A stretch of DNA of 64,000 nucleotides from Candidatus Phaeomarinobacter ectocarpi (GTDB taxonomy: Bacteria > Pseudomonadota > Alphaproteobacteria > CGMCC-115125): contig NZ_HG966617.1 in assembly GCF_000689395.1 (NCBI RefSeq), positions 2,478,221 to 2,542,220 of the forward strand. The letters are read 5' to 3'. A program made the position numbers and the translations under genes. Below, one piece after another: positions 1 to 64,000 of this stretch (within the stretch, counting starts at the first letter, position 1; each line of letters starts with the position of its first letter). Below the pieces are notes generated by a model. That model searched no databases and was not told the DNA's origin. It saw only the letters and a program-made list of their open reading frames with translations.

Positions 1-40
1 GCCGCCATTTCCGGTACGGGTCGGGGCGGATCACGGGCAC

Positions 41-901
41 ATGGCACAAAGCCAGCCAGCAACCACTGTTTCATCTCGGCGCGGTTTTTCCGCGGCGATG
101 GCATTTGTGTGCGCGAGCCTTTTTGCAACAGCGACCCAAGCCGAAGATGTCGCCAAAGCAGATGACGCTGACTGGCAGGCCTGCCGCATGGCAGCTCAGA
201 AAGTTGAGCGCGCCAACGATATGCCCCAGGCGTTGCTTCAGGCCATGTCACTGGTCGAGACCGGCCGCCGCGGTCCGGACGGCAAACACACTGCATGGCC
301 CTGGACAATCAATTCACATGGCAAGGGCTATCGCTTTGCAACCAAGCAGGACGCCATATGGGCGGTGCGGCGGTTGCGGGCTGATGGCGCACGCTCCATC
401 GACATCGGGTGCATGCAGGTCAACCTGCGCTACCACCCGCGCGCATTCACCAGCCTAGAAGAAGCTTTCGACCCCGCAGCCAACATGGCCTATGCGGCAT
501 CGTTCCTGACACGCCTGAAAGACCGGCACGGTAACTGGCGTGCCGCGAGTGCCCGCTACCACAGTTACAATCCAAAGCTGCGCGAGAAATACGCAAGCCG
601 CGTTGACAAGACGCTGGCACGCGAACGCAAGTTGCTTGCGTCTGCCGCACCGCATCTCGCTGCATCACCGGACGCAGCAGCGTCCTATATGGAGGCAGGT
701 GACGCTTCCATAATCACAGCGTCCCTGTCAGCAGGCCCAACTGGGAACACCATTGCCAGCCTTGGGTTGCGTCCAACGCTGGTCCCCGGATTGCGGCGCG
801 GGCTGGATGTCACGCGCGAACACGACACACAAGACAATGCTGCACTGCCGGAAACTCGCCCGACAGGCACACCTTCAGGCCGTTTGATTGCAGCGAGATA
901 G
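41..901 (+). CDS. Lytic transglycosylase SLT-domain protein
   Basis: This 286-residue protein probably cleaves peptidoglycan glycan strands in the periplasm. An N-terminal hydrophobic stretch (about residues 14-34, ending ATQA) looks like a Sec signal peptide. The SLT-like core covers about residues 45-200: the segment LLQAMSLVETGRRG supplies the likely catalytic Glu, and later IGCMQVNLRYHP and the Tyr-rich ASARYHSYNP resemble the family's substrate-groove motifs. The last 80 residues are low-complexity and show no domain. It stands alone, with the next gene 170 bases downstream on the same strand. The fold assignment is by motif recognition; whether the enzyme serves general wall turnover or an envelope machine such as a flagellum is not shown by the neighbours. 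Confidence 0.75.
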   Translation: MAQSQPATTVSSRRGFSAAMAFVCASLFATATQAEDVAKADDADWQACRMAAQKVERANDMPQALLQAMSLVETGRRGPDGKHTAWPWTINSHGKGYRFATKQDAIWAVRRLRADGARSIDIGCMQVNLRYHPRAFTSLEEAFDPAANMAYAASFLTRLKDRHGNWRAASARYHSYNPKLREKYASRVDKTLARERKLLASAAPHLAASPDAAASYMEAGDASIITASLSAGPTGNTIASLGLRPTLVPGLRRGLDVTREHDTQDNAALPETRPTGTPSGRLIAAR

Positions 902-1075
902 ACATTCGGCGCGCATCACGCGTCAGTAACGGCCAGGTCACACACCCTTCACAGTTAGTTGGTTGTGATGTGTACCCACATCGCCGGCGTTACACTTAGT
1001 ATCAGTTGCGTAATTTGGTTGATCTCGCCGCCTCTGCACCCATCTGTGCAGCCTGGGTGGCCAGGGGGAATGACG

Positions 1076-2644
1076 ATGCAACAAATCATCAACGCGCTTC
1101 AGGTCTCTTCGGTGGCGGACATCGTAAATCTGTTTGCCGCTCTCTTTATCTTCGTCGTCGGCGCGGGCTTCATCGTTGTCGTTGTGCTGTATGTCATTGA
1201 CCGCACGCAGACAAAGCATGCCATCCGCCGGAACTACCCGGTTATTGGCCGCCTGCGCTACGTGGCTGAAGACCTTGGCAAGTACTTCCGCCAGTACTTC
1301 TTTGCAGATGACCGCGCAGAACTGCCGTTCAATCGGGCACAGCGCGCATGGGTTTACCGGGCCGCCAAAGGCGTCGACACCACAGTCCCCTTCGGGTCAA
1401 CCCGCGCACTTGCCAATGTCGGGACCAAGATTTTCGTCAACTGCCCGTTCCCGCAATTGGGCGACGATGAAGTTCCACCCAAGGAAATAGTCGTCGGCCC
1501 TTATTGCCGCTCGCCCTACGCGACAGACAAGTTCTTCCACATTTCCGGCATGAGCTACGGTGCGATTTCCAAGCCCGCCGTTCAGGCCCTGTCGCGCGGT
1601 GCCAAGCGCGCAGGCATCTGGATGAACACCGGCGAAGGCGCCCTGTCCCCCTTCCATATTGAGGGCGGCGCAGACATCGTCTTTCAGATCGGCACGGCAA
1701 AGTATGGCGTCCGCAATGATGATGGCAGCCTGGACGACAAGAAGCTGCGCAAGGTCGCCGAGCGCGACCAGGTCAAGATGTTTGAAATCAAGCTCAGTCA
1801 GGGCGCCAAGCCCGGTAAGGGCGGCATCCTGCCCGGTGAGAAAGTCAGCAAAGAGATTGCCAAAATCCGCAGCATCAAGGCAGGACAGGATTCCATCAGC
1901 CCCAACCGCCACCCGGAAATCAATTCCGTCGGCGAATTGCTGGATTTCGTCGCCCATGTCCGGGAGGTGACCGGCAAGCCGACGGGTATCAAGATGGTGC
2001 TCGGTGCCTATGGCTGGCTTGCAGGCTTCTGCGAAGAGATCAACCGCCGCGGCATTGAAAGCGCCCCGGATTTCATCACCCTGGACAGCGCCGATGGCGG
2101 CACAGGCGCTGCACCCCAACCGCTGATCGACTATGTCGGCCTGCAGATTCAGGAAAGTCTGCCAACGCTGGTGGATGCCCTGCTGGTGCACGGGCTGCGT
2201 GACCGCATCAAGGTTATTTCATCAGGCAAGCTGACAACGCCATCCGGTGTGGCCTGGGCGCTGTGCGCCGGCGCAGACTTCGTGACCTCGGCTCGCGGCT
2301 TCATGTTTGCCCTGGGCTGCATTCAGGCCCTTCAGTGCAACACCAATGAGTGCCCCTCAGGCGTTGCAACACACAAGAAACATCTGCAGCGCGGCCTCGT
2401 CGCGACCGACAAGGCTGAACGCGTCTATCGCTACGCCACCACCATGCACAAGGAAGTGGGAACGGTGGCGCACTCATGCGGCGTTGATGATCCCCGCATG
2501 CTCAAGCGGCATCACTGTCGCATCATGGGGGCCAACAGCCGCACCATTGGCCTGCACGAAATGTACCCTCCCGGCGGCAGCTTTGCCCCGGCGGCGGAAA
2601 AGCCCGACACCATCACAGACGGGTCCGGCATGGCAGCGCAGTAG
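1076..2644 (+). CDS. Membrane-anchored FMN-binding glutamate synthase family protein
   Basis: A 522-residue protein matching the FMN/Fe-S synthase domain of glutamate synthase but lacking the glutaminase domain. Residues from about 12 to 42 are a hydrophobic helix that would anchor it in the inner membrane. The core shows SGMSYGAIS, GEGALSPFHIEGGADIV, KPGKGGILPG, the glycine-rich TLDSADGGTGAAP loop, and the Cys motif around CNTNECPSGVATH, which in GltB binds a 3Fe-4S cluster. An upstream in-frame start at 959 exists, but AGGGGGAA at 1063-1070 sits about five bases before ATG 1076, so I chose 1076. True GltB and GltD are encoded at 43.8-50.0 kb, so this is a stand-alone paralogue. Its physiological substrate is unknown. 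Confidence 0.85.
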   Translation: MQQIINALQVSSVADIVNLFAALFIFVVGAGFIVVVVLYVIDRTQTKHAIRRNYPVIGRLRYVAEDLGKYFRQYFFADDRAELPFNRAQRAWVYRAAKGVDTTVPFGSTRALANVGTKIFVNCPFPQLGDDEVPPKEIVVGPYCRSPYATDKFFHISGMSYGAISKPAVQALSRGAKRAGIWMNTGEGALSPFHIEGGADIVFQIGTAKYGVRNDDGSLDDKKLRKVAERDQVKMFEIKLSQGAKPGKGGILPGEKVSKEIAKIRSIKAGQDSISPNRHPEINSVGELLDFVAHVREVTGKPTGIKMVLGAYGWLAGFCEEINRRGIESAPDFITLDSADGGTGAAPQPLIDYVGLQIQESLPTLVDALLVHGLRDRIKVISSGKLTTPSGVAWALCAGADFVTSARGFMFALGCIQALQCNTNECPSGVATHKKHLQRGLVATDKAERVYRYATTMHKEVGTVAHSCGVDDPRMLKRHHCRIMGANSRTIGLHEMYPPGGSFAPAAEKPDTITDGSGMAAQ

Positions 2645-2676
2645 GCTGCGCAAGCCATCCCATCCAAGTTGTCTCC

Positions 2677-3639
2677 TCAAGGCATAACGAGACGGATCTG
2701 GGGCGCTTTAGCAACGTCCCAGCACTCAACCTCCACAGGCAGCGTCAGCATGTCATCGCCGTCGACCTGAACAGGGTCGAGCTGGGCGCTTTGATCATCT
2801 GCAAGCCGGATGGTCACCGTGTCGCCCTTGAACACATGCACGCCGGGCATTTTTTCAAGCCGACCTACTGCCAGTCCGACCAGCGCCAGCACCAGGCCTG
2901 GGCGTGTCCTCGCCGGGACACATAAAGTCGTCAGCCCTACAGCATCAAGCTGGGCAGACGGCGCAAGACGATACGTCCCCGCATAGTGCTCTGCATTGGC
3001 TACGACGACCCAGCCACAGTCGAATGACACAGTGCCGTCGCTGACCATGAGGCGCGGCCCTGAGCGTCCAAACACCTGCTTGATACCGGCCCACACAAAA
3101 GCCAGCTTGCCGAAACGGCGCTTCATCATCGGATCGATGGCGCGCACCAGACGCCCATCGAATCCAGCTCCCACCCACAACAGGAAAAATCGCTTGTTGA
3201 CGCGCCCCGCCCCGATCTGCCGGGGTGTGCCCGAAAGAAGCAGGAGCCCCAACGCCTCACTTGATTTGGGCAGACCAATCTCAATGGCCAGGACATTGGC
3301 GGTACCCGTCGGGATAACACCGAGCGGCACATCGCTACCCGCCAGACCATTTGCCACTTCATTGATCGTGCCATCACCGCCCGCCGCCACAACGATTTCC
3401 GCAGAACCGGTTGCCGCGGCCTCCCGCGCAAACTGCTCCGCGTCGCCCGGACCCGTGGTTTCACGCAAGCTGACCGTCGCACCATGACGGTTCATCGCCT
3501 CCACAACATCTATCAGTTTGCGCCGCCGTCGCCACCCGGCCGTCGGATTATAGATGACCGTCACCGCCCGCCGCAGGACAGGAGGCGGGTCATTATGGTT
3601 ACCGGTGGCAGTCACTTTATCCGCGTACAAATGGTTCAC
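2677..3639 (-). CDS. Diacylglycerol/sphingosine kinase-family lipid kinase
   Basis: A 320-residue member of the DagK catalytic family, which phosphorylates a lipid hydroxyl using ATP. The N-terminal strand AVTVIYNPTAG and the hallmark nucleotide loop AAGGDGTINEVANGL (about residues 84-98) are clear, followed by LGVIPTGTANVLA, the second conserved motif. It converges with the glutamate-synthase-like gene (33 bases between stops) and diverges from the metallophosphoesterase gene. The start given is GTG with a GAGG only a few bases ahead, so the true start could lie slightly further in. The lipid substrate cannot be read from sequence. Confidence 0.85.
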   Translation of the reverse strand: MNHLYADKVTATGNHNDPPPVLRRAVTVIYNPTAGWRRRRKLIDVVEAMNRHGATVSLRETTGPGDAEQFAREAAATGSAEIVVAAGGDGTINEVANGLAGSDVPLGVIPTGTANVLAIEIGLPKSSEALGLLLLSGTPRQIGAGRVNKRFFLLWVGAGFDGRLVRAIDPMMKRRFGKLAFVWAGIKQVFGRSGPRLMVSDGTVSFDCGWVVVANAEHYAGTYRLAPSAQLDAVGLTTLCVPARTRPGLVLALVGLAVGRLEKMPGVHVFKGDTVTIRLADDQSAQLDPVQVDGDDMLTLPVEVECWDVAKAPQIRLVMP

Positions 3640-3802
3640 CTCAGCGTCACAAAACGTTCATTCCCCGCCGGGATAGTCCGGCCAGATCACAGGCGGACAC
3701 GCTTGATTCGACAGGCTTTTTCAGCGTCGCGCACAGATGTGACGGCAAACGCCGGAAAGATCAAGTGCTCCGTATACGAATTACATGACGACCTGACTAT
3801 TG

Positions 3803-4951
3803 ATGTTTGGCCCATTGCACATTGCGGTTCCCATGACACTCACCGGCATGCTGACACGCACTTCACACAACCCGGTCGTTGCCACGGCCAAATCCGCTGG
3901 CAAGGCACTGCGGGCCAAGCCTTTTCGAGACAGGTTGGCGCTGTTTGGCCTGCGCGCACGAGGGCGCAAGCGCGTCAAACGCAAGCACCTGATTGTGCGC
4001 GAGCCGGTGCGCCACCGCACCCTCTTCATTTCAGATACGCATCTGGGCACACCAGGGTGCAAGGCAGAATTGCTGGCGGATTTTTTACGCCATAATGAAG
4101 CCGACACGCTTTATCTCGTTGGCGATATCATAGACGGCTGGCGCATCAAGCGGTCCTGGTACTGGAACGATGCCCACAACCACGTCATTCAGGAAATTCT
4201 GCGCAAAGCCCGCAAGGGCACCCGTGTCATCTATGTGCCGGGCAACCACGATGAAGCCCTGCGCGACTACATCGGCGTAACGCTGGCAGGCGTTGAGGTC
4301 ATCAACGAAGACATTCACCGCGCTGCCGATGGAAAATCCTATCTCGTACTGCACGGCGACCAGTTTGACGGCGTGGTCCGCTACGCCAAGTGGCTCGCCC
4401 ATGTTGGTGACTGGGCTTATAATTTCGCGCTCGCCGCATCCGGCATGCTGCACAACATCCGCCGCACATTCGGCCTCTCCTACTGGTCGCTGTCGGCCTA
4501 CCTCAAACACAAGGTCAAGAACGCCGTCGAGTACATCTCGAACTATGAGGAGGCCGTGGCCCGCGAAGCCCGCGACCGTGGCGTTGACGGTGTTGTCTGC
4601 GGTCACATCCACCACGCAGAAGTGCGCGACATGGATGGTGTGACCTACATGAATGACGGCGATTGGGTGGAAAGCTGCACAGCCCTTGCCGAAGACATGA
4701 CCGGCAATTTCACCATCCTGCACTGGACGCGGTTTGCGGCTGACGTGGATGCGGAAAAAGCCGAGCACGAAAAAGCCCTGGGCATTCTTCCCGCGCCCGC
4801 AATCACACAACCAAGATCCGACGAACCGGCTCCAGCTAAGGAGACCGAAGAAGACCTCGATGAAGAGGTCATCATTGATGGCAGCATCCCCGTCGCAGCA
4901 CGTGACGACATCCAACAAGAGGCCATCAAAATGGCAAGCAGCGCCGCGTGA
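3803..4951 (+). CDS. Calcineurin-like metallophosphoesterase, UDP-2,3-diacylglucosamine hydrolase-like
   Basis: A 382-residue metallophosphoesterase with a complete di-metal site: SDTHLG (about residue 78), VGDIIDGW (107), VPGNHDE (146), HGD and CGHIHHAE. The spacing and the IIDGW segment resemble the LpxH/YbbF-like group acting on nucleotide-sugar lipids. It is longer than LpxH because of a basic N-terminal extension and an acidic C-terminal tail (about 70 residues, EETEEDLDEE-like). Starts are ambiguous: an upstream TTG at 3800, ATG 3803 and ATG 3833 are all in frame without a strong ribosome site. Its last codons overlap the GTG start of the glycosyltransferase that follows (GTGA), so the two are translationally coupled and probably act on one glycolipid pathway. 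Confidence 0.8.
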   Translation: MFGPLHIAVPMTLTGMLTRTSHNPVVATAKSAGKALRAKPFRDRLALFGLRARGRKRVKRKHLIVREPVRHRTLFISDTHLGTPGCKAELLADFLRHNEADTLYLVGDIIDGWRIKRSWYWNDAHNHVIQEILRKARKGTRVIYVPGNHDEALRDYIGVTLAGVEVINEDIHRAADGKSYLVLHGDQFDGVVRYAKWLAHVGDWAYNFALAASGMLHNIRRTFGLSYWSLSAYLKHKVKNAVEYISNYEEAVAREARDRGVDGVVCGHIHHAEVRDMDGVTYMNDGDWVESCTALAEDMTGNFTILHWTRFAADVDAEKAEHEKALGILPAPAITQPRSDEPAPAKETEEDLDEEVIIDGSIPVAARDDIQQEAIKMASSAA

Positions 4952-6108
4952 CCCAGCCCCAGACATCCACATCCGCCCTTTCATCCAGCCCAACTGTTTC
5001 CGCGATGCCTGTTGCCCACCCCGGCGGACTGCAATTTGCGGAGCCGGGACAGCCCCTGCGGGTGCTCATCGTGACCGACGCCTGGGAGCCGCAGGTAAAT
5101 GGTGTGGTCCGTACGCTGCAGCAGCTGGGCACCCAGTTGGACAAGATGGGACATCAGGTGCGGTATGTGACGCCACTTGATTTCAAGACCATTCCGGCCC
5201 CGACCTACCCCGAAATCCGCCTCGCGCTCTGGCCGCTGCGCTGGATGGCAAAAGTGGTTCGCGACTTTGCGCCCTGCGCCATCCATATCGCCACAGAAGG
5301 CCCGCTTGGGCTTGCCGCACGAAACTATTGCGTGCGGAAGGGATTGCCATTTTCGACATCCTTCCACACGCGGTTTCCCGAATACATAAATGCCCGCTTC
5401 GGCACGCCCGTCGCGTGGGGCTATCGCTTCCTGCGCTGGTTCCACGGCCCGGCGACCACAATGATGGTGGCCACAAAGTCGCTGCAGGAAGAAATGGTGG
5501 AACGGAAATTCCCGTCCACGGCGATCTGGTCACGCGGCGTGGACATCGACGTTTACAAACCGCGCCCTGACCTCAAGGCAAGCGATTTCCTCAACCTGCC
5601 CCGCCCGCTCTGGCTGTATGTGGGCCGCGTGGCAGTTGAGAAAAATATCGAGTCGTTTTTGAAACTTGACCTGCCCGGCACCAAACTGATTGTCGGCGGC
5701 GGGCCGCAGCTTGAGAGCCTCAAACAAAAATACACAGACGCCCATTTTGTCGGTCCCAAATTCGGCGAGGAACTGGCAGAGCACTATGCCGCCAGTGACT
5801 GCTTTGTATTCCCCAGCAAGACGGACACCTTTGGCCTGGTGACACTCGAAGCCCTCGCATCGGGCACGCCCGTTGCAGCCTACCCGGTGCAGGGCCCCAA
5901 AGACGTCATCGGTGATGCGCCAGTGGGCTGCCTGCGCGATGATCTCCGCAGCGCAGCGCTCACCGCCGTCAAGATATCGCCGGACCGCGCCCGGGCCTTT
6001 GCGCTGGAATACTCCTGGGAAGCCTGCACCAATCAATTCATCAGCAATCTGGCCATACAGCGACCGCCGGAGATTGAAGGCGGTCGGCCACGTCTTTTAA
6101 GGCGCTGA
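4948..6108 (+). CDS. Glycosyltransferase family 4 (GT-B), mannosyl/glycolipid type
   Basis: A 386-residue GT-B glycosyltransferase. The N-terminal Rossmann half begins LRVLIVTDAWEPQVNGVVRTL, the usual acceptor-side motif of GT4 enzymes, and the C-terminal half has WLYVGRVAVEKNIESFL, the donor-site FVFPSKTDTFGLVTLEALASGTPVAAYP (the EX7E-type Glu pair) and VQGPKDVIGD. The family uses UDP- or GDP-sugars; close look-alikes transfer sugars to diacylglycerol or lipid-linked acceptors. It begins at GTG overlapping the stop of the metallophosphoesterase. The donor sugar is not determinable here. A GC-rich hairpin followed by TCTTTT lies in the final codons. Confidence 0.85.
   Translation: MTQPQTSTSALSSSPTVSAMPVAHPGGLQFAEPGQPLRVLIVTDAWEPQVNGVVRTLQQLGTQLDKMGHQVRYVTPLDFKTIPAPTYPEIRLALWPLRWMAKVVRDFAPCAIHIATEGPLGLAARNYCVRKGLPFSTSFHTRFPEYINARFGTPVAWGYRFLRWFHGPATTMMVATKSLQEEMVERKFPSTAIWSRGVDIDVYKPRPDLKASDFLNLPRPLWLYVGRVAVEKNIESFLKLDLPGTKLIVGGGPQLESLKQKYTDAHFVGPKFGEELAEHYAASDCFVFPSKTDTFGLVTLEALASGTPVAAYPVQGPKDVIGDAPVGCLRDDLRSAALTAVKISPDRARAFALEYSWEACTNQFISNLAIQRPPEIEGGRPRLLRR
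6061..6099 (+). terminator. Possible intrinsic terminator inside the 3' end of the glycosyltransferase gene
   Basis: CGACCGCC (6061-6068) and GGCGGTCG (6079-6086) form a perfect 8-bp stem with a 10-base loop, followed after eight bases by TCTTTT. A second weaker hairpin, GCGCTGA (6102-6108) with TCAGCGC (6120-6126), overlaps the stop codon but has no U-run. Confidence 0.35.
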
Positions 6109-6237
6109 TCCGCGTTCTCTCAGCGCTGCTCACATTTGCGTTAACCTTCCTCCGCCCTTTCCCGGTTTCACTGGTAACCGCCCACAAGCATGTTAGGCTT
6201 TGCGGGAAAGTTGTGTTGCATACAGGGAGTTCAACGC

Positions 6238-6912
6238 ATGTCTCATCATCATCGCTCAAAGGCCCGTGCCAAAGCTGCGGAACAGGACACTCAGTCCACC
6301 CGGCTGTTTCTGCTGGTAACCGGCGCACTGGCCGCTATTGCTCTTGTCTGGGCGGCATTCTCAACAGCGGCACTGGCAGAAGATGCGCCAACCGCTGAAA
6401 GCGGCACATTCGCCATCGACGAAAGCCATGTGCACGCTGCCTTCAAGGTCAGCCATCTGGGTTTTTCTGAAACCATTGGCGGCTTCGACAAGATTTCCGG
6501 CAGCTTCACGCTTGATGCAGACAATCTGTCCGCCAGCACTGTGAGCGTCACGATTGATACCGCCAGCGTGGACTCAGGCTGGGACGCCCGCGATGAACAT
6601 CTGCGCGGCGATGATTTCTTCAAGGTGGAAGAGTTTCCGGACATGACATTCGCCTCCACAAGCGTTGAGCCAACCGGCGACACCACAGCGAAAGTAACCG
6701 GCGATCTGACAATGCTGGGTCAGACCCACCCGGTGACCCTGGACGTGACCTTCAATCAGGCCGGAAAGCACCCGTTCTCAGGCAAATATGTGGCGGGTTT
6801 CTCAGCGACCGGCTCTCTCGATCGTACCCAGTGGGGCATGGAGTACGGTGTGCCGGCCATCGGCAAGGATATTGACCTGATGATTCAGGCCGAAGGCATC
6901 CGCGCCGAGTAG
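6238..6912 (+). CDS. YceI family periplasmic lipid-binding protein
   Basis: A 224-residue exported protein of the YceI lipocalin-like family, which binds isoprenoid or other hydrophobic ligands. The basic start followed by a hydrophobic helix (LFLLVTGALAAIALVWAAFS) is a signal peptide or anchor; the YceI domain runs from about residue 50 (GTFAIDESHVHAAFKVSHLGF) to the end, with GGFDKISGSF, DEHLRGDDFFKVEEFPDMTF and the C-terminal FSATGSLDRTQWGM all typical. ATG 6238 is preceded by GGGAG and is chosen over an upstream ATG at 6190. The gene is bounded downstream by a strong terminator. Confidence 0.9.
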   Translation: MSHHHRSKARAKAAEQDTQSTRLFLLVTGALAAIALVWAAFSTAALAEDAPTAESGTFAIDESHVHAAFKVSHLGFSETIGGFDKISGSFTLDADNLSASTVSVTIDTASVDSGWDARDEHLRGDDFFKVEEFPDMTFASTSVEPTGDTTAKVTGDLTMLGQTHPVTLDVTFNQAGKHPFSGKYVAGFSATGSLDRTQWGMEYGVPAIGKDIDLMIQAEGIRAE

Positions 6913-6994
6913 AGACGCATGGCAGTGTTGCGCCGCAACATTTCCTCGACATAGCGGCCTGCCGGGACTATACCGGCGCCAGCAAACGTCCTCA

Positions 6995-7041
6995 CAAGAA
7001 GGGCGCGGAAATGGGAGTTCCCCGATTCCGCGCCCTTCTTG
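6995..7041 (+). terminator. Long hairpin terminator after yceI
   Basis: CAAGAAGGGCGCGGAA (6995-7010) and TTCCGCGCCCTTCTTG (7026-7041) pair perfectly over 16 bp with a 15-base loop that can itself fold (GGGA with TCCC). It lies 82 bases after the yceI stop and ends 52 bases before the BipA start. The arms end in pyrimidine-rich CTTCTT rather than a pure U-run, so an additional role in the bipA leader is possible. Confidence 0.6.
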
Positions 7042-7093
7042 CATGCGTCTTTTGGAAAAAGGCGCGCACCGACCACCAGATGGATCAAAAGAC

Positions 7094-8929
7094 ATGGCCG
7101 CTCAAGAACGCCGCAATATCGCGATTATCGCCCACGTTGACCACGGCAAGACCACCATGGTGGACAAGCTGTTCCAGGCCTCTGGTGTTTACCGTGAAGG
7201 CCAGCAGGGTGAAGAGCGCGCCATGGATTCCGGCGATCTCGAGCGCGAGCGCGGCATCACGATTTCCGCCAAGGTCGCAAGCTTTGAGTGGAAGGGTGTG
7301 CGCATCAACCTGGTAGACACACCGGGCCACGCCGACTTCGGTGGTGAGGTTGAACGCATTCTCTCTATGGTGGACGGCGTGCTACTGCTCGTGGACGCCG
7401 CCGAAGGTGCCATGCCACAGACCAAGTTCGTAACCATGAAGGCGCTGGCGCTAGGGCTGAACCCGGTCGTCGTCATCAATAAAATGGACCGTAAGGATGC
7501 CCGCGCGGACTTCGTGCATGAATCGGTATTCGACCTGTTCGCTGCGTTGGGCGCCAACGACGATCAACTTGATTTTCCGGTCCTCTATGCGTCGGCCCGC
7601 GAAGGCTGGGCCTCCAATGAGCAAGTGACCGAGGGCGACGACATGGATGCCCTTCTGGACGCCATCATCGAACACGTGCCCGCTCCCAAGGATCTGGGGG
7701 AAGAAAACGCGCCGTTTGAATTGCTGGCCATCGGCATTGAGTCTGATCCTTTCCTTGGTCGCATCCTGTCAGGCCGCATCAAGTCGGGCACCATTGAGCC
7801 CAACATGACCATCAAGGCGTTGAGCCGTGACGGCAAGGAACGCGAACGCGGCCGCGTTACCAAGGTTCTGGCCTTCCGCGGTCCTCTTCGTGAGCCCGTG
7901 GAAAGCGCCGAAGCTGGGGACATTGTTGCCATCGCCGGCCTTAAGCATGCCACAGTTTCTGACACGCTATGTGACCCTTCCATCATGGAAGCCATTGATG
8001 CGCAGCCAGTAGATCCGCCCACCCTCGCCATCACCATGACTGTGAATGACAGCCCCCTAGCCGGCCGCGAAGGCTCCAAGGTGCAAAGCCGCGTGATCCG
8101 CGAACGGTTGCTTCGCGAAGCTGAAGGCAATGTGGCCATCCGCGTTTCCGAAGGCACCGAAGGCGATGCCTATGAAGTCGCTGGCCGCGGTGAACTGCAG
8201 CTTGGCATTCTCATTGAGACCATGCGCCGCGAAGGCTTCGAAATGTCGATCTCTCGCCCACGCGTGATCATGAAAAAGGACGAAGACGGCAAAACCCTAG
8301 AGCCTGCCGAAGAAGTTCAGATTGACGTGGATGAGGAATATTCCGGCGTCGTCATCGACAAGCTGACCCAACGCAAGGCTGAGCTGAATGGCATGGCGCC
8401 TTCAGGCGCAGGCAAAACCCGCCTGACATTTATCGCACCCGCCCGCTCGCTCATTGGTTATCAGGGCGAATTCATGACCGATACCCGTGGGACCGGCATC
8501 ATGTCGCGCATCTTCCACGGCTGGGTGCCTTACGCCGGTGAAATCGGTGGGCGGCATCACGGCGTGCTCATAGCCAATAGCGAAGGCGAAGCTGTTGCCT
8601 TTGCCCTCTGGAACCTTGAAAATCGTGGCTCGCTCTTCATCACACCGGGCACCAAGGTCTATCGCGGCATGATAATCGGTGCCAACTCCCGGCCCGATGA
8701 TCTGGAAGTGAACCCTCTCAAGGGCAAGCAGCTCACCAACATCCGTACCAATTCGCGCGATGAAGCCGTGAAGCTCACCACGGTTCAGCCCATGGCGCTG
8801 GAGCAGGCGATTTCCTACATCGGCGACGACGAGCTGGTGGAAATCACGCCGGAGAACATCCGCCTGCGCAAGCGCTACCTGGACCCCAATGAGCGCAAGC
8901 GCAACCGCAGCGCGGCCGCTGCCCAATAA
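7094..8929 (+). CDS. typA: Translational GTPase TypA/BipA
   Basis: A 611-residue ribosome-associated GTPase of the EF-G-like class that helps 50S assembly and stress adaptation. The G1 loop is [12 protein letters not shown], the switch II region DTPGHADF, and the base-specificity motif NKMD; the effector region has [15 protein letters not shown]. Domains II, III and V are followed by the BipA-specific C-terminal domain ([31 protein letters not shown]), and the protein ends in a basic tail. ATG 7094 ([19 protein letters not shown]) matches the family N-terminus, so the longer upstream reading is rejected. Length is standard for the family. Confidence 0.96.
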
Positions 8930-8989
8930 GCGTACTCACGCGGGCGGTTTCAGCTTGTCGTTCCGGTCTTTGGGCGTTACCCAAGGCCC

Positions 8990-9808
8990 ATGAGCGATGA
9001 TCTGAAACACCTTGAGTCTTTCATCCACACCCTCGCAGACGCGTCAGGTGCGGCCATCATGCCGTATTTCCGAACGCGCCTGGACGTGGACAACAAACTG
9101 TCCGACGGCAAGTTTGATCCGGTGACAGAAGGCGACCGCGCGGGCGAACGTGCGATCCGCGCGTTGATCGATAGCCAGCATCCCGACCACGGCATTCTGG
9201 GTGAGGAATACGGCCTGAAGGACGGCACATCGTCGATTTCCTGGGTCATTGATCCCATCGACGGTACGCGCGTTTTCATGTCCGGCCTGCCCACCTGGGG
9301 CACACTGATCGGGGCCATGCAGGACACTGTGCCGGTCGTGGGTGTGATGGATCAGCCGTACACAGGTGAGCGGTTTTTTGGCGGACCGTCCGGCGCCAAG
9401 CTGATAACGCGCGACGGCGAGCAGGCAATGAAATGCCGCTCATGCGAAACCCTGGGCAATGCCGTGTTGGGTGCAACAGACCCCCGCATGTTTGCTCAAT
9501 CCCCGGACAAGGAAGTCTTCAGGACCCTGTCAGATAGCGTAAAGCTGCTGCGCTATGGCGGTGATTGCTACAACTACGCCATGGTCGCTCTTGGGCAGAT
9601 GGACCTTGTGGTTGAAGCGCACAATCAGGCCTATGACATTCTGCCGCTTGTTCCGATTGTCGAAGCCGCTGGTGGTATCGTCACCGACTGGGCAGGACGA
9701 CCGCTGCGGTCCGGCGCTGACTTTGACCGCAGCAAAGGCAAGATGATTGCGGCAGGCGACAAGCGCATTCACCAGGCTGCTGTGGAAATTCTGTCGCCGG
9801 CAGCCTAG
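8990..9808 (+). CDS. hisN: Histidinol-phosphatase, inositol monophosphatase family
   Basis: A 272-residue Mg-dependent phosphatase of the inositol monophosphatase superfamily, of the HisN-like type that removes phosphate from histidinol phosphate in histidine synthesis. Metal and phosphate residues are visible: DPVTEGDRAGE, ILGEEYG, the WVIDPIDGTRVF signature and the second metal motif near YNYAMVALGQMDLVVEA...YDILPLVPIVEAAGG. No other his genes are nearby, so the substrate comes from family resemblance. The stop TAG overlaps the stop of the convergent hydrolase gene in one CTAG. Confidence 0.85.
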   Translation: MSDDLKHLESFIHTLADASGAAIMPYFRTRLDVDNKLSDGKFDPVTEGDRAGERAIRALIDSQHPDHGILGEEYGLKDGTSSISWVIDPIDGTRVFMSGLPTWGTLIGAMQDTVPVVGVMDQPYTGERFFGGPSGAKLITRDGEQAMKCRSCETLGNAVLGATDPRMFAQSPDKEVFRTLSDSVKLLRYGGDCYNYAMVALGQMDLVVEAHNQAYDILPLVPIVEAAGGIVTDWAGRPLRSGADFDRSKGKMIAAGDKRIHQAAVEILSPAA

Positions 9809-10824
9809 GCCAGCACGCTTTCTGCGAAGTCATCAAACGCCGACCAAAACGGTGCCTGCAGTTCATCGCGCTCCATCAAGATTTCGTGCTTGCAGCCATC
9901 GCATTTGACGTAGGTCGAGCCACGCACGCGGCGTGCATAGGCGGCCACCTGCTTTTCGCTCACCAGCACGTCCTTTTCAGCACCGGCAAAAAGCACTGGT
10001 GTCTTGATGCTGGCAACGAAACTGTCTGATTGCAGCAGGTCAATGCTCTCAGCAGCAGACCCGGCCCACCCAAGAGTGATCGATGCAAGCGCAAGATCAG
10101 AGTTTGCCTTGACGATCGCGACCTGACGGGCAAAACGCTCCGGATCCGATGTCACAATATTGTCCTCGAAGGCATCGAGGCCCACCGCCTTGTCATCCCC
10201 ACCGCCGGGCAGATATTTGTCACCAAGCCCAAGCGCTATACCGGTGAAGCCCATCAGCCGCATGCTCAGCATGGCCCCGGTCGAAAGACGCAAATCCACC
10301 ATCGGTGCACTCAGGGCGACGCCCTTCATCTTTGGCAACCCGGCAGCAAGCGACGCATCTGTATCGGCCAGGTGCAGCCAGCGCATCAGATTGTTGCCCC
10401 CCATGGAGTGCGCCATGCCGATAAGAGGCTGAGGCAGGTTCCGCTCGCCGACAAGCTTCACGAACTTTGCCATGTCACGATCAAATTCATTGAAGTGATC
10501 AATGTGGCCCTTGAGACGGTTTTCGGTTCCGCGCGCTGAAAGCCCCTGCCCGCGCCAGTCCATGGAGGCAACGGCAAACCCGCGGTCCCGCAGCTGGGTC
10601 ACGACCTCAAAGTACTTCTCGATGAACTCCGTACGCCCGCCAAACAGCAGGACCGTTCCACGGGCCTGCGCGCCGGTCGCCGGCCAGACCGCACCACGCA
10701 TGGGCTTCCCGTCATATCCATCAAACCAGAAAGCATCAGCACCTGCAGGACAGGGGTTTTCAGGGATATCGGTCAGGTCTGCCCCTGAAGTTGGAGAAGG
10801 AGCAGTCACAGAAGGAGAGGTCAC
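9805..10824 (-). CDS. Alpha/beta hydrolase, lysophospholipase/monoacylglycerol lipase-like
   Basis: A 339-residue serine hydrolase of the Hydrolase_4 group. The strand GTVLLFGGRTEFIEKYFEV, the FAVASMDWRGQGLS segment (oxyanion side), the nucleophile elbow GMAHSMGGN, the acid AGAEKDVLVS and the His in CDGCKHEILMERDE complete a catalytic triad. Family members hydrolyse lysophospholipids or monoacylglycerols; there is no signal peptide, so it is probably cytoplasmic. It converges on hisN with stop codons sharing CTAG, and diverges from the DUF4838 gene over 137 bases. Confidence 0.85.
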   Translation of the reverse strand: MTSPSVTAPSPTSGADLTDIPENPCPAGADAFWFDGYDGKPMRGAVWPATGAQARGTVLLFGGRTEFIEKYFEVVTQLRDRGFAVASMDWRGQGLSARGTENRLKGHIDHFNEFDRDMAKFVKLVGERNLPQPLIGMAHSMGGNNLMRWLHLADTDASLAAGLPKMKGVALSAPMVDLRLSTGAMLSMRLMGFTGIALGLGDKYLPGGGDDKAVGLDAFEDNIVTSDPERFARQVAIVKANSDLALASITLGWAGSAAESIDLLQSDSFVASIKTPVLFAGAEKDVLVSEKQVAAYARRVRGSTYVKCDGCKHEILMERDELQAPFWSAFDDFAESVLA

Positions 10825-10961
10825 AGATAGAAATCCTTGCGATTTTGAGCATCACAGCTGCTCAGCATTTTGTTGCCGGAGTTTAGCAGGTAGGCTGGCT
10901 GAGTCTCAAAACCAAGGTCACTTGCCGCCAGATCCGGCGCAAGACCTAAAGATCGCGCCCT

Positions 10962-12983
10962 ATGTCCACACCCGTAACCCTCGATATTTCCAATGGCTGG
11001 TACATCGACGCAGCCCCCGGCTCGGGTCCCGCCAAGGCAGCCGCCCAGGAACTTGCCGAGCACTTGGCCCTGATCGCTCCCCAGTCAAAAGGGCAAAGCG
11101 GCATCGGGATGTCTTTGGCGTATCGCGATCAGGCAACCGACGGCTTCATATGGAATGTTGCGGACGGGCACGTTCAGCTCACCGGGAACAGTCAACGCGG
11201 CCTGCTCTACGCCATCTTCAGTTTTTTGACACAGCTTGGCTTCGGCTGGCCGGGACACCAGCTTGAAGACCGGTGCAGTCCTTCCGGCCAGCGGTTTTCA
11301 CTCCCCGAGGCCTGTGCCGAGACACCCAGCTTCCTCGGCCGATGCCTGATCATCGGGCACCACGTATTTCTGGCGGAGCACGAAGCCTGGGTCAGATGGG
11401 GGGCACGCAACTGCCTGAATACGATCTTTGTGCATACCGCCGAAGAAGGTCTGGCGCTCGGGGCTGCCCCGGTGCACCAATGGCATGCGGTCAGTGATGC
11501 CGTCCGCGCGCAATGCAGTCGCTATGGCATGACGCTTGAAGTGGGCGGCCATGGCCTGTCACGACTATTGCCACGCGCACTCTTTAACGACATGCCCGAT
11601 GCCTTTCGCATGAAGGACGGCAAACGCAGCCCGGACCACAATCTTGACCCCCTCAATGCCGAGGGAATGGCGATCGTGCGCGACAATGCCCGGACATGGT
11701 TTCAGCAGAACCCCGGCGCAGATGTCTATCACCTGTGGCCGGACGACATCCCCGGCGGCGGCTGGTCGCAAAGCCCTGAATGCGACGGGCTAAGCGCATC
11801 AGACCAGGCCTTGATTGCCACCAACGTTCTTGCTGAAGAGCTGGACCAGATCCACCCCGACGCACAAGTCGCTCACATCGCCTACCATGATACAGAGCCC
11901 GCGCCGAGATCAGCGCGACCACGTAGCAATGTGTCATTGCTCTGGGCACCGCGTATGCGCAGCTACGCGCAGGGTGCCTTTGAACGCTCATCCACCGTCA
12001 ATGCGCGGTACCCGCGCGAACTCGCCGCCAATGTGCAGCTGTTTCAAGACGCCCGCGCCAAACCGCTGCGCGTGTTCGAATACTATCTCGACGCCATTCT
12101 CTTTAAGTCCGTCCTGCCGCCACTGGTCTCCCAGATGGCCGTCGATGCCATTGGCTACAAAGACGCAGCCACCCACACGCTGCAGGCCTTGATGGTTGGC
12201 GGACGGCCCTGGTGCGCCCCGCAGCTCAACGCCTATGCCTTCGCCCAACTGGCCTGGGACAATACGCAGTCGCCGCGCGCCATCATTCAGCGGTTCGCCA
12301 CCATGATCGTCGGTGATGCAGCAGCAGGTCATCTGGCTGACCACTACAATGCTCTGAGTGATGCATTCGCACTTGCCCTGACCTTCGAGCCCCATGAGGC
12401 AAAACCGGCGGCCGCTGCAGGAGCCGCAGACTTTCTGGACACGCCCCCCACCGACATGGGCGACCCCTGGCACGCAACACCCGACGACATTGCTCTTCGT
12501 TTGAGCTGGAAGTCAGACATCGAGCAGCAATTGAATCATGCTGCCGACGCGCTGACCCTAACAGGTCAGTCTGCCAACCCCACCAAACACATTGTCGGCC
12601 TGCAAGCTGAATTCGCCCTTGCCCGCCTCTGGTTTGATTTCCACTTTGCCCGTCTGAGCCTCTATGACGCGTGGCACATGCGTGACAGGGATGATGGTGA
12701 CAAAGCCCGCCATGCGCTGGCCCGCGCCTACGCTATTTGCGATGCGGTCGATGAGTGGACCCAGACGCATATTGACGAAGAAAAATACCAGCAGAACACA
12801 AAACTGCTGCACTGGTTGTTCTGGCGACTGCGGCTGGACTGGATACGCGAACAACTGGCCCCCGAAGGCGCAGAGCGCGACAGGGTGCGGGCAGAACGCG
12901 TCGCTGACATGACCGCACGCTTTGCCATGGGTCGTACCCTTTGGAGCAAAAACACCGACACCAACAACAGTGAGACCACATGA
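10962..12983 (+). CDS. DUF4838-domain protein, predicted glycoside-hydrolase-like
   Basis: A 673-residue protein without a signal peptide. Residues about 1-110 look like the alpha/beta N-terminal domain that precedes catalytic barrels in GH20 and alpha-glucuronidases (ISNGWYIDAAPGSGPAKAAAQELAEHL, then SQRGLLYAIFSFLTQLGFGW). The DUF4838 region follows, with WVRWGARNCLNTIFVH, YHLWPDDIPGGGWSQSPEC (acidic pair typical of the family's presumed active site) and LRVFEYYLDAILFKSVLPPL. The rest is helical, with no recognised domain. Its stop overlaps the ATG of the acyl-CoA carboxylase gene (ATGA), so the two are coupled although their families have no known link. Enzymatic activity is inferred from the family, not shown. 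Confidence 0.75.
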   Translation: MSTPVTLDISNGWYIDAAPGSGPAKAAAQELAEHLALIAPQSKGQSGIGMSLAYRDQATDGFIWNVADGHVQLTGNSQRGLLYAIFSFLTQLGFGWPGHQLEDRCSPSGQRFSLPEACAETPSFLGRCLIIGHHVFLAEHEAWVRWGARNCLNTIFVHTAEEGLALGAAPVHQWHAVSDAVRAQCSRYGMTLEVGGHGLSRLLPRALFNDMPDAFRMKDGKRSPDHNLDPLNAEGMAIVRDNARTWFQQNPGADVYHLWPDDIPGGGWSQSPECDGLSASDQALIATNVLAEELDQIHPDAQVAHIAYHDTEPAPRSARPRSNVSLLWAPRMRSYAQGAFERSSTVNARYPRELAANVQLFQDARAKPLRVFEYYLDAILFKSVLPPLVSQMAVDAIGYKDAATHTLQALMVGGRPWCAPQLNAYAFAQLAWDNTQSPRAIIQRFATMIVGDAAAGHLADHYNALSDAFALALTFEPHEAKPAAAAGAADFLDTPPTDMGDPWHATPDDIALRLSWKSDIEQQLNHAADALTLTGQSANPTKHIVGLQAEFALARLWFDFHFARLSLYDAWHMRDRDDGDKARHALARAYAICDAVDEWTQTHIDEEKYQQNTKLLHWLFWRLRLDWIREQLAPEGAERDRVRAERVADMTARFAMGRTLWSKNTDTNNSETT

Positions 12984-14536
12984 CCTGGGAAGATGAAGCC
13001 AAGGAAATTGCCGCGCGGCGCGTGGAAGCCAAAGCGCAGGGCGGCGACGAGGGTATTGCCAAGCAACACGCCAAGGGTCGGCTGACAATCCGCGAGCGCA
13101 TTGCTCATGTCACAGACAACAAGAGCTTTCAGGAGCTTGGCGAAGGGGCAGGCGCGCCGGAGTTTGATGACGATGGAAATCGCACAGGCTTTACGCCCGC
13201 CAATTTCGTGCTTGGCTTTGCAAAGGTCGGAGGCCGTCGCGTTATCATCGGTGGCGAAGATTTTACGCTGAAGGGCGGATCGCCCAATCCCGCCGGCCTG
13301 CGCAAAAGCGTCTACTCAGAAGACGTGGCACTCCAGTACAAAGTGCCGCTGATCCGGCTGCACGAAGGCGGCGGTGGCTCCGTTGCGGGGTCAGGCGGCG
13401 GCAAAAGCAAATCGCGGCCTGTCGGTGACCCGGTCTTCTCCACACCGCGCTTTGTGTCACTTGCAAAGACACTCGGTACCATTCCCGTGGCAAGTGCAGC
13501 CCTTGGCCCGGTGGCAGGCATGCCCGCAGCCCGACTGGTCTCGTCCCACTTCACGGTGATGGCGCAGAACGCACAGGTCCTGATCGCCGGACCCGCCGTC
13601 GTAGAACGCGCCACCGGGCACAAGATGACCAAGGAAGAACTCGGCGGCCCGGACATCCACACAAAGTCGGGCGTTATCGACAATGTTGCCGAGACAGAAG
13701 AAGCCGCGCTGGATGAAATCGCGCAGTATCTCTCTTACATGCCGCAAAACGTTTACGAGGAAGCACCGGTCATCCCCTGCGATGATCCCGTGGACCGGGC
13801 CGACGACAAGCTCTTGTCGATTGTGCCGCGCGAACGCCGTAAGCCCTACGCCATGCGCAAGATCATCAAGTCCGTTGTCGACAATAGGTCATGGTTCGAG
13901 ATGACCCGTCGCTATGGCCCCTCATTGATCACAGGCCTTGCCCGCATGGGTGGCCGGCCCGTTGGCATACTGGGCAATGACTGCACCTATTACGCAGGCG
14001 CCATGACAGCAGATGCCGCACGCAAGACCCGCCGCTTCATTGATTTTTGCAACACATTCAATTTGCCGGTCATCGCGCTGGTGGATGAGCCAGGCTTCAT
14101 GATCGGCCCTGATTCTGAAATGTCCGGCACGATTCGCGCCGGCGCTGAGGCCATTGCCGCTGTCATGAATGGCCGGGTGCCTTGGGCAAGTGTGATTGTC
14201 CGAAAAGTCTTTGGTGTGGCCGGTGCCGCCCACTTTGCTCCCGGTGGCCATGTCTTCTCATGGCCCAGTGCTGAGACCGGAGCTTTGCCGGTGGAAGGTG
14301 GCGTGGCTGTCGCATTCGGCAGACAGATAGCCGCTGCCGAAGATCCTGACGCCAAGCGTCGCGAACTGGAAGAGATGCTGGCTGCCAGTCAGTCGCCCTT
14401 CCCCCGCGCAGAAGGCTTTTCAGTTCATGAATTGATTGATCCGCGAGAGACACGCGCAAAATTGAACGAATGGCTCGACTGGACCTGGCCCACTCTTCAA
14501 CACCAGCTTGGTCCGTATCTCAGACCGATGGCCTGA
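12980..14536 (+). CDS. Acyl-CoA carboxylase carboxyltransferase (beta) subunit
   Basis: A 518-residue biotin-dependent carboxyltransferase of the propionyl/methylcrotonyl/geranyl-CoA carboxylase group, transferring CO2 from carboxybiotin to an acyl-CoA. It starts KGRLTIRERIAHVTDNKSFQELG; the N-half has the glycine-rich RLHEGGGGSVAGSGG and the C-half ALVDEPGFMIGPDSE followed by GAEAIAAVMNGRVPWASVIVRKVFG, both acyl-CoA/biotin site features. The biotin carboxylase and biotin carrier partner are not encoded in this window, so the complex must be completed elsewhere. The gene starts inside the last codon of the DUF4838 gene and ends just before a bidirectional terminator. The acyl substrate is undetermined. 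Confidence 0.88.
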   Translation: MTWEDEAKEIAARRVEAKAQGGDEGIAKQHAKGRLTIRERIAHVTDNKSFQELGEGAGAPEFDDDGNRTGFTPANFVLGFAKVGGRRVIIGGEDFTLKGGSPNPAGLRKSVYSEDVALQYKVPLIRLHEGGGGSVAGSGGGKSKSRPVGDPVFSTPRFVSLAKTLGTIPVASAALGPVAGMPAARLVSSHFTVMAQNAQVLIAGPAVVERATGHKMTKEELGGPDIHTKSGVIDNVAETEEAALDEIAQYLSYMPQNVYEEAPVIPCDDPVDRADDKLLSIVPRERRKPYAMRKIIKSVVDNRSWFEMTRRYGPSLITGLARMGGRPVGILGNDCTYYAGAMTADAARKTRRFIDFCNTFNLPVIALVDEPGFMIGPDSEMSGTIRAGAEAIAAVMNGRVPWASVIVRKVFGVAGAAHFAPGGHVFSWPSAETGALPVEGGVAVAFGRQIAAAEDPDAKRRELEEMLAASQSPFPRAEGFSVHELIDPRETRAKLNEWLDWTWPTLQHQLGPYLRPMA

Positions 14537-14546
14537 CGCAGACGCA

Positions 14547-14575
14547 AAAACGCCCGGGCAGAACCCGGGCGTTTT
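14547..14575. terminator. Bidirectional intrinsic terminator
   Basis: CGCCCGGG (14551-14558) and CCCGGGCG (14564-14571) pair around a five-base loop, flanked by a run of A on the left and TTTT on the right. It sits between the convergent carboxylase gene and the secreted-protein gene and can serve both strands. Confidence 0.9.
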
Positions 14576-14596
14576 CATGTGTGTTAGCCGTGCGGC

Positions 14597-15460
14597 TTAG
14601 AGGTAGCGGTAGCCAAGCACGCTGCCTGTGTAGGCACAGATCCGCAGATCAACATTGCGCTTATTGTGCTTGCCACGGACCTGGTAGTGATCGGTCCAGT
14701 CGTTACCACCAGACACATAGCGTGCATTGTGGAAGTTGGAGTAGTTGTGCTGCTTCAGACCTGAACGCCAGTGCTTGAAAGGCTTGCGCTGTGGCTTGAC
14801 GTTGTTGGCCAGGTTGTACCGCTGTGCATTGCGCACATTCTTGATGTGACCGTTGCGGCTGTTGACCGTGATCAGCTTGGCTTTGCCGCGCTTGTTGAGG
14901 CCACGCACCTTGTAGACATTGCCCTTCAGGTCAACGCGGTCAAACCGCTTGAAACCTTCGTGACGCAGACCGGCCAGCAACTTGCGCACACCGATAACCC
15001 GGTGATGCGGCACTTCATTGGGGTTCGCACGGCGGACATCAAACAGACGACCATTGTACGGATCAGCCTTTGCCTGGCTGTAGCGACCGTTCTGGCCAAA
15101 GCCCTTCACGTGGTAGACGCCGTTGCGGAACACGATGTCCGTCACTTTGCCGCCAGTGCGCTTCTGGATCAGCTGAACCGTCTTGGGGATATAGTTGAAC
15201 TTCTTGCCGCCGTGGCGGTTGCCGCCATTGCCCCAACCCTGCTGCATCTTGCGGGCCTGATGGTAATGCTCGGTGCGGTTCCAGCCGTCATTGTAGCCGC
15301 CGCGATTGTAGTTGTTGTTGTAGTGCTGGACCTGGCCGTTGCTGAAGGTAACGCCGCCGCCATGACCATTACTGATGCTGAATGAAAATCCACCGGCCTG
15401 GGCTGGTGCTGCGGCGGCCAGGGTGCCACCAACTGCTGCAAGGATAAGAAGCTTTTTCAT
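14597..15460 (-). CDS. Secreted basic protein with two PepSY-like repeats and a conserved tail
   Basis: A 287-residue exported protein of unknown function. MKKLLILAAVGGTLAAAAPAQA is a clean Sec signal peptide, and GGAGAA-like purines precede this ATG, so it is preferred to an ATG 42 bases upstream. After an Asn/Gly/His-rich segment come two PepSY-like repeats: IQKRTGGKVTDIVFRNGVYH...GRLFDV and GLRHEGFKRFDRVDLKGNVYK...GHIKNV. The C-terminal 45 residues end VDLRICAYTGSVLGYRYL, a tail shared with the neighbouring gene at 15824. The mature protein is strongly basic, so binding to an acidic polymer or to metal is possible but not shown. Confidence 0.8.
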   Translation of the reverse strand: MKKLLILAAVGGTLAAAAPAQAGGFSFSISNGHGGGVTFSNGQVQHYNNNYNRGGYNDGWNRTEHYHQARKMQQGWGNGGNRHGGKKFNYIPKTVQLIQKRTGGKVTDIVFRNGVYHVKGFGQNGRYSQAKADPYNGRLFDVRRANPNEVPHHRVIGVRKLLAGLRHEGFKRFDRVDLKGNVYKVRGLNKRGKAKLITVNSRNGHIKNVRNAQRYNLANNVKPQRKPFKHWRSGLKQHNYSNFHNARYVSGGNDWTDHYQVRGKHNKRNVDLRICAYTGSVLGYRYL

Positions 15461-15823
15461 AACGTGTTCTCCGTCTCTCATGTTGTGCCCGGATGTGCTC
15501 AAAGCGGGCCTTGATGTGAGCCACCGGGACAGTGGGTGGCTGATGTCTCAGCAACGAAGCGCCCCGAAGGTGTGTGAGGCGGGATGTCCCCGTTGCTTGA
15601 GGAGGAGAATGGCAGGGGCCCTCTGAACCCCTTCTGGGACACCTGTTAAGAAACGGGTCAGGAACATGAACCCCACCCAACCAACGTCATCAGTAAGCTG
15701 ATAGATGCGAAGAAACCCCGCCCACTCCCTCAGCACCGACAAAAGAAAACGGGCGCTTCCGGTTCACCCGAAAACGCCCGCATTCAAGCCAAAAATCGCA
15801 AGCCGGAGGCCCGCATCATTTAG
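15461..15823. other. 363-base intergenic stretch between the two secreted-protein genes
   Basis: It holds the terminator of the upstream gene (15750-15780) and the leader of the downstream gene, which is transcribed leftward. Short open frames here have no recognisable protein features. No other element was recognised. Confidence 0.6.
15741..15780 (-). terminator. Intrinsic terminator after the small secreted-protein gene
   Basis: On the minus strand CGGGCG (15780-15775) pairs with CGCCCG (15755-15750), followed by TTTTCTTTTG. It lies about 45 bases beyond the stop at 15824. Confidence 0.75.
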
Positions 15824-16324
15824 CTAGTGGTACCGCCAGCCCAGCACATTGCCGGTGTAGGCACACACACGAAGGTTCACGCCACGACCATATCCGTCAT
15901 AGGCGCTCACAAAATAGTGAGGTGTCCAATTGCGACCGTGGCCATGAAACTGTGCCCGGCGGAAGTTGTGATAGCCGTGACCAGTCAATGCGCGGATGAA
16001 ATTCTTGAACGGCCGCACATTGCCGTGGTTCCGGTGATGATACCGCGGGCCGTAATTGTAGTTGCGGTTCTGATTGTAATGACGGCGATGCCAGTTCGAC
16101 TGACGCCACCCGCCATAATAGTTCTGGCCGCGCCGGTGATTCTGGCCACGGTGATGATGATGACGACTGTCGTGAATAAGAGTGACAGCCCCATTTGCAT
16201 CAATCGTCGACGTCAGGGCTTTGCCTGCAGGCAATGATGCAGCGTTGGCAGGCACAATGGCGGCCAGGCCAAGAGCAATCGCTCCAACCAGTCCACCTGC
16301 TGCGTAAGTGAGTATCCGTTTCAT
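15824..16324 (-). CDS. Small secreted His/Asn/Arg-rich protein with the conserved tail
   Basis: A 166-residue exported protein of unknown function. MKRILTYAAGGLVGAIALGLAAIVPANA is a signal peptide; AGGAG-like purines precede the ATG. The middle is rich in His, Asn, Arg and Tyr (DSRHHHHRGQNHRRGQNYYGG onward) with no domain I can name. The last 45 residues, from YHNFRRAQFHGHGRNW to VNLRVCAYTGNVLGWRYH, align with the tail of the protein at 14597. The His cluster suggests metal binding, and the high positive charge suggests association with the cell surface; both are inferences. It has its own terminator, so it is probably a separate transcript from its paralogue. Confidence 0.75.
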   Translation of the reverse strand: MKRILTYAAGGLVGAIALGLAAIVPANAASLPAGKALTSTIDANGAVTLIHDSRHHHHRGQNHRRGQNYYGGWRQSNWHRRHYNQNRNYNYGPRYHHRNHGNVRPFKNFIRALTGHGYHNFRRAQFHGHGRNWTPHYFVSAYDGYGRGVNLRVCAYTGNVLGWRYH

Positions 16325-16659
16325 AGATGCACTCCTCGAGAAGTTTCAACGGGCGCGGGACCGGCTTAACTGCTCGACCCCGCCTTGCATCCGGCTTGTT
16401 GGTGATGCCGCACCACCGGATACATGTCCCCACTCGTGAGTGTCGGTTTTTGGGCCTGAACCCAAACTGCACGCAGCGTTAACCTTTTGGTCAGCTACAT
16501 GACCAAAAGCTAAGCTAGATGAACAACTTACAAGGTTAACGCAGCGTCTTTTCGGCGCCCATGACGGCCAAAATGAGGCGTGTGGCAAAGCTGCACGACA
16601 GCAGGAATTGACATGCTACATTTGCCACCACCTATCGCCATAGTTCCGGAAGCCGACAC
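16325..16659. other. Divergent promoter region with overlapping inverted repeats
   Basis: The 335 bases separate the leftward secreted-protein gene from the rightward TAXI gene. They contain GCGTTAACCTT (16476-16486) and its inverted copy AAGGTTAACGC (16532-16542), plus CTTTTGGTCA (16484-16493) inverted at 16500-16509. A sigma70-like promoter faces the TAXI gene further right. No gene was recognised. Confidence 0.6.
16608..16636 (+). promoter_or_regulatory. Candidate sigma70-type promoter for the TAXI-TRAP operon
   Basis: TTGACA at 16608-16613 is a consensus -35 box; 17 bases on, CCTATC at 16631-16636 is a weak -10. The start codon is 24 bases further. No mapping data support it. Confidence 0.4.
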
Positions 16660-17697
16660 ATGCCCACCTTTGCCCGCTTCATCCGCCTCACATCTGCCGC
16701 AGCTGTTCTCCTAAGCAGCCTTGTCCTGGGACAGGCGGCACAGGCTGAGAACCGCCAGTACATTCTGGCGACGGCAACAACCGGCGGCACCTACTATCCC
16801 GTCGGTGTGGCGATCGCGACCCTGAGCAAGATCAAGCTGGAACCGGCAAACGGCTTTTCGCTGTCAGCCATCAGTTCTGCAGGGTCAGGTGAGAACATCA
16901 AATTGCTGCGCGACGACGAAGCCCAGTTTGCAATTCTTCAGGGTCTCTATGGCGCATGGGCGGCTACCGGCACAGGACAGCTCGCCAATGACGGACCTCA
17001 GGAAAACATCCGGTCCATCTCTATGCTCTGGCGCAACGTCGAACATTTCGTGCTGCGCAAGTCGGATGCTGACACCGGCACGATCGCAGACCTCAAAGGC
17101 CTGGGCGAACCCTTCTCCATGGGCAAGCGCAACTCAGGCTCGGAAGGATCAGCCAAACACATCCTTGCAGCCCTTGGCATTGAGCCAGGCACGGACTTCG
17201 ACGTCATCAACCTTGGGTATGGCCCCAGTGCCGACGCCATGCAGGACGGCAAGGCAGCGGGCATGAACACCCCGGCTGGGGCACCCGTAAGCGCCGTCAC
17301 CCGCGCCTTTGCGGCGGCCAATGGCGAGCTTGTGGTGTTGAGCTTCAACGCGGAAGACACAGCAGCCATCAATGCCGCCCTAGGCGACGAAACTGAACTG
17401 TGGACGGCCTTTGAGATACCGGCTGACACCTATCCCGGCCAGACAGACGCTGCGCAGACAATCGCGCAACCCAACTTCCTGGCCGTCAATGCAGATGTCA
17501 GCGAAGACGATGTCTATGCACTTACCAAGGCACTGTATGATAATCTGACCTTCCTCGGCGGCATCCACGCCGCCACCAAGGACATGAGCCTTGAAAGCGC
17601 CATCACCGGTCTGCCTGTCGCTCTGCATCCCGGTGCCGTGCGCTACTACGAAGAAGCCGGCGTGACGGTGCCTGACCGTCTCAAGCCCGCAAACTAG
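16660..17697 (+). CDS. TAXI-family TRAP transporter solute-binding protein
   Basis: A 345-residue periplasmic binding protein of the TAXI group. A signal peptide covers about residues 1-30 (AAAVLLSSLVLGQAAQAEN). The family signature YILATATTGGTYYPVGVAIATL follows directly, then SAISSAGSGENIKLLRDDEAQFAILQG, and later the GMNTPAGAPVSAV segment. TAXI proteins deliver ligand to a fused TRAP permease; glutamate and other carboxylates are known ligands in some members, but the substrate here is open. The permease gene begins 18 bases after the stop, so the two form one operon. Confidence 0.92.
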   Translation: MPTFARFIRLTSAAAVLLSSLVLGQAAQAENRQYILATATTGGTYYPVGVAIATLSKIKLEPANGFSLSAISSAGSGENIKLLRDDEAQFAILQGLYGAWAATGTGQLANDGPQENIRSISMLWRNVEHFVLRKSDADTGTIADLKGLGEPFSMGKRNSGSEGSAKHILAALGIEPGTDFDVINLGYGPSADAMQDGKAAGMNTPAGAPVSAVTRAFAAANGELVVLSFNAEDTAAINAALGDETELWTAFEIPADTYPGQTDAAQTIAQPNFLAVNADVSEDDVYALTKALYDNLTFLGGIHAATKDMSLESAITGLPVALHPGAVRYYEEAGVTVPDRLKPAN

Positions 17698-17715
17698 AGC
17701 GCGGTCCCACTTCCC

Positions 17716-19830
17716 GTGTCATCTCCAGACGCCCCACCCCAACCAGACGTACCGACAGGCGGTATGCCGCGCCCGCGGCCACTGGGCCGATTGGGCATCG
17801 CCTTTGCTGTCACAGTTGCCGTTGCCCACCTCTGGGCAAACGCCTTTGCAACTCTGCCAGAGTTGCAGGCTGCCGGATTTCACTTTGGTCTGTTTGCCGT
17901 CCTGTGCGTGCTGCTGTTCCCAGCCAGTAAAACCCCATGGCTGCGGATCGCGATCGACGGCACCATAGCCACAGCAGCCATGGCCGCCGCCGTCTATCTG
18001 TATTTTGCTGAAGACGCATTGTATGAGCGCGGCGTCGAGCTCGTTGCGTCGGACTGGGTGGCTGCCAGCGTCGCGATCCTGATCGTTCTGGAGCTGGCAC
18101 GCCGTACGACCGGCTGGACCGTTCCCGTCCTCACCGCACTGGCCCTCACCTATGTGGTCGTCTGGGGTCCATTGGTGCCCGGCGCATTTTCGTTTGCGGG
18201 GCTGTCCTGGGAAACACTTTTGTTCCGCAGCTACTTTGGCACTGACGGGATGTTCGGCCCCATCGCCCGTATCTCGTGGACATTCGTGTTCATGTTCATC
18301 CTGCTGGGTGCGTTCCTTGTGCGCTCGGGCGCTGGCGACTTCATCCTGGCCCTTGCGCGCGCTGCAGCCGGGCGCATGACAGGCGGCCCCGGCATCGTTG
18401 CCATTCTGGGATCAGGGCTCATGGGGTCGATCACAGGCTCCGCCGTCGCCAACACAGTCTCGACGGGTGTCATCACGATCCCCCTGATGAAGCGCGCAGG
18501 CTTCCCGCCAAAATTTGCAGGCGGCGTTGAAGCAGCTGCGTCTACCGGCGGCCAGTTGATGCCCCCCGTCATGGGTGCCGGTGCTTTCGTCATGGCGTCG
18601 TTCACGCAGATTTCCTATCTCGAGATCATCGCGGTCTCGGTCCTGCCGGCGCTGCTCTATTTCTTCACCGTCGGCGTTTTCGTCCGCATCGAAGCAGCGC
18701 GCATAGGATTGACGCCGGACCCGGACGTAGAACCGCTTTGGCCGGTCATCCAAGCCGGTTGGCACTTCCTCCTGCCCATCGCGGCACTCGCGGGATTGCT
18801 CATCGCAGGTTTCACACCGGTCTATTCCGCCGCCATTGCCATCGTGGTCACCATTGCCGCCTCATGGCTCTCGCCCAATCCCATGCGCCTGCGTGACATC
18901 ATCGGCGCCGCCTCCGACGGTGCTGTCTCCATGGCGCCCACCGCCATGCTGCTCATTTGTGTCGGCCTCATCGTCAACGTTGTGGGCATGACCGGCGTCG
19001 GCAACACCTTCTCCCTCATGCTTTCAAGCTGGGCAGGCGGCAGCCTGCTGCTGACCATCATTCTGGTCGCCCTGGCCTCTCTGGTGCTGGGTATGGGTCT
19101 GCCGGTAACCGCCAGCTACATCGTGCTGGCCACCCTTTCGGCACCGGCAATCTACGGCCTGATGGTCGAAGCAGAACTCGTGACCACCCTGATGCAGGGC
19201 GCTTCAACCCCGGAACTCTCAGCCTACGCCATGCTGGTGGCACCAGAACTGGTCACAAGCATCGGCACCGCCATGAGCGAGGCAGACGCGCTGACCCTTC
19301 TCGCAGCATTGCCTGCCGACATCCGCAGCGGCCTTGCCGATGGCCTCATAGCACCAGCCCTGCTGACATCCATGCTGCTGGCAGCCCATCTGGTGATCTT
19401 CTGGCTCAGCCAGGATTCAAACGTGACACCGCCGGTGGCCCTGTGTGCCTTTGCGGCGGCCTCCATCGCCGGAACCCGCCCCATGGAAACGGGCTTTGCC
19501 GCCTGGAAAATTGCCAAGGGCCTGTATCTGGTGCCGCTCCTCTTCGTGTATCAGCCGCTGATTACCGGCACGGGTCTGGAGCCACTGGTGACAGCCCTCA
19601 TGGCCATCCCTGCTTTCACGGCCCTGGCTGCGGCCCTGCACGGCTACTTCGCCCAGCCGCTGTCACTCCCCCTTCGGATCCTTTTGGGCATCGCCGGGGC
19701 CGCCATCATCGCGCCCTGGGGAACGCTCTGGATGCATGCCGCCGTTGCAGCCGCTCTGGCCACCGCCCTGGGCATCCTGTGGCAGCGCCAGGCCAAAAAA
19801 CCCGCAAAAGAGCCAGTTTCAACCTCTTGA
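17716..19830 (+). CDS. TRAP transporter fused permease (4TM/12TM)
   Basis: A 704-residue inner-membrane protein in which the small (DctQ-like) and large (DctM-like) TRAP permease parts are one chain, as usual for TAXI systems. The first about 130 residues hold four predicted helices; the DctM part shows GSGLMGSITGSAVANTVSTGVITIPLMKRAGFPPKFAGGVEAAASTGGQLMPPVMGAGAF-type glycine-rich scoop segments and a second inverted half near LGMGLPVTASYIVLATL. The last helices are a C-terminal extension. It probably drives Na+- or H+-coupled import. The start shown is GTG with a weak ribosome site; ATG 17764 is an alternative. Its stop overlaps the -35 of the heat-shock promoter downstream. Confidence 0.92.
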   Translation: MSSPDAPPQPDVPTGGMPRPRPLGRLGIAFAVTVAVAHLWANAFATLPELQAAGFHFGLFAVLCVLLFPASKTPWLRIAIDGTIATAAMAAAVYLYFAEDALYERGVELVASDWVAASVAILIVLELARRTTGWTVPVLTALALTYVVVWGPLVPGAFSFAGLSWETLLFRSYFGTDGMFGPIARISWTFVFMFILLGAFLVRSGAGDFILALARAAAGRMTGGPGIVAILGSGLMGSITGSAVANTVSTGVITIPLMKRAGFPPKFAGGVEAAASTGGQLMPPVMGAGAFVMASFTQISYLEIIAVSVLPALLYFFTVGVFVRIEAARIGLTPDPDVEPLWPVIQAGWHFLLPIAALAGLLIAGFTPVYSAAIAIVVTIAASWLSPNPMRLRDIIGAASDGAVSMAPTAMLLICVGLIVNVVGMTGVGNTFSLMLSSWAGGSLLLTIILVALASLVLGMGLPVTASYIVLATLSAPAIYGLMVEAELVTTLMQGASTPELSAYAMLVAPELVTSIGTAMSEADALTLLAALPADIRSGLADGLIAPALLTSMLLAAHLVIFWLSQDSNVTPPVALCAFAAASIAGTRPMETGFAAWKIAKGLYLVPLLFVYQPLITGTGLEPLVTALMAIPAFTALAAALHGYFAQPLSLPLRILLGIAGAAIIAPWGTLWMHAAVAAALATALGILWQRQAKKPAKEPVSTS

Positions 19831-19857
19831 CGAGCCAATTTGCGCTTCCCAAATAAG
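19826..19857 (+). promoter_or_regulatory. Candidate RpoH-type heat-shock promoter
   Basis: CTTGAC at 19826-19831 and CCCAAATAAG at 19848-19857, with 16 bases between, resemble the alphaproteobacterial sigma32 pattern (CTTGA, then CCYATNT). Transcription would begin near 19860, exactly where the first hairpin of the thermometer-like leader starts. The -35 overlaps the stop codon of the TRAP permease. Confidence 0.5.
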
Positions 19858-19989
19858 CAGGGTGGACGCCGATGTCGGGTCCACGCTGCATGTCTCCTTC
19901 GCCAGCCGCGCCACATTCGGGCGGTTCTTTTGAAGCGACGCGCAGACAGCAGCTTGAAAACGCAAACCGCTCCTTGGAGGATTTGTCTT
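19857..19989 (+). promoter_or_regulatory. ROSE-like RNA thermometer in the hsp20 leader
   Basis: The leader folds by eye into a 5' hairpin (GCAG-GTGGAC, 19857-19867, with GTCCAC-CTGC, 19879-19889), a CCGC/GCGG hairpin (19906-19924), and a Shine-Dalgarno hairpin. In the last one CAAA (19963-19966) pairs with TTTG (19982-19985), C19968 with G19980, G19969 bulges, and CTC (19970-19972) pairs with GAG (19977-19979) around a CTTG loop. This hides GGAGGA of the ribosome site at 19976-19981. A weak SD helix with a bulged G and a UCCUUGGAGGA core is the ROSE hallmark upstream of alphaproteobacterial small heat-shock genes. Confidence 0.7.
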
Positions 19990-20457
19990 ATGCGTGCTTA
20001 TGATTTTTCACCCCTTTACCGCAGCGCCATCGGCTTTGACCGTCTTGCAGGAATGCTGGATTCCGCCAGCCGCCTCGACGCCCAGGCCCCGTCCTATCCA
20101 CCGTTCAACGTGGAGCGGGTCGATGAAAACGACACCCGCGTGACCATGGCCGTTGCAGGCTTTACCGAAGACGAGCTTGAAATCGAAGTGAAGGACCAGA
20201 CCCTCACGATTTCCGGCAAAAAGTCTGAGGAATCCGACGATCGCACCTATCTGCATCGCGGCATCGCGGCCCGCAATTTCGAGCGTCGCTTCCAGCTTGC
20301 AGACCATGTGCAGGTGACAGGCGCCAAGCTTGAAAACGGGCTTCTTCATGTGGATACCCGCCGGGAAATCCCCGAGGCCCTGAAGCCGCGGACGATTTCC
20401 ATTCAGGCCGCCAATTCTGATGGTCAAAAGACCATTGAGGGCTCACAGGCCGCCTAA
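19990..20457 (+). CDS. Small heat-shock protein Hsp20 (IbpA-like)
   Basis: A 155-residue alpha-crystallin-domain holdase that binds unfolding proteins in the cytoplasm. The start MRAYDFSPLYRSAIGFDRLAGMLD is typical of the IbpA-like class A proteins; the crystallin domain spans about residues 37-130 (YPPFNVERVDENDTRVTMAVAGF, ... NFERRFQLADHVQVTGAKLENGLLHVDTRRE), ahead of the IPEALKPRTISI C-terminal region bearing the oligomerisation IxI motif. ATG 19990 is set by GGAGGA eight bases ahead; upstream readings are rejected. The leader suggests heat induction through RpoH and RNA melting. A terminator follows. Confidence 0.95.
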   Translation: MRAYDFSPLYRSAIGFDRLAGMLDSASRLDAQAPSYPPFNVERVDENDTRVTMAVAGFTEDELEIEVKDQTLTISGKKSEESDDRTYLHRGIAARNFERRFQLADHVQVTGAKLENGLLHVDTRREIPEALKPRTISIQAANSDGQKTIEGSQAA

Positions 20458-20475
20458 CAGGCATCGCCAATCTGC

Positions 20476-20518
20476 GGGCGCAGTCTTCCCCTGTTTTGCA
20501 GTGCGGAAGATTGCGCCC
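20476..20518 (+). terminator. Terminator after hsp20
   Basis: GGGCGCAGTCTTCC (20476-20489) pairs with GGAAGATTGCGCCC (20505-20518) over 14 bp with one G-U pair, and is followed by TTATGTTTTG. Confidence 0.8.
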
Positions 20519-20690
20519 TTATGTTTTGAAAAGACGCATATAGCGACCCGAAACGGCCATATATGTCGCACCGCAGCATTCGGGCTGGACTCCGCCGACC
20601 GTGAGCGCAAAACTCTCACGACAAATTTGCGACACAGATTTGCACCACCGAACAGCGACGTCCCAAACCGCAACCGCCCAAGGACATCCC

Positions 20691-21773
20691 ATGGCCAGCT
20701 GGCAAAGCAAACTCACCAGCCTGTTTCTTCGCGCCGCCGTGAAGCGGAAGATCAACCCGCACGCCAACCCGGCGGATGCCCGCGCGCGCGTGGACCGCAT
20801 GGCGGCCCGATTCTCCAAAAATCAGGACTGGATCAAAGTCACCCCGGTATCCGCCAATGGCGTGCCGGGGGAGTGGGTGGAAGTCCCCGAGGATGCGCCG
20901 CAGGATTTGAGCGCCCTCGAAAACATGCCCGGCAACCTCGTCCAGTCCGACCCGGAAATATCCGCAACGCCTGATAGCAATCCTGGCTCGGGAAAAGTTC
21001 TTCTCTACCTGCATGGCGGCGGATACATCGTCTGCAGTCCGGCAACCCATCGCCTGATGGTTGCGCGCATCTGCCGCGAAGCAGGCCTCAAGGCCTTGCT
21101 GATTGATTATCGTCTGGCCCCGGAGCATCCGTTCCCGGCAGCTGTGGAAGATGCCGAAGCCGCCTATCGCTGGCTGCTCGCCGCCGGCCACAAGCCGGAA
21201 GACATCGTCGTCGCCGGTGACAGTGCGGGCGGGGGCCTGACCATGTCGCTGCTTTTGACATTGCGCGAAGAGAACATGCCCATGCCCGCCGCAGCAGCGC
21301 TGCTGTCCCCATGGACAGATCTGGCGCTGACCGGCTGGACCATGCTGACCCACGCCCGCCGGGACCCGATGCTGCGGCTTGATTCAGCTTCCCTGGCGGT
21401 CCGGCATTACATGCAGGACACATCGCCAACCCACCCGATTGCATCGTCGATCTATGCAGACCTTACAGGCCTGCCGCCGCTTTATGTGCAGGTGGGAGAA
21501 AACGAAATTCTGCTGGATGATTCACGCCGTCTGGTAAGCCGCGCGCAGGCTCATGGTGTGGAATCCAGCCTGGAGATCTGGCCCGGCATGCCGCATGTGT
21601 TCCAGGCGTTTCCGCAGGTGCCTGAATCCAAACGCGCCATTGAAGGTATCGGCACCTTCCTCAAGGCGCAGGTCAATCGCAGCGCAAGTGCACCGGCCTC
21701 GACATCGCCCTCCACGTCACCCGCGACTTCACCTGCCGCAGCGCAGGAAGCATCGGTCGAAGCGGCTGAATAG
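20691..21773 (+). CDS. Alpha/beta hydrolase, hormone-sensitive lipase (HSL) family
   Basis: A 360-residue esterase/lipase of the HSL group. The oxyanion motif LYLHGGGYIVCS lies around residue 105, the nucleophile elbow VAGDSAGGGLTM around 180, the acid in QVGENEILLDDS and the His in GMPHVFQAF. The first 70 residues form the cap, and the last about 40 are a Ser/Thr/Ala/Pro tail of low complexity. ATG 20691 follows AAGGA; an upstream ATG at 20601 has no such site. There is no signal peptide. It converges with the Hpt gene. The substrate is probably a short to medium acyl ester. Confidence 0.88.
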   Translation: MASWQSKLTSLFLRAAVKRKINPHANPADARARVDRMAARFSKNQDWIKVTPVSANGVPGEWVEVPEDAPQDLSALENMPGNLVQSDPEISATPDSNPGSGKVLLYLHGGGYIVCSPATHRLMVARICREAGLKALLIDYRLAPEHPFPAAVEDAEAAYRWLLAAGHKPEDIVVAGDSAGGGLTMSLLLTLREENMPMPAAAALLSPWTDLALTGWTMLTHARRDPMLRLDSASLAVRHYMQDTSPTHPIASSIYADLTGLPPLYVQVGENEILLDDSRRLVSRAQAHGVESSLEIWPGMPHVFQAFPQVPESKRAIEGIGTFLKAQVNRSASAPASTSPSTSPATSPAAAQEASVEAAE

Positions 21774-21791
21774 AGTTAGATCGGTCGGGGA

Positions 21792-22250
21792 CTAGGCGTC
21801 CGGCAATTGGCGGATCAGCGCCAGCGCTGCATTGTCGGTGTCCGCACTGACGCCCTCTGCTGCCATACGACTGAGAATATCAACGGCCTGTTTGAGCTGA
21901 TCGATCAGCTGCATGCTGGCGCTGTGCTGTCCGCGCACGCACTCACACAGCGGGTCGCACAGGGCTGTGGCTAGTTCATATCCAAACGAGGCCGCCTGCC
22001 CCTTGATGTCATGCAGCACGCCGAAACAGTCTATGCACGCCGTCGCGTGCTCATCTGTACCCGGAGCATGCAGGTCGAGCCGCGCAATGGCGCCCGTCAG
22101 CAGGCCAATGTCCTGCAGCAGCATTTCAGGATAGTCGCTCGCCATGTCGCCAACAGCGGCTTCTGCCGCGGCAATGGCTGCCATCAGCTCGTCATCAAGC
22201 TCAAGATCATCTTCAGCCGGTACAGGCTGGCCATCTGGAGTCGTAGTCAT
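21792..22250 (-). CDS. Hpt (histidine phosphotransfer) domain protein
   Basis: A 152-residue mostly helical protein. FGVLHDIKGQAASFGYELAT contains the Hpt pattern with phospho-accepting His at about residue 80 followed by the KG pair and an amphipathic helix. Such proteins carry phosphate between a hybrid kinase and a response regulator, or act as an inhibitory domain. No kinase or regulator gene is in the window, so its partners lie elsewhere. It sits downstream of tamA-tamB on the same strand, 116 bases after the tamB stop. The fold call rests on the single motif and helix pattern. Confidence 0.65.
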   Translation of the reverse strand: MTTTPDGQPVPAEDDLELDDELMAAIAAAEAAVGDMASDYPEMLLQDIGLLTGAIARLDLHAPGTDEHATACIDCFGVLHDIKGQAASFGYELATALCDPLCECVRGQHSASMQLIDQLKQAVDILSRMAAEGVSADTDNAALALIRQLPDA

Positions 22251-22366
22251 GCAGGCACCCGGTCAAATGCGGATTGGTATCCGTCTCTAGCGGGCAAGTC
22301 TAAAAGCGCAGACCTTAACTCGGCGATAATGGAGCCAACCCGGCAGAAATCCGCCTGGAAAACCGC

Positions 22367-25300
22367 CTAATAGTCCCGTTCCCAGGTCACCCCGACACCG
22401 GTATCCCCGGTCGTGCCGACACCACTTTCAATGGAAACTTCGTCGGTGAGTTCAACCTCGACACTCACCTCGCCCGACCCGGCTTCAAGTCCCTGGCTCA
22501 CACCCACATACACGCCGTCGCGCACATAGGACCCCACCTCAACACCGTCATCGCCCACGGACAGAACATCCACGCCCAGGGCGCGCCGCATGGTTTCCAG
22601 CACACCGCTTCCGCTCGATGCACCTGACAGGGTGGCCGCAGCATTGGCCAGCTGCACGGCCTGGATCGCTGACAACTGCCCGGTGCTGGTGCCAAACAGA
22701 ATCCGCGCCAGAATTTCTTCCTGTGGCAGCAGCGGCTCGGATGTCACAACAAGCGTGGGGTCCGACGACAGCCCGGTAAGCGACACAATGGCCGTGAAGC
22801 CGTCATCCTCATAAACCGCCTTCACATCAAGATAGGGGTCAATGTCCCGCCCCCCTGTGAACTCGATGCGTCCGCCGGACAGATCAAACGTCTGGCCGAG
22901 AAAATCAAACGTGCCCCGCTCGACCTGAAACCCACCGCGTAACTCCGGTGCCGTCACAGCACCCGCAACCGCAAGCCTGCCGGACCATTCAGATTCAAGC
23001 CCGCGCCCGCGCACGAACGCGGAATTGGGCACAGCCACATTCAAGGCCAGCTCAATCGGCGCATCGTCGTTGGAGGCGTTCTGGTCAACCTCAGGATCAA
23101 TGGGCTCGCCATCCGCCGAAACGCGGGTGACATCAATGGTTTCCACATCTGACGCCAGCTGGTCAGGAATACGCGCCTCAAGCCGTTCTACGGTGACATC
23201 GCCGCCGATTGTCAGCGGCTCCACAGCACCCTCCACCCCGCGTGCCCAGCGAACCTTGATATCGCCGCTCGCCAGAGCCGTCAGGTCATCTCGCCCCAGC
23301 GCCCGGAAGGATGTCATATCCAGATCAACCCGCAGACGGTCCGTTGCTGTGTCCCGCAGGTCGAAGGACCCCTCTCCAGCCAGGGTACCCGTCGACCCGT
23401 CGCGCGCGAAAACAGTCACATCCGCTTCGCCCCCTTGCGTCTCAAGGGAGACATTCAAAGGCGAAAGCACGACTCCGGTCTCAAACCCTTCATACAGACC
23501 GCCCTCCATGCGCGCGGTCCCGGTGATGTCCATGTCGGCAAACGGTCCCTGTGCCGTCATGTCCAGTTTCAGCAAGCCTGCCATCAAGTGGCCATCCACC
23601 GGCATCAACGGCCAGACGGCCCCAACATCCAGCGTGCCGTTCAACCGCGCCTCAAGCTGCGCCTTGGGAGCGACATAGGGCGTGCCGCCGCGTGCCGTCA
23701 CCGGCAGCGATGCTGTTGCAATCAGATCTTCCGTACCCGGCATATCAGCAGTGAGCCGCGCTGTGGCCAAACGCCCATCCCAGTCTGCGTTCAGTGTGAA
23801 CTCGGGAATCTCCGACACATCCGCTCCCACCAAGGACGACAGCGTCACCGGTGCAATCGTGATATCTGCCTTGCCATTACCGGTGCGCCCCTGGCCGGCA
23901 ATCGTCACATCACCGCTGAGCGTGCCACCCGCTTCCGTGGTCTGTCCCGTGAGCGCAATCAACAGACCAAGGGGCACGTTTTGCGCCCGTGCTGTGGCTG
24001 ACAACGCGCCTGGGCGTTGCATCACATCCACAGCCACACGACCATTGCCCAGCGCCAGTGCCAGATCTTCTACCCGCAACTGACCGTTCAATGGCACATT
24101 TACTGGCGCCTCCAGCGCAACAGGCGTCCGCGCAACAATGCCTTTGAGGGAGGACAGCGTGACCGCGGGCTGGGTGCCGTCATACACCGCCTCTGCCGTC
24201 AGCGTGCCGATGCCCTTTTGATCATCAAAAGTCGAAATGCCATCCAGCGTGGCCGCAACACCAAGCCGATCGACCCTGCCGGACACATCCACCACACCGC
24301 TGGCCGCCGATAGATTGCCGGCCGCAAGACGTTGAAGGGTCACTTTGGCGGACACACCTCCTTCCGGCGCCAGCGCGGCCCTCAGGCGCAGCAATTGCGC
24401 TTCAACACCTGCGGCATTCACTTGCCGCAGGGTCACGACCGCTGACATCTGGTTTCCCCGATCACCCGGCGTGCTGTTCAGTGTGAAAGTTCCTGACCCA
24501 CCAAGCGGCGTTCCAGCCACGCGCCCCAAGGGCCCAAGAGATTTTATCGCGCCGTCAAGATCAGCCGTAATCTCGCCGCCCGCCTGAAGAGACGCTGTAC
24601 CCGTCACAGTCATGCCCAGCAACGCCGCAGTGATGTCCTCAATAACCGTGGCACCATCCACCGACGCCAGCGTTGCAGCCACACTGGCGTTGGACCCGGC
24701 GAGCTTGCCCTCAAACGTCACCGGGCCGGTGACGGTCGTAGTGCCCTGTGGAAGTGACGAGACGAGCAAGTCAGCCTGCCCCACGCCATCTGCCGCAACA
24801 CCCGACACCTGTGCCTCACGCAGCTCAAGCGCAACATCCATGGACAGTTGGTCCGTCGGGCCAGCAAGCGTGGCGGATAAACTCGCTGCGCCTGCAAGTG
24901 GCGTGTCCGCGAGTTTGGAAAAACGCGACAGGTCCTGCGTGGAGAAATTCGTTTCCAGACCAAGTCGGTCAGCCGAAGCTGTCCCCCGCACATCGAGGGC
25001 AAACAGGCCAGAGGCTGGCGCAAGTGACAGCGCGTCAATGCGCGTGCCGTCGCCCGGCGAGGCGGCAGCAAACCGGCCATCAACAATCAACGACGCCCCA
25101 ATGGCCTGAACCAGACCATCGACAGGCAATCGAACGGGCATGAACTCGGCGGTCAGATCGCCGTCCATGCGCCCGTCGAACCAGAATGTGTCTATGTCGG
25201 CGCGCGCCGTCAGCGCCCCTGCAGCATCCACATCCCCAAGCGCGGCCCACGGGGCAATGTCCTGCGTCGTGAGGCGCGCCAGACCGGACGCACGCCCCGC

Positions 25301-26539
25301 ATCCAGGTCAAGCTGACCCTCAAAGGACGCCGCAAGCCCGTCCGCCTCCACCGTGAGGGCCGCAATGTCTATCTGCGTCATGCTCGCATCCGCTGCCGCA
25401 TCCCCAACCACACGGATGATGTCGGGAAGCTGCACACCGGCGAGCGCCGAAATATTGACCGCATCACCTGCCAGAGTGAGCCGCGGCGCATCCAGCGGAT
25501 CGGTCAACGTCGCCTTCCCGGCAAAGCTGGCGTCGCCAGCCACAACACGCAGATTGTCAGTGGCATAGACGTCGTCTTCATCCCCGGTCACCGCAGCCGT
25601 GACCTCAAGCTTAGGCGGCAGGTCCTGCAACGCTGAGCCGGGGGTGAAGGACAACGCAACATCCACCGCCTCGCCGGGACGTCTGTCTCCAAGCACGGTC
25701 AGGTCGAGCGTACCCATGCGTCCCACCTGTGCTGCAAGGCGTCCATCCCAGGCCTCAACCGGCCCCGACGCGGTCGCCCGGGCGGTCACCTGGGCGAGAT
25801 CATCATTGTCCGTGATGGAGGCAATCAGGCCGGGAGCGCCAGCAGCGCCATCCGTCAGCGTCAGATCAAGATCAAAGCGCTGTGCTGCCGGTGCAATGTC
25901 GGCGGTGACCGCCAGATCAAAATTGCCGCCGTCGGTGCGCATCACCTTGAGGTCCGTCTGCGCATTGCCGTCCGCCAACACCAGATGACCGCGCATCATC
26001 AAGGCGACAGGTTCATCCCCGGCGATGCCTGCCGCCAGCGTCAGCTCGGGCACATCAATCGCATCGATCTGCACATCCACCGGCAGGCTTGGGATCAACG
26101 GCCCCGGCGGCTCATCCGTTTCATCCTCGCCTTGTGGCAGGGCGAGCACATCAATGCGGGCCACCTGAAAATTGCGCACATGTGCCGTGCCGCTCAGCAG
26201 CGCCCATGGGGACCAGGACACGTCCACATCATGGGCTTCTAAAACCAGCAGGCCGCCATCGCGCACGGCCAGCTTTTCAATACCAAGCTGCACCGGCCAG
26301 ATGCCGTCATACCCGTCAATCTCGATGGTCAGCCCGTCACCTTCGCCAAGCAGCGCTATCACCCGCGCGCCGATGGCTTCGCGAACCGGCGTGATCTGCA
26401 GCACGACGAACGCCACCAGCGCCACGACGACAGCCAGTGCCACAAGCGACCCCGCGCCGATGAGCCCGAAGCGCAGCAGCTTCGCCCCCAAAGCGCGCAC
26501 CCGCACCCAGTCCACATCATCAAGAAAGGACGGCATCAA
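22367..26539 (-). CDS. tamB: Translocation and assembly module inner-membrane subunit TamB
   Basis: A 1390-residue AsmA-like protein that spans the periplasm as a long beta-taco groove and works with TamA in outer-membrane biogenesis and lipid transport. One N-terminal helix (about residues 22-55, FGLIGAGSLVALAVVVALVAFVVL) anchors it in the inner membrane; the middle is repetitive beta-rich sequence; the C-terminal DUF490 domain is clear, with FDLSGGRIEFTGGRDIDPYLDVKA and LPQEEILARILFGTSTGQLSAIQAVQLA, ending in beta strands with aromatic residues. Its start overlaps the tamA stop (ATGA). Length is normal for alphaproteobacterial TamB. Confidence 0.95.
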   Translation of the reverse strand: MMPSFLDDVDWVRVRALGAKLLRFGLIGAGSLVALAVVVALVAFVVLQITPVREAIGARVIALLGEGDGLTIEIDGYDGIWPVQLGIEKLAVRDGGLLVLEAHDVDVSWSPWALLSGTAHVRNFQVARIDVLALPQGEDETDEPPGPLIPSLPVDVQIDAIDVPELTLAAGIAGDEPVALMMRGHLVLADGNAQTDLKVMRTDGGNFDLAVTADIAPAAQRFDLDLTLTDGAAGAPGLIASITDNDDLAQVTARATASGPVEAWDGRLAAQVGRMGTLDLTVLGDRRPGEAVDVALSFTPGSALQDLPPKLEVTAAVTGDEDDVYATDNLRVVAGDASFAGKATLTDPLDAPRLTLAGDAVNISALAGVQLPDIIRVVGDAAADASMTQIDIAALTVEADGLAASFEGQLDLDAGRASGLARLTTQDIAPWAALGDVDAAGALTARADIDTFWFDGRMDGDLTAEFMPVRLPVDGLVQAIGASLIVDGRFAAASPGDGTRIDALSLAPASGLFALDVRGTASADRLGLETNFSTQDLSRFSKLADTPLAGAASLSATLAGPTDQLSMDVALELREAQVSGVAADGVGQADLLVSSLPQGTTTVTGPVTFEGKLAGSNASVAATLASVDGATVIEDITAALLGMTVTGTASLQAGGEITADLDGAIKSLGPLGRVAGTPLGGSGTFTLNSTPGDRGNQMSAVVTLRQVNAAGVEAQLLRLRAALAPEGGVSAKVTLQRLAAGNLSAASGVVDVSGRVDRLGVAATLDGISTFDDQKGIGTLTAEAVYDGTQPAVTLSSLKGIVARTPVALEAPVNVPLNGQLRVEDLALALGNGRVAVDVMQRPGALSATARAQNVPLGLLIALTGQTTEAGGTLSGDVTIAGQGRTGNGKADITIAPVTLSSLVGADVSEIPEFTLNADWDGRLATARLTADMPGTEDLIATASLPVTARGGTPYVAPKAQLEARLNGTLDVGAVWPLMPVDGHLMAGLLKLDMTAQGPFADMDITGTARMEGGLYEGFETGVVLSPLNVSLETQGGEADVTVFARDGSTGTLAGEGSFDLRDTATDRLRVDLDMTSFRALGRDDLTALASGDIKVRWARGVEGAVEPLTIGGDVTVERLEARIPDQLASDVETIDVTRVSADGEPIDPEVDQNASNDDAPIELALNVAVPNSAFVRGRGLESEWSGRLAVAGAVTAPELRGGFQVERGTFDFLGQTFDLSGGRIEFTGGRDIDPYLDVKAVYEDDGFTAIVSLTGLSSDPTLVVTSEPLLPQEEILARILFGTSTGQLSAIQAVQLANAAATLSGASSGSGVLETMRRALGVDVLSVGDDGVEVGSYVRDGVYVGVSQGLEAGSGEVSVEVELTDEVSIESGVGTTGDTGVGVTWERDY

Positions 26540-28467
26540 AAAGACTGACCCAACGTCACGTAAAACTTGAGACTGGCTTCTTCGTCAGAGGGCGTGGTGA
26601 TGGGGTAGGCAAGGTCGACACCCAGCGGCCCAAAGGACGTGTAGTAGCGAAAGCCCAGCCCGGCCGCCCAGGCAAACTCATCCTTGAAGTCCGGGACGGG
26701 AGCGTCAGACACGGTGCCCCCGTCAACAAACGGCACAATCCCGTAGTCATCCCAGAAGCGCCAGCGCAACTCGTTGGAAAACTCGATCACGCTGCGGCCA
26801 CCTTCCTGGGTGCCGTCGCTGCCCAGCGGTGCAATTTCCTGAAATTCAAACCCGCGTATGGATCCTGCCCCACCGGCAAAGAAGCGTTTGTCAGCCGGCA
26901 GTGCCCCGGTACGTGCACCCACGATGGACCCAAGCCGACCGCGGGTGGCAAAGACCAGGCTCTTGGAGCTGTTTAATGGCAGGTAAGTGCGCGCCTCTGC
27001 GTCGGCCACGTGGAACGCCAGAAAATCATCGAACTGGCCCACATAAGGTGTGGCCCCCAGCGTCAGGCGATACCCGCTGGTCGGGTCCAGCGCACTGTTG
27101 GCGCCGTCATAGCTCGCCTTCAGCGGCACGCCCACCAGCATGGAGGTTTCGGTCGGCTCGCCGACTTCATCAATTTCCGCAACATCCAGCACCACGCCGG
27201 CCCGCCCCGTCCACCGCTCACCCAGGGGGCGCTCGATGGCGGCAGAGACCATGCCGCCGAGACGATCATAGACGTCGGTGGATTCCCGCCCCGCCAACGC
27301 GCCCAGCTCAAGGGTCTGCTGCGGCAGTCGGAAGCCGGATACCCGGTAGCGGGCTTCAGCTTCCTGCTCAATTTCCGACAGGCGCAGTTCAAATCGCAGC
27401 TGCTGGCCTTCGCCCAGCAGATTGCGGTTCTCCCAATGCGCCTCAATGCCAAAGCCTTCGGTGCTGGAATATTTTGCGCCGACGCCCACCGTGCGGCGAG
27501 CGCGCTCTGTCACCTTCAACGTCACCGGCAGGGAGCCGTCGGCGGCAACCTGCTTGGCTGTTTCAAACCGCACGCCGGTAAAAAGCCCCGAGCGCACCAG
27601 CGCGGCCCGCATCTCGCTCAGCTTCTTGGTGTCGTATTCTTCGCCGGTCTTGAAGGTCACCCGCTCATCGATGTAGCGCTGCTCGACGCGCTCAAGTCCT
27701 TCAACCGTCAGCACCCCGAAGGTTGCCCTGTCGCCAAGCTGCACATGGGTGGTGACGTCCAGCGTGTCCGTCTCCACATTCGCCAGCGCCTTGCGGCCTG
27801 CGGTCTTGGCAAAGGGAAAACCGGACTGCTGCAGAACAGCGACCAGCTTTTTTTCCGCACTCAGAATGGTGGATGCAATGGCAGGCTTTCCCGCCTCCAC
27901 ATCAAACGTGCCAAGGGTGGCAGGCAGGTCCTGGGTGGCGGCATCGGTATCGCGATACTCAATCCGGCTCGCCCCCATCATGAACTGGGGGCCCGGCGCA
28001 ATGGACACCACAACACCCATCGGTCCCGTCGGGGCATCCCGCTGACCGTCCAGGTCCGGCACCTGGTCCAGCTGCGAAGACGCCGTTTCGACCGGCTGAA
28101 GTGCTGCGTCGCCGCGAATATCGATCTGGTAGGCCGCACTTCCTTCAAAATAGCCGCGCGACTGCAGGACCCGAGTCATGCGGTTGATGTCTGATTGGGC
28201 CCGGCGCCGAAGCCCGCCAAGGCTGGGCGGGGGCGTATCCCGGCGCTGAACCAGCTGCGACACGCCTTCCAACCGACCCAGCAGATCACCGCTGACGCCC
28301 TCAAACCGCACCACATAGCCGCGCTCCGCCACAAGGCCCGGCGTGGCTTGAGCGGCTTGAGCACCCGCTGGCACCAAGGCGCCCAGCACGGGCAGCAGCA
28401 GCGCTGCAAACAGGTAAAAAGGTCCTGAGCGCGTCACACGGCTCCCGATCTGGCTGATAATTCGCAT
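26536..28467 (-). CDS. tamA: Outer-membrane assembly protein TamA (Omp85 family)
   Basis: A 643-residue Omp85-family barrel. The start MRIISQIGSR leads into a signal peptide ending AGAQA; an upstream in-frame start at 28617 would add 50 residues without a signal and is rejected. POTRA-like repeats fill about residues 30-290 (for example VETDTLDVTTHVQLGDRATFGVLTVEGL), and the C-terminal half is the beta-barrel with the family motif FFAGGAGSIRGFEFQEIAPLG and a final strand ending VTLGQSF. Coupled to tamB, it forms the two-membrane TAM complex. Confidence 0.95.
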   Translation of the reverse strand: MRIISQIGSRVTRSGPFYLFAALLLPVLGALVPAGAQAAQATPGLVAERGYVVRFEGVSGDLLGRLEGVSQLVQRRDTPPPSLGGLRRRAQSDINRMTRVLQSRGYFEGSAAYQIDIRGDAALQPVETASSQLDQVPDLDGQRDAPTGPMGVVVSIAPGPQFMMGASRIEYRDTDAATQDLPATLGTFDVEAGKPAIASTILSAEKKLVAVLQQSGFPFAKTAGRKALANVETDTLDVTTHVQLGDRATFGVLTVEGLERVEQRYIDERVTFKTGEEYDTKKLSEMRAALVRSGLFTGVRFETAKQVAADGSLPVTLKVTERARRTVGVGAKYSSTEGFGIEAHWENRNLLGEGQQLRFELRLSEIEQEAEARYRVSGFRLPQQTLELGALAGRESTDVYDRLGGMVSAAIERPLGERWTGRAGVVLDVAEIDEVGEPTETSMLVGVPLKASYDGANSALDPTSGYRLTLGATPYVGQFDDFLAFHVADAEARTYLPLNSSKSLVFATRGRLGSIVGARTGALPADKRFFAGGAGSIRGFEFQEIAPLGSDGTQEGGRSVIEFSNELRWRFWDDYGIVPFVDGGTVSDAPVPDFKDEFAWAAGLGFRYYTSFGPLGVDLAYPITTPSDEEASLKFYVTLGQSF

Positions 28468-28603
28468 GTTTGGGCAATATAGAGAGACATGGGCCATTCT
28501 GCGACCCGCCCCCCCTGCTTTGGGAGATGAACGAACAAAACGCCCTAACCCGTCAAAAGTTCCGGTTTTTCGGTACTTATTGGCCTCTGTTTCGCTCACA
28601 TAA

Positions 28604-28617
28604 TTGCGCCGTATCAA
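28604..28617. promoter_or_regulatory. Degenerate FNR/FixK-like palindrome
   Basis: TTGCGCCGTATCAA keeps 8 of 10 positions of the TTGAT-N4-ATCAA consensus. It lies 61 bases before the DUF2189 start. Support is weak without conservation data. Confidence 0.25.
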
Positions 28618-28678
28618 TTCACTTGCTGGTCACATCGCGCATAATGCGGATCATGGGGAAATACCGGGAGGACAGACC

Positions 28679-29494
28679 ATGAGCTCACAGGACACAAATC
28701 CGGACGCCATCGACCACTCGATGCCACCGCCAAAAGCCCCGCCGGTGGTTCAAAGCATTGCCATGGACGCTCCCTGGCGCTGGCTGGCCGCCGGCTGGCG
28801 CGACATGTGGATGCGTCCCGGCCTCAGTCTGGGATACGGCCTTGTCGCCGTCGGCACCTCCGCCGGTCTCACCGCCCTGCTCATCTATCTGGAACTGTTC
28901 TCGCTGGTGCTGGTGCTCGCTGCTGGCTTCATGCTCGTCGGCCCACTCCTTGCCGTTGGTCTTTATGAGATGTCACGCAAGCTCGCAAAGGGCGAGAGCG
29001 TCACCCGCAAGGACGTCGCCTTTGTGTCGACCGCAGCCCCCGTCCAGCTCGCCTTCATCGGCGTGCTCTTGTCCTTGATGCTGCTTGCCTGGATCCGCAT
29101 CGCCACGCTGTTGTTCGCCATCTTCTTTGGCGTTGAATCGATCCCGCCATTTGAACAGTTCTTCCCCGCGCTCATTCTTGAGCCGCGCGGACTGGCCCTG
29201 CTGGTGGTCGGCACGCTCGTCGGTGGTGCCATCGCAACCGTCGTGTTCGCCACTGCCGTTGTGTCCGTTCCCATGCTGCTGGAACGCGACATTGATGCGG
29301 TGACCGCCATCATCACCAGCGTCAAAGCCGTGAAAGATAATCTTGGGCCCATGCTGCTCTGGGCCTGGCTCATTCTGGTGCTCACGACCTTTGGGATCGC
29401 CACCCTGTTTGTGGGCCTCGTTGTCACCTTCCCCCTTGTCGGTCACGCCACATGGCACGCCTACAAAGAGGTGATTGCGCCCGAAACGGCGTAG
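28679..29494 (+). CDS. DUF2189 integral membrane protein
   Basis: A 271-residue inner-membrane protein with about six predicted helices. The segment PWRWLAAGWRDMWMRPGLSLGYGL matches the DUF2189 start, in which an amphipathic stretch precedes the first helix, and YEMSRKLAKGE lies in a cytoplasmic loop. Function is unknown. ATG 28679 follows GGGAGGA and is chosen over upstream ATGs. It diverges from tamA across 211 bases that hold a degenerate FNR-like palindrome at 28604-28617. It lies two genes from, and faces, the cbb3 oxidase cluster. Confidence 0.8.
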   Translation: MSSQDTNPDAIDHSMPPPKAPPVVQSIAMDAPWRWLAAGWRDMWMRPGLSLGYGLVAVGTSAGLTALLIYLELFSLVLVLAAGFMLVGPLLAVGLYEMSRKLAKGESVTRKDVAFVSTAAPVQLAFIGVLLSLMLLAWIRIATLLFAIFFGVESIPPFEQFFPALILEPRGLALLVVGTLVGGAIATVVFATAVVSVPMLLERDIDAVTAIITSVKAVKDNLGPMLLWAWLILVLTTFGIATLFVGLVVTFPLVGHATWHAYKEVIAPETA

Positions 29495-29571
29495 CAGGGC
29501 GTTCCCAGCGCTAACACAGCGTTCAGCAAATGCGCCTAGCATTCCCGTCTGCGCCCGGGGACTACACCCCC

Positions 29572-30225
29572 ATGCGCGAAAGAAATGGGAAGATGCAAAC
29601 GCCGGTATCGCCTTACTTTTTTGCGAGCTTCGTCGCCCTTGGTGTACTGGGCTGGATTGCCCTGTCCATCGTGGCAGCCCCCGCCGATGAGCCGATGTTT
29701 CACTTTGGCGAATCCGGCGCCGTCACTGCCCTGTCGACGGTCTTCATGGCCATGTCGAGCGCTCTGGCGCTGGCGGTCTTTTACCTGCGTATGGACGACT
29801 GGAAGGTAGGCGCCTGGTTCTGGCTCCTGCTCGCCGCCGCCTTTGCCTTCCTCGCCATCGACGAGCAGCTGATGCTGCATGAGCGCGGCGGTAATGTGCT
29901 GGAGACCTCCGCACTTGGACCGTCAGAGACTTTCAGGAACTGGAACGATCTGATCGTGATCAGCTACGGAATTGCAGCGCTCGCCATCGCGGCGCTGGCC
30001 GTCCGCGAAATCCTCAAAAGCCGGACCTTCGCCCTGCTGTTCGCCACAGCCTTTGCGTTCTACGCCATTCACACGGGCCTGGATTCTCTGCTGCCCAGCG
30101 AACTGGCATGGAAGGACGTGCCGGAGGAAAGCGCCAAGTTGCTATGTGCCCTGTTCCTGTTTCTGGCGCTATGCGCAAGGTTTCTTGATCTCGCAGACAG
30201 GATGCAGCGCCCGGACCCCCGCTAG
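29572..30225 (+). CDS. Uncharacterised membrane protein
   Basis: About 217 residues with six predicted hydrophobic helices (SPYFFASFVALGVLGWIALSIV, then [46 protein letters not shown] and three more). The IDEQLMLHE motif between helices is a charged cluster that could bind a metal or cofactor; I do not recognise a family. The start is uncertain: ATG 29530, 29572 and 29593 are all in frame. It follows the DUF2189 gene on the same strand and ends six bases from the convergent ccoS stop. Confidence 0.65.
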   Translation: MRERNGKMQTPVSPYFFASFVALGVLGWIALSIVAAPADEPMFHFGESGAVTALSTVFMAMSSALALAVFYLRMDDWKVGAWFWLLLAAAFAFLAIDEQLMLHERGGNVLETSALGPSETFRNWNDLIVISYGIAALAIAALAVREILKSRTFALLFATAFAFYAIHTGLDSLLPSELAWKDVPEESAKLLCALFLFLALCARFLDLADRMQRPDPR

Positions 30226-30231
30226 CAGACC

Positions 30232-30429
30232 TCACAGCTTGTTGCGGGTTGGCTCATCGCTGGGTGGCCCATCGCTGGGTGGAAAGTCGTCGTCATCATC
30301 AAACAGGATGCGCTCCGCCGCGCCATCAAGATCATCAAACTGGCCGCTCTTGAGTGCCCACAAGAATGCAGCAAGCCCAAGCAATCCCAGGAACAACGCA
30401 GCCGGGATGAGCATCGCCAGTACGTCCAT
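30232..30429 (-). CDS. ccoS: cbb3-type cytochrome oxidase assembly protein CcoS
   Basis: A 65-residue single-helix protein of the CcoS/FixS family, needed for cofactor (heme/copper) insertion into the oxidase. The helix ALFLGLLGLAAFLWALKSGQFDDLDGAAERILFDDD is diagnostic: the GQFDDLDGPA-like sequence right after the membrane segment is the family signature. Its ATG shares one base with the ccoI stop (TGATG). It is the last gene of the ccoNOQPGHIS array. Confidence 0.93.
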   Translation of the reverse strand: MDVLAMLIPAALFLGLLGLAAFLWALKSGQFDDLDGAAERILFDDDDDFPPSDGPPSDEPTRNKL

Positions 30430-32675
30430 CAGTGCGCATCCTCTTTTACGGTTTCAGGCAGCCCCATCTTGCCCCACCGTAGCCGAATGGCGTTGGCCGT
30501 GACCAGAATGGACGACGATGACATGGCGATGGCCGCAATCAGCGGCGTCACATAACCCGCCACGGCAATCGGCACCGCCACCACATTATATGCGAGCGAC
30601 AGCCCGAAATTCTCCAGCACCAGCCGCTGACTGCCCCGGGCCACATCAAGCGCCACGGTGACAGGCGCCAGTTCCTGCCCCTGGAACACCAGATCCGCCG
30701 CCGCCTGGGAGACATCCGCCCCGGACGCAGGCGACATGGACACATGGGCCGCCGCAAGTGCCGGTGCATCATTGAGACCATCGCCCACCATCAGCACCTT
30801 CGCGCCCTGGCCCGCCAGCTCTTCAAGCCGGGCGATCTTGTCCTGTGGCAGCAGGCCACCGGCAAAGTTAGAAACGCCAGCCTCTCGCGCCACGGCCTCC
30901 ACCGTCGCCGGACGGTCACCGGACAAAAGCACAATCTTCATGCCGCGATCAGCAGCCCACTCAATCACCGCTGATGCGTCCTCACGCAACCCATCCAGAA
31001 AACCAAACCGCACCGGTGCGGCATCCCCGCAGCGGAACCAGATCTCAGGTCCGGTCGCGTCATTCTCAGTTGCATCGATACCCCCAACGAATGCCGCACT
31101 GCCAAGGCGTGCCGCCTGCCCGTCAACAGTTCCCATAAGCCCCTGACCGGGATGTTCACTCACGTCATCACCTTGGGGGCCGACCCCCGCCGCCTGCGCA
31201 AGCGCGCGACTTAGGGGATGCGTGCTCGCCCGGGCAAGTGTTGCAGCGCGTTCAAGCGCCGTTCGGTCAACATCCGCATCATCCAGCGCAAGGCGCCCGT
31301 GGGTCAGCGTGCCGGTCTTGTCGAAAACGAGTGTGTCCACCTCCGCCAGCCGCTCCAGGGCATCCGAAGACTTGAGCAAGACACCCCGCGACAACAAGCG
31401 CCCGCTTGCCACCACATGCACCACCGGCACCGCAAGCCCCAGCGCACAGGGGCACGTGATGATCAGCACCGCGATGGCAATCTTGAGCGAACCGTCCCAG
31501 GCCAGACCCCCCAGCAGCATCCAGCCAATGAAGGTCGCCGCCGCAAGAATGTGGACAGCAGGCGCATACACCCGCGCCGCCCTGTCAGCAATCCGCACAA
31601 AGGTGTCGCGCCCCTGCTCGGCTGCTTCCATCAGCCGAACGATCTCGCTCAGCAGCGTCGCTTCATCGCCCTTGGTCACGCGCACGCGCAACGGCCCGGA
31701 CATGTTCAACGTCCCGGCAAATACATCTGCCCCCGGTGCCACAGCTACCGGTGCCGTTTCCCCGGTGATGAGGCTCGTGTCCAGATCAGACCGGCCTTCT
31801 TCCACAACCCCGTCAGCGGCAATGCGCTGGCCTGTCGCAACGGCCACAACCATGCCCGGCTTCAAGGCTTCCACCGGCATCGCCCGCGCCACGCCATCGT
31901 CATCTATGACAGTCGCTGCATCCGCCCGCAGCGCCAGAAGGTTTTGTGCAGCCAGCGCCGCACGACCGCGCATCTTCATGTCCAGCGTGCGCCCGATCAG
32001 CAGGAAGAACAGCAACATGATCGAGGCATCAAAATAGACGTGCTTTGCCCCGGCAATGGTCTCAGCCAGGCTCATACCCGCCGCCAGCAACACAGCCAGC
32101 GAAATCGGTACATCCATGTTCATGGCACCAACCCGCAATGCACTGACAGCAGAGCGGAAGAACGGCCGCCCCGCATAGGCAATGGCCGGCATGGCAATCA
32201 GCCCTGATATCCAGTGGAACATGTCCCGCGTGGCCGCTTCCATCCCGCCGGAATGCCCGGCCCACACGGAAACAGACAGTAACATCACATTGGCTGCCGC
32301 AAACCCGGCCACACCCACACAGGTGATGAGTTCCTTTTCATCGCGCGCCTGCTGGGTTTCCAGGGTCTTGGGATCATAAGGCCGCGCGCCATAGCCTGCG
32401 CCAACAATGGCGGACACAATCTCGCGCGGGCGCACCATCGCCTGCTCGAACACCACCGTCAGCCGTTTGGTGGACAGGTTGAGCCGCCCGTTGGCAACAC
32501 CTTCAAGCCCGTTGACCGCCCGCTCCACGCGCTTGACGCAGCCACCACAGTGAACGCCGTCCACAACGAAATTGACGACAGAACTGCCATCATCCAGCGC
32601 CCGCACATAGGTATCAGGAATGTCAGGAATATCCTGACCAATATCAGCGCCACTGGAGATCGAGGCATCAGCCAT
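30429..32675 (-). CDS. ccoI: Copper-translocating P-type ATPase CcoI/FixI
   Basis: A 748-residue P1B-ATPase that exports copper for cbb3 oxidase assembly. An N-terminal metal-binding domain carries VHCGGCVKRVE, the sixth-helix motif is ITCPCALGLAVP, the phosphorylation site DKTGTLTHG and the hinge MVGDGLNDAPALA. Eight membrane helices are expected. The first half has the FixI pattern rather than that of a detoxifying CopA. ATG 32675 is preceded by GGAGG and overlaps the ccoH stop by eight bases; an upstream TTG reading is less likely. Confidence 0.95.
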   Translation of the reverse strand: MADASISSGADIGQDIPDIPDTYVRALDDGSSVVNFVVDGVHCGGCVKRVERAVNGLEGVANGRLNLSTKRLTVVFEQAMVRPREIVSAIVGAGYGARPYDPKTLETQQARDEKELITCVGVAGFAAANVMLLSVSVWAGHSGGMEAATRDMFHWISGLIAMPAIAYAGRPFFRSAVSALRVGAMNMDVPISLAVLLAAGMSLAETIAGAKHVYFDASIMLLFFLLIGRTLDMKMRGRAALAAQNLLALRADAATVIDDDGVARAMPVEALKPGMVVAVATGQRIAADGVVEEGRSDLDTSLITGETAPVAVAPGADVFAGTLNMSGPLRVRVTKGDEATLLSEIVRLMEAAEQGRDTFVRIADRAARVYAPAVHILAAATFIGWMLLGGLAWDGSLKIAIAVLIITCPCALGLAVPVVHVVASGRLLSRGVLLKSSDALERLAEVDTLVFDKTGTLTHGRLALDDADVDRTALERAATLARASTHPLSRALAQAAGVGPQGDDVSEHPGQGLMGTVDGQAARLGSAAFVGGIDATENDATGPEIWFRCGDAAPVRFGFLDGLREDASAVIEWAADRGMKIVLLSGDRPATVEAVAREAGVSNFAGGLLPQDKIARLEELAGQGAKVLMVGDGLNDAPALAAAHVSMSPASGADVSQAAADLVFQGQELAPVTVALDVARGSQRLVLENFGLSLAYNVVAVPIAVAGYVTPLIAAIAMSSSSILVTANAIRLRWGKMGLPETVKEDAH

Positions 32676-33210
32676 CGCTGTCGCGGCCTCCAGCCCAGAT
32701 GCGTTTTTCAAGATAGTAAGGCGCTGCCTCTTCGCGCTCGAGCAGCAACCGCATTTCCCAGTGACCGCGCGCAGGCAACGATGCCTGTGCGCTGTAGATA
32801 CCCGGCGCGGTTTCAGTCAGCGTTGCCACAACATCCTCACCGCGCACCACGGGGCGCCAGAATGTCAGGTCCCCTGCAAGGCCGGTCAGCGCTGCACCTT
32901 CTGCGTTCAGCACCTGGACGGCCACGGTCGCGTCTGCACCCTCAGGCGTCGCCGCAAAAGTTTCGTCAAACGACACCCGCCACCCCAGCGCCCGCTGCTC
33001 GGCGGCGGCTTCCAGGCGCTCATTGTAATCGCGCCCCGTCTGATAGGCGTTCTGGGTTTCTATGCCGGAAAAGGTCGAGAGCGCGATATAGGTCATGACG
33101 CCGTTGACGGCGAAGATGACACCGAAGAACCCCACAAGCGCTGCAAGCGTGTGATACCCGGTCCATCCGCGCTTTGATTTCCGGTCTTTGATCGTCGCTG
33201 CCTCGGACAT
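32668..33210 (-). CDS. ccoH: FixH/CcoH family protein
   Basis: A 180-residue single-span membrane protein of the FixH family, required for stable cbb3 oxidase assembly. A basic start (DRKSKRGWTGYHTLAALVGFFGVIFAVNGVMTYIALSTF) leads through one helix, and the periplasmic domain holds ETQNAYQTGRDYNERLEAAAEQRALGW, the conserved FixH region, followed by a beta-rich domain. Its ATG lies four bases after the ccoG stop, with AGGAG overlapping the end of ccoG. Confidence 0.92.
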   Translation of the reverse strand: MSEAATIKDRKSKRGWTGYHTLAALVGFFGVIFAVNGVMTYIALSTFSGIETQNAYQTGRDYNERLEAAAEQRALGWRVSFDETFAATPEGADATVAVQVLNAEGAALTGLAGDLTFWRPVVRGEDVVATLTETAPGIYSAQASLPARGHWEMRLLLEREEAAPYYLEKRIWAGGRDSDG

Positions 33211-33214
33211 GTCT

Positions 33215-34768
33215 CTAACGCTCCTCAGGACCACGGAATGTGGTCGGGTTCTTCACCTGCAACCCACTGGCAGTGTCGGTGATGACAAAGGCAATGTCAG
33301 CCTTGCCGTCTTCAAGCAGCGCTACAGCGTCATTCGGCAGGGACAGGAACAGCCGCACATTGCGTAGCCGGTCTGACTGAACGGCAACCGGCAACGTCTC
33401 CAGGCCACTATCGGTGAGGGTTGAAATCCGGACGTCCTCAAGCCCTTCGACACTCACGGTGAACACCCGCTCTTCCGTCACCTTGTTGAGGATCTTCACT
33501 TCATATCCGTTGCGCACAGAGCCATCAGACAGGGTGACAAACAGCGGATTGCGGTCCTTGAGCACATTGACGTCCAGCGGCGACCGGGTGATCAGCACCG
33601 ACAGCATGATGGCCCCGACAACCACAATCAGCGCCGCATAGAGCAGCGTGCGCGGCCGCAGCAGACGCACCCGCATGGGCAGGTCTTTGGTCCGTCGGTC
33701 CATGTTGTCGAAATTGTCATAGGTGATCAGCCCGCGCGGGCGATCAATCTTGTCCATGATGTCGTTGCAGGCATCAATGCACAGCGCACACTGGATGCAC
33801 TCAAGCTGATCGCCATCGCGGATATCAATGCCCATGGGGCACGCCACAACACACTGCTTGCAGTCGATGCAGTCACCACGGCCCTCCCAGGTGTCACCCT
33901 TGCGGTGCGCCCCACGCGGGTCGCCACGGTCAGCGCGATAGCTAACAAGGAAGGACTGGTCATCCACCAGCGCACCCTGAATACGCGGCCATGGGCACAT
34001 ATAGGTGCACACCTGCTCGCGCGCGAGACCACCCAGCAAATACGTCGTCGACGCAAACACACCGATAAACAGATAGGCCACCATCGGCGCATCCAGCGTC
34101 AGCAGGTCACGCGCCAGAGTGGGAGCATCTGCAAAATAGAAAACCCATGCTCCACCCGTCGCCACCGCAATCAGTAACCACACGGAATGCTTGGAGACTT
34201 TCTTGATAAACTTGCTCAACGACATGGAGGTCTTGTCGAGCTTCAGCCGCTTGTTTCGGTCGCCCTCGATCATCCGCTCAACCATGATGAACAGATCAGT
34301 CCACACGGTCTGCGGGCAGGCATAGCCACACCACACCCGGCCAAACAGCGCTGTGGCCAAAAACAGAGCCAGCGAGGCCAGTACCAAGAGGCCGGTCACG
34401 AAATAGATTTCCTGCGGCCAGATTTCGATGAAAAAGAAGTAGAACCGCCGCCCGGGCATATCCAGCAACACCGCCTGGTCAGGCGCGTTGGGACCACGGT
34501 CCCAGCGAATCCACGGCAGGATGTAGTAGATGCCAAGGGTGATCGTCATCATCACCCATTTGATATTGCGAAAGGTGCCATGCACCAGCTTGGGGTGAAT
34601 GGCCTGACGGCTGACATAAAGGGAGCGGGAGGCTGCGGAGTTCACCGCCTCAACATCATGCCGGTCGACGTTTTCATGTGCCTTCGCAGACGAAACGCCC
34701 GTCACATTTGCCGCAGCTTCGCGCGCAAGCGTTGCAAGACCGCCGCCTGGTTCATTCGATGCTGACAT
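33215..34768 (-). CDS. ccoG: Cytochrome oxidase accessory protein CcoG/FixG
   Basis: A 517-residue membrane ferredoxin of the FixG/RdxA type, thought to reduce copper during CuB-centre assembly. Several helices (WVMMTITLGIYYILPWIRWD and others) precede a loop with two Cys-rich clusters, GDCIDCKQCVVACPMGIDIR and LECIQCALCIDACNDIMDK, each a 4Fe-4S ligand set, plus WCGYACPQTVWTDLF. The C-terminal 130 residues are a periplasmic Ig-like domain. It follows ccoP by 106 bases, with no obvious terminator, and starts the assembly part of the array. Confidence 0.95.
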   Translation of the reverse strand: MSASNEPGGGLATLAREAAANVTGVSSAKAHENVDRHDVEAVNSAASRSLYVSRQAIHPKLVHGTFRNIKWVMMTITLGIYYILPWIRWDRGPNAPDQAVLLDMPGRRFYFFFIEIWPQEIYFVTGLLVLASLALFLATALFGRVWCGYACPQTVWTDLFIMVERMIEGDRNKRLKLDKTSMSLSKFIKKVSKHSVWLLIAVATGGAWVFYFADAPTLARDLLTLDAPMVAYLFIGVFASTTYLLGGLAREQVCTYMCPWPRIQGALVDDQSFLVSYRADRGDPRGAHRKGDTWEGRGDCIDCKQCVVACPMGIDIRDGDQLECIQCALCIDACNDIMDKIDRPRGLITYDNFDNMDRRTKDLPMRVRLLRPRTLLYAALIVVVGAIMLSVLITRSPLDVNVLKDRNPLFVTLSDGSVRNGYEVKILNKVTEERVFTVSVEGLEDVRISTLTDSGLETLPVAVQSDRLRNVRLFLSLPNDAVALLEDGKADIAFVITDTASGLQVKNPTTFRGPEER

Positions 34769-34874
34769 TCACGCCCCTCCTAGCCGGGACAAAGATCGTC
34801 CGTCATCCATAGGGGCACATGTGCCGGGCCTCCCCACCCGGTCATCCGCCTACAGACAGTCCAAATGCAACGCT

Positions 34875-35774
34875 CTATTCACCGCCACCAAGCGAGTGAA
34901 CATAAAGCGCCAGCTTCGCAATGGTGGCCTCGTCCAGCCGCCCCTGCCAAGCGGGCATGACGCCGCGCCGGCTGTGGGCAATTGACGCATAGATGCTTTC
35001 CTCGTCACCGCCATAAAGCCAGATCGCGTCTGTCAGGTTGGGCGAACCCAGTTCCTGGTTTCCCACGCCGCCTTCCATATGACATGTCACACACTGGGCC
35101 TCGAACAGTTCCTGGCCGCGCAGAGCCGCCTCTGCATCAACGTCCCTGCCGGACAGCTGCAGCACATACTGGGTCGTGTCGCTGACTTCAGCCTGGGTGA
35201 AGATGCCGTCATCCAGGAACTTCGGCATGTCATTGAGGCGGGTGTTGTCATCCGCTTCCCAGCGAATGCCGTGGCGCAAGGTCACGCGGATGTCTTCAAG
35301 CGTACCGCCCCACAACCATGCATCATCATTGAGGTTGGGGTAGCCCTTGAAACCCTGCGCACCACGCCCGTGGCAGGCAGCGCAATTGTCGCCAAAGGCA
35401 CTCTCACCACCGGCCAGCGCCACGGAATGAAGCTCCGGATTGCCCGGCACGTCGCTCAGCTCACCGGCTAGAATTTGATCGTCAAAGACCCGCAAGGCAG
35501 CTTGTGACTGTTCCACCTGCTCCGTCACAAGCGCGCGCTGGGAATAGCCCAGAATGCCCTGCGTGTAGCTGGAGGCAAGCGGCCATGCCGGGTAGAGCAC
35601 CCAGTAGGCGACCGCCCACAGGATGCAGGCATAGAAACTGTAGAGCCACCACTTGGGCAGCGGGTTGTCCAGCTCCCGGATGCCATCCCACTCATGGTCC
35701 GTGGTTTCGACACCCGTGTAGTCATCTACAAAGCGGCCGTCATCCGAGTTCTTGTTCTCACTGTTGTCACTCAT
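34875..35774 (-). CDS. ccoP: cbb3 oxidase diheme subunit CcoP/FixP
   Basis: A 299-residue membrane-anchored diheme cytochrome c, the electron-entry subunit. One or two N-terminal helices (WLYSFYACILWAVAYWVLYP) anchor it; two heme c sites are visible, NCAACHGRGAQG (about residue 134) and QCVTCHMEGGVG (about 228), with Met ligands in the following loops. Its ATG overlaps the ccoQ stop (ATGA), so it is coupled to ccoQ. Confidence 0.96.
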   Translation of the reverse strand: MSDNSENKNSDDGRFVDDYTGVETTDHEWDGIRELDNPLPKWWLYSFYACILWAVAYWVLYPAWPLASSYTQGILGYSQRALVTEQVEQSQAALRVFDDQILAGELSDVPGNPELHSVALAGGESAFGDNCAACHGRGAQGFKGYPNLNDDAWLWGGTLEDIRVTLRHGIRWEADDNTRLNDMPKFLDDGIFTQAEVSDTTQYVLQLSGRDVDAEAALRGQELFEAQCVTCHMEGGVGNQELGSPNLTDAIWLYGGDEESIYASIAHSRRGVMPAWQGRLDEATIAKLALYVHSLGGGE

Positions 35775-35962
35775 TTGGACTGACCCCCGTTTGCCGAATT
35801 GGTAGCTGGCACATCGTCATCGTCGAGCGGCGCCATGGCCGCATGGTCGAAGCGCTGCTTGTTGCCGGGCCAAAGCGCGTAAGTGATGACGCCGATGAAG
35901 CCGACAAACAGCATCACCAGGCCAATGGCCCCTCCGATACCTCTGATTTCGTCATATCCCAT
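35771..35962 (-). CDS. ccoQ: cbb3 oxidase small subunit CcoQ/FixQ
   Basis: A 63-residue single-helix subunit. IGLVMLFVGFIGVITYALWPGNKQRFDHAA contains the family WPGNKQRFD-like signature just after the helix; the rest is an acidic, polar tail. It lies 11 bases after the ccoO stop and overlaps ccoP. It stabilises the CcoP subunit interaction in other organisms. Confidence 0.93.
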   Translation of the reverse strand: MGYDEIRGIGGAIGLVMLFVGFIGVITYALWPGNKQRFDHAAMAPLDDDDVPATNSANGGQSK

Positions 35963-35973
35963 GGTGTCAGCTC

Positions 35974-36708
35974 CTAGCGCATGTTCTCGCCCTCAGCCTG
36001 ATAGGCTGAGAAGTCGACAAGGGTGCCAAGCATCTGCATGTAGGCGATCAAGGCATCGAGTTCGGAGATCATGTCCGGGTTGCCGTCAAAGTCGCGGATC
36101 TGCGCCTTGGGATAGCGCGCCAGCAGCGCGTCGTAGTCATCCCCGAACGGGTCCACCTGCGCCTTGATGTCAGACTCGGCGTTTTCAACCATCTCGTCCG
36201 TATACGGCACACCAATCATCTGGTTGGTCTTGAGATGGTCCTTAAAGCCCTTGTAGTTGAGCGGTGTTGTCGCCAGGAACGGATAGTTCGGCATGATGCT
36301 CTCAGGCACCACCGCACGCGGGTCCGCCATGTGCAGCACGTGCCAGTCATCCGAGTACTTGCCGCCAAGCCGAGCCAGGTCCGGCCCGGTCCGTTTGGAC
36401 CCCCACTGGAACGGGTGGTCGTACATGCTTTCCGCCGCCAGCGAGTAGTGGCCATAGCGCTCCACTTCATCGCGCAGCGAGCGGATCATCTGGCTGTGAC
36501 AGTTGTAGCAACCCTCACGGATGTAGATGTTGCGTCCTGCAAGCTCCAGCGGTGAGTAAGGCCGCATGCCCTCCACTTCCTCAATGGTTGAGGAGAGGAA
36601 GAACAACGGTGCGATCTGCACGATGCCGCCGATCGAGACCACCACCAGAATGGCGACCGTCAGGATCAGGGAGTTGCGTTCAAGGGTCGCGTGACTGAAC
36701 AAGGACAT
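35974..36708 (-). CDS. ccoO: cbb3 oxidase monoheme subunit CcoO/FixO
   Basis: A 244-residue membrane-anchored cytochrome c. One N-terminal helix ([25 protein letters not shown]) is followed by the heme c motif [13 protein letters not shown] and the conserved [36 protein letters not shown] region, ending with the FixO-type [12 protein letters not shown]. It is encoded 14 bases after ccoN. Confidence 0.96.
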
Positions 36709-36722
36709 GTTTCTCGCCCTCC

Positions 36723-38426
36723 CTATTGTGCCGGTGCCGCAACCAGCTCGCCCTGTGGGGCGCGGCCGGCTGTTGCATCAAGGGGTTCGCTTGCGCGGAT
36801 TTCACCCTTGGCGGTTTTGTACAGATTGTAAGCCATGATCAGCGAACCGACGACGAACAGTGCGCCGCCCAGGGCTCGGATCACATAGAACGGATGCATC
36901 GCTTCCACGGTCTCAACGAAGGAGTACTCAAGGAAGCCCAGCTCATCATAGGCCCGCCACATAAGCCCCTGCAGAATGCCGGAGACCCACATGGAGGTGA
37001 TGTAGAGCACGATACCCAGCGTCGCGACCCAGAAGTGCCACTCCACCAGCGCCAGCGAGTAAAGCCGCTGACGGCGCCACACCCACGGGGTGAGACAGTA
37101 AAGCGCCCCGAAGCTCACAAAGCCGACCCAACCCAGCGCACCGGAATGCACGTGACCGATGGTCCAGTCCGTGTAGTGCGACAGGCCGTTCACAGCCTTG
37201 ATGCTCATCAGCGGACCTTCAAAGGTGCTCATGCCGTAAAAGGCGACAGACACCACCAGCATCCGGATGACAGGGTCGGTTCTCAGCCGGTCCCAGGCGC
37301 CCGCAAGGGTCATCAGCCCGTTGATCATGCCACCCCATGAGGGCATCCACAGCATGATCGAGAACGTCGCCCCCAGGGTCTGTGCCCAATCGGGCAGCGC
37401 TGTGAAGTGCAAGTGATGCGGACCCGCCCAGATGTAGAGGAAGATCAGCGCCCAGAAGTGGATGATCGACAGGCGGTAGGAATAGACCGGCCGCTCGGCG
37501 CGCTTGGGAATGAAGTAGTACATCAGCCCCAGGAAGCCGGCAGTCAGGAAGAAGCCCACCGCGTTATGGCCGTACCACCACTGGGTCATGGCGTCCTGAA
37601 CGCCGGACATCAGGATGTAGGATTTGTCGCCCGTGAAGGAGACCGGCACCGCCAGGTTGTTGACGATGTGCAGCATCGCAATGGTGACGATGAAAGCCAG
37701 GTAAAACCAGTTGGCCACATAGATATGCGGCTCACGGCGGCGCCACAGGGTGCCGAGGAACACCAGCAGATACACGACCCACACAACGGTGAGCCACAGG
37801 TCGATGTACCATTCAGGCTCTGCATATTCTTTTGACTGCGTAACGCCGAACACATAGCCCGTCGCCGCCAGCAGAATGAACAGCTGATAGCCCCAGAACA
37901 CGAACCACGGCGCAATGTCGCCCGCCAGCCGCGCCTTGCAGGTGCGCTGCACCACATAAAACGACGTCGCGATGAGGATGTTGCCGCCAAACGCAAAAAT
38001 CACAGCCGATGTATGCACCGGCCGCAGGCGTCCAAAGTTGAGCTCCGCAATACCGGTCAGCAAATCCGGATAAGCCAGCTGCACGGCAATGACGAGACCG
38101 ACAACAAAGCCGACCACACCCCAGAAGGTGGAGGCAATGACACCCCAGCGAATGACAGCATCATTGTACTGCACGCCGTCGGGCGCCCGGGCGGTCGGCC
38201 CACGCTGCAGAAAATCAAAGTGCCGGTCGCCGATCCACATGACCGCCAACAGGCAGAACAGTGTGATGAGACCGCCATGCAGCATCATCGGGCCACTGGA
38301 CGCCCCGGCGATAACAAAAATGCCCAGAAAAGCACCTGCGATGAAGAGCGCGATCGCGCCCCACCCCACTGCCGTCATTCGACCATCATTGGCGATGGGA
38401 GGTTCTGGCGTATGTGTTTGCGTCAT
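36723..38426 (-). CDS. ccoN: cbb3 oxidase catalytic subunit CcoN/FixN
   Basis: A 567-residue twelve-helix heme-copper oxidase of class C, the high-affinity terminal oxidase catalytic subunit. Heme and CuB ligands are visible in context: the His in [19 protein letters not shown], the [27 protein letters not shown] region (His-240-type CuB ligand with the cross-linked Tyr one helix on), [15 protein letters not shown] and [20 protein letters not shown]. This is a full-length, typical protein. It is the first gene of the array, behind an FNR/FixK box at 38522-38535, so it is probably induced at low oxygen. Confidence 0.97.
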
Positions 38427-38521
38427 GACCCGTTGTGCCCCACTTCATTAGTCGCCCCCGCCGGTCATGGTCAAAGGGGCTGTTATGTAAGGCTAAGTGC
38501 AGGAACGCGGGGCTTACAACA

Positions 38522-38535
38522 TTGATATCGGTCAA
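38522..38535. promoter_or_regulatory. FNR/FixK/Anr box upstream of ccoN
   Basis: TTGATATCGGTCAA matches the TTGAT-N4-ATCAA consensus at nine of ten positions. Its centre is about 102 bases before ccoN; if it acts at -41.5, transcription begins near 38487 with a leader of about 60 bases. Confidence 0.75.
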
Positions 38536-38666
38536 ATGGGCGCAAGAGTCGCACCTGTGCGACCCCGGATATTGCGCCGCGTCATCATGATTTTTTCTGT
38601 CACCAGAAAACCCGCCACCCAGAACCTCAGCACGACAAAGGCTCAGGGCCTCATCTGCCCGTAGAA

Positions 38667-39710
38667 TCAGGCCTGATCACCGACCGCGGAGTGCAGTGCA
38701 GCGCGAAATTGCCGCACCTCTTCGTCAGTGGTCTGAAAGGAGGCCACCAGCCGGATGACCCCCGCCGCGGGGTCCCACGGCACAAAGGAGACGTCCGAGT
38801 CGCGCAGTCTGGATATGGCAGCTTTGTCCTCAAACCGGACGAAGATCTCATCGCTCTCAACGGGATGCACCAGATCGACACCCGCCGTCTCTTCCACGAT
38901 CCCGACCAGACCCTGCGCCTGCCCATTCGCATGGGCCGCCAGCCGCAGCCACAGATCATCCGTCACATAGGCTTCAAGCTGAGCGGATAAAAACCGCATC
39001 TTGGAAAACAGATGACCGCCCCGCATCCGGCGCGCTTCAAACTGCTCCGCCAGCGACGGATCAAAGAAGATCGCTGCTTCCGCCGCCATGGCACCATTCT
39101 TCGTGGCTCCGAAACTCAGAGCATCCACGCCGGCTTTCCAGGTGACATCCGCCGGAGTGCAATTGAGGTGCGCCACGGCATTGGCAAAGCGGGCCCCATC
39201 CATATGCACATGAAGGCCTTCCTTGTGGGCGCGGTCACACAGCACACCCACGTCTTCAAGGCTGTATACGGTGCCGCTTTCCGTCGCCTGCGTCAGGCTC
39301 AGCACCTTGGGCAGCACATGATGCACATCGCCACGCGGCAGAGCCGCAAACGCGCCTTCCAGTCCGGCAACGTCAATACGTCCATGCCGACCGGACACGG
39401 GAATGAGCTTGGCACCGTTTGAATAAAACTCAGGCGCCCCGCCTTCATCCACATTGATGTGACTCATCTGCTCACAGAACACAGCGCCCCAGGGCGGCGT
39501 GAGTGATGCCAGGATCAGTGCATTGGCAGCCGTCCCCGTCGCCAGTGGAAACACGCGGACATCGCGTTCAAACAAGTCCGAGTACAAGGCATCAAGCCGC
39601 CCGGTAATCGCGTCCCTGCCATAGGCCCATGCGGGACCTTCATTGGCACGCGCAAGGGCCGCCATGATTTCAGGCGCAACGCCGCTCGCATTGTCAGATG
39701 AAAAATGCAT
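38667..39710 (-). CDS. Low-specificity threonine aldolase / beta-eliminating lyase family protein
   Basis: A 347-residue fold-type I PLP enzyme. The N-terminus MHFSSDNASGVAPEIMAAL, the glycine region NEGPAWAYGRDAITGRL, FPLATGTAANALIL, the MDGARFANAVA cofactor Asp, and the PLP-lysine motif SFGATKNGAMAAEA are all seen. The family cleaves L-threonine and allo-threonine to glycine and acetaldehyde; SFGATKNG is the usual catalytic lysine motif. ATG 39710 fits the family start, so the reading from 39800 is rejected. It follows the small membrane gene by 26 bases, hence one transcript. Confidence 0.9.
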   Translation of the reverse strand: MHFSSDNASGVAPEIMAALARANEGPAWAYGRDAITGRLDALYSDLFERDVRVFPLATGTAANALILASLTPPWGAVFCEQMSHINVDEGGAPEFYSNGAKLIPVSGRHGRIDVAGLEGAFAALPRGDVHHVLPKVLSLTQATESGTVYSLEDVGVLCDRAHKEGLHVHMDGARFANAVAHLNCTPADVTWKAGVDALSFGATKNGAMAAEAAIFFDPSLAEQFEARRMRGGHLFSKMRFLSAQLEAYVTDDLWLRLAAHANGQAQGLVGIVEETAGVDLVHPVESDEIFVRFEDKAAISRLRDSDVSFVPWDPAAGVIRLVASFQTTDEEVRQFRAALHSAVGDQA

Positions 39711-39736
39711 CCCGTCCCCCGCCGCCAGGCTGTCGC

Positions 39737-40120
39737 CTAGTGGCCACCTAGTCCGACAAAGGTAAGCACCCCACCAGCCACAAGTGCCAACAGTCCCCAT
39801 ATCCGGATGAAATTGCCGCTCATCATGGGGTTGAGCAGGCGAATGAAGGACGACCCGACAGCAATGAAGATCAACCCTTCAATGAGTGTCGCAGCGGCCA
39901 GCCCGGTGACAACCATCTCAAGCGGCGTATCAATCTTGTGATGGGTAACCAGCAGCACGGCACCAATGAAAAAAACCAGCACGCCGCAGACAAAAGAAAG
40001 CCCTGCACTTTCGCGCAGATCCGTCAGCATGGCCCGGCTACGGTCGGGGGTTGCAACAAGGGCGATGCCCGCAGCAAGCATGTAGAGCCCAAATCCAAGG
40101 GCAATGGCTTCAGTCATCAT
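39737..40120 (-). CDS. Small four-helix membrane protein of unknown function
   Basis: A 127-residue hydrophobic protein with four predicted helices (ALGFGLYMLAAGIALVATPD; GLSFVCGVLVFFIGAVLLVT; LEMVVTGLAAATLIEGLIFIAVG; IWGLLALVAGGVLTFVGLGG). I cannot name its family. The conserved-looking TPDRSRAMLTDLRES loop lies between helices 1 and 2. A second ATG three bases later is equally possible. It is followed closely by the threonine-aldolase-like gene. Confidence 0.6.
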   Translation of the reverse strand: MMTEAIALGFGLYMLAAGIALVATPDRSRAMLTDLRESAGLSFVCGVLVFFIGAVLLVTHHKIDTPLEMVVTGLAAATLIEGLIFIAVGSSFIRLLNPMMSGNFIRIWGLLALVAGGVLTFVGLGGH

Positions 40121-40205
40121 GGGATTTGCTCCGCTATTGATTGATATGTTTCAACCCTAGCGGCGCACCCTAACCCGGCAACCCTGCGCTGTCAGCGTGT
40201 CAGGG

Positions 40206-40670
40206 CTATGCGGCGTATCGCCTGGCGATCAGATGATCGAGCGACAGCACACCAGGACCACGAATGATGAGATACAACATGCCTGTGGCCCAAAGCAGGT
40301 GCAGGTTCCATGCACCGGGATAGACAAAGGTCTGAATGACCGCCGTCATCACCAGCAGGCCCAGCGCACCAAATCGTGTGCCAAGCCCGAGGATCAGCAT
40401 GATCGGGAACACATGCTCCGCAATGGTGCCCATGACCGCAGCCCAGTCGGACGGAATGAGCGGCAACGCATACTCATACTCGAACAGGAAATAGGTCGAG
40501 TCCTTGAGCGCAAAGCCATCCACCTTGAGCCGTGCCGATGTCCAGAAGACACCAGCCACGGCAATCCGTGCGGCAACGGCAATGATCCATTCAGGGAGGG
40601 ACGACATCAGCGCAATCACGCGCTGAACAAGTCCCGCGAGGCCATTGAGAGAATGTGTTGCTGCAGTCAT
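40206..40670 (-). CDS. DoxX family membrane protein of the bufferin-type operon
   Basis: A 154-residue protein with four predicted helices of the DoxX type ([25 protein letters not shown], then [52 protein letters not shown]). The ATG overlaps the stop of the DUF2063 gene (ATGA), placing it in the same operon. DoxX proteins are common companions of DUF692/DUF2282 gene pairs; a role in membrane redox chemistry or in handling the product is plausible but unproven. An in-frame start at 40751 lies inside the upstream gene and is rejected. Confidence 0.85.
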
Positions 40671-41476
40671 GACGTCACCTTTGATGTTTGATCCGGCAGC
40701 ACAAAACTTCCGGCATTGAGCAGTTCGGCAAAGACGATCTGTGGGTCGCATTCAGGCTCTTCTTCAAACGCTGCAATCAGCGCCCGCCCCAGGGTGGCGC
40801 CACCCTGAACAGCACACAGAAACGCGAACGCGCCCGGCGATACCCGGCGCACTTCGACCTGGGCGTGAGGCCGCACCACAAAGATGCGTTCGTTGCGATC
40901 GTCTTCGGCAATGGACAGCACGCCGTCGTGGTCAGGCTGGTTTGCCTGCCAGATGCGCGAAATCGGATAAGGCGACATCAAAAGCTGATGCGCCGGCGCA
41001 AGCTCAAGCACCAGCCGGTCAAGCGCCTGATCGCCCAGCGCCTCCACAAATGCCTGGAGGTCCTGCGCGGTGAGTACGTCAGCATCTTGGCCGTGATAGA
41101 CCTTGTGCCAGGCATGCTCCAGCCGCGCGATATCCGGCAGATAGGGCACGGAGCGGGCGGGCTCAAACCCAACAAGGAACCCGGCAAAGTCAGGGGCAAA
41201 CCCTATGAGGGAGGCAGCATCCGGCATGGAGCGCTCGAAATAGGCCTGTGCCATCGCACGGAAAAACTCTTCTCCCACCAGCCGCTGGCAAACCGGATAA
41301 AGCGCCGCCAGCGCATCTGTCAGGCTGGACGCCACATTGTTGCGATAGACATCAAGCCGCGCTCGGTGAGGCAGTGGTTCATTGCCGATGGCCGCAAGAT
41401 CCAGCATGACCTGGCTGTTGGCCGGGTCGCGCAAGGCTGAGGCAAAATTGGTCTGCAATTCAGCGAGCCGGGACAT
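40667..41476 (-). CDS. DUF2063 protein, MNIO partner (BufC-like)
   Basis: A 269-residue protein. The N-terminal helical domain, with [53 protein letters not shown] and [30 protein letters not shown], is the DUF2063 signature. In other systems this protein is the RRE-like partner that brings the precursor to the DUF692 oxidase. The C-terminal half matches the same family. It overlaps the DUF692 gene by 17 bases and the DoxX gene by four. Its identity is from the family and the operon setting. Confidence 0.88.
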
Positions 41477-42449
41477 GACCCACCTCCTTTTTTGAAATCT
41501 GTTTCAGCTTGCCGCGCGCTGTTGCGACTTCGGTCAGCAACACATCAAGCGCAGGCACATCCTGGTCCCACTCAACAAGCGTTGGTCGTGGGCCGGCGGC
41601 AGCGAGGAAATCGTCATACAGCGTCCAGACATCCCTAGAGGGTGCCGAGCCATGGTCGTCAATCTTGAGTGTGACGCCGCTGCGGTCATCATCGGAGTGT
41701 CCACCCAGATGAACCTCGCCAACCGCCGCAACATCAAACTGATCAAGATAGTCACGTGGCGAGGTTTGAAGGTTGTGGGCGCTCACCACCACATTGTTGA
41801 TGTCGAGCAGCAACCCGCATCCCGTGCGTCGCGCCATCGCGGATAGAAACTCCGTCTCCGGAATATCACTTTCTTCAAACGCCAGATAATTGGACGGATT
41901 CTCAATGAGAATCTGGCGGCCCAGCGTCTCCTGCGTCTGGTCAACGTGGCGGCACACAATGTCCAGCGCCTCGGACGTCAGCGTCACCGGCAGAAGATCA
42001 TTGAAATAGGTGCCACCATTTTCGCACCACGCGAGATGCTCGGAAACGAGCGCCGGCTTATAGCGATCCACAAGCGCACGCAGATGAGCCAGATGATCAC
42101 GGTCCAAGGGTCCCGCTCCACCAATCGACAATCCAATGCCGTGGATCGAAAGCGCAAACCGCTCGCGGATGGCGGCGAGGTACCGGTGTGGCGCTCCGCC
42201 GTCTCCAAAATAGTTTTCCGCATGCACCTCAAAGAAGTCCGCAGCACTGCCTTGCGAAAAGGCCTCAGACAGAATCTGGGAATAGTGCTGCGGCTTCAAA
42301 GAGGTACCCGCAGACGCAAGCTCAAGCTCTGGCGAGCCCAAAGCAGCCTGCCCAGATGACCGCACAGATGTGGTGGCCGCGAGGGGGGTGCGACCTGCAG
42401 CAGGGGTATCGGCTGCAAACATCTCAGGGGAATGGGTCATCCGGGACAT
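41460..42449 (-). CDS. DUF692 / MNIO multinuclear iron-dependent oxidase (BufB-like)
   Basis: A 329-residue TIM-barrel oxidase that in characterised relatives uses two or three iron atoms to modify cysteines of a precursor peptide. Candidate iron ligands are all present: FFEVHAENYFG, ALSIHGIGLSIGG, VSEHLAW, LIENPSNY, GLLLDINNVVVSAHN, GEVHLGGHS and TLVEWD. The first about 50 residues are an Ala/Ser/Thr/Pro-rich extension not seen in the usual 280-residue family member; an internal start would remove it, but no clear ribosome site decides. The gene starts 49 bases after the precursor gene stop. Confidence 0.92.
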   Translation of the reverse strand: MSRMTHSPEMFAADTPAAGRTPLAATTSVRSSGQAALGSPELELASAGTSLKPQHYSQILSEAFSQGSAADFFEVHAENYFGDGGAPHRYLAAIRERFALSIHGIGLSIGGAGPLDRDHLAHLRALVDRYKPALVSEHLAWCENGGTYFNDLLPVTLTSEALDIVCRHVDQTQETLGRQILIENPSNYLAFEESDIPETEFLSAMARRTGCGLLLDINNVVVSAHNLQTSPRDYLDQFDVAAVGEVHLGGHSDDDRSGVTLKIDDHGSAPSRDVWTLYDDFLAAAGPRPTLVEWDQDVPALDVLLTEVATARGKLKQISKKEVGHVPAR

Positions 42450-42498
42450 GCTTTGTACTCGTTGAACTGGAGCGATGCGTTGTTTGTCGTGTCAGACG

Positions 42499-42795
42499 TT
42501 ACGCAGGAACGTTGCTGTCGCTGTCTTCAAGCGAGCCATTGCCGAACGGCGTTTCGATGGATGTGCAGGTGCCCGCAGGAACAAGCTTCCAGGCATTGGA
42601 CTGGTAATCGATCGTGGATGTGCCCTGGCATGAGGTGCCTGGGCCAGCTGCACAGTCATTCTCACCGGCAAGGGCAACGCCGTAGCACTTTTCCATGTCA
42701 GCGGCAGCAGCAGGTGTGGCGGTCAGTGCGCCCATTGTCAGGGCGGCAGACAGGGCGCCGGCAGCGGCGAATGCGGTTTTGGATGCGGTCTTCAT
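42499..42795 (-). CDS. DUF2282 bufferin-type RiPP precursor (BufA-like)
   Basis: A 98-residue precursor. Residues 1-32 are a signal peptide ([27 protein letters not shown]), so the product is exported. The mature part has four cysteines, at about 37, 48, 56 and 77, in [22 protein letters not shown] and VPAGTC, the DUF2282 pattern. In characterised bufferins the MNIO turns Cys into thiooxazole groups and the exported product binds copper. ATG 42795 with AGGAG ahead is chosen; the reading from 42861 adds a leader without a signal peptide and is rejected. The C-terminal tail ([12 protein letters not shown]) is acidic. Confidence 0.9.
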
Positions 42796-42838
42796 GGGGT
42801 GTCTCCTCTTGAGGTCATTGGGATCAGAAAGTTGGTCA

Positions 42839-42855
42839 GCGGTGTCTCTCACCGC
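42839..42855. promoter_or_regulatory. Short dyad upstream of the RiPP precursor gene
   Basis: GCGGTG-TCTCT-CACCGC is a perfect 6-bp inverted repeat with a five-base centre, 44 to 60 bases ahead of the precursor ATG. It may be an operator or a leader hairpin. Confidence 0.35.
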
Positions 42856-43217
42856 CCCCACAACCTCGGAAACCAGCGCCCAAAAAGGAACTCACGAAGC
42901 CGTCGCGCGGCCTCAAACACCTGTGATGACCTAGTGATGACCCGGTGAAGGGCCAGTGAAGAGCCGCAACAGCTCAAAAAGACAGGCCACACCGCGGTCG
43001 CGCGCGGGCGGTCTGTCGCCATGAAGGATTCGGGGAAAAGGGTACGCAAGAGGCCCGCAGGCCGGACAAACGCGGCGGGGGACACCGCCGACCCGCGAGC
43101 ACCCTTGCGACACTTCGACAGTGCCAAACCCGCAGAAAATTGGGAAATCACGACCGATGTGAGGTCGGTAAAACGACTGTGAGGCCGCGTGAACGGGGTC
43201 ATTAACCGTGTTTACGC

Positions 43218-43257
43218 CCGGTTTTCCTGGGGTTTTGGCGCCAAAACCGGCCAAAAT
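43218..43257. promoter_or_regulatory. 18-bp perfect palindrome with flanking repeats
   Basis: GGTTTTGGCGCCAAAACC (43231-43248) equals its reverse complement. CCGGTTTT (43218-43225) and AAAACCGG (43243-43250) form an outer pair, and GCCAAAA recurs ten bases further on (43250-43256). This looks like a protein-binding operator. Confidence 0.4.
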
Positions 43258-43545
43258 CATGAAAAATTAACCTTTGGCACTGCGTGAAAAAGGTCACCAT
43301 TCCTGACCTTGATTCAACAGGCCCCTCTCTGGCACTATCCCCCGGCTTCGCAAAAGCCTGTCGTGACGTATTCATGCAGGCACAGCAAAGCGTGGGCAAC
43401 GAGGGCGGCCGTCTCAAATGATCGGCAGTCTGACCGAGGACCTCCAAAGAGAGCGCCCCAGTCAGGTTCACCCTCAAGCCCTCACGGCAAAGGCTTTCGT
43501 AGTCGACACCCTCAGGTGGGCATATAGCGCTCACGTAAATCCAAA

Positions 43546-43727
43546 GGGGGGCGGCTCATGTTCGAAAGCCCCAAGGTCAATTTGTGACAAGGCGGCGTTC
43601 CGGCCGACCGCGTCCTCTTCTGCCCCGGTGTTTTAGGGCGTAGTGCAAGAGGACGGGCCCTTCCGGTGACGCTGATTGTCGCGCGGACTTTTCGCTCCAG
43701 TTTTGGAGCGGCCCCGGATTTCCGGGG
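43546..43727 (+). ncRNA. Candidate structured leader or RNA upstream of gltB
   Basis: Four stem-loops lie in 182 bases: GGGGC/GCCCC (43548-43572); CGTCCTCTT (43611-43619) with AAGAGGACG (43647-43655), enclosing GCCC/GGGC; CGCTCCA/TGGAGCG (43693-43710) with a four-base loop; and CCCCGG/CCGGGG (43712-43727) with a four-base loop. They end 80 bases before the gltB ATG. I do not recognise a named RNA family; the structure is by eye. Confidence 0.3.
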
Positions 43728-43806
43728 GATAAGTCAAAACGGTTGGTATTTTACGGGCCTGCGCTGACATCGGCGCACTGCCCCGCAGTTTGAGAGGTTT
43801 GGCGGC

Positions 43807-46800
43807 ATGACAAAGACCCGTGAAGGTCAGTACCGTCCGGCAGGTATGCCCGCAGCAAGCGGCATGTATGACCCGCGCAACGAAAAAGACGCCTGCGGCA
43901 TCGGCTTCGTCGCCAACATCAAGAACAAGAAGACTCACAAGACCGTTCAGGACGGTCTGTCGATCCTCTGCAATCTTGAACACCGTGGCGCTGTAGGCGC
44001 TGACCCCAAGGCGGGCGACGGCGCAGGCATTCTCATTCAGATGCCGGATGCCTTCCTGCGTGCCGTCACCGCTGACCTTGGCTTCACGCTGCCCGCTGAG
44101 GGCGAATATGCGGTTGGCCAGTTCTTCATGCCCAAGGACGATGCCGACCGCGCCAACGTCATGGACCGCACGGAAAAAGTCGTCGCTGAAGAAGGCCAGG
44201 TTGTTCTTGGCTGGCGCGACGTGCCGGTCGACAACTCAGACCTCGGCTATTCGGTTCTGCCAACAGAGCCCTTTCACATGCAGCTGTTTATTCAGCGCGG
44301 ACCGGGCTGTGCTGATCAGGATGCATTTGAGCGCAAGCTCTTCGTCATCCGCAAAGAAATCTGGAACCGCATCTACGCCGAAGACGTCAAACTGGCTGGC
44401 GACACCTATGTCACCTCCATGTCCTCGCGCGTGCTCAACTACAAGGGCATGCTGCTGTCCGATCAGGTCGGCAAATACTATCTCGACCTCTCCGACGAAC
44501 GCATGGTGTCGGCGCTCGCCCTCGTTCACCAGCGTTTCTCCACCAACACCTTCCCCACTTGGAGCCTTGCGCAGCCATTCCGCATGATTTGCCACAATGG
44601 CGAAATCAACACGGTGCGCGGCAACGTCAACTGGATGGCGGCCCGCAAAGGTCCCATGCAGTCCGATGTCCTGGGTGATGACCTTGAAAAGATCTGGCCG
44701 GTCACCGTGGAAGGCCAATCTGACTCAGCGTCCTTCGACAACGCTCTCGAGCTCCTGGTGATGGGGGGCTACTCGCTGGCCCACGCCATGATGATGCTCA
44801 TTCCCGAAGCCTGGGCCGGCCATGAACTCATGGACCCCAAGCGTCGTGCGTTTTACGAGCACCACGCAGCCCTGATGGAACCATGGGACGGCCCCGCCGC
44901 CATGGCCTTCACTGATGGCCGTCAGATCGGCGCCACGCTGGACCGCAACGGCCTGCGCCCGGCTCGCTATTTCGTCACCGACGACGACAATGTGATCCTC
45001 GCCTCTGAAATGGGTGTCCTTCCGTACCCGGAAGACCGCATCGTTGAAAAATGGCGCCTGCAGCCCGGCAAGATGCTGCTGATCGACCTTGAAGAAGGCC
45101 GCATCATCTCTGACGAGGAGGTCAAGGAACAGATCTCTTCCATGGAGCCCTATCAGGAGTGGCTCGACAAGGCGCAGATCAGCGTCGAGGACCTTCCCGA
45201 CATGGGCGGCACACCGCCGCAGCCAAATGTGCCGCTGCTCAAGCGTCAGCAGGCCTTCGGCTACACCCAGGAAGACATCCGCACCCTGATGACCCCCATG
45301 GCCGCAACCGGCCAGGAAGCCATCGGCTCCATGGGCACCGACACGCCCATCGCGGTGCTGTCTGACAAGTCAAAGTCGCTGTTCAACTACTTCCAGCAGA
45401 ACTTTGCCCAGGTGACCAACCCGCCGATCGACCCGATCCGTGAAGAGCTGGTGATGAGCCTCGTCTCGCTCATCGGCCCGCGCCCGAACCTGCTCGACCT
45501 GCACAAGCAGGGTGAAATGCGTCGCCTTGAGGTGCGTCAGCCCATCCTGCGCAACGAGGATCTTGAAAAGATCCGTGCCATCGGCGACATCGCGGACAAT
45601 CACTTCCAGACCAAGACCCTGGACACGACCTTTGCTGCCGACCGCGGCGCCGAAGGCATGAAGCCTGCCCTGGACGCCCTGTGCGAACGTGCCCAGCGCG
45701 CCGTCAATGAAGGCTTCAACATCATCATCCTGTCAGACCGGCTGGTGAGCGAAGACCGCGTGGCGATCCCATCCCTGCTGGCCACATCAGCCGTGCATCA
45801 TCACCTGATCCGCAGCACCCTGCGCACGCGGGTGGGCCTGGTGGTTGAAACCGGCGAAGCCCGCGAAGTGCATCACTTCTGTGCGCTGGCTGGCTATGGC
45901 GCTGAAGCCATCAACCCGTACCTTGCCTTTGAAAGCATGATCGCCAACAAACATCAGCTTGGCGAGGATCTGGACGATGCCACCGTCAAGTCGCGCTTCA
46001 TCAAGGCCGTCAACAAGGGCATCCTCAAGGTCATGTCCAAGATGGGCATCTCCACCTACCAGTCTTATTGCGGGGCCCAGATTTTTGACGCGGTCGGCCT
46101 GTCGACCGAATTTGTCCGCGACTATTTCTACGGCACCTCCACCAACATCGAAGGCGTGGGTCTGACCGAGGTTGCCGAGGAAACCATCCAGCGGCATCTG
46201 CGTGCCTTCTCGTCTGACCCTGTGCTGAAAAATGCCCTGTCCGTCGGTGGCGAATACATGCAGCGCATCCGCGGCGAGGAACACGCCTGGACCGCATCGT
46301 CCGTTGCTGACCTGCAGCATGCCGTGCGCGGCAACAGCCAGGACAAGTACAACGACTTTGCCAAGGCCATGAACGACCAGTCCAGGCGGCTGCTGACCAT
46401 TCGCGGCCTGTTCCGCCTGAAGTCCGCCGAGGAACTGGGCCGCACGCCTGTCTCCATTGATGACGTGGAACCTGCCAAGGACATCGTCAAACGCTTTGCA
46501 ACCGGCGCCATGTCCTTTGGCTCCATCAGCCGCGAAGCGCACACGACGCTGGCCAAGGCCATGAACCGCATCGGCGGCAAGTCCAACACCGGTGAAGGCG
46601 GCGAAGAAGTGGACCGCTTTACACCCCTGCCCGATGGCGACAGCATGCGCTCTGCCATCAAGCAGGTGGCATCCGGCCGCTTTGGCGTCACCGCTGAGTA
46701 CCTCGCCAATGCGGACATGATCCAGATTAAAATGGCGCAGGGTGCCAAGCCCGGCGAAGGCGGACAGCTGCCCGGCCACAAAGTCGACGCGGTCATCGCC

Positions 46801-48486
46801 AAGGTGCGCTACTCGACCCCGGGCGTGGGCCTCATCTCCCCGCCCCCGCACCACGACATCTACTCGATCGAAGATTTGGCACAGCTGATCTACGACCTGA
46901 AGAACGTCAATCCGGATGCGGCCATTTCCGTGAAGCTCGTGTCTGAGGTCGGCGTCGGCACCGTTGCCGCCGGCGTCTCCAAGGCACGCGCCGACCACGT
47001 CACGATCTCGGGCTTTGAAGGCGGAACGGGCGCATCGCCCCTCACCTCCATCAAGCATGCAGGCTCCCCATGGGAGCTCGGCATCGCCGAAACCCACCAG
47101 ACGCTCGTGGCCAATGGCCTGCGTGGCCGTATTGCCGTGCAGGTGGATGGCGGCCTCAAGACAGGCCGCGACGTTGCCATCGGTGCCTTGCTGGGTGCTG
47201 ACGAATTCGGCTTCTCAACCGCACCGCTCATTGCGGCGGGCTGCATCATGATGCGCAAATGTCATCTCAACACCTGCCCCGTAGGTGTTGCGACCCAGGA
47301 CCCCGTGCTGCGCAAGCGCTTTGTGGGTCTGCCCGAGCACGTAGTGAACTACTTCTTCTATGTCGCTGAAGAATTGCGCGCCATCATGGCAGAGATGGGC
47401 TTCACCAAGCTCTCCGACATGACCGGTCTGATGGATGCCCTCGATCAGACAGAAGCTGTTGCCCACTGGAAGGCGGAAGGCCTGGACGTGTCCAAGCTGT
47501 TTGCCCGCCCTGACTATGTGGAAGGCGTGGCCATCCGCCATTCCGAAGTGCAGCAGCATCCGATCCATGACATTCTCGACCGCCGCCTCATTGAACAGGC
47601 CAAGCCTGCCATCGAGAACGGCACCCCGGTCACCATTGATACCTCCATCAACTCGATGGACCGCTCAGCGGGCGCGATGCTCTCAGGCCAGATCGCCAAG
47701 CATCACGGTCACAAGGGCCTGCCTGCAGACACAGTCTCCGTGAAGCTGACCGGCACCGCCGGACAGAGCTTCGGGGCATGGCTTGCCCATGGCGTGTCGT
47801 TTGAACTCGCCGGCGAAGCCAATGACTATGTGGGCAAGGGCTTGTCCGGTGGCCGCATCGTCATCTACCCGCATGAGACGGCCAAAATCGTGCCGGAGAA
47901 AAGCATCATTGTCGGCAACACGGTGCTCTATGGCGCCATCACCGGCGAATGCTATTTCCGCGGTGTCGCAGGCGAACGCTTCGCGGTGCGCAACTCCGGC
48001 GCCATCGCTGTTGTGGAAGGCACAGGCGACCATTGCTGTGAATACATGACCGGCGGCGTTGTGGTTGTGCTGGGTGAAACCGGCCGCAACTTTGCGGCCG
48101 GCATGTCCGGCGGCATTGCCTATGTGCTGGACGAAGCGGGCGACTTTGAACGTCGCTGTAACCTTTCCATGGTTGAGCTTGAACACATCACGGCTGAAGA
48201 CGACGCCATGGAGCGGCTGTCGCATCAGGGCGGCGACCTTGAAACCCACGGCCGTGTCGATGTGAATTCAGACATGACCCGCTTTGACGCCGAACGCCTG
48301 CGTCAGCTTGTTGAAAACCACGCCAACCACACGGGCTCCACCCGTGCCCGCAAGGTGCTCGACAACTGGGAAACCTATCTGCCCAAATTTGTGAAGGTGA
48401 TGCCGGTGGATTACCGCCGCGCGCTGGAAGAGATGCGGGCCTCCAACCAGAACAACGAGTCCGCGTTCAAGGCGGCCGGCGAATAA
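43807..48486 (+). CDS. gltB: Glutamate synthase (NADPH) large subunit
   Basis: A 1559-residue GltB, which hydrolyses glutamine and passes ammonia to 2-oxoglutarate to form glutamate. The N-terminal glutaminase domain has its nucleophile Cys at about residue 30 (DACGIGFVA), exposed after a short propeptide, and [31 protein letters not shown]. The central domain precedes the FMN synthase domain ([49 protein letters not shown]) and the 3Fe-4S motif [17 protein letters not shown]. The C-terminal GXGXG-type beta-helix domain has [25 protein letters not shown]. It forms an operon with gltD, 59 bases on. Confidence 0.97.
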
Positions 48487-48545
48487 TCCGCCACGCCTTT
48501 TGAACCGTGTCACGAAACGACTACAGACTGTGAAGGATAAGCCAG

Positions 48546-49973
48546 ATGGGAAAAATCACCGGCTTTCTTGAGATCGAACGTCAGGACCGCACCTCCGCAC
48601 CGGCATCAGACCGCGTGCGGCACTTCCGCGAGTTCGTCATCCCCATGTCCGAAGAGGGCGTCAAGAACCAGGCAGCCCGCTGCATGGATTGTGGCATCCC
48701 CTATTGCCACAACGGCTGCCCGGTCAATAACCAGATCCCGGACTGGAACGATCTCGTCTATTCCGAAGACTGGGAAGAGGCTGCCCGCAACCTCCACTCG
48801 ACAAACAACTTCCCGGAGATGACAGGCCGCATCTGCCCCGCTCCCTGCGAGGCAGCCTGCACGCTCAACCTCATCGACGAGCCGGTGACCATCAAGTCAA
48901 TTGAATGCGCGATTGCTGACCGGGCAGCCGAAGAAGGCTGGATCCAGCCGCAGATACCTGCCGTCAAAACAGGCAAGACCGTGGCTGTTGTCGGTGCAGG
49001 TCCTGCCGGCATGGCCTGCGCGCAGCAGCTTGCCCGTGCGGGTCATGACGTGACGCTGTTTGAAAAGAACAGCAAGGCCGGTGGCCTGATGCGCTATGGC
49101 ATCCCCGACTTCAAGATGGAAAAGCACGTCATCGACCGCCGCATTGAGCAGATGGCCGCGGAAGGCGTCACCCTCAAGACCGGCGTCCACATCGGTGTCG
49201 ATATCTCAGCCGAAGACCTGATGAAGGACTTTGATGCGGTTGTCATGTCCGGTGGCGCTGAAAAACCCCGCGACCTGCCAATCGAAGGCCGCGACCTTGA
49301 TGGCGTGCACTTCGCCATGGATTTTCTGCCGCAGCAGAACCGTCGCAATGGTGACGAGCACCTCGGCAACGTCGCGCCCATCCTGGCAGGCGGCAAGCGC
49401 GTGGTCGTGATCGGCGGCGGCGATACCGGCTCTGACTGCATCGGCACATCCTTCCGTCAGGGTGCCGTGTCGGTCACTCAGCTGGAAATCATGCCGCAGC
49501 CGCCGGAAAAAGAAGACAAGCTGATGACGTGGCCCAACTGGCCGCTCAAGTTCCGCACGTCTTCCAGCCAGGCCGAAGGCGCAGACCGCGACTTTGCTGT
49601 CATGACCGCCAAATTCAACGGCGAGGACGGCCAGGTGAAATCACTCACCTGCGTCCGGGTCGATGACAAGATGCAGAAGATCGAAGGCAGCGAGTTCGAC
49701 ATCAAGGCAGACCTCGTGCTCCTGGCCATGGGCTTCGTCAGCCCGGTCCACGAAGGCATGATCGAAAGCCTCAGCCCCGAGATGGACCCCCGCGGCAACG
49801 TCAAAGCCGAAACAGAGGGCGAAGGCAGCTACAAGACATCCATCGACAAGCTCTATGCCTGTGGCGACATGCGCCGCGGCCAGTCCCTCGTCGTCTGGGC
49901 CATCCGCGAGGGTCGCCAGTGCGCCCACACGGTGGACAAAGACCTCATGGGGTCAACCACACTGCCTCGGTAA
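48546..49973 (+). CDS. gltD: Glutamate synthase small subunit
   Basis: A 475-residue FAD and NADPH-binding subunit that feeds electrons to GltB. The N-terminal Cys clusters [26 protein letters not shown] and [13 protein letters not shown] bind two 4Fe-4S clusters; [27 protein letters not shown] is the FAD Rossmann motif and [14 protein letters not shown] the NADPH site. It ends with the conserved [22 protein letters not shown] strong terminator follows. Confidence 0.97.
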
Positions 49974-49995
49974 CACGACAGACAATCAAGAATGC

Positions 49996-50026
49996 AAAAG
50001 CCCTCCAGTTCAACTGGAGGGCTTTT
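49996..50026 (+). terminator. Intrinsic terminator of gltBD
   Basis: AAAAGCCCTCCAG (49996-50008) and CTGGAGGGCTTTT (50014-50026) form a perfect 13-bp stem with a five-base loop, followed by CTTTTG. It lies 23 bases after the gltD stop. Confidence 0.93.
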
Positions 50027-50059
50027 CTTTTGCACAAACACACGCACCGCCACCCGCGT

Positions 50060-50193
50060 CCCCGGACTTGATCCGGGGCCTACTCGCATTTCAACTTGTG
50101 AGGGTTTGACAGACTAGCTGTGACGGTCCCCACATTGACTTCACGCACTGCGGTTTCGCTGATCTAAGAGTGGACCCCGGATCAAGTCCGGGG
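50060..50193. repeat. Pair of inverted alphaproteobacterial palindromic repeats
   Basis: CCCCGGACTTGATCCGGGG (50060-50078) and its inverse CCCCGGATCAAGTCCGGGG (50175-50193) flank a 96-base spacer with no gene. Each copy is itself nearly palindromic. I know this sequence as a common short intergenic repeat in alphaproteobacterial genomes. The pair could fold into one large stem. Confidence 0.75.
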
Positions 50194-50215
50194 AAACGGA
50201 CGGCGGTTTGGGTGC

Positions 50216-50614
50216 TTACTCAGCAACACCGCCACGCAGATCCTCCGGCGGCTCTGTCTGTTTCAGGCCTGCCACGAACGCATCAAAGTCTTCCCACGTT
50301 GCATCATGCAGCGCCGTCACACTGTCATCCATGAGCGTGAACAGCTCCGTCATGCCGTTCTTTTCCATTTGCTCGTGCCAGGCTTCGCTCACGGCAATCA
50401 CCGTGTCTTCCACCGGACCAATCGGCAGACCGCGCACATAGTTCACCAGCGACGTGGAGTGAAACAGCGCCAGAATGAACATGCCAAACAGCATGGAATA
50501 AAGCGCGCGCTTGAACGTGCGCGTGGTTTCCTGCTCCGCGTTGAGGGAGGCCTTGGGCTTCATTTCAAAGCCGGGCTCATAAGCGTCGGCTTCTGGATCG
50601 ATATGTTCCATCAT
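50216..50614 (-). CDS. Small membrane-anchored protein of the O-acetylation operon
   Basis: A 132-residue protein with one predicted helix (ALYSMLFGMFILALFHSTSLVNYV) after a polar, acidic N-terminus, and a C-terminal soluble part (AWHEQMEKNGMTELFTLMDDSVTALHDATWEDFDAFVAGL) of helical character. I do not recognise a family. It is the last gene of the operon, 15 bases after the MBOAT stop, so it probably assists O-acetylation. A second ATG three bases later is possible. Confidence 0.7.
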   Translation of the reverse strand: MMEHIDPEADAYEPGFEMKPKASLNAEQETTRTFKRALYSMLFGMFILALFHSTSLVNYVRGLPIGPVEDTVIAVSEAWHEQMEKNGMTELFTLMDDSVTALHDATWEDFDAFVAGLKQTEPPEDLRGGVAE

Positions 50615-50629
50615 TTTCGAACGCCCTCC

Positions 50630-52105
50630 CTAGAACTGGAAATAGATGAATGGGGCAACGCCTTCAGGCGCCATGGCCTCAATGGCAAGGATGCCAAATC
50701 CAAGCATCAAACCCAAGACCGGCCAAGGGGCCCGCTGCAACAAACGTCCAGCCCCGTTCGCCCAGTTGGACGGCAGGAACTGGCCGGCAAGCGACAGCCC
50801 AACAAGCCCAACGATAAACGGCGTTGCAAACTGCGCAGGCTGCGACCAGTCAAAGATACCAATCACATAATCCCACGCGCCGGAGAATGTGGGCGCCCGG
50901 AAGAAAATCCAGGCAAAGCAGACAAGGTGGAATGTCAGGATGATGCCCAGCACCGTAGCAAACGAGCTTTGAATGCTGCGTCCAAGCCCCAGGAAGAAAG
51001 CAACCGCGCCGCCGCCATAACCGTTGGTGTCTTTGTTCAGCTCTTCCCACCGCTTGGTCAGTGCCCGCTCGACACCCAGCATGGCGCCGTGGAAGGCACC
51101 CCAGAACACGAACGTCCACGCCGCCCCGTGCCAGATGCCCCCAAGGAACATGGTCAGGAACAGATTGCGGTACGTCTTGAAGGTGGAGCCGCGACTGCCG
51201 CCCAGCGGGATGTAGAGATAGTCCCGCAGCCAGGTAGACAGCGAGATATGCCACCGCCGCCAGAACTCCTGCAGGGAGGACGAGCGATACGGATGGTCAA
51301 AGTTGCGCGGAAAGCGATAGCCAAGCAGCGCCGCCACACCAATGGCAATGTCTGAATAGGCCGAGAAGTCGCAATAGATCTGCACCGCATAGGCATAAAC
51401 ACCCAGCAACAGATCACCGCCGCCAAAGGCTGTGGGATCAAAGAATACATGATCGACCACTTCCGTCGCCAGATAATTGGCGATCACCATCTTCTTGAAC
51501 AGGCCCACAAGAATGAGCACCACCGCCAGCGAGGCCATCCGGCGGCTCACATGGGGTTTGCGCTCAAGCTGCGGCAGGAAATGCGCCGCTCGCACAATCG
51601 GCCCGGCCACAAGCTGCGGAAAGAACGAGATGTAGAGGAAGATATCCAGCAGAGATCGCGACGCGTCCACATGGCGGCGATACACATCCACCAGGTACGA
51701 GATGCCCTGAAACGTGAAGAACGAGATGCCGACCGGCAGGATCACTTCCAGGAACGGCAGATCCCGCTCGATGCCCCAGGCCGTGAGAAGGTCAGCCAGT
51801 GAATCGAGGAAGAAGCCGTAATATTTGAAAAAGCCCAGCACCGCGAGGTTGAGCGCGATGGCAATGCCCAGCACCCATTTGCGCGTCGCGCCGTCATTCA
51901 GTCCACCGATAACCCGCCCCGCCGCATAGTTCAGCAGCGACGAGCCCGCAAGCAGCAGCGTGAAGCGCCAGTCCCAGTAGCCGTAAAAGAAGTAGGAAGC
52001 GAAGACGAGAACCAGCTTGCGCGCGTCCATGTCCCGTCGCAGTTCCCATGCAACAAGGAACACGATGACGAAGAACAGAGCAAAATCCAGTGTTGGAAAC
52101 AGCAT
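50630..52105 (-). CDS. MBOAT-family membrane O-acyltransferase (AlgI/PatA-like)
   Basis: A 491-residue multi-helix inner-membrane enzyme that passes acetyl groups across the membrane for acetylation of a polysaccharide or peptidoglycan. The start MLFPTLDFALFFVIVFLVAWEL is the AlgI-type beginning; FLEVILPVGISFFTFQGISYLVDVYRR, FPQLVAGPIVRA and YCDFSAYSDIAIGVAALLGY are family motifs, and MFLGGIWHGAAWTFVFWGAFHG contains the catalytic His. Two SGNH hydrolase-fold proteins are encoded just upstream, the usual partners that attach the acetyl group outside. Confidence 0.93.
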   Translation of the reverse strand: MLFPTLDFALFFVIVFLVAWELRRDMDARKLVLVFASYFFYGYWDWRFTLLLAGSSLLNYAAGRVIGGLNDGATRKWVLGIAIALNLAVLGFFKYYGFFLDSLADLLTAWGIERDLPFLEVILPVGISFFTFQGISYLVDVYRRHVDASRSLLDIFLYISFFPQLVAGPIVRAAHFLPQLERKPHVSRRMASLAVVLILVGLFKKMVIANYLATEVVDHVFFDPTAFGGGDLLLGVYAYAVQIYCDFSAYSDIAIGVAALLGYRFPRNFDHPYRSSSLQEFWRRWHISLSTWLRDYLYIPLGGSRGSTFKTYRNLFLTMFLGGIWHGAAWTFVFWGAFHGAMLGVERALTKRWEELNKDTNGYGGGAVAFFLGLGRSIQSSFATVLGIILTFHLVCFAWIFFRAPTFSGAWDYVIGIFDWSQPAQFATPFIVGLVGLSLAGQFLPSNWANGAGRLLQRAPWPVLGLMLGFGILAIEAMAPEGVAPFIYFQF

Positions 52106-52166
52106 GCCCGAGCGCGTCTCATTTGGGACAATGGCCCATGGAACGGGTCAAACCGCGCCACAAATC

Positions 52167-53522
52167 TTAATCCCTGGTTACCCCTGAGCCCGACTTGTCC
52201 CGATCTGGAACAGGTTGACCCTCCCTATCTCCCTGCCTTGCCACAAACGCGCCATTCATCGCCTCAAACAGGGCACTGGCGGATGCCTTGTAGCCATCGC
52301 CGGTGAGATGCACATGATCAGGCCGCGCCAGTTGGGGGTCTTCCGCCAGGCGCCATTGATGGACAGCGCACGCACCGCCCATCGCCGCGCGCCAATCCCA
52401 ATGGGCAGCCCCCATCTCAAGCGCCAAGCGTTTTTGCAATGCGAGCACGGCGGACAGCTGTGGCGCATCATGCCAGCGCAACAACGTCTCGCTCTCTTCG
52501 GCAATCAGGTCCACATATTGCTGCCGTTCTGCCTCATTGAGCGGCGCACAGCTCCACTCATGGGGCTCGCGGGCATCTGTATCTGCATAATGCGGCAACC
52601 GCGTCCCGTCCGGGCCGCCGGTCAGCAAGATCGAGGCATCGGGCGCAAACCGCTTCAAGCGCACCAGCTGTGCCCGCAAGACGGCTTCGTAGTCCCCAAG
52701 GTCCAGCTTGTCATCAAATCCTTCATTGGTGCCGTAGCCGACAATGATCAGATCAGGGTCGAGCCGGCCAAGCTCCATGCGCAGCAGATCATCATCCCAC
52801 CGCGCCATGATTTCTGCTGTTGCCCCCGGCCAGCCGGAATTGGACAGCACCGCCCCGCCCACATCCGCTTCAAGCACCAGGGAGAACAACGCCACCGGTC
52901 CATCACCGGCCGCAGCAATACGAACAATCTGCGTGCCCTTGCGCACCGGCAGCGCCGCAAACGCAAATCCTTGCTCGCCCGACGTCGGCACCGCATGGAT
53001 CCTGCTGTCCACATGCACCTGCAACACACCACCCTCGGGCTGGCGCTGATAGCCGATCAGCAACCGCTCAACGGGTGTTTCAAACCCTGAAAGCGCAATC
53101 CACGGGCTGGTGCCTGCCTCCGCCGCCACCCGCGCATTCATCACGCCGAAAGGCCCCGGGGCCTCCTCGTTGCGGGCCCGCACCACGTCCCATCCATCGG
53201 ACATGTCAATCTCGACACCGCGCGCCGTGTAGAAGGGATAGACATTGCCCGCCGGCAGCATGCCGCGAGAGCCAGCCTTGTCCCTGGCAGCGAACAACGT
53301 CCGCAGGTCACCGGAAAACGTGTCGCGGGCAATGTGGCTGTCGCCGATATGCAGAATGCGCACATCGGAACCGGACGCCTGTGCGTCAAAAAAAGCTGCC
53401 AGGCCCGCCGGATTGGAAATCGGGACAAAAGTCGTCTGCGGCGCGCCCGCGCCCATCAGCCCCAAAGAGACTGACGCAAACGCAGCAGCCGCAGCCGCCC
53501 GTCGCAAGGACAAGAAAATCAT
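52167..53522 (-). CDS. SGNH-fold hydrolase/acetyltransferase-like exported protein
   Basis: A 451-residue protein with an N-terminal signal or anchor (LRRAAAAAAFASVSLGLMGAGA). RILHIGDSHIARDTFSGDLR is the block I motif with a GDSH rather than GDSL, the YGTNEGFDD block carries the Asn, and the C-terminal DHVHLTGDGYKASASAL holds the catalytic Asp/His pair. It probably acts in the periplasm to transfer or remove acetyl groups. It is adjacent to the other SGNH gene (TAA directly followed by ATG) and upstream of the MBOAT gene. Confidence 0.85.
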   Translation of the reverse strand: MIFLSLRRAAAAAAFASVSLGLMGAGAPQTTFVPISNPAGLAAFFDAQASGSDVRILHIGDSHIARDTFSGDLRTLFAARDKAGSRGMLPAGNVYPFYTARGVEIDMSDGWDVVRARNEEAPGPFGVMNARVAAEAGTSPWIALSGFETPVERLLIGYQRQPEGGVLQVHVDSRIHAVPTSGEQGFAFAALPVRKGTQIVRIAAAGDGPVALFSLVLEADVGGAVLSNSGWPGATAEIMARWDDDLLRMELGRLDPDLIIVGYGTNEGFDDKLDLGDYEAVLRAQLVRLKRFAPDASILLTGGPDGTRLPHYADTDAREPHEWSCAPLNEAERQQYVDLIAEESETLLRWHDAPQLSAVLALQKRLALEMGAAHWDWRAAMGGACAVHQWRLAEDPQLARPDHVHLTGDGYKASASALFEAMNGAFVARQGDREGQPVPDRDKSGSGVTRD

Positions 53523-54758
53523 TTACTCAGCCGGTTGGCGCAGATCATCCGCCCGGCCGGGCTTTGGCTCAGGAAGCACAAATCCGCGCAGATCAGACAG
53601 CGCCCCGGCAATGGTGGAGGCCACTTCTGATACGCCCGCCCGTTCGGAGCGCTGCGGCGTGCCCGAGACAGCACTTTGATCCCCCGGCGCATCAGGCGCA
53701 TCTGGTTGATCAACACTTGGCGCGACAGGCTGGTCCGGTGCTAAGGGGGCCGTTGCCACGGGGGCCTTGATAGTGGCGCCGGTAATGGGATCAATGAGCG
53801 GCGAGACCGCCACTGGTTCAACCGGCAGCTCGACGACCGGCACGACTTCTTCCATCCGGGCGGCTTCTTCCATGGCTGCGGTCACAAAGCCTGCCATCTT
53901 GACGTAGCCACGCATGGTGAAGTGAATGCCGTCATTGGTCCGCATCAACCGCTTGCGGCCTTTGTCATCAAGGCCGTATGCGGAGTATTTGCCATTGCTG
54001 CCCAGTGTGCGCTGCCATGTGGGCACATAGGTAATGCCATTGGCCACAGCACGCTCCTCGAACAGCGTATTGAAATACTTCATGTCGCGGCCAAAGCGCG
54101 GGCTGCGCATGGCCGGCAATTCGACCCAGTAGACCTCCGCCCCCTCATCCTTGAGGACCTGCGTCATGTCATCAATGCGTGCTTTGTAAATCGCTTCCCA
54201 GCCCTGCGAGCGCAGGGCATGGCGACCGCCTTCAACAATCGTCTGCCGATCATTGGTGCCGATCATCACAACCGCAACATCGACGCGATGCTTGGCAACG
54301 ATCTGCCGAACCGCCTTCGACCAGTTGTAAAAGTCCTTGCGCACCAGCCCGGTCGAAACGCGGGAATGTTTGGTGACCTTGTAGCCGTCGGCCTTGGGCA
54401 ATTTGCGATAGAGCCCGGCCCAGATGCCGTCGCCCAGGGAATCCCCAAAAACATGCACATTGAGCGGACCCGTCCGCTTTTCAGGCACAAAGTCTGGAAT
54501 GGGCGCCATTTCAACCGCTTCAGGCGTCCCCTGCTCGTGGAGAGCAGGCTCCTGGAGAGCTGGGTCTGCAAGAGGCGGCGGCAGCGTCTCGACCAACGAA
54601 GTAGTCGAAGATGTGATAGAGGGCAGATTGGCGGATTGCACGGGCTCAATGGCCTGTGCCAGCGCAGCGCTGCCAAAGCCCAAAGCATGGCCCAAGGCGA
54701 GGCCCGCAACGACAACCGTCCCAATCACAGCTCTACGCAACACGCTTAACCCTACCAT
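53523..54758 (-). CDS. SGNH/GDSL-family protein, DUF459 type
   Basis: A 411-residue protein with one N-terminal membrane segment (SVLRRAVIGTVVVAGLALGHALG). The DUF459 pattern is visible: VHVFGDSLGDGIWAGLYRKLPK, the block with VVMIGTNDRQTI, VYWVELPAMRS, and the C-terminal NDGIHFTMRGYVKMA with catalytic Asp and His. Long Pro/Ala/Ser-rich tails lie before and after. ATG 54758 is chosen because the reading from 54866 adds residues ahead of the membrane segment. It is the first gene of the four-gene O-acetylation operon. Confidence 0.85.
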   Translation of the reverse strand: MVGLSVLRRAVIGTVVVAGLALGHALGFGSAALAQAIEPVQSANLPSITSSTTSLVETLPPPLADPALQEPALHEQGTPEAVEMAPIPDFVPEKRTGPLNVHVFGDSLGDGIWAGLYRKLPKADGYKVTKHSRVSTGLVRKDFYNWSKAVRQIVAKHRVDVAVVMIGTNDRQTIVEGGRHALRSQGWEAIYKARIDDMTQVLKDEGAEVYWVELPAMRSPRFGRDMKYFNTLFEERAVANGITYVPTWQRTLGSNGKYSAYGLDDKGRKRLMRTNDGIHFTMRGYVKMAGFVTAAMEEAARMEEVVPVVELPVEPVAVSPLIDPITGATIKAPVATAPLAPDQPVAPSVDQPDAPDAPGDQSAVSGTPQRSERAGVSEVASTIAGALSDLRGFVLPEPKPGRADDLRQPAE

Positions 54759-55046
54759 GTGCCAAATTGGCTCAATGCGGCTCACACTTGCCCCCACAAG
54801 ATTGTCCCCCACGCGTGGCTCAATCGTGCCCGAGATGGGCGGATGAGTCACCCCGCTTGGTTCCAATCTCCCAAAATGACGTCATACGGCGCGGGCTGGA
54901 TACGCGGTTTCCCGTCAGGGTGTGCCACCAGCACAACATTTTAGGCTGTCCGGCAAGCACTCTCGCGACCCGCCCCGCATGACGCCCTGATGACATCCAA
55001 GCAATTTGCGCGCCCCGCGAGAATGAGATGCCTCAATTGGGTGCCG
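54759..55046. other. 288-base gap upstream of the O-acetylation operon
   Basis: It separates the adaptor gene (ending 55047 on the minus strand) from the DUF459 gene start. No gene, hairpin with a U-run, or recognised operator was found; it must hold the promoter of the O-acetylation operon. Confidence 0.4.
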
Positions 55047-56261
55047 TTAACGTAAACCGCGGGGTTCCAGCGAAACGCCGTCCACAACCCTGTCGCTTGG
55101 ATGAACAACCACCCGGTCCCCCTCCTCAAGGCCAGCCACAACCTCCGCCTCCAGAGCATTTCGGCGACCGATCTCAACCGGTGTCAGCACCGCCTCACCG
55201 TCTGCCTCCCGAAACACGACCCAGGCGTCCCCATCGCGAAACAGGGCGCTGACGGGCAGCTTCAGCACGTCTTCGGCTTCCCAGACAAAAATGCGCGTAT
55301 CGAGGCGAAATCCATGGCCAAGCTCCGACCATGCTTCCGGCGGGTCCTCGAAGTCGATGATCACATTCACCCGCTGCTCTTCAATACCCAGCGCCGACAC
55401 CTTGGTGAACCCGAACGGCTCCACACGTCGCACAATGCCGTTGAGCACCACCGGCCCGCCCCAGTCTTCAATCGCCACCCGATCGCCTTCGGTAACGCGC
55501 ACTGCATCCTCAGACAGAAGATCGACCACGATCTCCAGATCATTGTCATCGCCCACTTCGATCAGCGGTGCACCCGGCAGCACGATGGCTTCGCTCTCCT
55601 GAATGATCCGCAGGACGCGGCCCGTCACCGGCGAGCGCACCGGCACACAACAGCCGGAACCACCGCCGATGTTTTCAGAGTCGGCTTCCCCCGGCTGGAT
55701 GAGAGTGGCGCGGGCATTTTCCAGTTCAAAGTCCCGCATCTGCAAGGCTGCTTTGGCTTCATCCACAGCGGCCGCTCGGGTGCGTAGATCAAGCCGGGCA
55801 CGATCAAGTGTAGCCTGTGACACCGTGCCTTTGGCTGCCAGCCGCTGTGCGCGCCGGAACTCCGACTGGGCGAACTCAAGCTCAGCTTCCGCCCGCGTCA
55901 CATCCGCCACAGCCAGGGTCTGCGCAGCCTCAGCTGCCTTCTCACTGGCCTCCGCCCGGCTCAGCGAGCGCGCGTCCAGAAAGGATGGGTCCGTCGGCTG
56001 AATTGTCGCTACGACCGTGACCTGTTCCGTCACCGGGTCACCCACCTCAGACCCGATGCGCAACACCCTGCCGCCCACAGGCGCGGACACCGTGTACACA
56101 TCCCGGACCCGTGTCTGACCTTCTTCGTTAACGGTGACAGCCAGCGCCCCGCGTTGCACCTCAACGAGATCTGCTGGAACCGACTGCGGCATGAACGCAA
56201 GTGCAATCATCCCCAGAACAATCACCGCGATGACAATGCCGACAATGTTACGAATGGGCAT
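55047..56261 (-). CDS. HlyD-family periplasmic adaptor (membrane fusion protein)
   Basis: A 404-residue adaptor for an ABC or RND export system. One N-terminal helix (IVGIVIAVIVLGMIALAF) anchors it; the beta-barrel and lipoyl-like domain begin RGALAVTVNEEGQTRVRDVYTVSAPVGGRVLRI, and a coiled-coil hairpin of about residues 95-190 (EASEKAAEAAQTLAVADVTRAEAELEF onward) follows. A Cys-Cys pair, GGGSGCCVPVRSPVTG, sits at the return of the lipoyl half, which is unusual. It starts four bases after the permease stop. Confidence 0.9.
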   Translation of the reverse strand: MPIRNIVGIVIAVIVLGMIALAFMPQSVPADLVEVQRGALAVTVNEEGQTRVRDVYTVSAPVGGRVLRIGSEVGDPVTEQVTVVATIQPTDPSFLDARSLSRAEASEKAAEAAQTLAVADVTRAEAELEFAQSEFRRAQRLAAKGTVSQATLDRARLDLRTRAAAVDEAKAALQMRDFELENARATLIQPGEADSENIGGGSGCCVPVRSPVTGRVLRIIQESEAIVLPGAPLIEVGDDNDLEIVVDLLSEDAVRVTEGDRVAIEDWGGPVVLNGIVRRVEPFGFTKVSALGIEEQRVNVIIDFEDPPEAWSELGHGFRLDTRIFVWEAEDVLKLPVSALFRDGDAWVVFREADGEAVLTPVEIGRRNALEAEVVAGLEEGDRVVVHPSDRVVDGVSLEPRGLR

Positions 56262-56265
56262 GAGG

Positions 56266-58647
56266 CTAATCCCTCGTCTTTAGAACTGAAATAAGATCAA
56301 GCCGCGCCACTCGGCGGCCAACAATAAGGCTGGAGACAAAAGACGCCGCCAGCACGACAAGAATTGAAAAACCGTATGTCGACGGTGCAATGATGACAGG
56401 CACCCGGAACAATTCCGTCTCCATGCCAAGCGTGCCAATGAGATGCGCCAGCCCAAATCCAAAAAGACAGCCCGGCAGCAATGCCAGAACCGTCAGCAGT
56501 GCCAACTCACCTAATAGAATATACGCCACCTCTGCCCGGCTGAATCCCAGCACACGGAGACTGGCAAGTTCCCGCGCACGCTCAGCCAGCGAAATCCGCG
56601 CGGCGTTGTAAACAACGCCGATTGCGATAAAGCCGGCAAACACGGCATTGAAGATGACCATGGTGGAGAAACTCTCATCCACCGTGTCACGGAACGTCTG
56701 AACCGCCTTGCGCTGCAACGTCACCCCCGCCACAGCAGGCGTATCCTTGAGCTCGCGGTACAATGCGTCCTGATATGCGCTGTCATTGAGAATGTAAGCG
56801 CCGGACACCGCATGCCCCTCCTGCATCACGGCATTGAGAGCCGGCAGATGCATATAGGCATTGAGCCCGATATAGCTTTCCACAACGCGCGCAACAGGAA
56901 GCGACAAAACAGGGCGACGCCCCTCCAGCACCTCCACCGTCAGCATGTCTCCTTCACGCGCGCCAAGAAGGCGGGCGAGATAGTCGCTCAGCAGCACGCC
57001 GGACTCCGGCAGCACCACAGGTTGCTGGTCAGCGTCCAGGACACGGGAAATCTGGGGCTCCTGCACAAGACCCGTAATCGAGACCCGCTTCTCGCGGGGC
57101 CCCTTGACCATGCGCACACCCACCATCCGAAACGGCTCCGTTGCCATGATGCCGGGAAGCCCATCCACAGCACGCACCGCATCGTAGTGACGCGGCCCCT
57201 CGAAAATCACCGTCATCGTTTGCCGCTCAGCTTGAAAGAAATTCACGTCGATCATGAAATCCATCGAGTCGAGCGCAAAACTCGAGCCGATCAACAATCC
57301 AATAGCGACAGCAATCCCGGTGACAGTCATGCCCGAGCGCACAGGCCACCGGCCAATATGGCGCAGGATCATGCGGGTTGGCTGATCGGTCATCCGCCGG
57401 GGCAGTAGTCTTTCAATCAACGCCTGCCCATACCGCGTCGGCGGCGCAGGCCGCATGGCAACCGCAGGTGGCAACAACGCCGCACGGCGCACCGCAGCCA
57501 GTGTTCCCAAAAAGGCTGCAAGCACACTGATGCCCGCCCCAAGCGCAAAAACAGCCGGGTCTGCTTTATAGTAGAGGAAGGGGAACTTGAAATACTCCGT
57601 ATACATCCCGGCCATACCACGCCCCATCCAGGCGCCTCCGGCAATGCCCGCAAAAACACCGATGCCCGTCAACACGCCGACAAATTTGAGGTAGTGAACG
57701 CCAACAGCCCAGTTGGAATAGCCAAACGCCTTGAGCAACCCAATCTGCTCGCGTTCTGTCTCAATCATGCGCCCGATCACGACATTGAGCAGAAATGCTG
57801 CCACCACCAGAAATATCGGCGGCAACACCGCGCCGAAATTACGCAGCTGGTCCATCTCACTGGTCAAGAAGGCATCTGAAATCTGGTCGTCCCGGTCATA
57901 TGCCCCGCCTCCGCCATAGCGGTCTGTCAGCGCGTCCACTTCGTCAATCACATCAGACCTGTTGGCGTCTCGCAGCAGTCTGATCAGCGCTTCATTGAAG
58001 GCACCATCCAGGTCATAGGCGGCCGCAAGCGCATCACGGTTCATCCACAAAATGCCAAAGCGCTTGGCGTCGGGCATCAATTCACCCGGCGCTATGGCGT
58101 AGACAAACTCCGGACTGAGTACGACGCCAACCACCGTCAGGGTACGCTTGCGCCCATTGATGATCGCCGCCACTTCACTGCCCGGTGTAAAGCCATGGGC
58201 ATCCATAAAGCTTTGATCAGCCAGCACTTCACGTGGATGGTTCGGTTCAGGCCACCGCCCCGCCCGCAGCACCACATCATTTATGGCTGGTCTTCCGGCT
58301 TCTGGAATGGAGATCATCCGCCCGGTTGCCGGTTCCACCATCCCCGGCACATCCAGGGTGACATCGACAAAAATGCGGGTCTCAACCGACGCCACGCCGT
58401 TGATGCGCGCAATATCAGCCTTGAGGTTTTCAGGGGCACGCTTCACTGGCACCCAGATGTCAGCAAATCGATAGCGCTCGTAATAGGCCGCACGCGTGGC
58501 ATCCAGTGAGGCCAGCATCCCGTACATCATCACCAGCACAGCCACACCGGCGCCAATGACCGCTGCAATAGCCAGCGCCTGGCCGCGCACCCGCCACAAC
58601 TCGCGAAGCACTTTCTTGTCCAGCGGATGCAGCAATGTGTGAAACAT
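56266..58647 (-). CDS. ABC transporter permease, FtsX/MacB type
   Basis: A 793-residue permease with two FtsX domains. Helices include GQALAIAAVIGAGVAVLVMMYGMLA at the start, FGAVLPPIFLVVAAFLLNVVIGRMIETEREQIGLLKAFGYSNWAVGVHYLKFV in the middle, and SFSTMVIFNAVFAGFIAIGVVYNAARISLAERARELASLRVLGFSRAEVAYILLGE near the end; ERxxxLLxALG-type coupling sequences appear twice. Large periplasmic domains lie between. With the ATPase and adaptor it forms a mechanotransmission-type exporter or efflux pump; the cargo is unknown. Confidence 0.92.
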   Translation of the reverse strand: MFHTLLHPLDKKVLRELWRVRGQALAIAAVIGAGVAVLVMMYGMLASLDATRAAYYERYRFADIWVPVKRAPENLKADIARINGVASVETRIFVDVTLDVPGMVEPATGRMISIPEAGRPAINDVVLRAGRWPEPNHPREVLADQSFMDAHGFTPGSEVAAIINGRKRTLTVVGVVLSPEFVYAIAPGELMPDAKRFGILWMNRDALAAAYDLDGAFNEALIRLLRDANRSDVIDEVDALTDRYGGGGAYDRDDQISDAFLTSEMDQLRNFGAVLPPIFLVVAAFLLNVVIGRMIETEREQIGLLKAFGYSNWAVGVHYLKFVGVLTGIGVFAGIAGGAWMGRGMAGMYTEYFKFPFLYYKADPAVFALGAGISVLAAFLGTLAAVRRAALLPPAVAMRPAPPTRYGQALIERLLPRRMTDQPTRMILRHIGRWPVRSGMTVTGIAVAIGLLIGSSFALDSMDFMIDVNFFQAERQTMTVIFEGPRHYDAVRAVDGLPGIMATEPFRMVGVRMVKGPREKRVSITGLVQEPQISRVLDADQQPVVLPESGVLLSDYLARLLGAREGDMLTVEVLEGRRPVLSLPVARVVESYIGLNAYMHLPALNAVMQEGHAVSGAYILNDSAYQDALYRELKDTPAVAGVTLQRKAVQTFRDTVDESFSTMVIFNAVFAGFIAIGVVYNAARISLAERARELASLRVLGFSRAEVAYILLGELALLTVLALLPGCLFGFGLAHLIGTLGMETELFRVPVIIAPSTYGFSILVVLAASFVSSLIVGRRVARLDLISVLKTRD

Positions 58648-58658
58648 GCGCTGTGCCC

Positions 58659-59396
58659 CTACCAGGTGATGTCGCGCGCTGGCTTGCGCGCATCATTGAC
58701 CACCACACGGGCAATGGCACCGTCGGCAAAGCTCACCACCCGGTGCGCCATATCTGCAATCGAGGCGTTGTGCGTAATCACTGCGGTCGTGGTGCCAAGT
58801 TCCGCATTTACCCGTTCAATGGCCTCCAGCACAATGACACCCGTCTGGGAGTCGAGCGCGCCTGTCGGCTCATCACATAACAGAACATCCGGCCGTTTTG
58901 CGATGGCACGGGCAATGGCGACGCGTTGCTGCTCACCGCCTGACAACTGCGCTGGGAAGTGATCGACCCTCTCCTTGAGTCCGACAATGTCCAGCGCTTC
59001 TCGGGCATCCATCGGGCTGCGCGCAATTTCCGTCACCAGCTCCACGTTTTCACGCGCAGTCAGGCTGGGCACCAGATTGTAGAATTGAAAAACGAAACCC
59101 ACATTGTCGCGGCGGTACCGCGTCAACTCGCGTTCAGACGCGGCTGTGAGTTCCTGATTGCGAAACCACACCTGCCCGTCCGTTGGCTGATCCAACCCGC
59201 CCAGAATATTGAGCAGTGTCGATTTGCCGCTCCCCGAAGGGCCCAGCAGGACGGCGAATTCGCCTTCATAGAGCGCCAAGTCGACACCACGCAGCGCATG
59301 GACCTGCACGTCGCCAGTGTCATAGACCTTGGTTATGCCCTTGGTCTGAAAGGTAATCTGCGGTTTCGGGTCGCCGCTTATTGCCGGTGTTCCCAT
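58659..59396 (-). CDS. ABC transporter ATP-binding protein (MacB/LolD type)
   Basis: A 245-residue ATPase. Walker A is [18 protein letters not shown], the signature [19 protein letters not shown], Walker [16 protein letters not shown], and the H-loop ITHN. The [23 protein letters not shown] segment is the MacB/LolD pattern. It is encoded 11 bases ahead of the permease and 32 bases after the VWA gene, on the same strand, so all four may be one transcript. Confidence 0.95.
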
Positions 59397-59428
59397 GACA
59401 GTCTCCCTTGTAGGAAGAATGTCGGCCC

Positions 59429-60961
59429 TTAAACCGCCGTGCGCAAGATGTCGTCGACGACGCGCTCAAGATCCTTGAGCGATCCGCAGGTCTGTGCCTT
59501 GTGGCAGAACGGCTTGAGCTTCAGCATCTCGCTGTCACCCGTCCCCCAGATACCTTCCGGCTCCGGGTTGAGAATGATGACACGCCGCGCGCGCTGATAA
59601 ATCAGCTTCATGATATCTGCCCGCGGATTGCTGAAATTCGACCGGGCATCCCCCATCAAGATGACCGTAGTCTTGTTGTCGATGTCATTGAGCGCCAGAT
59701 TTGAAAAATCCTGCAACGACGCACCGTAGTCCGTCGAGCCACCACCATAGTCGCGCTGGATGAGCGGAATGGCCTGTTCCAGATCCAGCGTCTCAAACAG
59801 GTTCGTCACTTCGCCAAGATGTCCCGAGAAAGCAAACGACCGCACATTAGGCAGCACTTCGCCCAGCGAATACAGGAACATCAGCAAGAAGCGCGACACC
59901 GTGGCAACAGAGCCTGATACGTCGCAGATCGCCATCACATCCGGCTTGTCCACCTTGCGGCGCTTCCAGTGGGTGTCAAACATCAACCCATCAAAGGCGA
60001 TGTTGTGCCGGATCGTCCGGCGCACATCCAGATGCCCCCGGCGCGCCTTCTTCTTGCGGCGCGAATGCACGGACACCAGCTTCTTCGACATCTTGCGCAC
60101 GAGCTGCTGCATCATCTTGAAGTCGCGAATGTCCACATTCGTGAGCCGCACGCTTTCCAGCACTTCTTCGCGCAGGCGCTTGCCTTCGTTCTGCGCGTGG
60201 AGCTGCAGGTTGCGCTCCACATAGTCGTCCACGTCCTGGCGCAGCATCTCGCGCATGCCCTTGAGGGCTTTTACCTGCGGACCGCCAACGCCCTCGGCCC
60301 GTTCAGCTTCAATAATCTGATCGGTGATTTCCTGCAGCCCGATGCGCTCCATGATCCGCCGGCCATAAAGACCCCGCTGCGTGAAGAAGCGAATGTTCCG
60401 TATACCCACCTGTTCACCAGCGCGCGCAATCGCCATGGAGAGCGACGTGCGATCACCAGCCTCAAGCATCTCCATCAATGTCTGATTGAGGTTGGCGTCT
60501 TCATACTCGGTGTCATTGACGTCGCCACTCTGCGGCTTGTCCGTCGCACCGCCTTCGCCCGAGCCCGATGGCTGGCCGCCGGACGCAGACGCACTTTCAG
60601 AGGCATCACTTTCGCCCTCGGCGTCAGCCTCGTCCCCATCACCCTCACCACTGTCTTCGCCGTCAGCATCCTGAGACCCGTCCCCGGCCTCCTGCTGCTC
60701 CTGGTCCTCACCATCCTCGGCAGACTGCCCGGTCGCATTCTCCATCGTCTCAAACGAGAAGAACCGGTCAAACGCTTCATCAAACGACTGCTTCTCGTCC
60801 GGCGTCTTCGCCAGTGACAGTGCCAGCGTGTCCTTCAGCAGCGCCCGATCTCCAAACCCCACAAGGTCAGCCGCTTCCATGGCGTCCAGCGTTTCCGCCG
60901 GGGAGACCTGCAGGTCCGCCGCACGCAACGCATCGACAAAATTTGTCATCATCTTCGACAA
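59429..60961 (-). CDS. VWA-domain protein of the CoxE-like type
   Basis: A 510-residue cytoplasmic protein. The N-terminal region [23 protein letters not shown] resembles the CoxE/VWA_CoxE family start; residues about 80-160 are a highly acidic, Gln/Ser/Gly-rich linker. A helical section follows, and the C-terminal VWA domain has the MIDAS motif [28 protein letters not shown], and [11 protein letters not shown]. CoxE-like proteins normally work with a MoxR AAA ATPase as a metal-insertion chaperone pair, but no MoxR gene is nearby. It starts the leftward operon that includes the ABC genes and diverges from the barrel gene. Confidence 0.85.
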
Positions 60962-61173
60962 GACAGCGACCCTCTAACTAGGTGCCCGGGGATCCCGGTT
61001 TTTCGCGGCCTTTATGCCATGAAACGCAGGAACGCCACAGACGTTCGTTCCGGCCTCGAAACAAGAGACTTAGATTCATCATCAATTTTGATGAAAGGCT
61101 ACGAGCGACCTTTTTTCTAAGCTTGCTGTTCTGTGGCAACTGTGGCGCGGACGGTTCTGGGGACGACACACAC

Positions 61174-63006
61174 ATGCTGAACTTCAGGAGAGGCGCGAAA
61201 GATGTTTCGCGTTTTCTTTCGGGTCTTTTGTCAGTCGCGGCTGCAGCTGCGTATTTCGGTCATTCAAGCCCCGCATATGCCGTGTCAGCTGGGTGCACGG
61301 CAGCAAATGCGGGCGCCTTCAACCAGAATGTCGCCGCAGGCGGCGCCAACGCGGTGGGGATCGTCGGCGCGTTCGACCAAGGTGACCGCCTCACGATCAC
61401 TGCCGCCGGCAACCCGAACCTTGCCACGGTCCAATTGCTCCCGAGCAATACCGGCATCTTCGGCACCGCCGTTAATCTGGCGCAGACCGTCACGGTCAAC
61501 GAAGCTGCCGTGAATGGCCTGGGGATCACCCTTCTCGCGTCGGTGGGACAGGCCGCGACACTCACGATCACCTGCGTTCCGGTTGCCGCCGCCGCGGCAG
61601 CCCCCGCCGCCAGCACATCCGGCTCCGCAGCGGCCATGACACCGGCCCAGACGTCCGATGCCATCACATCCTCGACGCAAACGGTCATGGCCAACCGCAT
61701 GCCAACCACGCCTGCAGCCCTGCCCGGCGCTGGCCCCCGCTCCGTTGCGCGGCCTGCACCTGAAACGAAACAACAACCAACAGTCAGTCTCGAAGAAGCC
61801 CTCAAGGACCACTACGTCCGCAATCACGAGGAGCAGCAACAGGCCTGGGTGGTCAACGAAAAGTATATAGAAAGGTTCAAGCGCGGCATTCAGCTTTTCG
61901 AAACAGGCATGCCGGTGCCAAAGGATGGGGTGACGCGCCGCGGATGGGAGTATGAAGCCGAACGGCAGCAGATACTGAACCGCTACAACAAGGGGCCGCG
62001 CCCAATTTATTTCGAGGACGAGGATCCAGGCGTACCTCCTGTCGACGTCGACAGTGAGGAAAACGAAGCAGAAGAGCTGGATGACGGCGACATCGTGTTG
62101 TTCACCCCTGACCGGAATGGCCGCGGGTTCAACTTCGAAATGTCGACCGATGCCCTGCGCCGGCATCTGGCCCTGCGCCTCGACGACACGGGAACCGCGC
62201 CTGCAACCCTACCGTCACTCACCATTGGCGGCATGCCCGTGAACATCTGGGCGCGTGGCCGTGGCACGCTGTTCGACCGGCAGAAACGCGCGGGCTCCGA
62301 TGGCTGGGCGGCTCACCTGCTTGCAGGCGCGGCCCTCAGACTGAGCGACGAACTGACCATCGGTGCCTACGGGTCTTACATGGCCGCTCACAGTGACACA
62401 GACCTGTCCAACACAAAGGTCGACACCACTCAGAGCGGCGGTGGCGCCTATCTGCGCTACGCCGTGATGCGGGGTCTGAGCCTTGGCCTGTCCGCAAACC
62501 GCGAGACCGGCGAACAGGACATCAAGACACCCACCGGCAGCGGGTCTGCCGACATCAATCTGTGGTCCGTATCATCCTCCGTACAGGGAGCAATCTATCT
62601 GCAACCTGTACTGCTGTCCCCCTCTTTGGCTGTTACCTATGCCGAGTTCGAGCGCGACGGCTATACCGACTCCCGCGGCCTCGCCATTCCGGGAACATCA
62701 TCAGGTGACACCACCCTAAGCGCTGCGATGACCGCGTCACGCAGCTATACTTTCAAGGAGGGCTGGCTGCGCCGCGTTACGCCGCGCCTCAACGGCACAG
62801 TGAATTATTTTGCCCGAGAGGATTCAAGCTATCGGGTGTCAGCGACGGAAGTTGTCGAGTCGGACCGCTGGGGCACAAATGTTGGTGCCGGCGTAACCCT
62901 GACCACAACTGGCTCAAGCCGCCTGTCCTTCGACGCAGGCGTCATCGGCATTGGTCAGGACACGCTTGGCTATACCGGGCAGCTGCAGCTTGAATTCGGC
63001 TTCTAG
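61174..63006 (+). CDS. Exported protein with C-terminal autotransporter-like beta-barrel
   Basis: A 610-residue outer-membrane protein. The start MLNFRRGAKDVSRFLSGLL leads into a signal peptide ending PAYA; longer readings from 60982 lack a signal. Residues about 28-125 are a beta-rich module with one Cys at each end (SAGCTAANAG and TLTITCVPVA), then an Ala/Thr/Pro linker with TTPAALPGAG. A helical, charged stretch (EEALKDHYVRNHEEQQQAWVVNEKYIERF) and an acidic linker precede a barrel of about 280 residues from LPSLTIGGMPVNIWARG to the final GYTGQLQLEFGF. It resembles a monomeric autotransporter barrel; the passenger function is unknown. Confidence 0.8.
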   Translation: MLNFRRGAKDVSRFLSGLLSVAAAAAYFGHSSPAYAVSAGCTAANAGAFNQNVAAGGANAVGIVGAFDQGDRLTITAAGNPNLATVQLLPSNTGIFGTAVNLAQTVTVNEAAVNGLGITLLASVGQAATLTITCVPVAAAAAAPAASTSGSAAAMTPAQTSDAITSSTQTVMANRMPTTPAALPGAGPRSVARPAPETKQQPTVSLEEALKDHYVRNHEEQQQAWVVNEKYIERFKRGIQLFETGMPVPKDGVTRRGWEYEAERQQILNRYNKGPRPIYFEDEDPGVPPVDVDSEENEAEELDDGDIVLFTPDRNGRGFNFEMSTDALRRHLALRLDDTGTAPATLPSLTIGGMPVNIWARGRGTLFDRQKRAGSDGWAAHLLAGAALRLSDELTIGAYGSYMAAHSDTDLSNTKVDTTQSGGGAYLRYAVMRGLSLGLSANRETGEQDIKTPTGSGSADINLWSVSSSVQGAIYLQPVLLSPSLAVTYAEFERDGYTDSRGLAIPGTSSGDTTLSAAMTASRSYTFKEGWLRRVTPRLNGTVNYFAREDSSYRVSATEVVESDRWGTNVGAGVTLTTTGSSRLSFDAGVIGIGQDTLGYTGQLQLEFGF

Positions 63007-63107
63007 CGCCAGCATGCCCATTCGTGACAGGACCAGCACACACCTGACTCTCAGGCCCATGGCCACTATACTGCCATGAGAGCAGGATCGTCCGTAGGGG
63101 GAGTGAC

Positions 63108-64000
63108 GTGGACAGCTTCAAATCAGCGCGCGCGGGAACGCGGCATTTTGCCGTTATCTTGGGGCTTTGTTTCGCCCCCGTATTGAGTTTCGGCTTCCCG
63201 ATCCACGCCCATGCGCAGTCCGCTGGCTGCACAACCCTGGCCGCCGGAGGTGGCAACACCACCATTCCCGCGGCCACCGTTGTGAACACCACCATCAACG
63301 TGACGGCTGACGCAGGCGAGACCATCACGGTCACAGTCACCGGCAATCCCAACTCCATCCGTATCGGGACGAACCCCGGCAATGTCCGCCTGTTCAGCGG
63401 CCCGGGCAATCAGACCGTCACGGTTACGCTCCCGGCTGGCATCACCGGCATCACCATTTCAGGGCAGGCAGGTGCCGGGTCGGCAGCACAGGTGAATTTC
63501 ACCTGCACGTCCCCGACAGCCGCAGCCACCGGCGGCGACAGCACGTCGCAAGCGCAAACGGGCCCAACACCGGACGAAACATCCGCCTCGACAGAGGCGG
63601 CCAACACCGCCATAGACAATTCCCGGCTGTCGACCACGCCCGCTAGCCTCCCTGGTGCGGGCATAACCATTAGACATCTGCCGAGCGTCGGTCAGATTCA
63701 TTCGCAGATCGGCGCGGTAGACAGCGCCATCCGAAACATTGACGCGGCGCAGGCAGCTCTCATTGAGAGCTTCATGCCTGACTTCGGGTTCAGAGAACAA
63801 AGGGCCCGCGCATGGGCGTATGACGCCTACGGCTACTTCAAGGAAGACGAAGGCGAGGAGTTCTTCCGTGGCTGGCGCGCTTACGTACATGACCCCTTCG
63901 CGCCAGTCCAACCGACCCCGACGAGGGGATCAGGGTTCATCTCACCGCAAGCGTGGGGCGAACAATCACACGCAGCGTTCATCAATGAAGTGCTGCAGGA
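63108..64000 (+). CDS. Second exported surface protein, paralogue of the preceding one (partial)
   Basis: The gene starts at GTG 63108 behind AGGGGGAG and stays open to the window end (297 codons seen). A signal peptide ends HAHAQ; SAGCTTLAAGG and QVNFTCTSP bracket a beta-rich module like that of the upstream protein, and TTPASLPGAG repeats its linker. A charged helical stretch (FREQRARAWAYDAYGYF) follows, similar in place to that of the neighbour. Expected next is a barrel domain beyond the window. The two genes are 101 bases apart and probably arose by duplication. Confidence 0.75.
   Translation, partial: MDSFKSARAGTRHFAVILGLCFAPVLSFGFPIHAHAQSAGCTTLAAGGGNTTIPAATVVNTTINVTADAGETITVTVTGNPNSIRIGTNPGNVRLFSGPGNQTVTVTLPAGITGITISGQAGAGSAAQVNFTCTSPTAAATGGDSTSQAQTGPTPDETSASTEAANTAIDNSRLSTTPASLPGAGITIRHLPSVGQIHSQIGAVDSAIRNIDAAQAALIESFMPDFGFREQRARAWAYDAYGYFKEDEGEEFFRGWRAYVHDPFAPVQPTPTRGSGFISPQAWGEQSHAAFINEVLQ

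Follow-up and report, generated by a model that had tools for sequence, protein, structure and literature searches.

A probable Buf1-type bufferin operon in "Candidatus Phaeomarinobacter ectocarpi", with a candidate structured element upstream

The window analyzed here (a 64,000-nt stretch of contig NZ_HG966617.1 from "Candidatus Phaeomarinobacter ectocarpi") very probably carries a complete Buf1-type bufferin operon, the products of which would modify the central Cys of a putatively Sec-exported, copper-binding peptide. A preliminary description had proposed a bufferin-type operon, and this assignment was backed by family profiles, gene order, Cys spacing, MNIO metal-site residues, the fold of the partner protein and purifying selection. 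The operon, from the genus of "Candidatus Phaeomarinobacter", is ordinary for its class; it adds a genus of algae-associated marine bacteria to the known range of this copper-buffering peptide system. A whole-genome search returned a single MNIO gene and a single DUF2282 gene, and one precursor with one maturase per genome would provide a clean knock-out system.

All four genes of the set (precursor, MNIO, DUF2063 partner and DoxX) were confirmed on the minus strand and were complete; their coordinates, and the precursor Cys at positions 37, 48, 56 and 77, agreed with those given earlier (Table 1).

Table 1. Features of the bufferin locus and its surroundings; positions are those of the window.
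Feature	Positions	Strand	Basis
bufA: Buf1/DUF2282 precursor, 98 aa	42499-42795	minus	Pfam DUF2282, Cys spacing, ribosome-binding site
bufB: MNIO bufferin maturase, 329 aa	41460-42449	minus	NF050167 MNIO_BufB, 3BWW homologue, conserved H/E/D/N set
bufC: DUF2063 + RRE-type partner protein, 269 aa	40667-41476	minus	Pfam DUF2063, predicted fold
doxX: DoxX-family membrane protein, 154 aa	40206-40670	minus	Pfam DoxX, ATGA overlap with bufC stop
Conserved non-coding block TCACAGNTGTTTGA...GACGGCTTCGTGAGTTCC just upstream of bufA	42887-42926	minus	largely invariant in four congeners
Candidate structured RNA, roughly 71 nt	43042-43112	minus (buf strand)	fold and covariation in four congeners
Perfect palindrome AAGGTCA-N7-TGACCTT, gltB/bufA divergent intergenic region	43290-43310		kept in 4/4 congeners
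DUF2065-like small membrane protein, between doxX and ltaE	39737-40120	minus	20.5 bits, below Pfam cut-off
cbb3 oxidase set: ccoN (by position), FixO, FixP, FixG, HMA P-type ATPase	30429-38426	minus	downstream of buf

Gene calls and family assignment

The ribosome-binding site of bufA is AAGAGGAGA. The bufA and bufB genes lie 49 nt apart, bufB and bufC share 17 nt, and the bufC-doxX overlap is 4 nt (ATGA). The length of 154 aa for DoxX holds if the start is the ATGA at the bufC stop; an alternative start at 40751 (181 aa) falls within bufC.

Placement of the 98-residue protein in DUF2282 had been named beforehand as a refuting test, and BufA matched the Pfam profile above its gathering cut-off (PF10048; 9.9e-26, 89.9 bits, cut-off 22.4). 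The Cys were spaced 11-8-21, as in most relatives, the remaining relatives showing 11-7-21, 11-9-21 or a final spacing of 22, and a sequence motif of the precursor was likewise found across many relatives. Judged by eye, the N-terminus resembled a typical Sec-type signal sequence. The tail of the precursor had been called different, a claim that did not hold: ETPFGNGSL...VPA matches a pattern frequent in alphaproteobacterial Buf1 precursors, and the tail was therefore ruled out as a distinctive feature.

BufB matched Pfam MbnB_TglH_ChrH (2.9e-97, above the gathering cut-off) and NCBIfam NF050167 MNIO_BufB (358.8 bits, curated cut-off 310), and aligned to the solved MNIO 3BWW (5.5e-39). The likely iron ligands had been described as intact, and 14 H/E/D/N positions (H55, E74, E78, H103, H138, D151, E183, N184, D216, N219, H247, D264, H266 and E293) were at least 95% conserved across 64 relatives, in agreement with that statement. 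By motif rather than by direct alignment to HvfB, residues N184, D264 and H266 appear to be the counterparts of HvfB N175, D242 and H244, substitution of which abolishes activity (PMC13419390).

For BufC, the match to Pfam DUF2063 was 8e-23 (above the gathering cut-off). The best PDB folds for its predicted 269-aa model (pLDDT 90) were TglI in TglHI (8hi7) and NGO1945 (3dee), both matched across most of the length of the model. TglI (TglHI complex) and Neisseria NGO1945 have been described as MNIO partner proteins (PMC12452194), and the DUF2063 match together with the predicted fold identifies BufC as a PME type 1 partner (a DUF2063 domain fused to an RRE-type domain). DoxX matched Pfam DoxX (2.3e-15, above the gathering cut-off).

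Buf1 is defined by a DUF2282 precursor with four conserved Cys and by the core genes MNIO, DUF2063 and DoxX (PMC12452194). Buf2 bufferins are alike in their MNIO, DUF2063 and DoxX partners and in their Cys peptide, which is Sec-exported in Buf2 and putatively so here, but have 6 or 12 Cys, whereas BufA has four and, at 18.6 bits, was below the cut-off of 60 for the Buf2 precursor model BufA2 (NF050166). Oxazolin/hvf and fontiphorin (EGKCG) clusters likewise share a related MNIO, a DUF2063/RRE partner, DoxX and thiooxazole chemistry; unlike these, BufA is without EGKCG repeats, and BufB, BufC and DoxX all scored below the cut-offs of the NCBIfam Hvf models.

Distribution and proposed maturation

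For the comparison of MNIO homologues, 59 genomes were searched, 28 of which gave a match, and 35 loci from named genome contigs were added. The closest named relative was a MAG labelled Candidatus Phaeomarinobacter (72% identity). A search for the same four-gene order in related genomes, as had been suggested earlier, recovered A-B-C-DoxX in the large majority of about 60 loci, spanning Alpha-, Beta- and Gammaproteobacteria. The exceptions include L006, L016, L024 and L065, where no precursor was recognised in the available DNA, and L059, where the precursor and DoxX were separate from the MNIO. DUF2282 was present in 65 of 190 genomes sampled from the class, and the bufferin system is therefore common there.

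The Buf1 operon of Caulobacter vibrioides (CCNA_03363-03366) was alike in families, gene order, four Cys, a signal sequence (putative in BufA here) and an MNIO over the BufB cut-off. In contrast to that operon, the present one lies in a genome with no detected NrsF anti-sigma gene, is preceded by a long intergenic region that contains a structured element specific to the genus, and encodes a BufB with a longer, loosely constrained N-terminus.

In characterised Buf1 bufferins the central Cys are converted to thiooxazoles, the outer pair is joined in a disulphide, and Sec exports the product, which binds copper (PMC12452194, PMC13097082). By analogy with these relatives, we infer for the operon described here thiooxazole formation, peptide export, binding of copper and induction by it. 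BufA would be synthesised with a Sec signal sequence and, in the cytoplasm, a BufB-BufC complex would oxidise Cys48 and Cys56 to 5-thiooxazoles, with BufC (the DUF2063/RRE partner) presenting the substrate to the MNIO. Modified BufA would leave via Sec, Cys37 and Cys77 would form a disulphide, and the exported product would bind periplasmic copper, which would lower copper toxicity; DoxX is the usual fourth gene of such operons. Mass shifts at all four Cys had been anticipated, an expectation that needs correction, as the published Buf1 work has only the central two modified and the outer two in a disulphide (PMC12452194); in BufA, Cys48 and Cys56 alone are accordingly expected to be modified, and Cys37 and Cys77 to be joined by a disulphide.

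Control region upstream of bufA

Copper induces the homologous cluster of Caulobacter, which is controlled by SigF/NrsF, and mutation of sigF causes sensitivity to copper (PMC8224329). NrsF (PF06532) had no match in the whole genome, while the Caulobacter control genome did match. SigF/NrsF control as in Caulobacter was therefore rejected: that copper switch does not apply as such, copper induction by that route is unsupported, and control of another kind is likely. The motif GTAACC-N16-CGAA, which we take to be the Caulobacter SigF consensus, was absent from the upstream regions of the genus.

Roughly 1 kb lies between bufA and the divergent gltB, with several conserved blocks. The block closest to bufA in Table 1 (42887-42926) occurs once in the genome and may be the buf promoter/operator. 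The palindrome is the sole perfect copy in the genome, where weaker copies numbered 26 vs. 8 for a control pattern; with one perfect copy only, it was rejected as a regulon marker, and it is likely a regulator site for gltB, buf or both.

The most conserved segment of the intergenic region was the candidate structured RNA, about 246 nt upstream of bufA. Its predicted fold is a long stem carrying a C-rich loop and a GCGUUUGUCC-type asymmetric bulge (MFE -45.3; z = -4.4 on the minus strand vs. -0.4 on the plus strand), and RNAalifold gave a nearly identical structure. Across the four congeners, 100% of the pair cells held standard pairs, and ten pairs varied, 3 of them compensatory (both sides changed). 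Each of the four congener genomes had one copy. No copy was found in about 285 other genomes of the class (with stricter filters, by which weak matches could be missed, and with the taxonomic order of the source sampled by the four congener genomes only), and a model search found none in the buf loci of other genera. Rfam (4227 families) gave no match at gathering and none overlapping the element at E up to 10, and neither the element nor its region was matched in viral contigs or plasmids.

Several simpler roles for the element were rejected. It is not a terminator of an upstream gene, as the gene upstream, gltB, is transcribed divergently and none of the congeners has a proper U-tract directly after the hairpin; nor is it a repeat, being single-copy in each genome; nor a general bufferin leader, given the result of the model search in other genera. 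Some buf upstream regions of other genera do fold well, but in several cases both strands fold, the behavior expected of a terminator or palindrome. A long-range interaction between the C-rich loop and G-runs close to bufA, traced by eye, was also discarded, as the positions differ among congeners.

That the hairpin is a protein-binding inverted repeat or a chance fold, and no RNA, is doubtful but carries appreciable weight. The hairpin is known from only four sequences, of which two are closely related; no variation occurs at 18 of its 28 pairs; and 58 of 500 shuffles reached its compensatory-pair count, which is not decisive by itself, so the element stays a candidate. Set against this, the fold is strong on the minus strand only, the wobble pairs fit that sense only, and controls with the partner slid along paired far worse (39-51%). 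A further reading, offered tentatively and rather unlikely, is that the element is a new RNA (a cis-acting leader or a small RNA) that would control the bufferin operon in this genus instead of SigF/NrsF, possibly via copper sensing or pairing of the C-rich loop. If true, this would place a bufferin operon under the control of an RNA, a case for which the literature searched offered no precedent. A poorly conserved stretch separates the element from the block at 42887-42926; if that block is the buf promoter, the hairpin would therefore be a separate RNA and not a leader.

Role of the product and selection on the operon

Responses to gold, silver, cadmium or chromate occur in some bufferin clusters, and copper may therefore not be the sole ligand. 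It is unlikely that the present cluster answers chiefly to a different metal or to oxidative stress and that copper binding comes second. In favor of that reading, the name gold-induced genes was given to homologous clusters, fusions with MerC are known, and a link to oxidative stress has been drawn for a DoxX homologue (PMC12452194, PMC8224329); against it, characterised Buf1 products bind copper and help growth in copper (PMC12452194).

The cbb3 oxidase set had been reported as present in the window with no direct link to the operon. No functional link was shown, and to that extent the report stands; it understated the arrangement, as ccoN lies further along the same strand and the co-directional order buf-ltaE-ccoN is preserved in 4/4 congeners. 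This synteny, together with the ccoO, ccoP, ccoG and CcoI-like HMA P-type ATPase genes in the window, would suit a modified peptide whose main role is to store periplasmic copper, or to supply it, for the neighboring cbb3 assembly rather than to buffer stress. Such a role is considered highly unlikely, since the synteny was seen in this genus only, no cco genes lay near buf in other genera (within limited flanks), and ltaE and usually a DUF2065-like gene intervene. The DUF2065-like gene was found in genomes G002 and G003 and was not detected in G001. In Pseudovibrio stylochi, an ltaE-like gene (L034:7372-8424) also directly follows the buf operon.

To return to the Buf1 reading of the operon, all four genes are under purifying selection. 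Among the four congeners dN/dS was 0.01-0.07 for bufA, about 0.11 for bufB, 0.07-0.13 for bufC and 0.06-0.17 for doxX, values that are rough because several dS exceeded 1. The MNIO extension had been presented as a feature setting this copy apart. An N-terminal extension of BufB (approximately residues 1-46) is indeed real in the genus, but it is variable in length, weakly constrained (dN/dS 0.36-0.77, with indels, vs. the whole-gene value above) and without a conserved domain, and this loose constraint ruled it out as distinctive. Apart from that extension, no point was found in favor of a decaying or unmodified relic, a reading made extremely improbable by the purifying selection on the four genes, the conserved catalytic residues and the reading frames, which were intact for all four genes in the four congeners.
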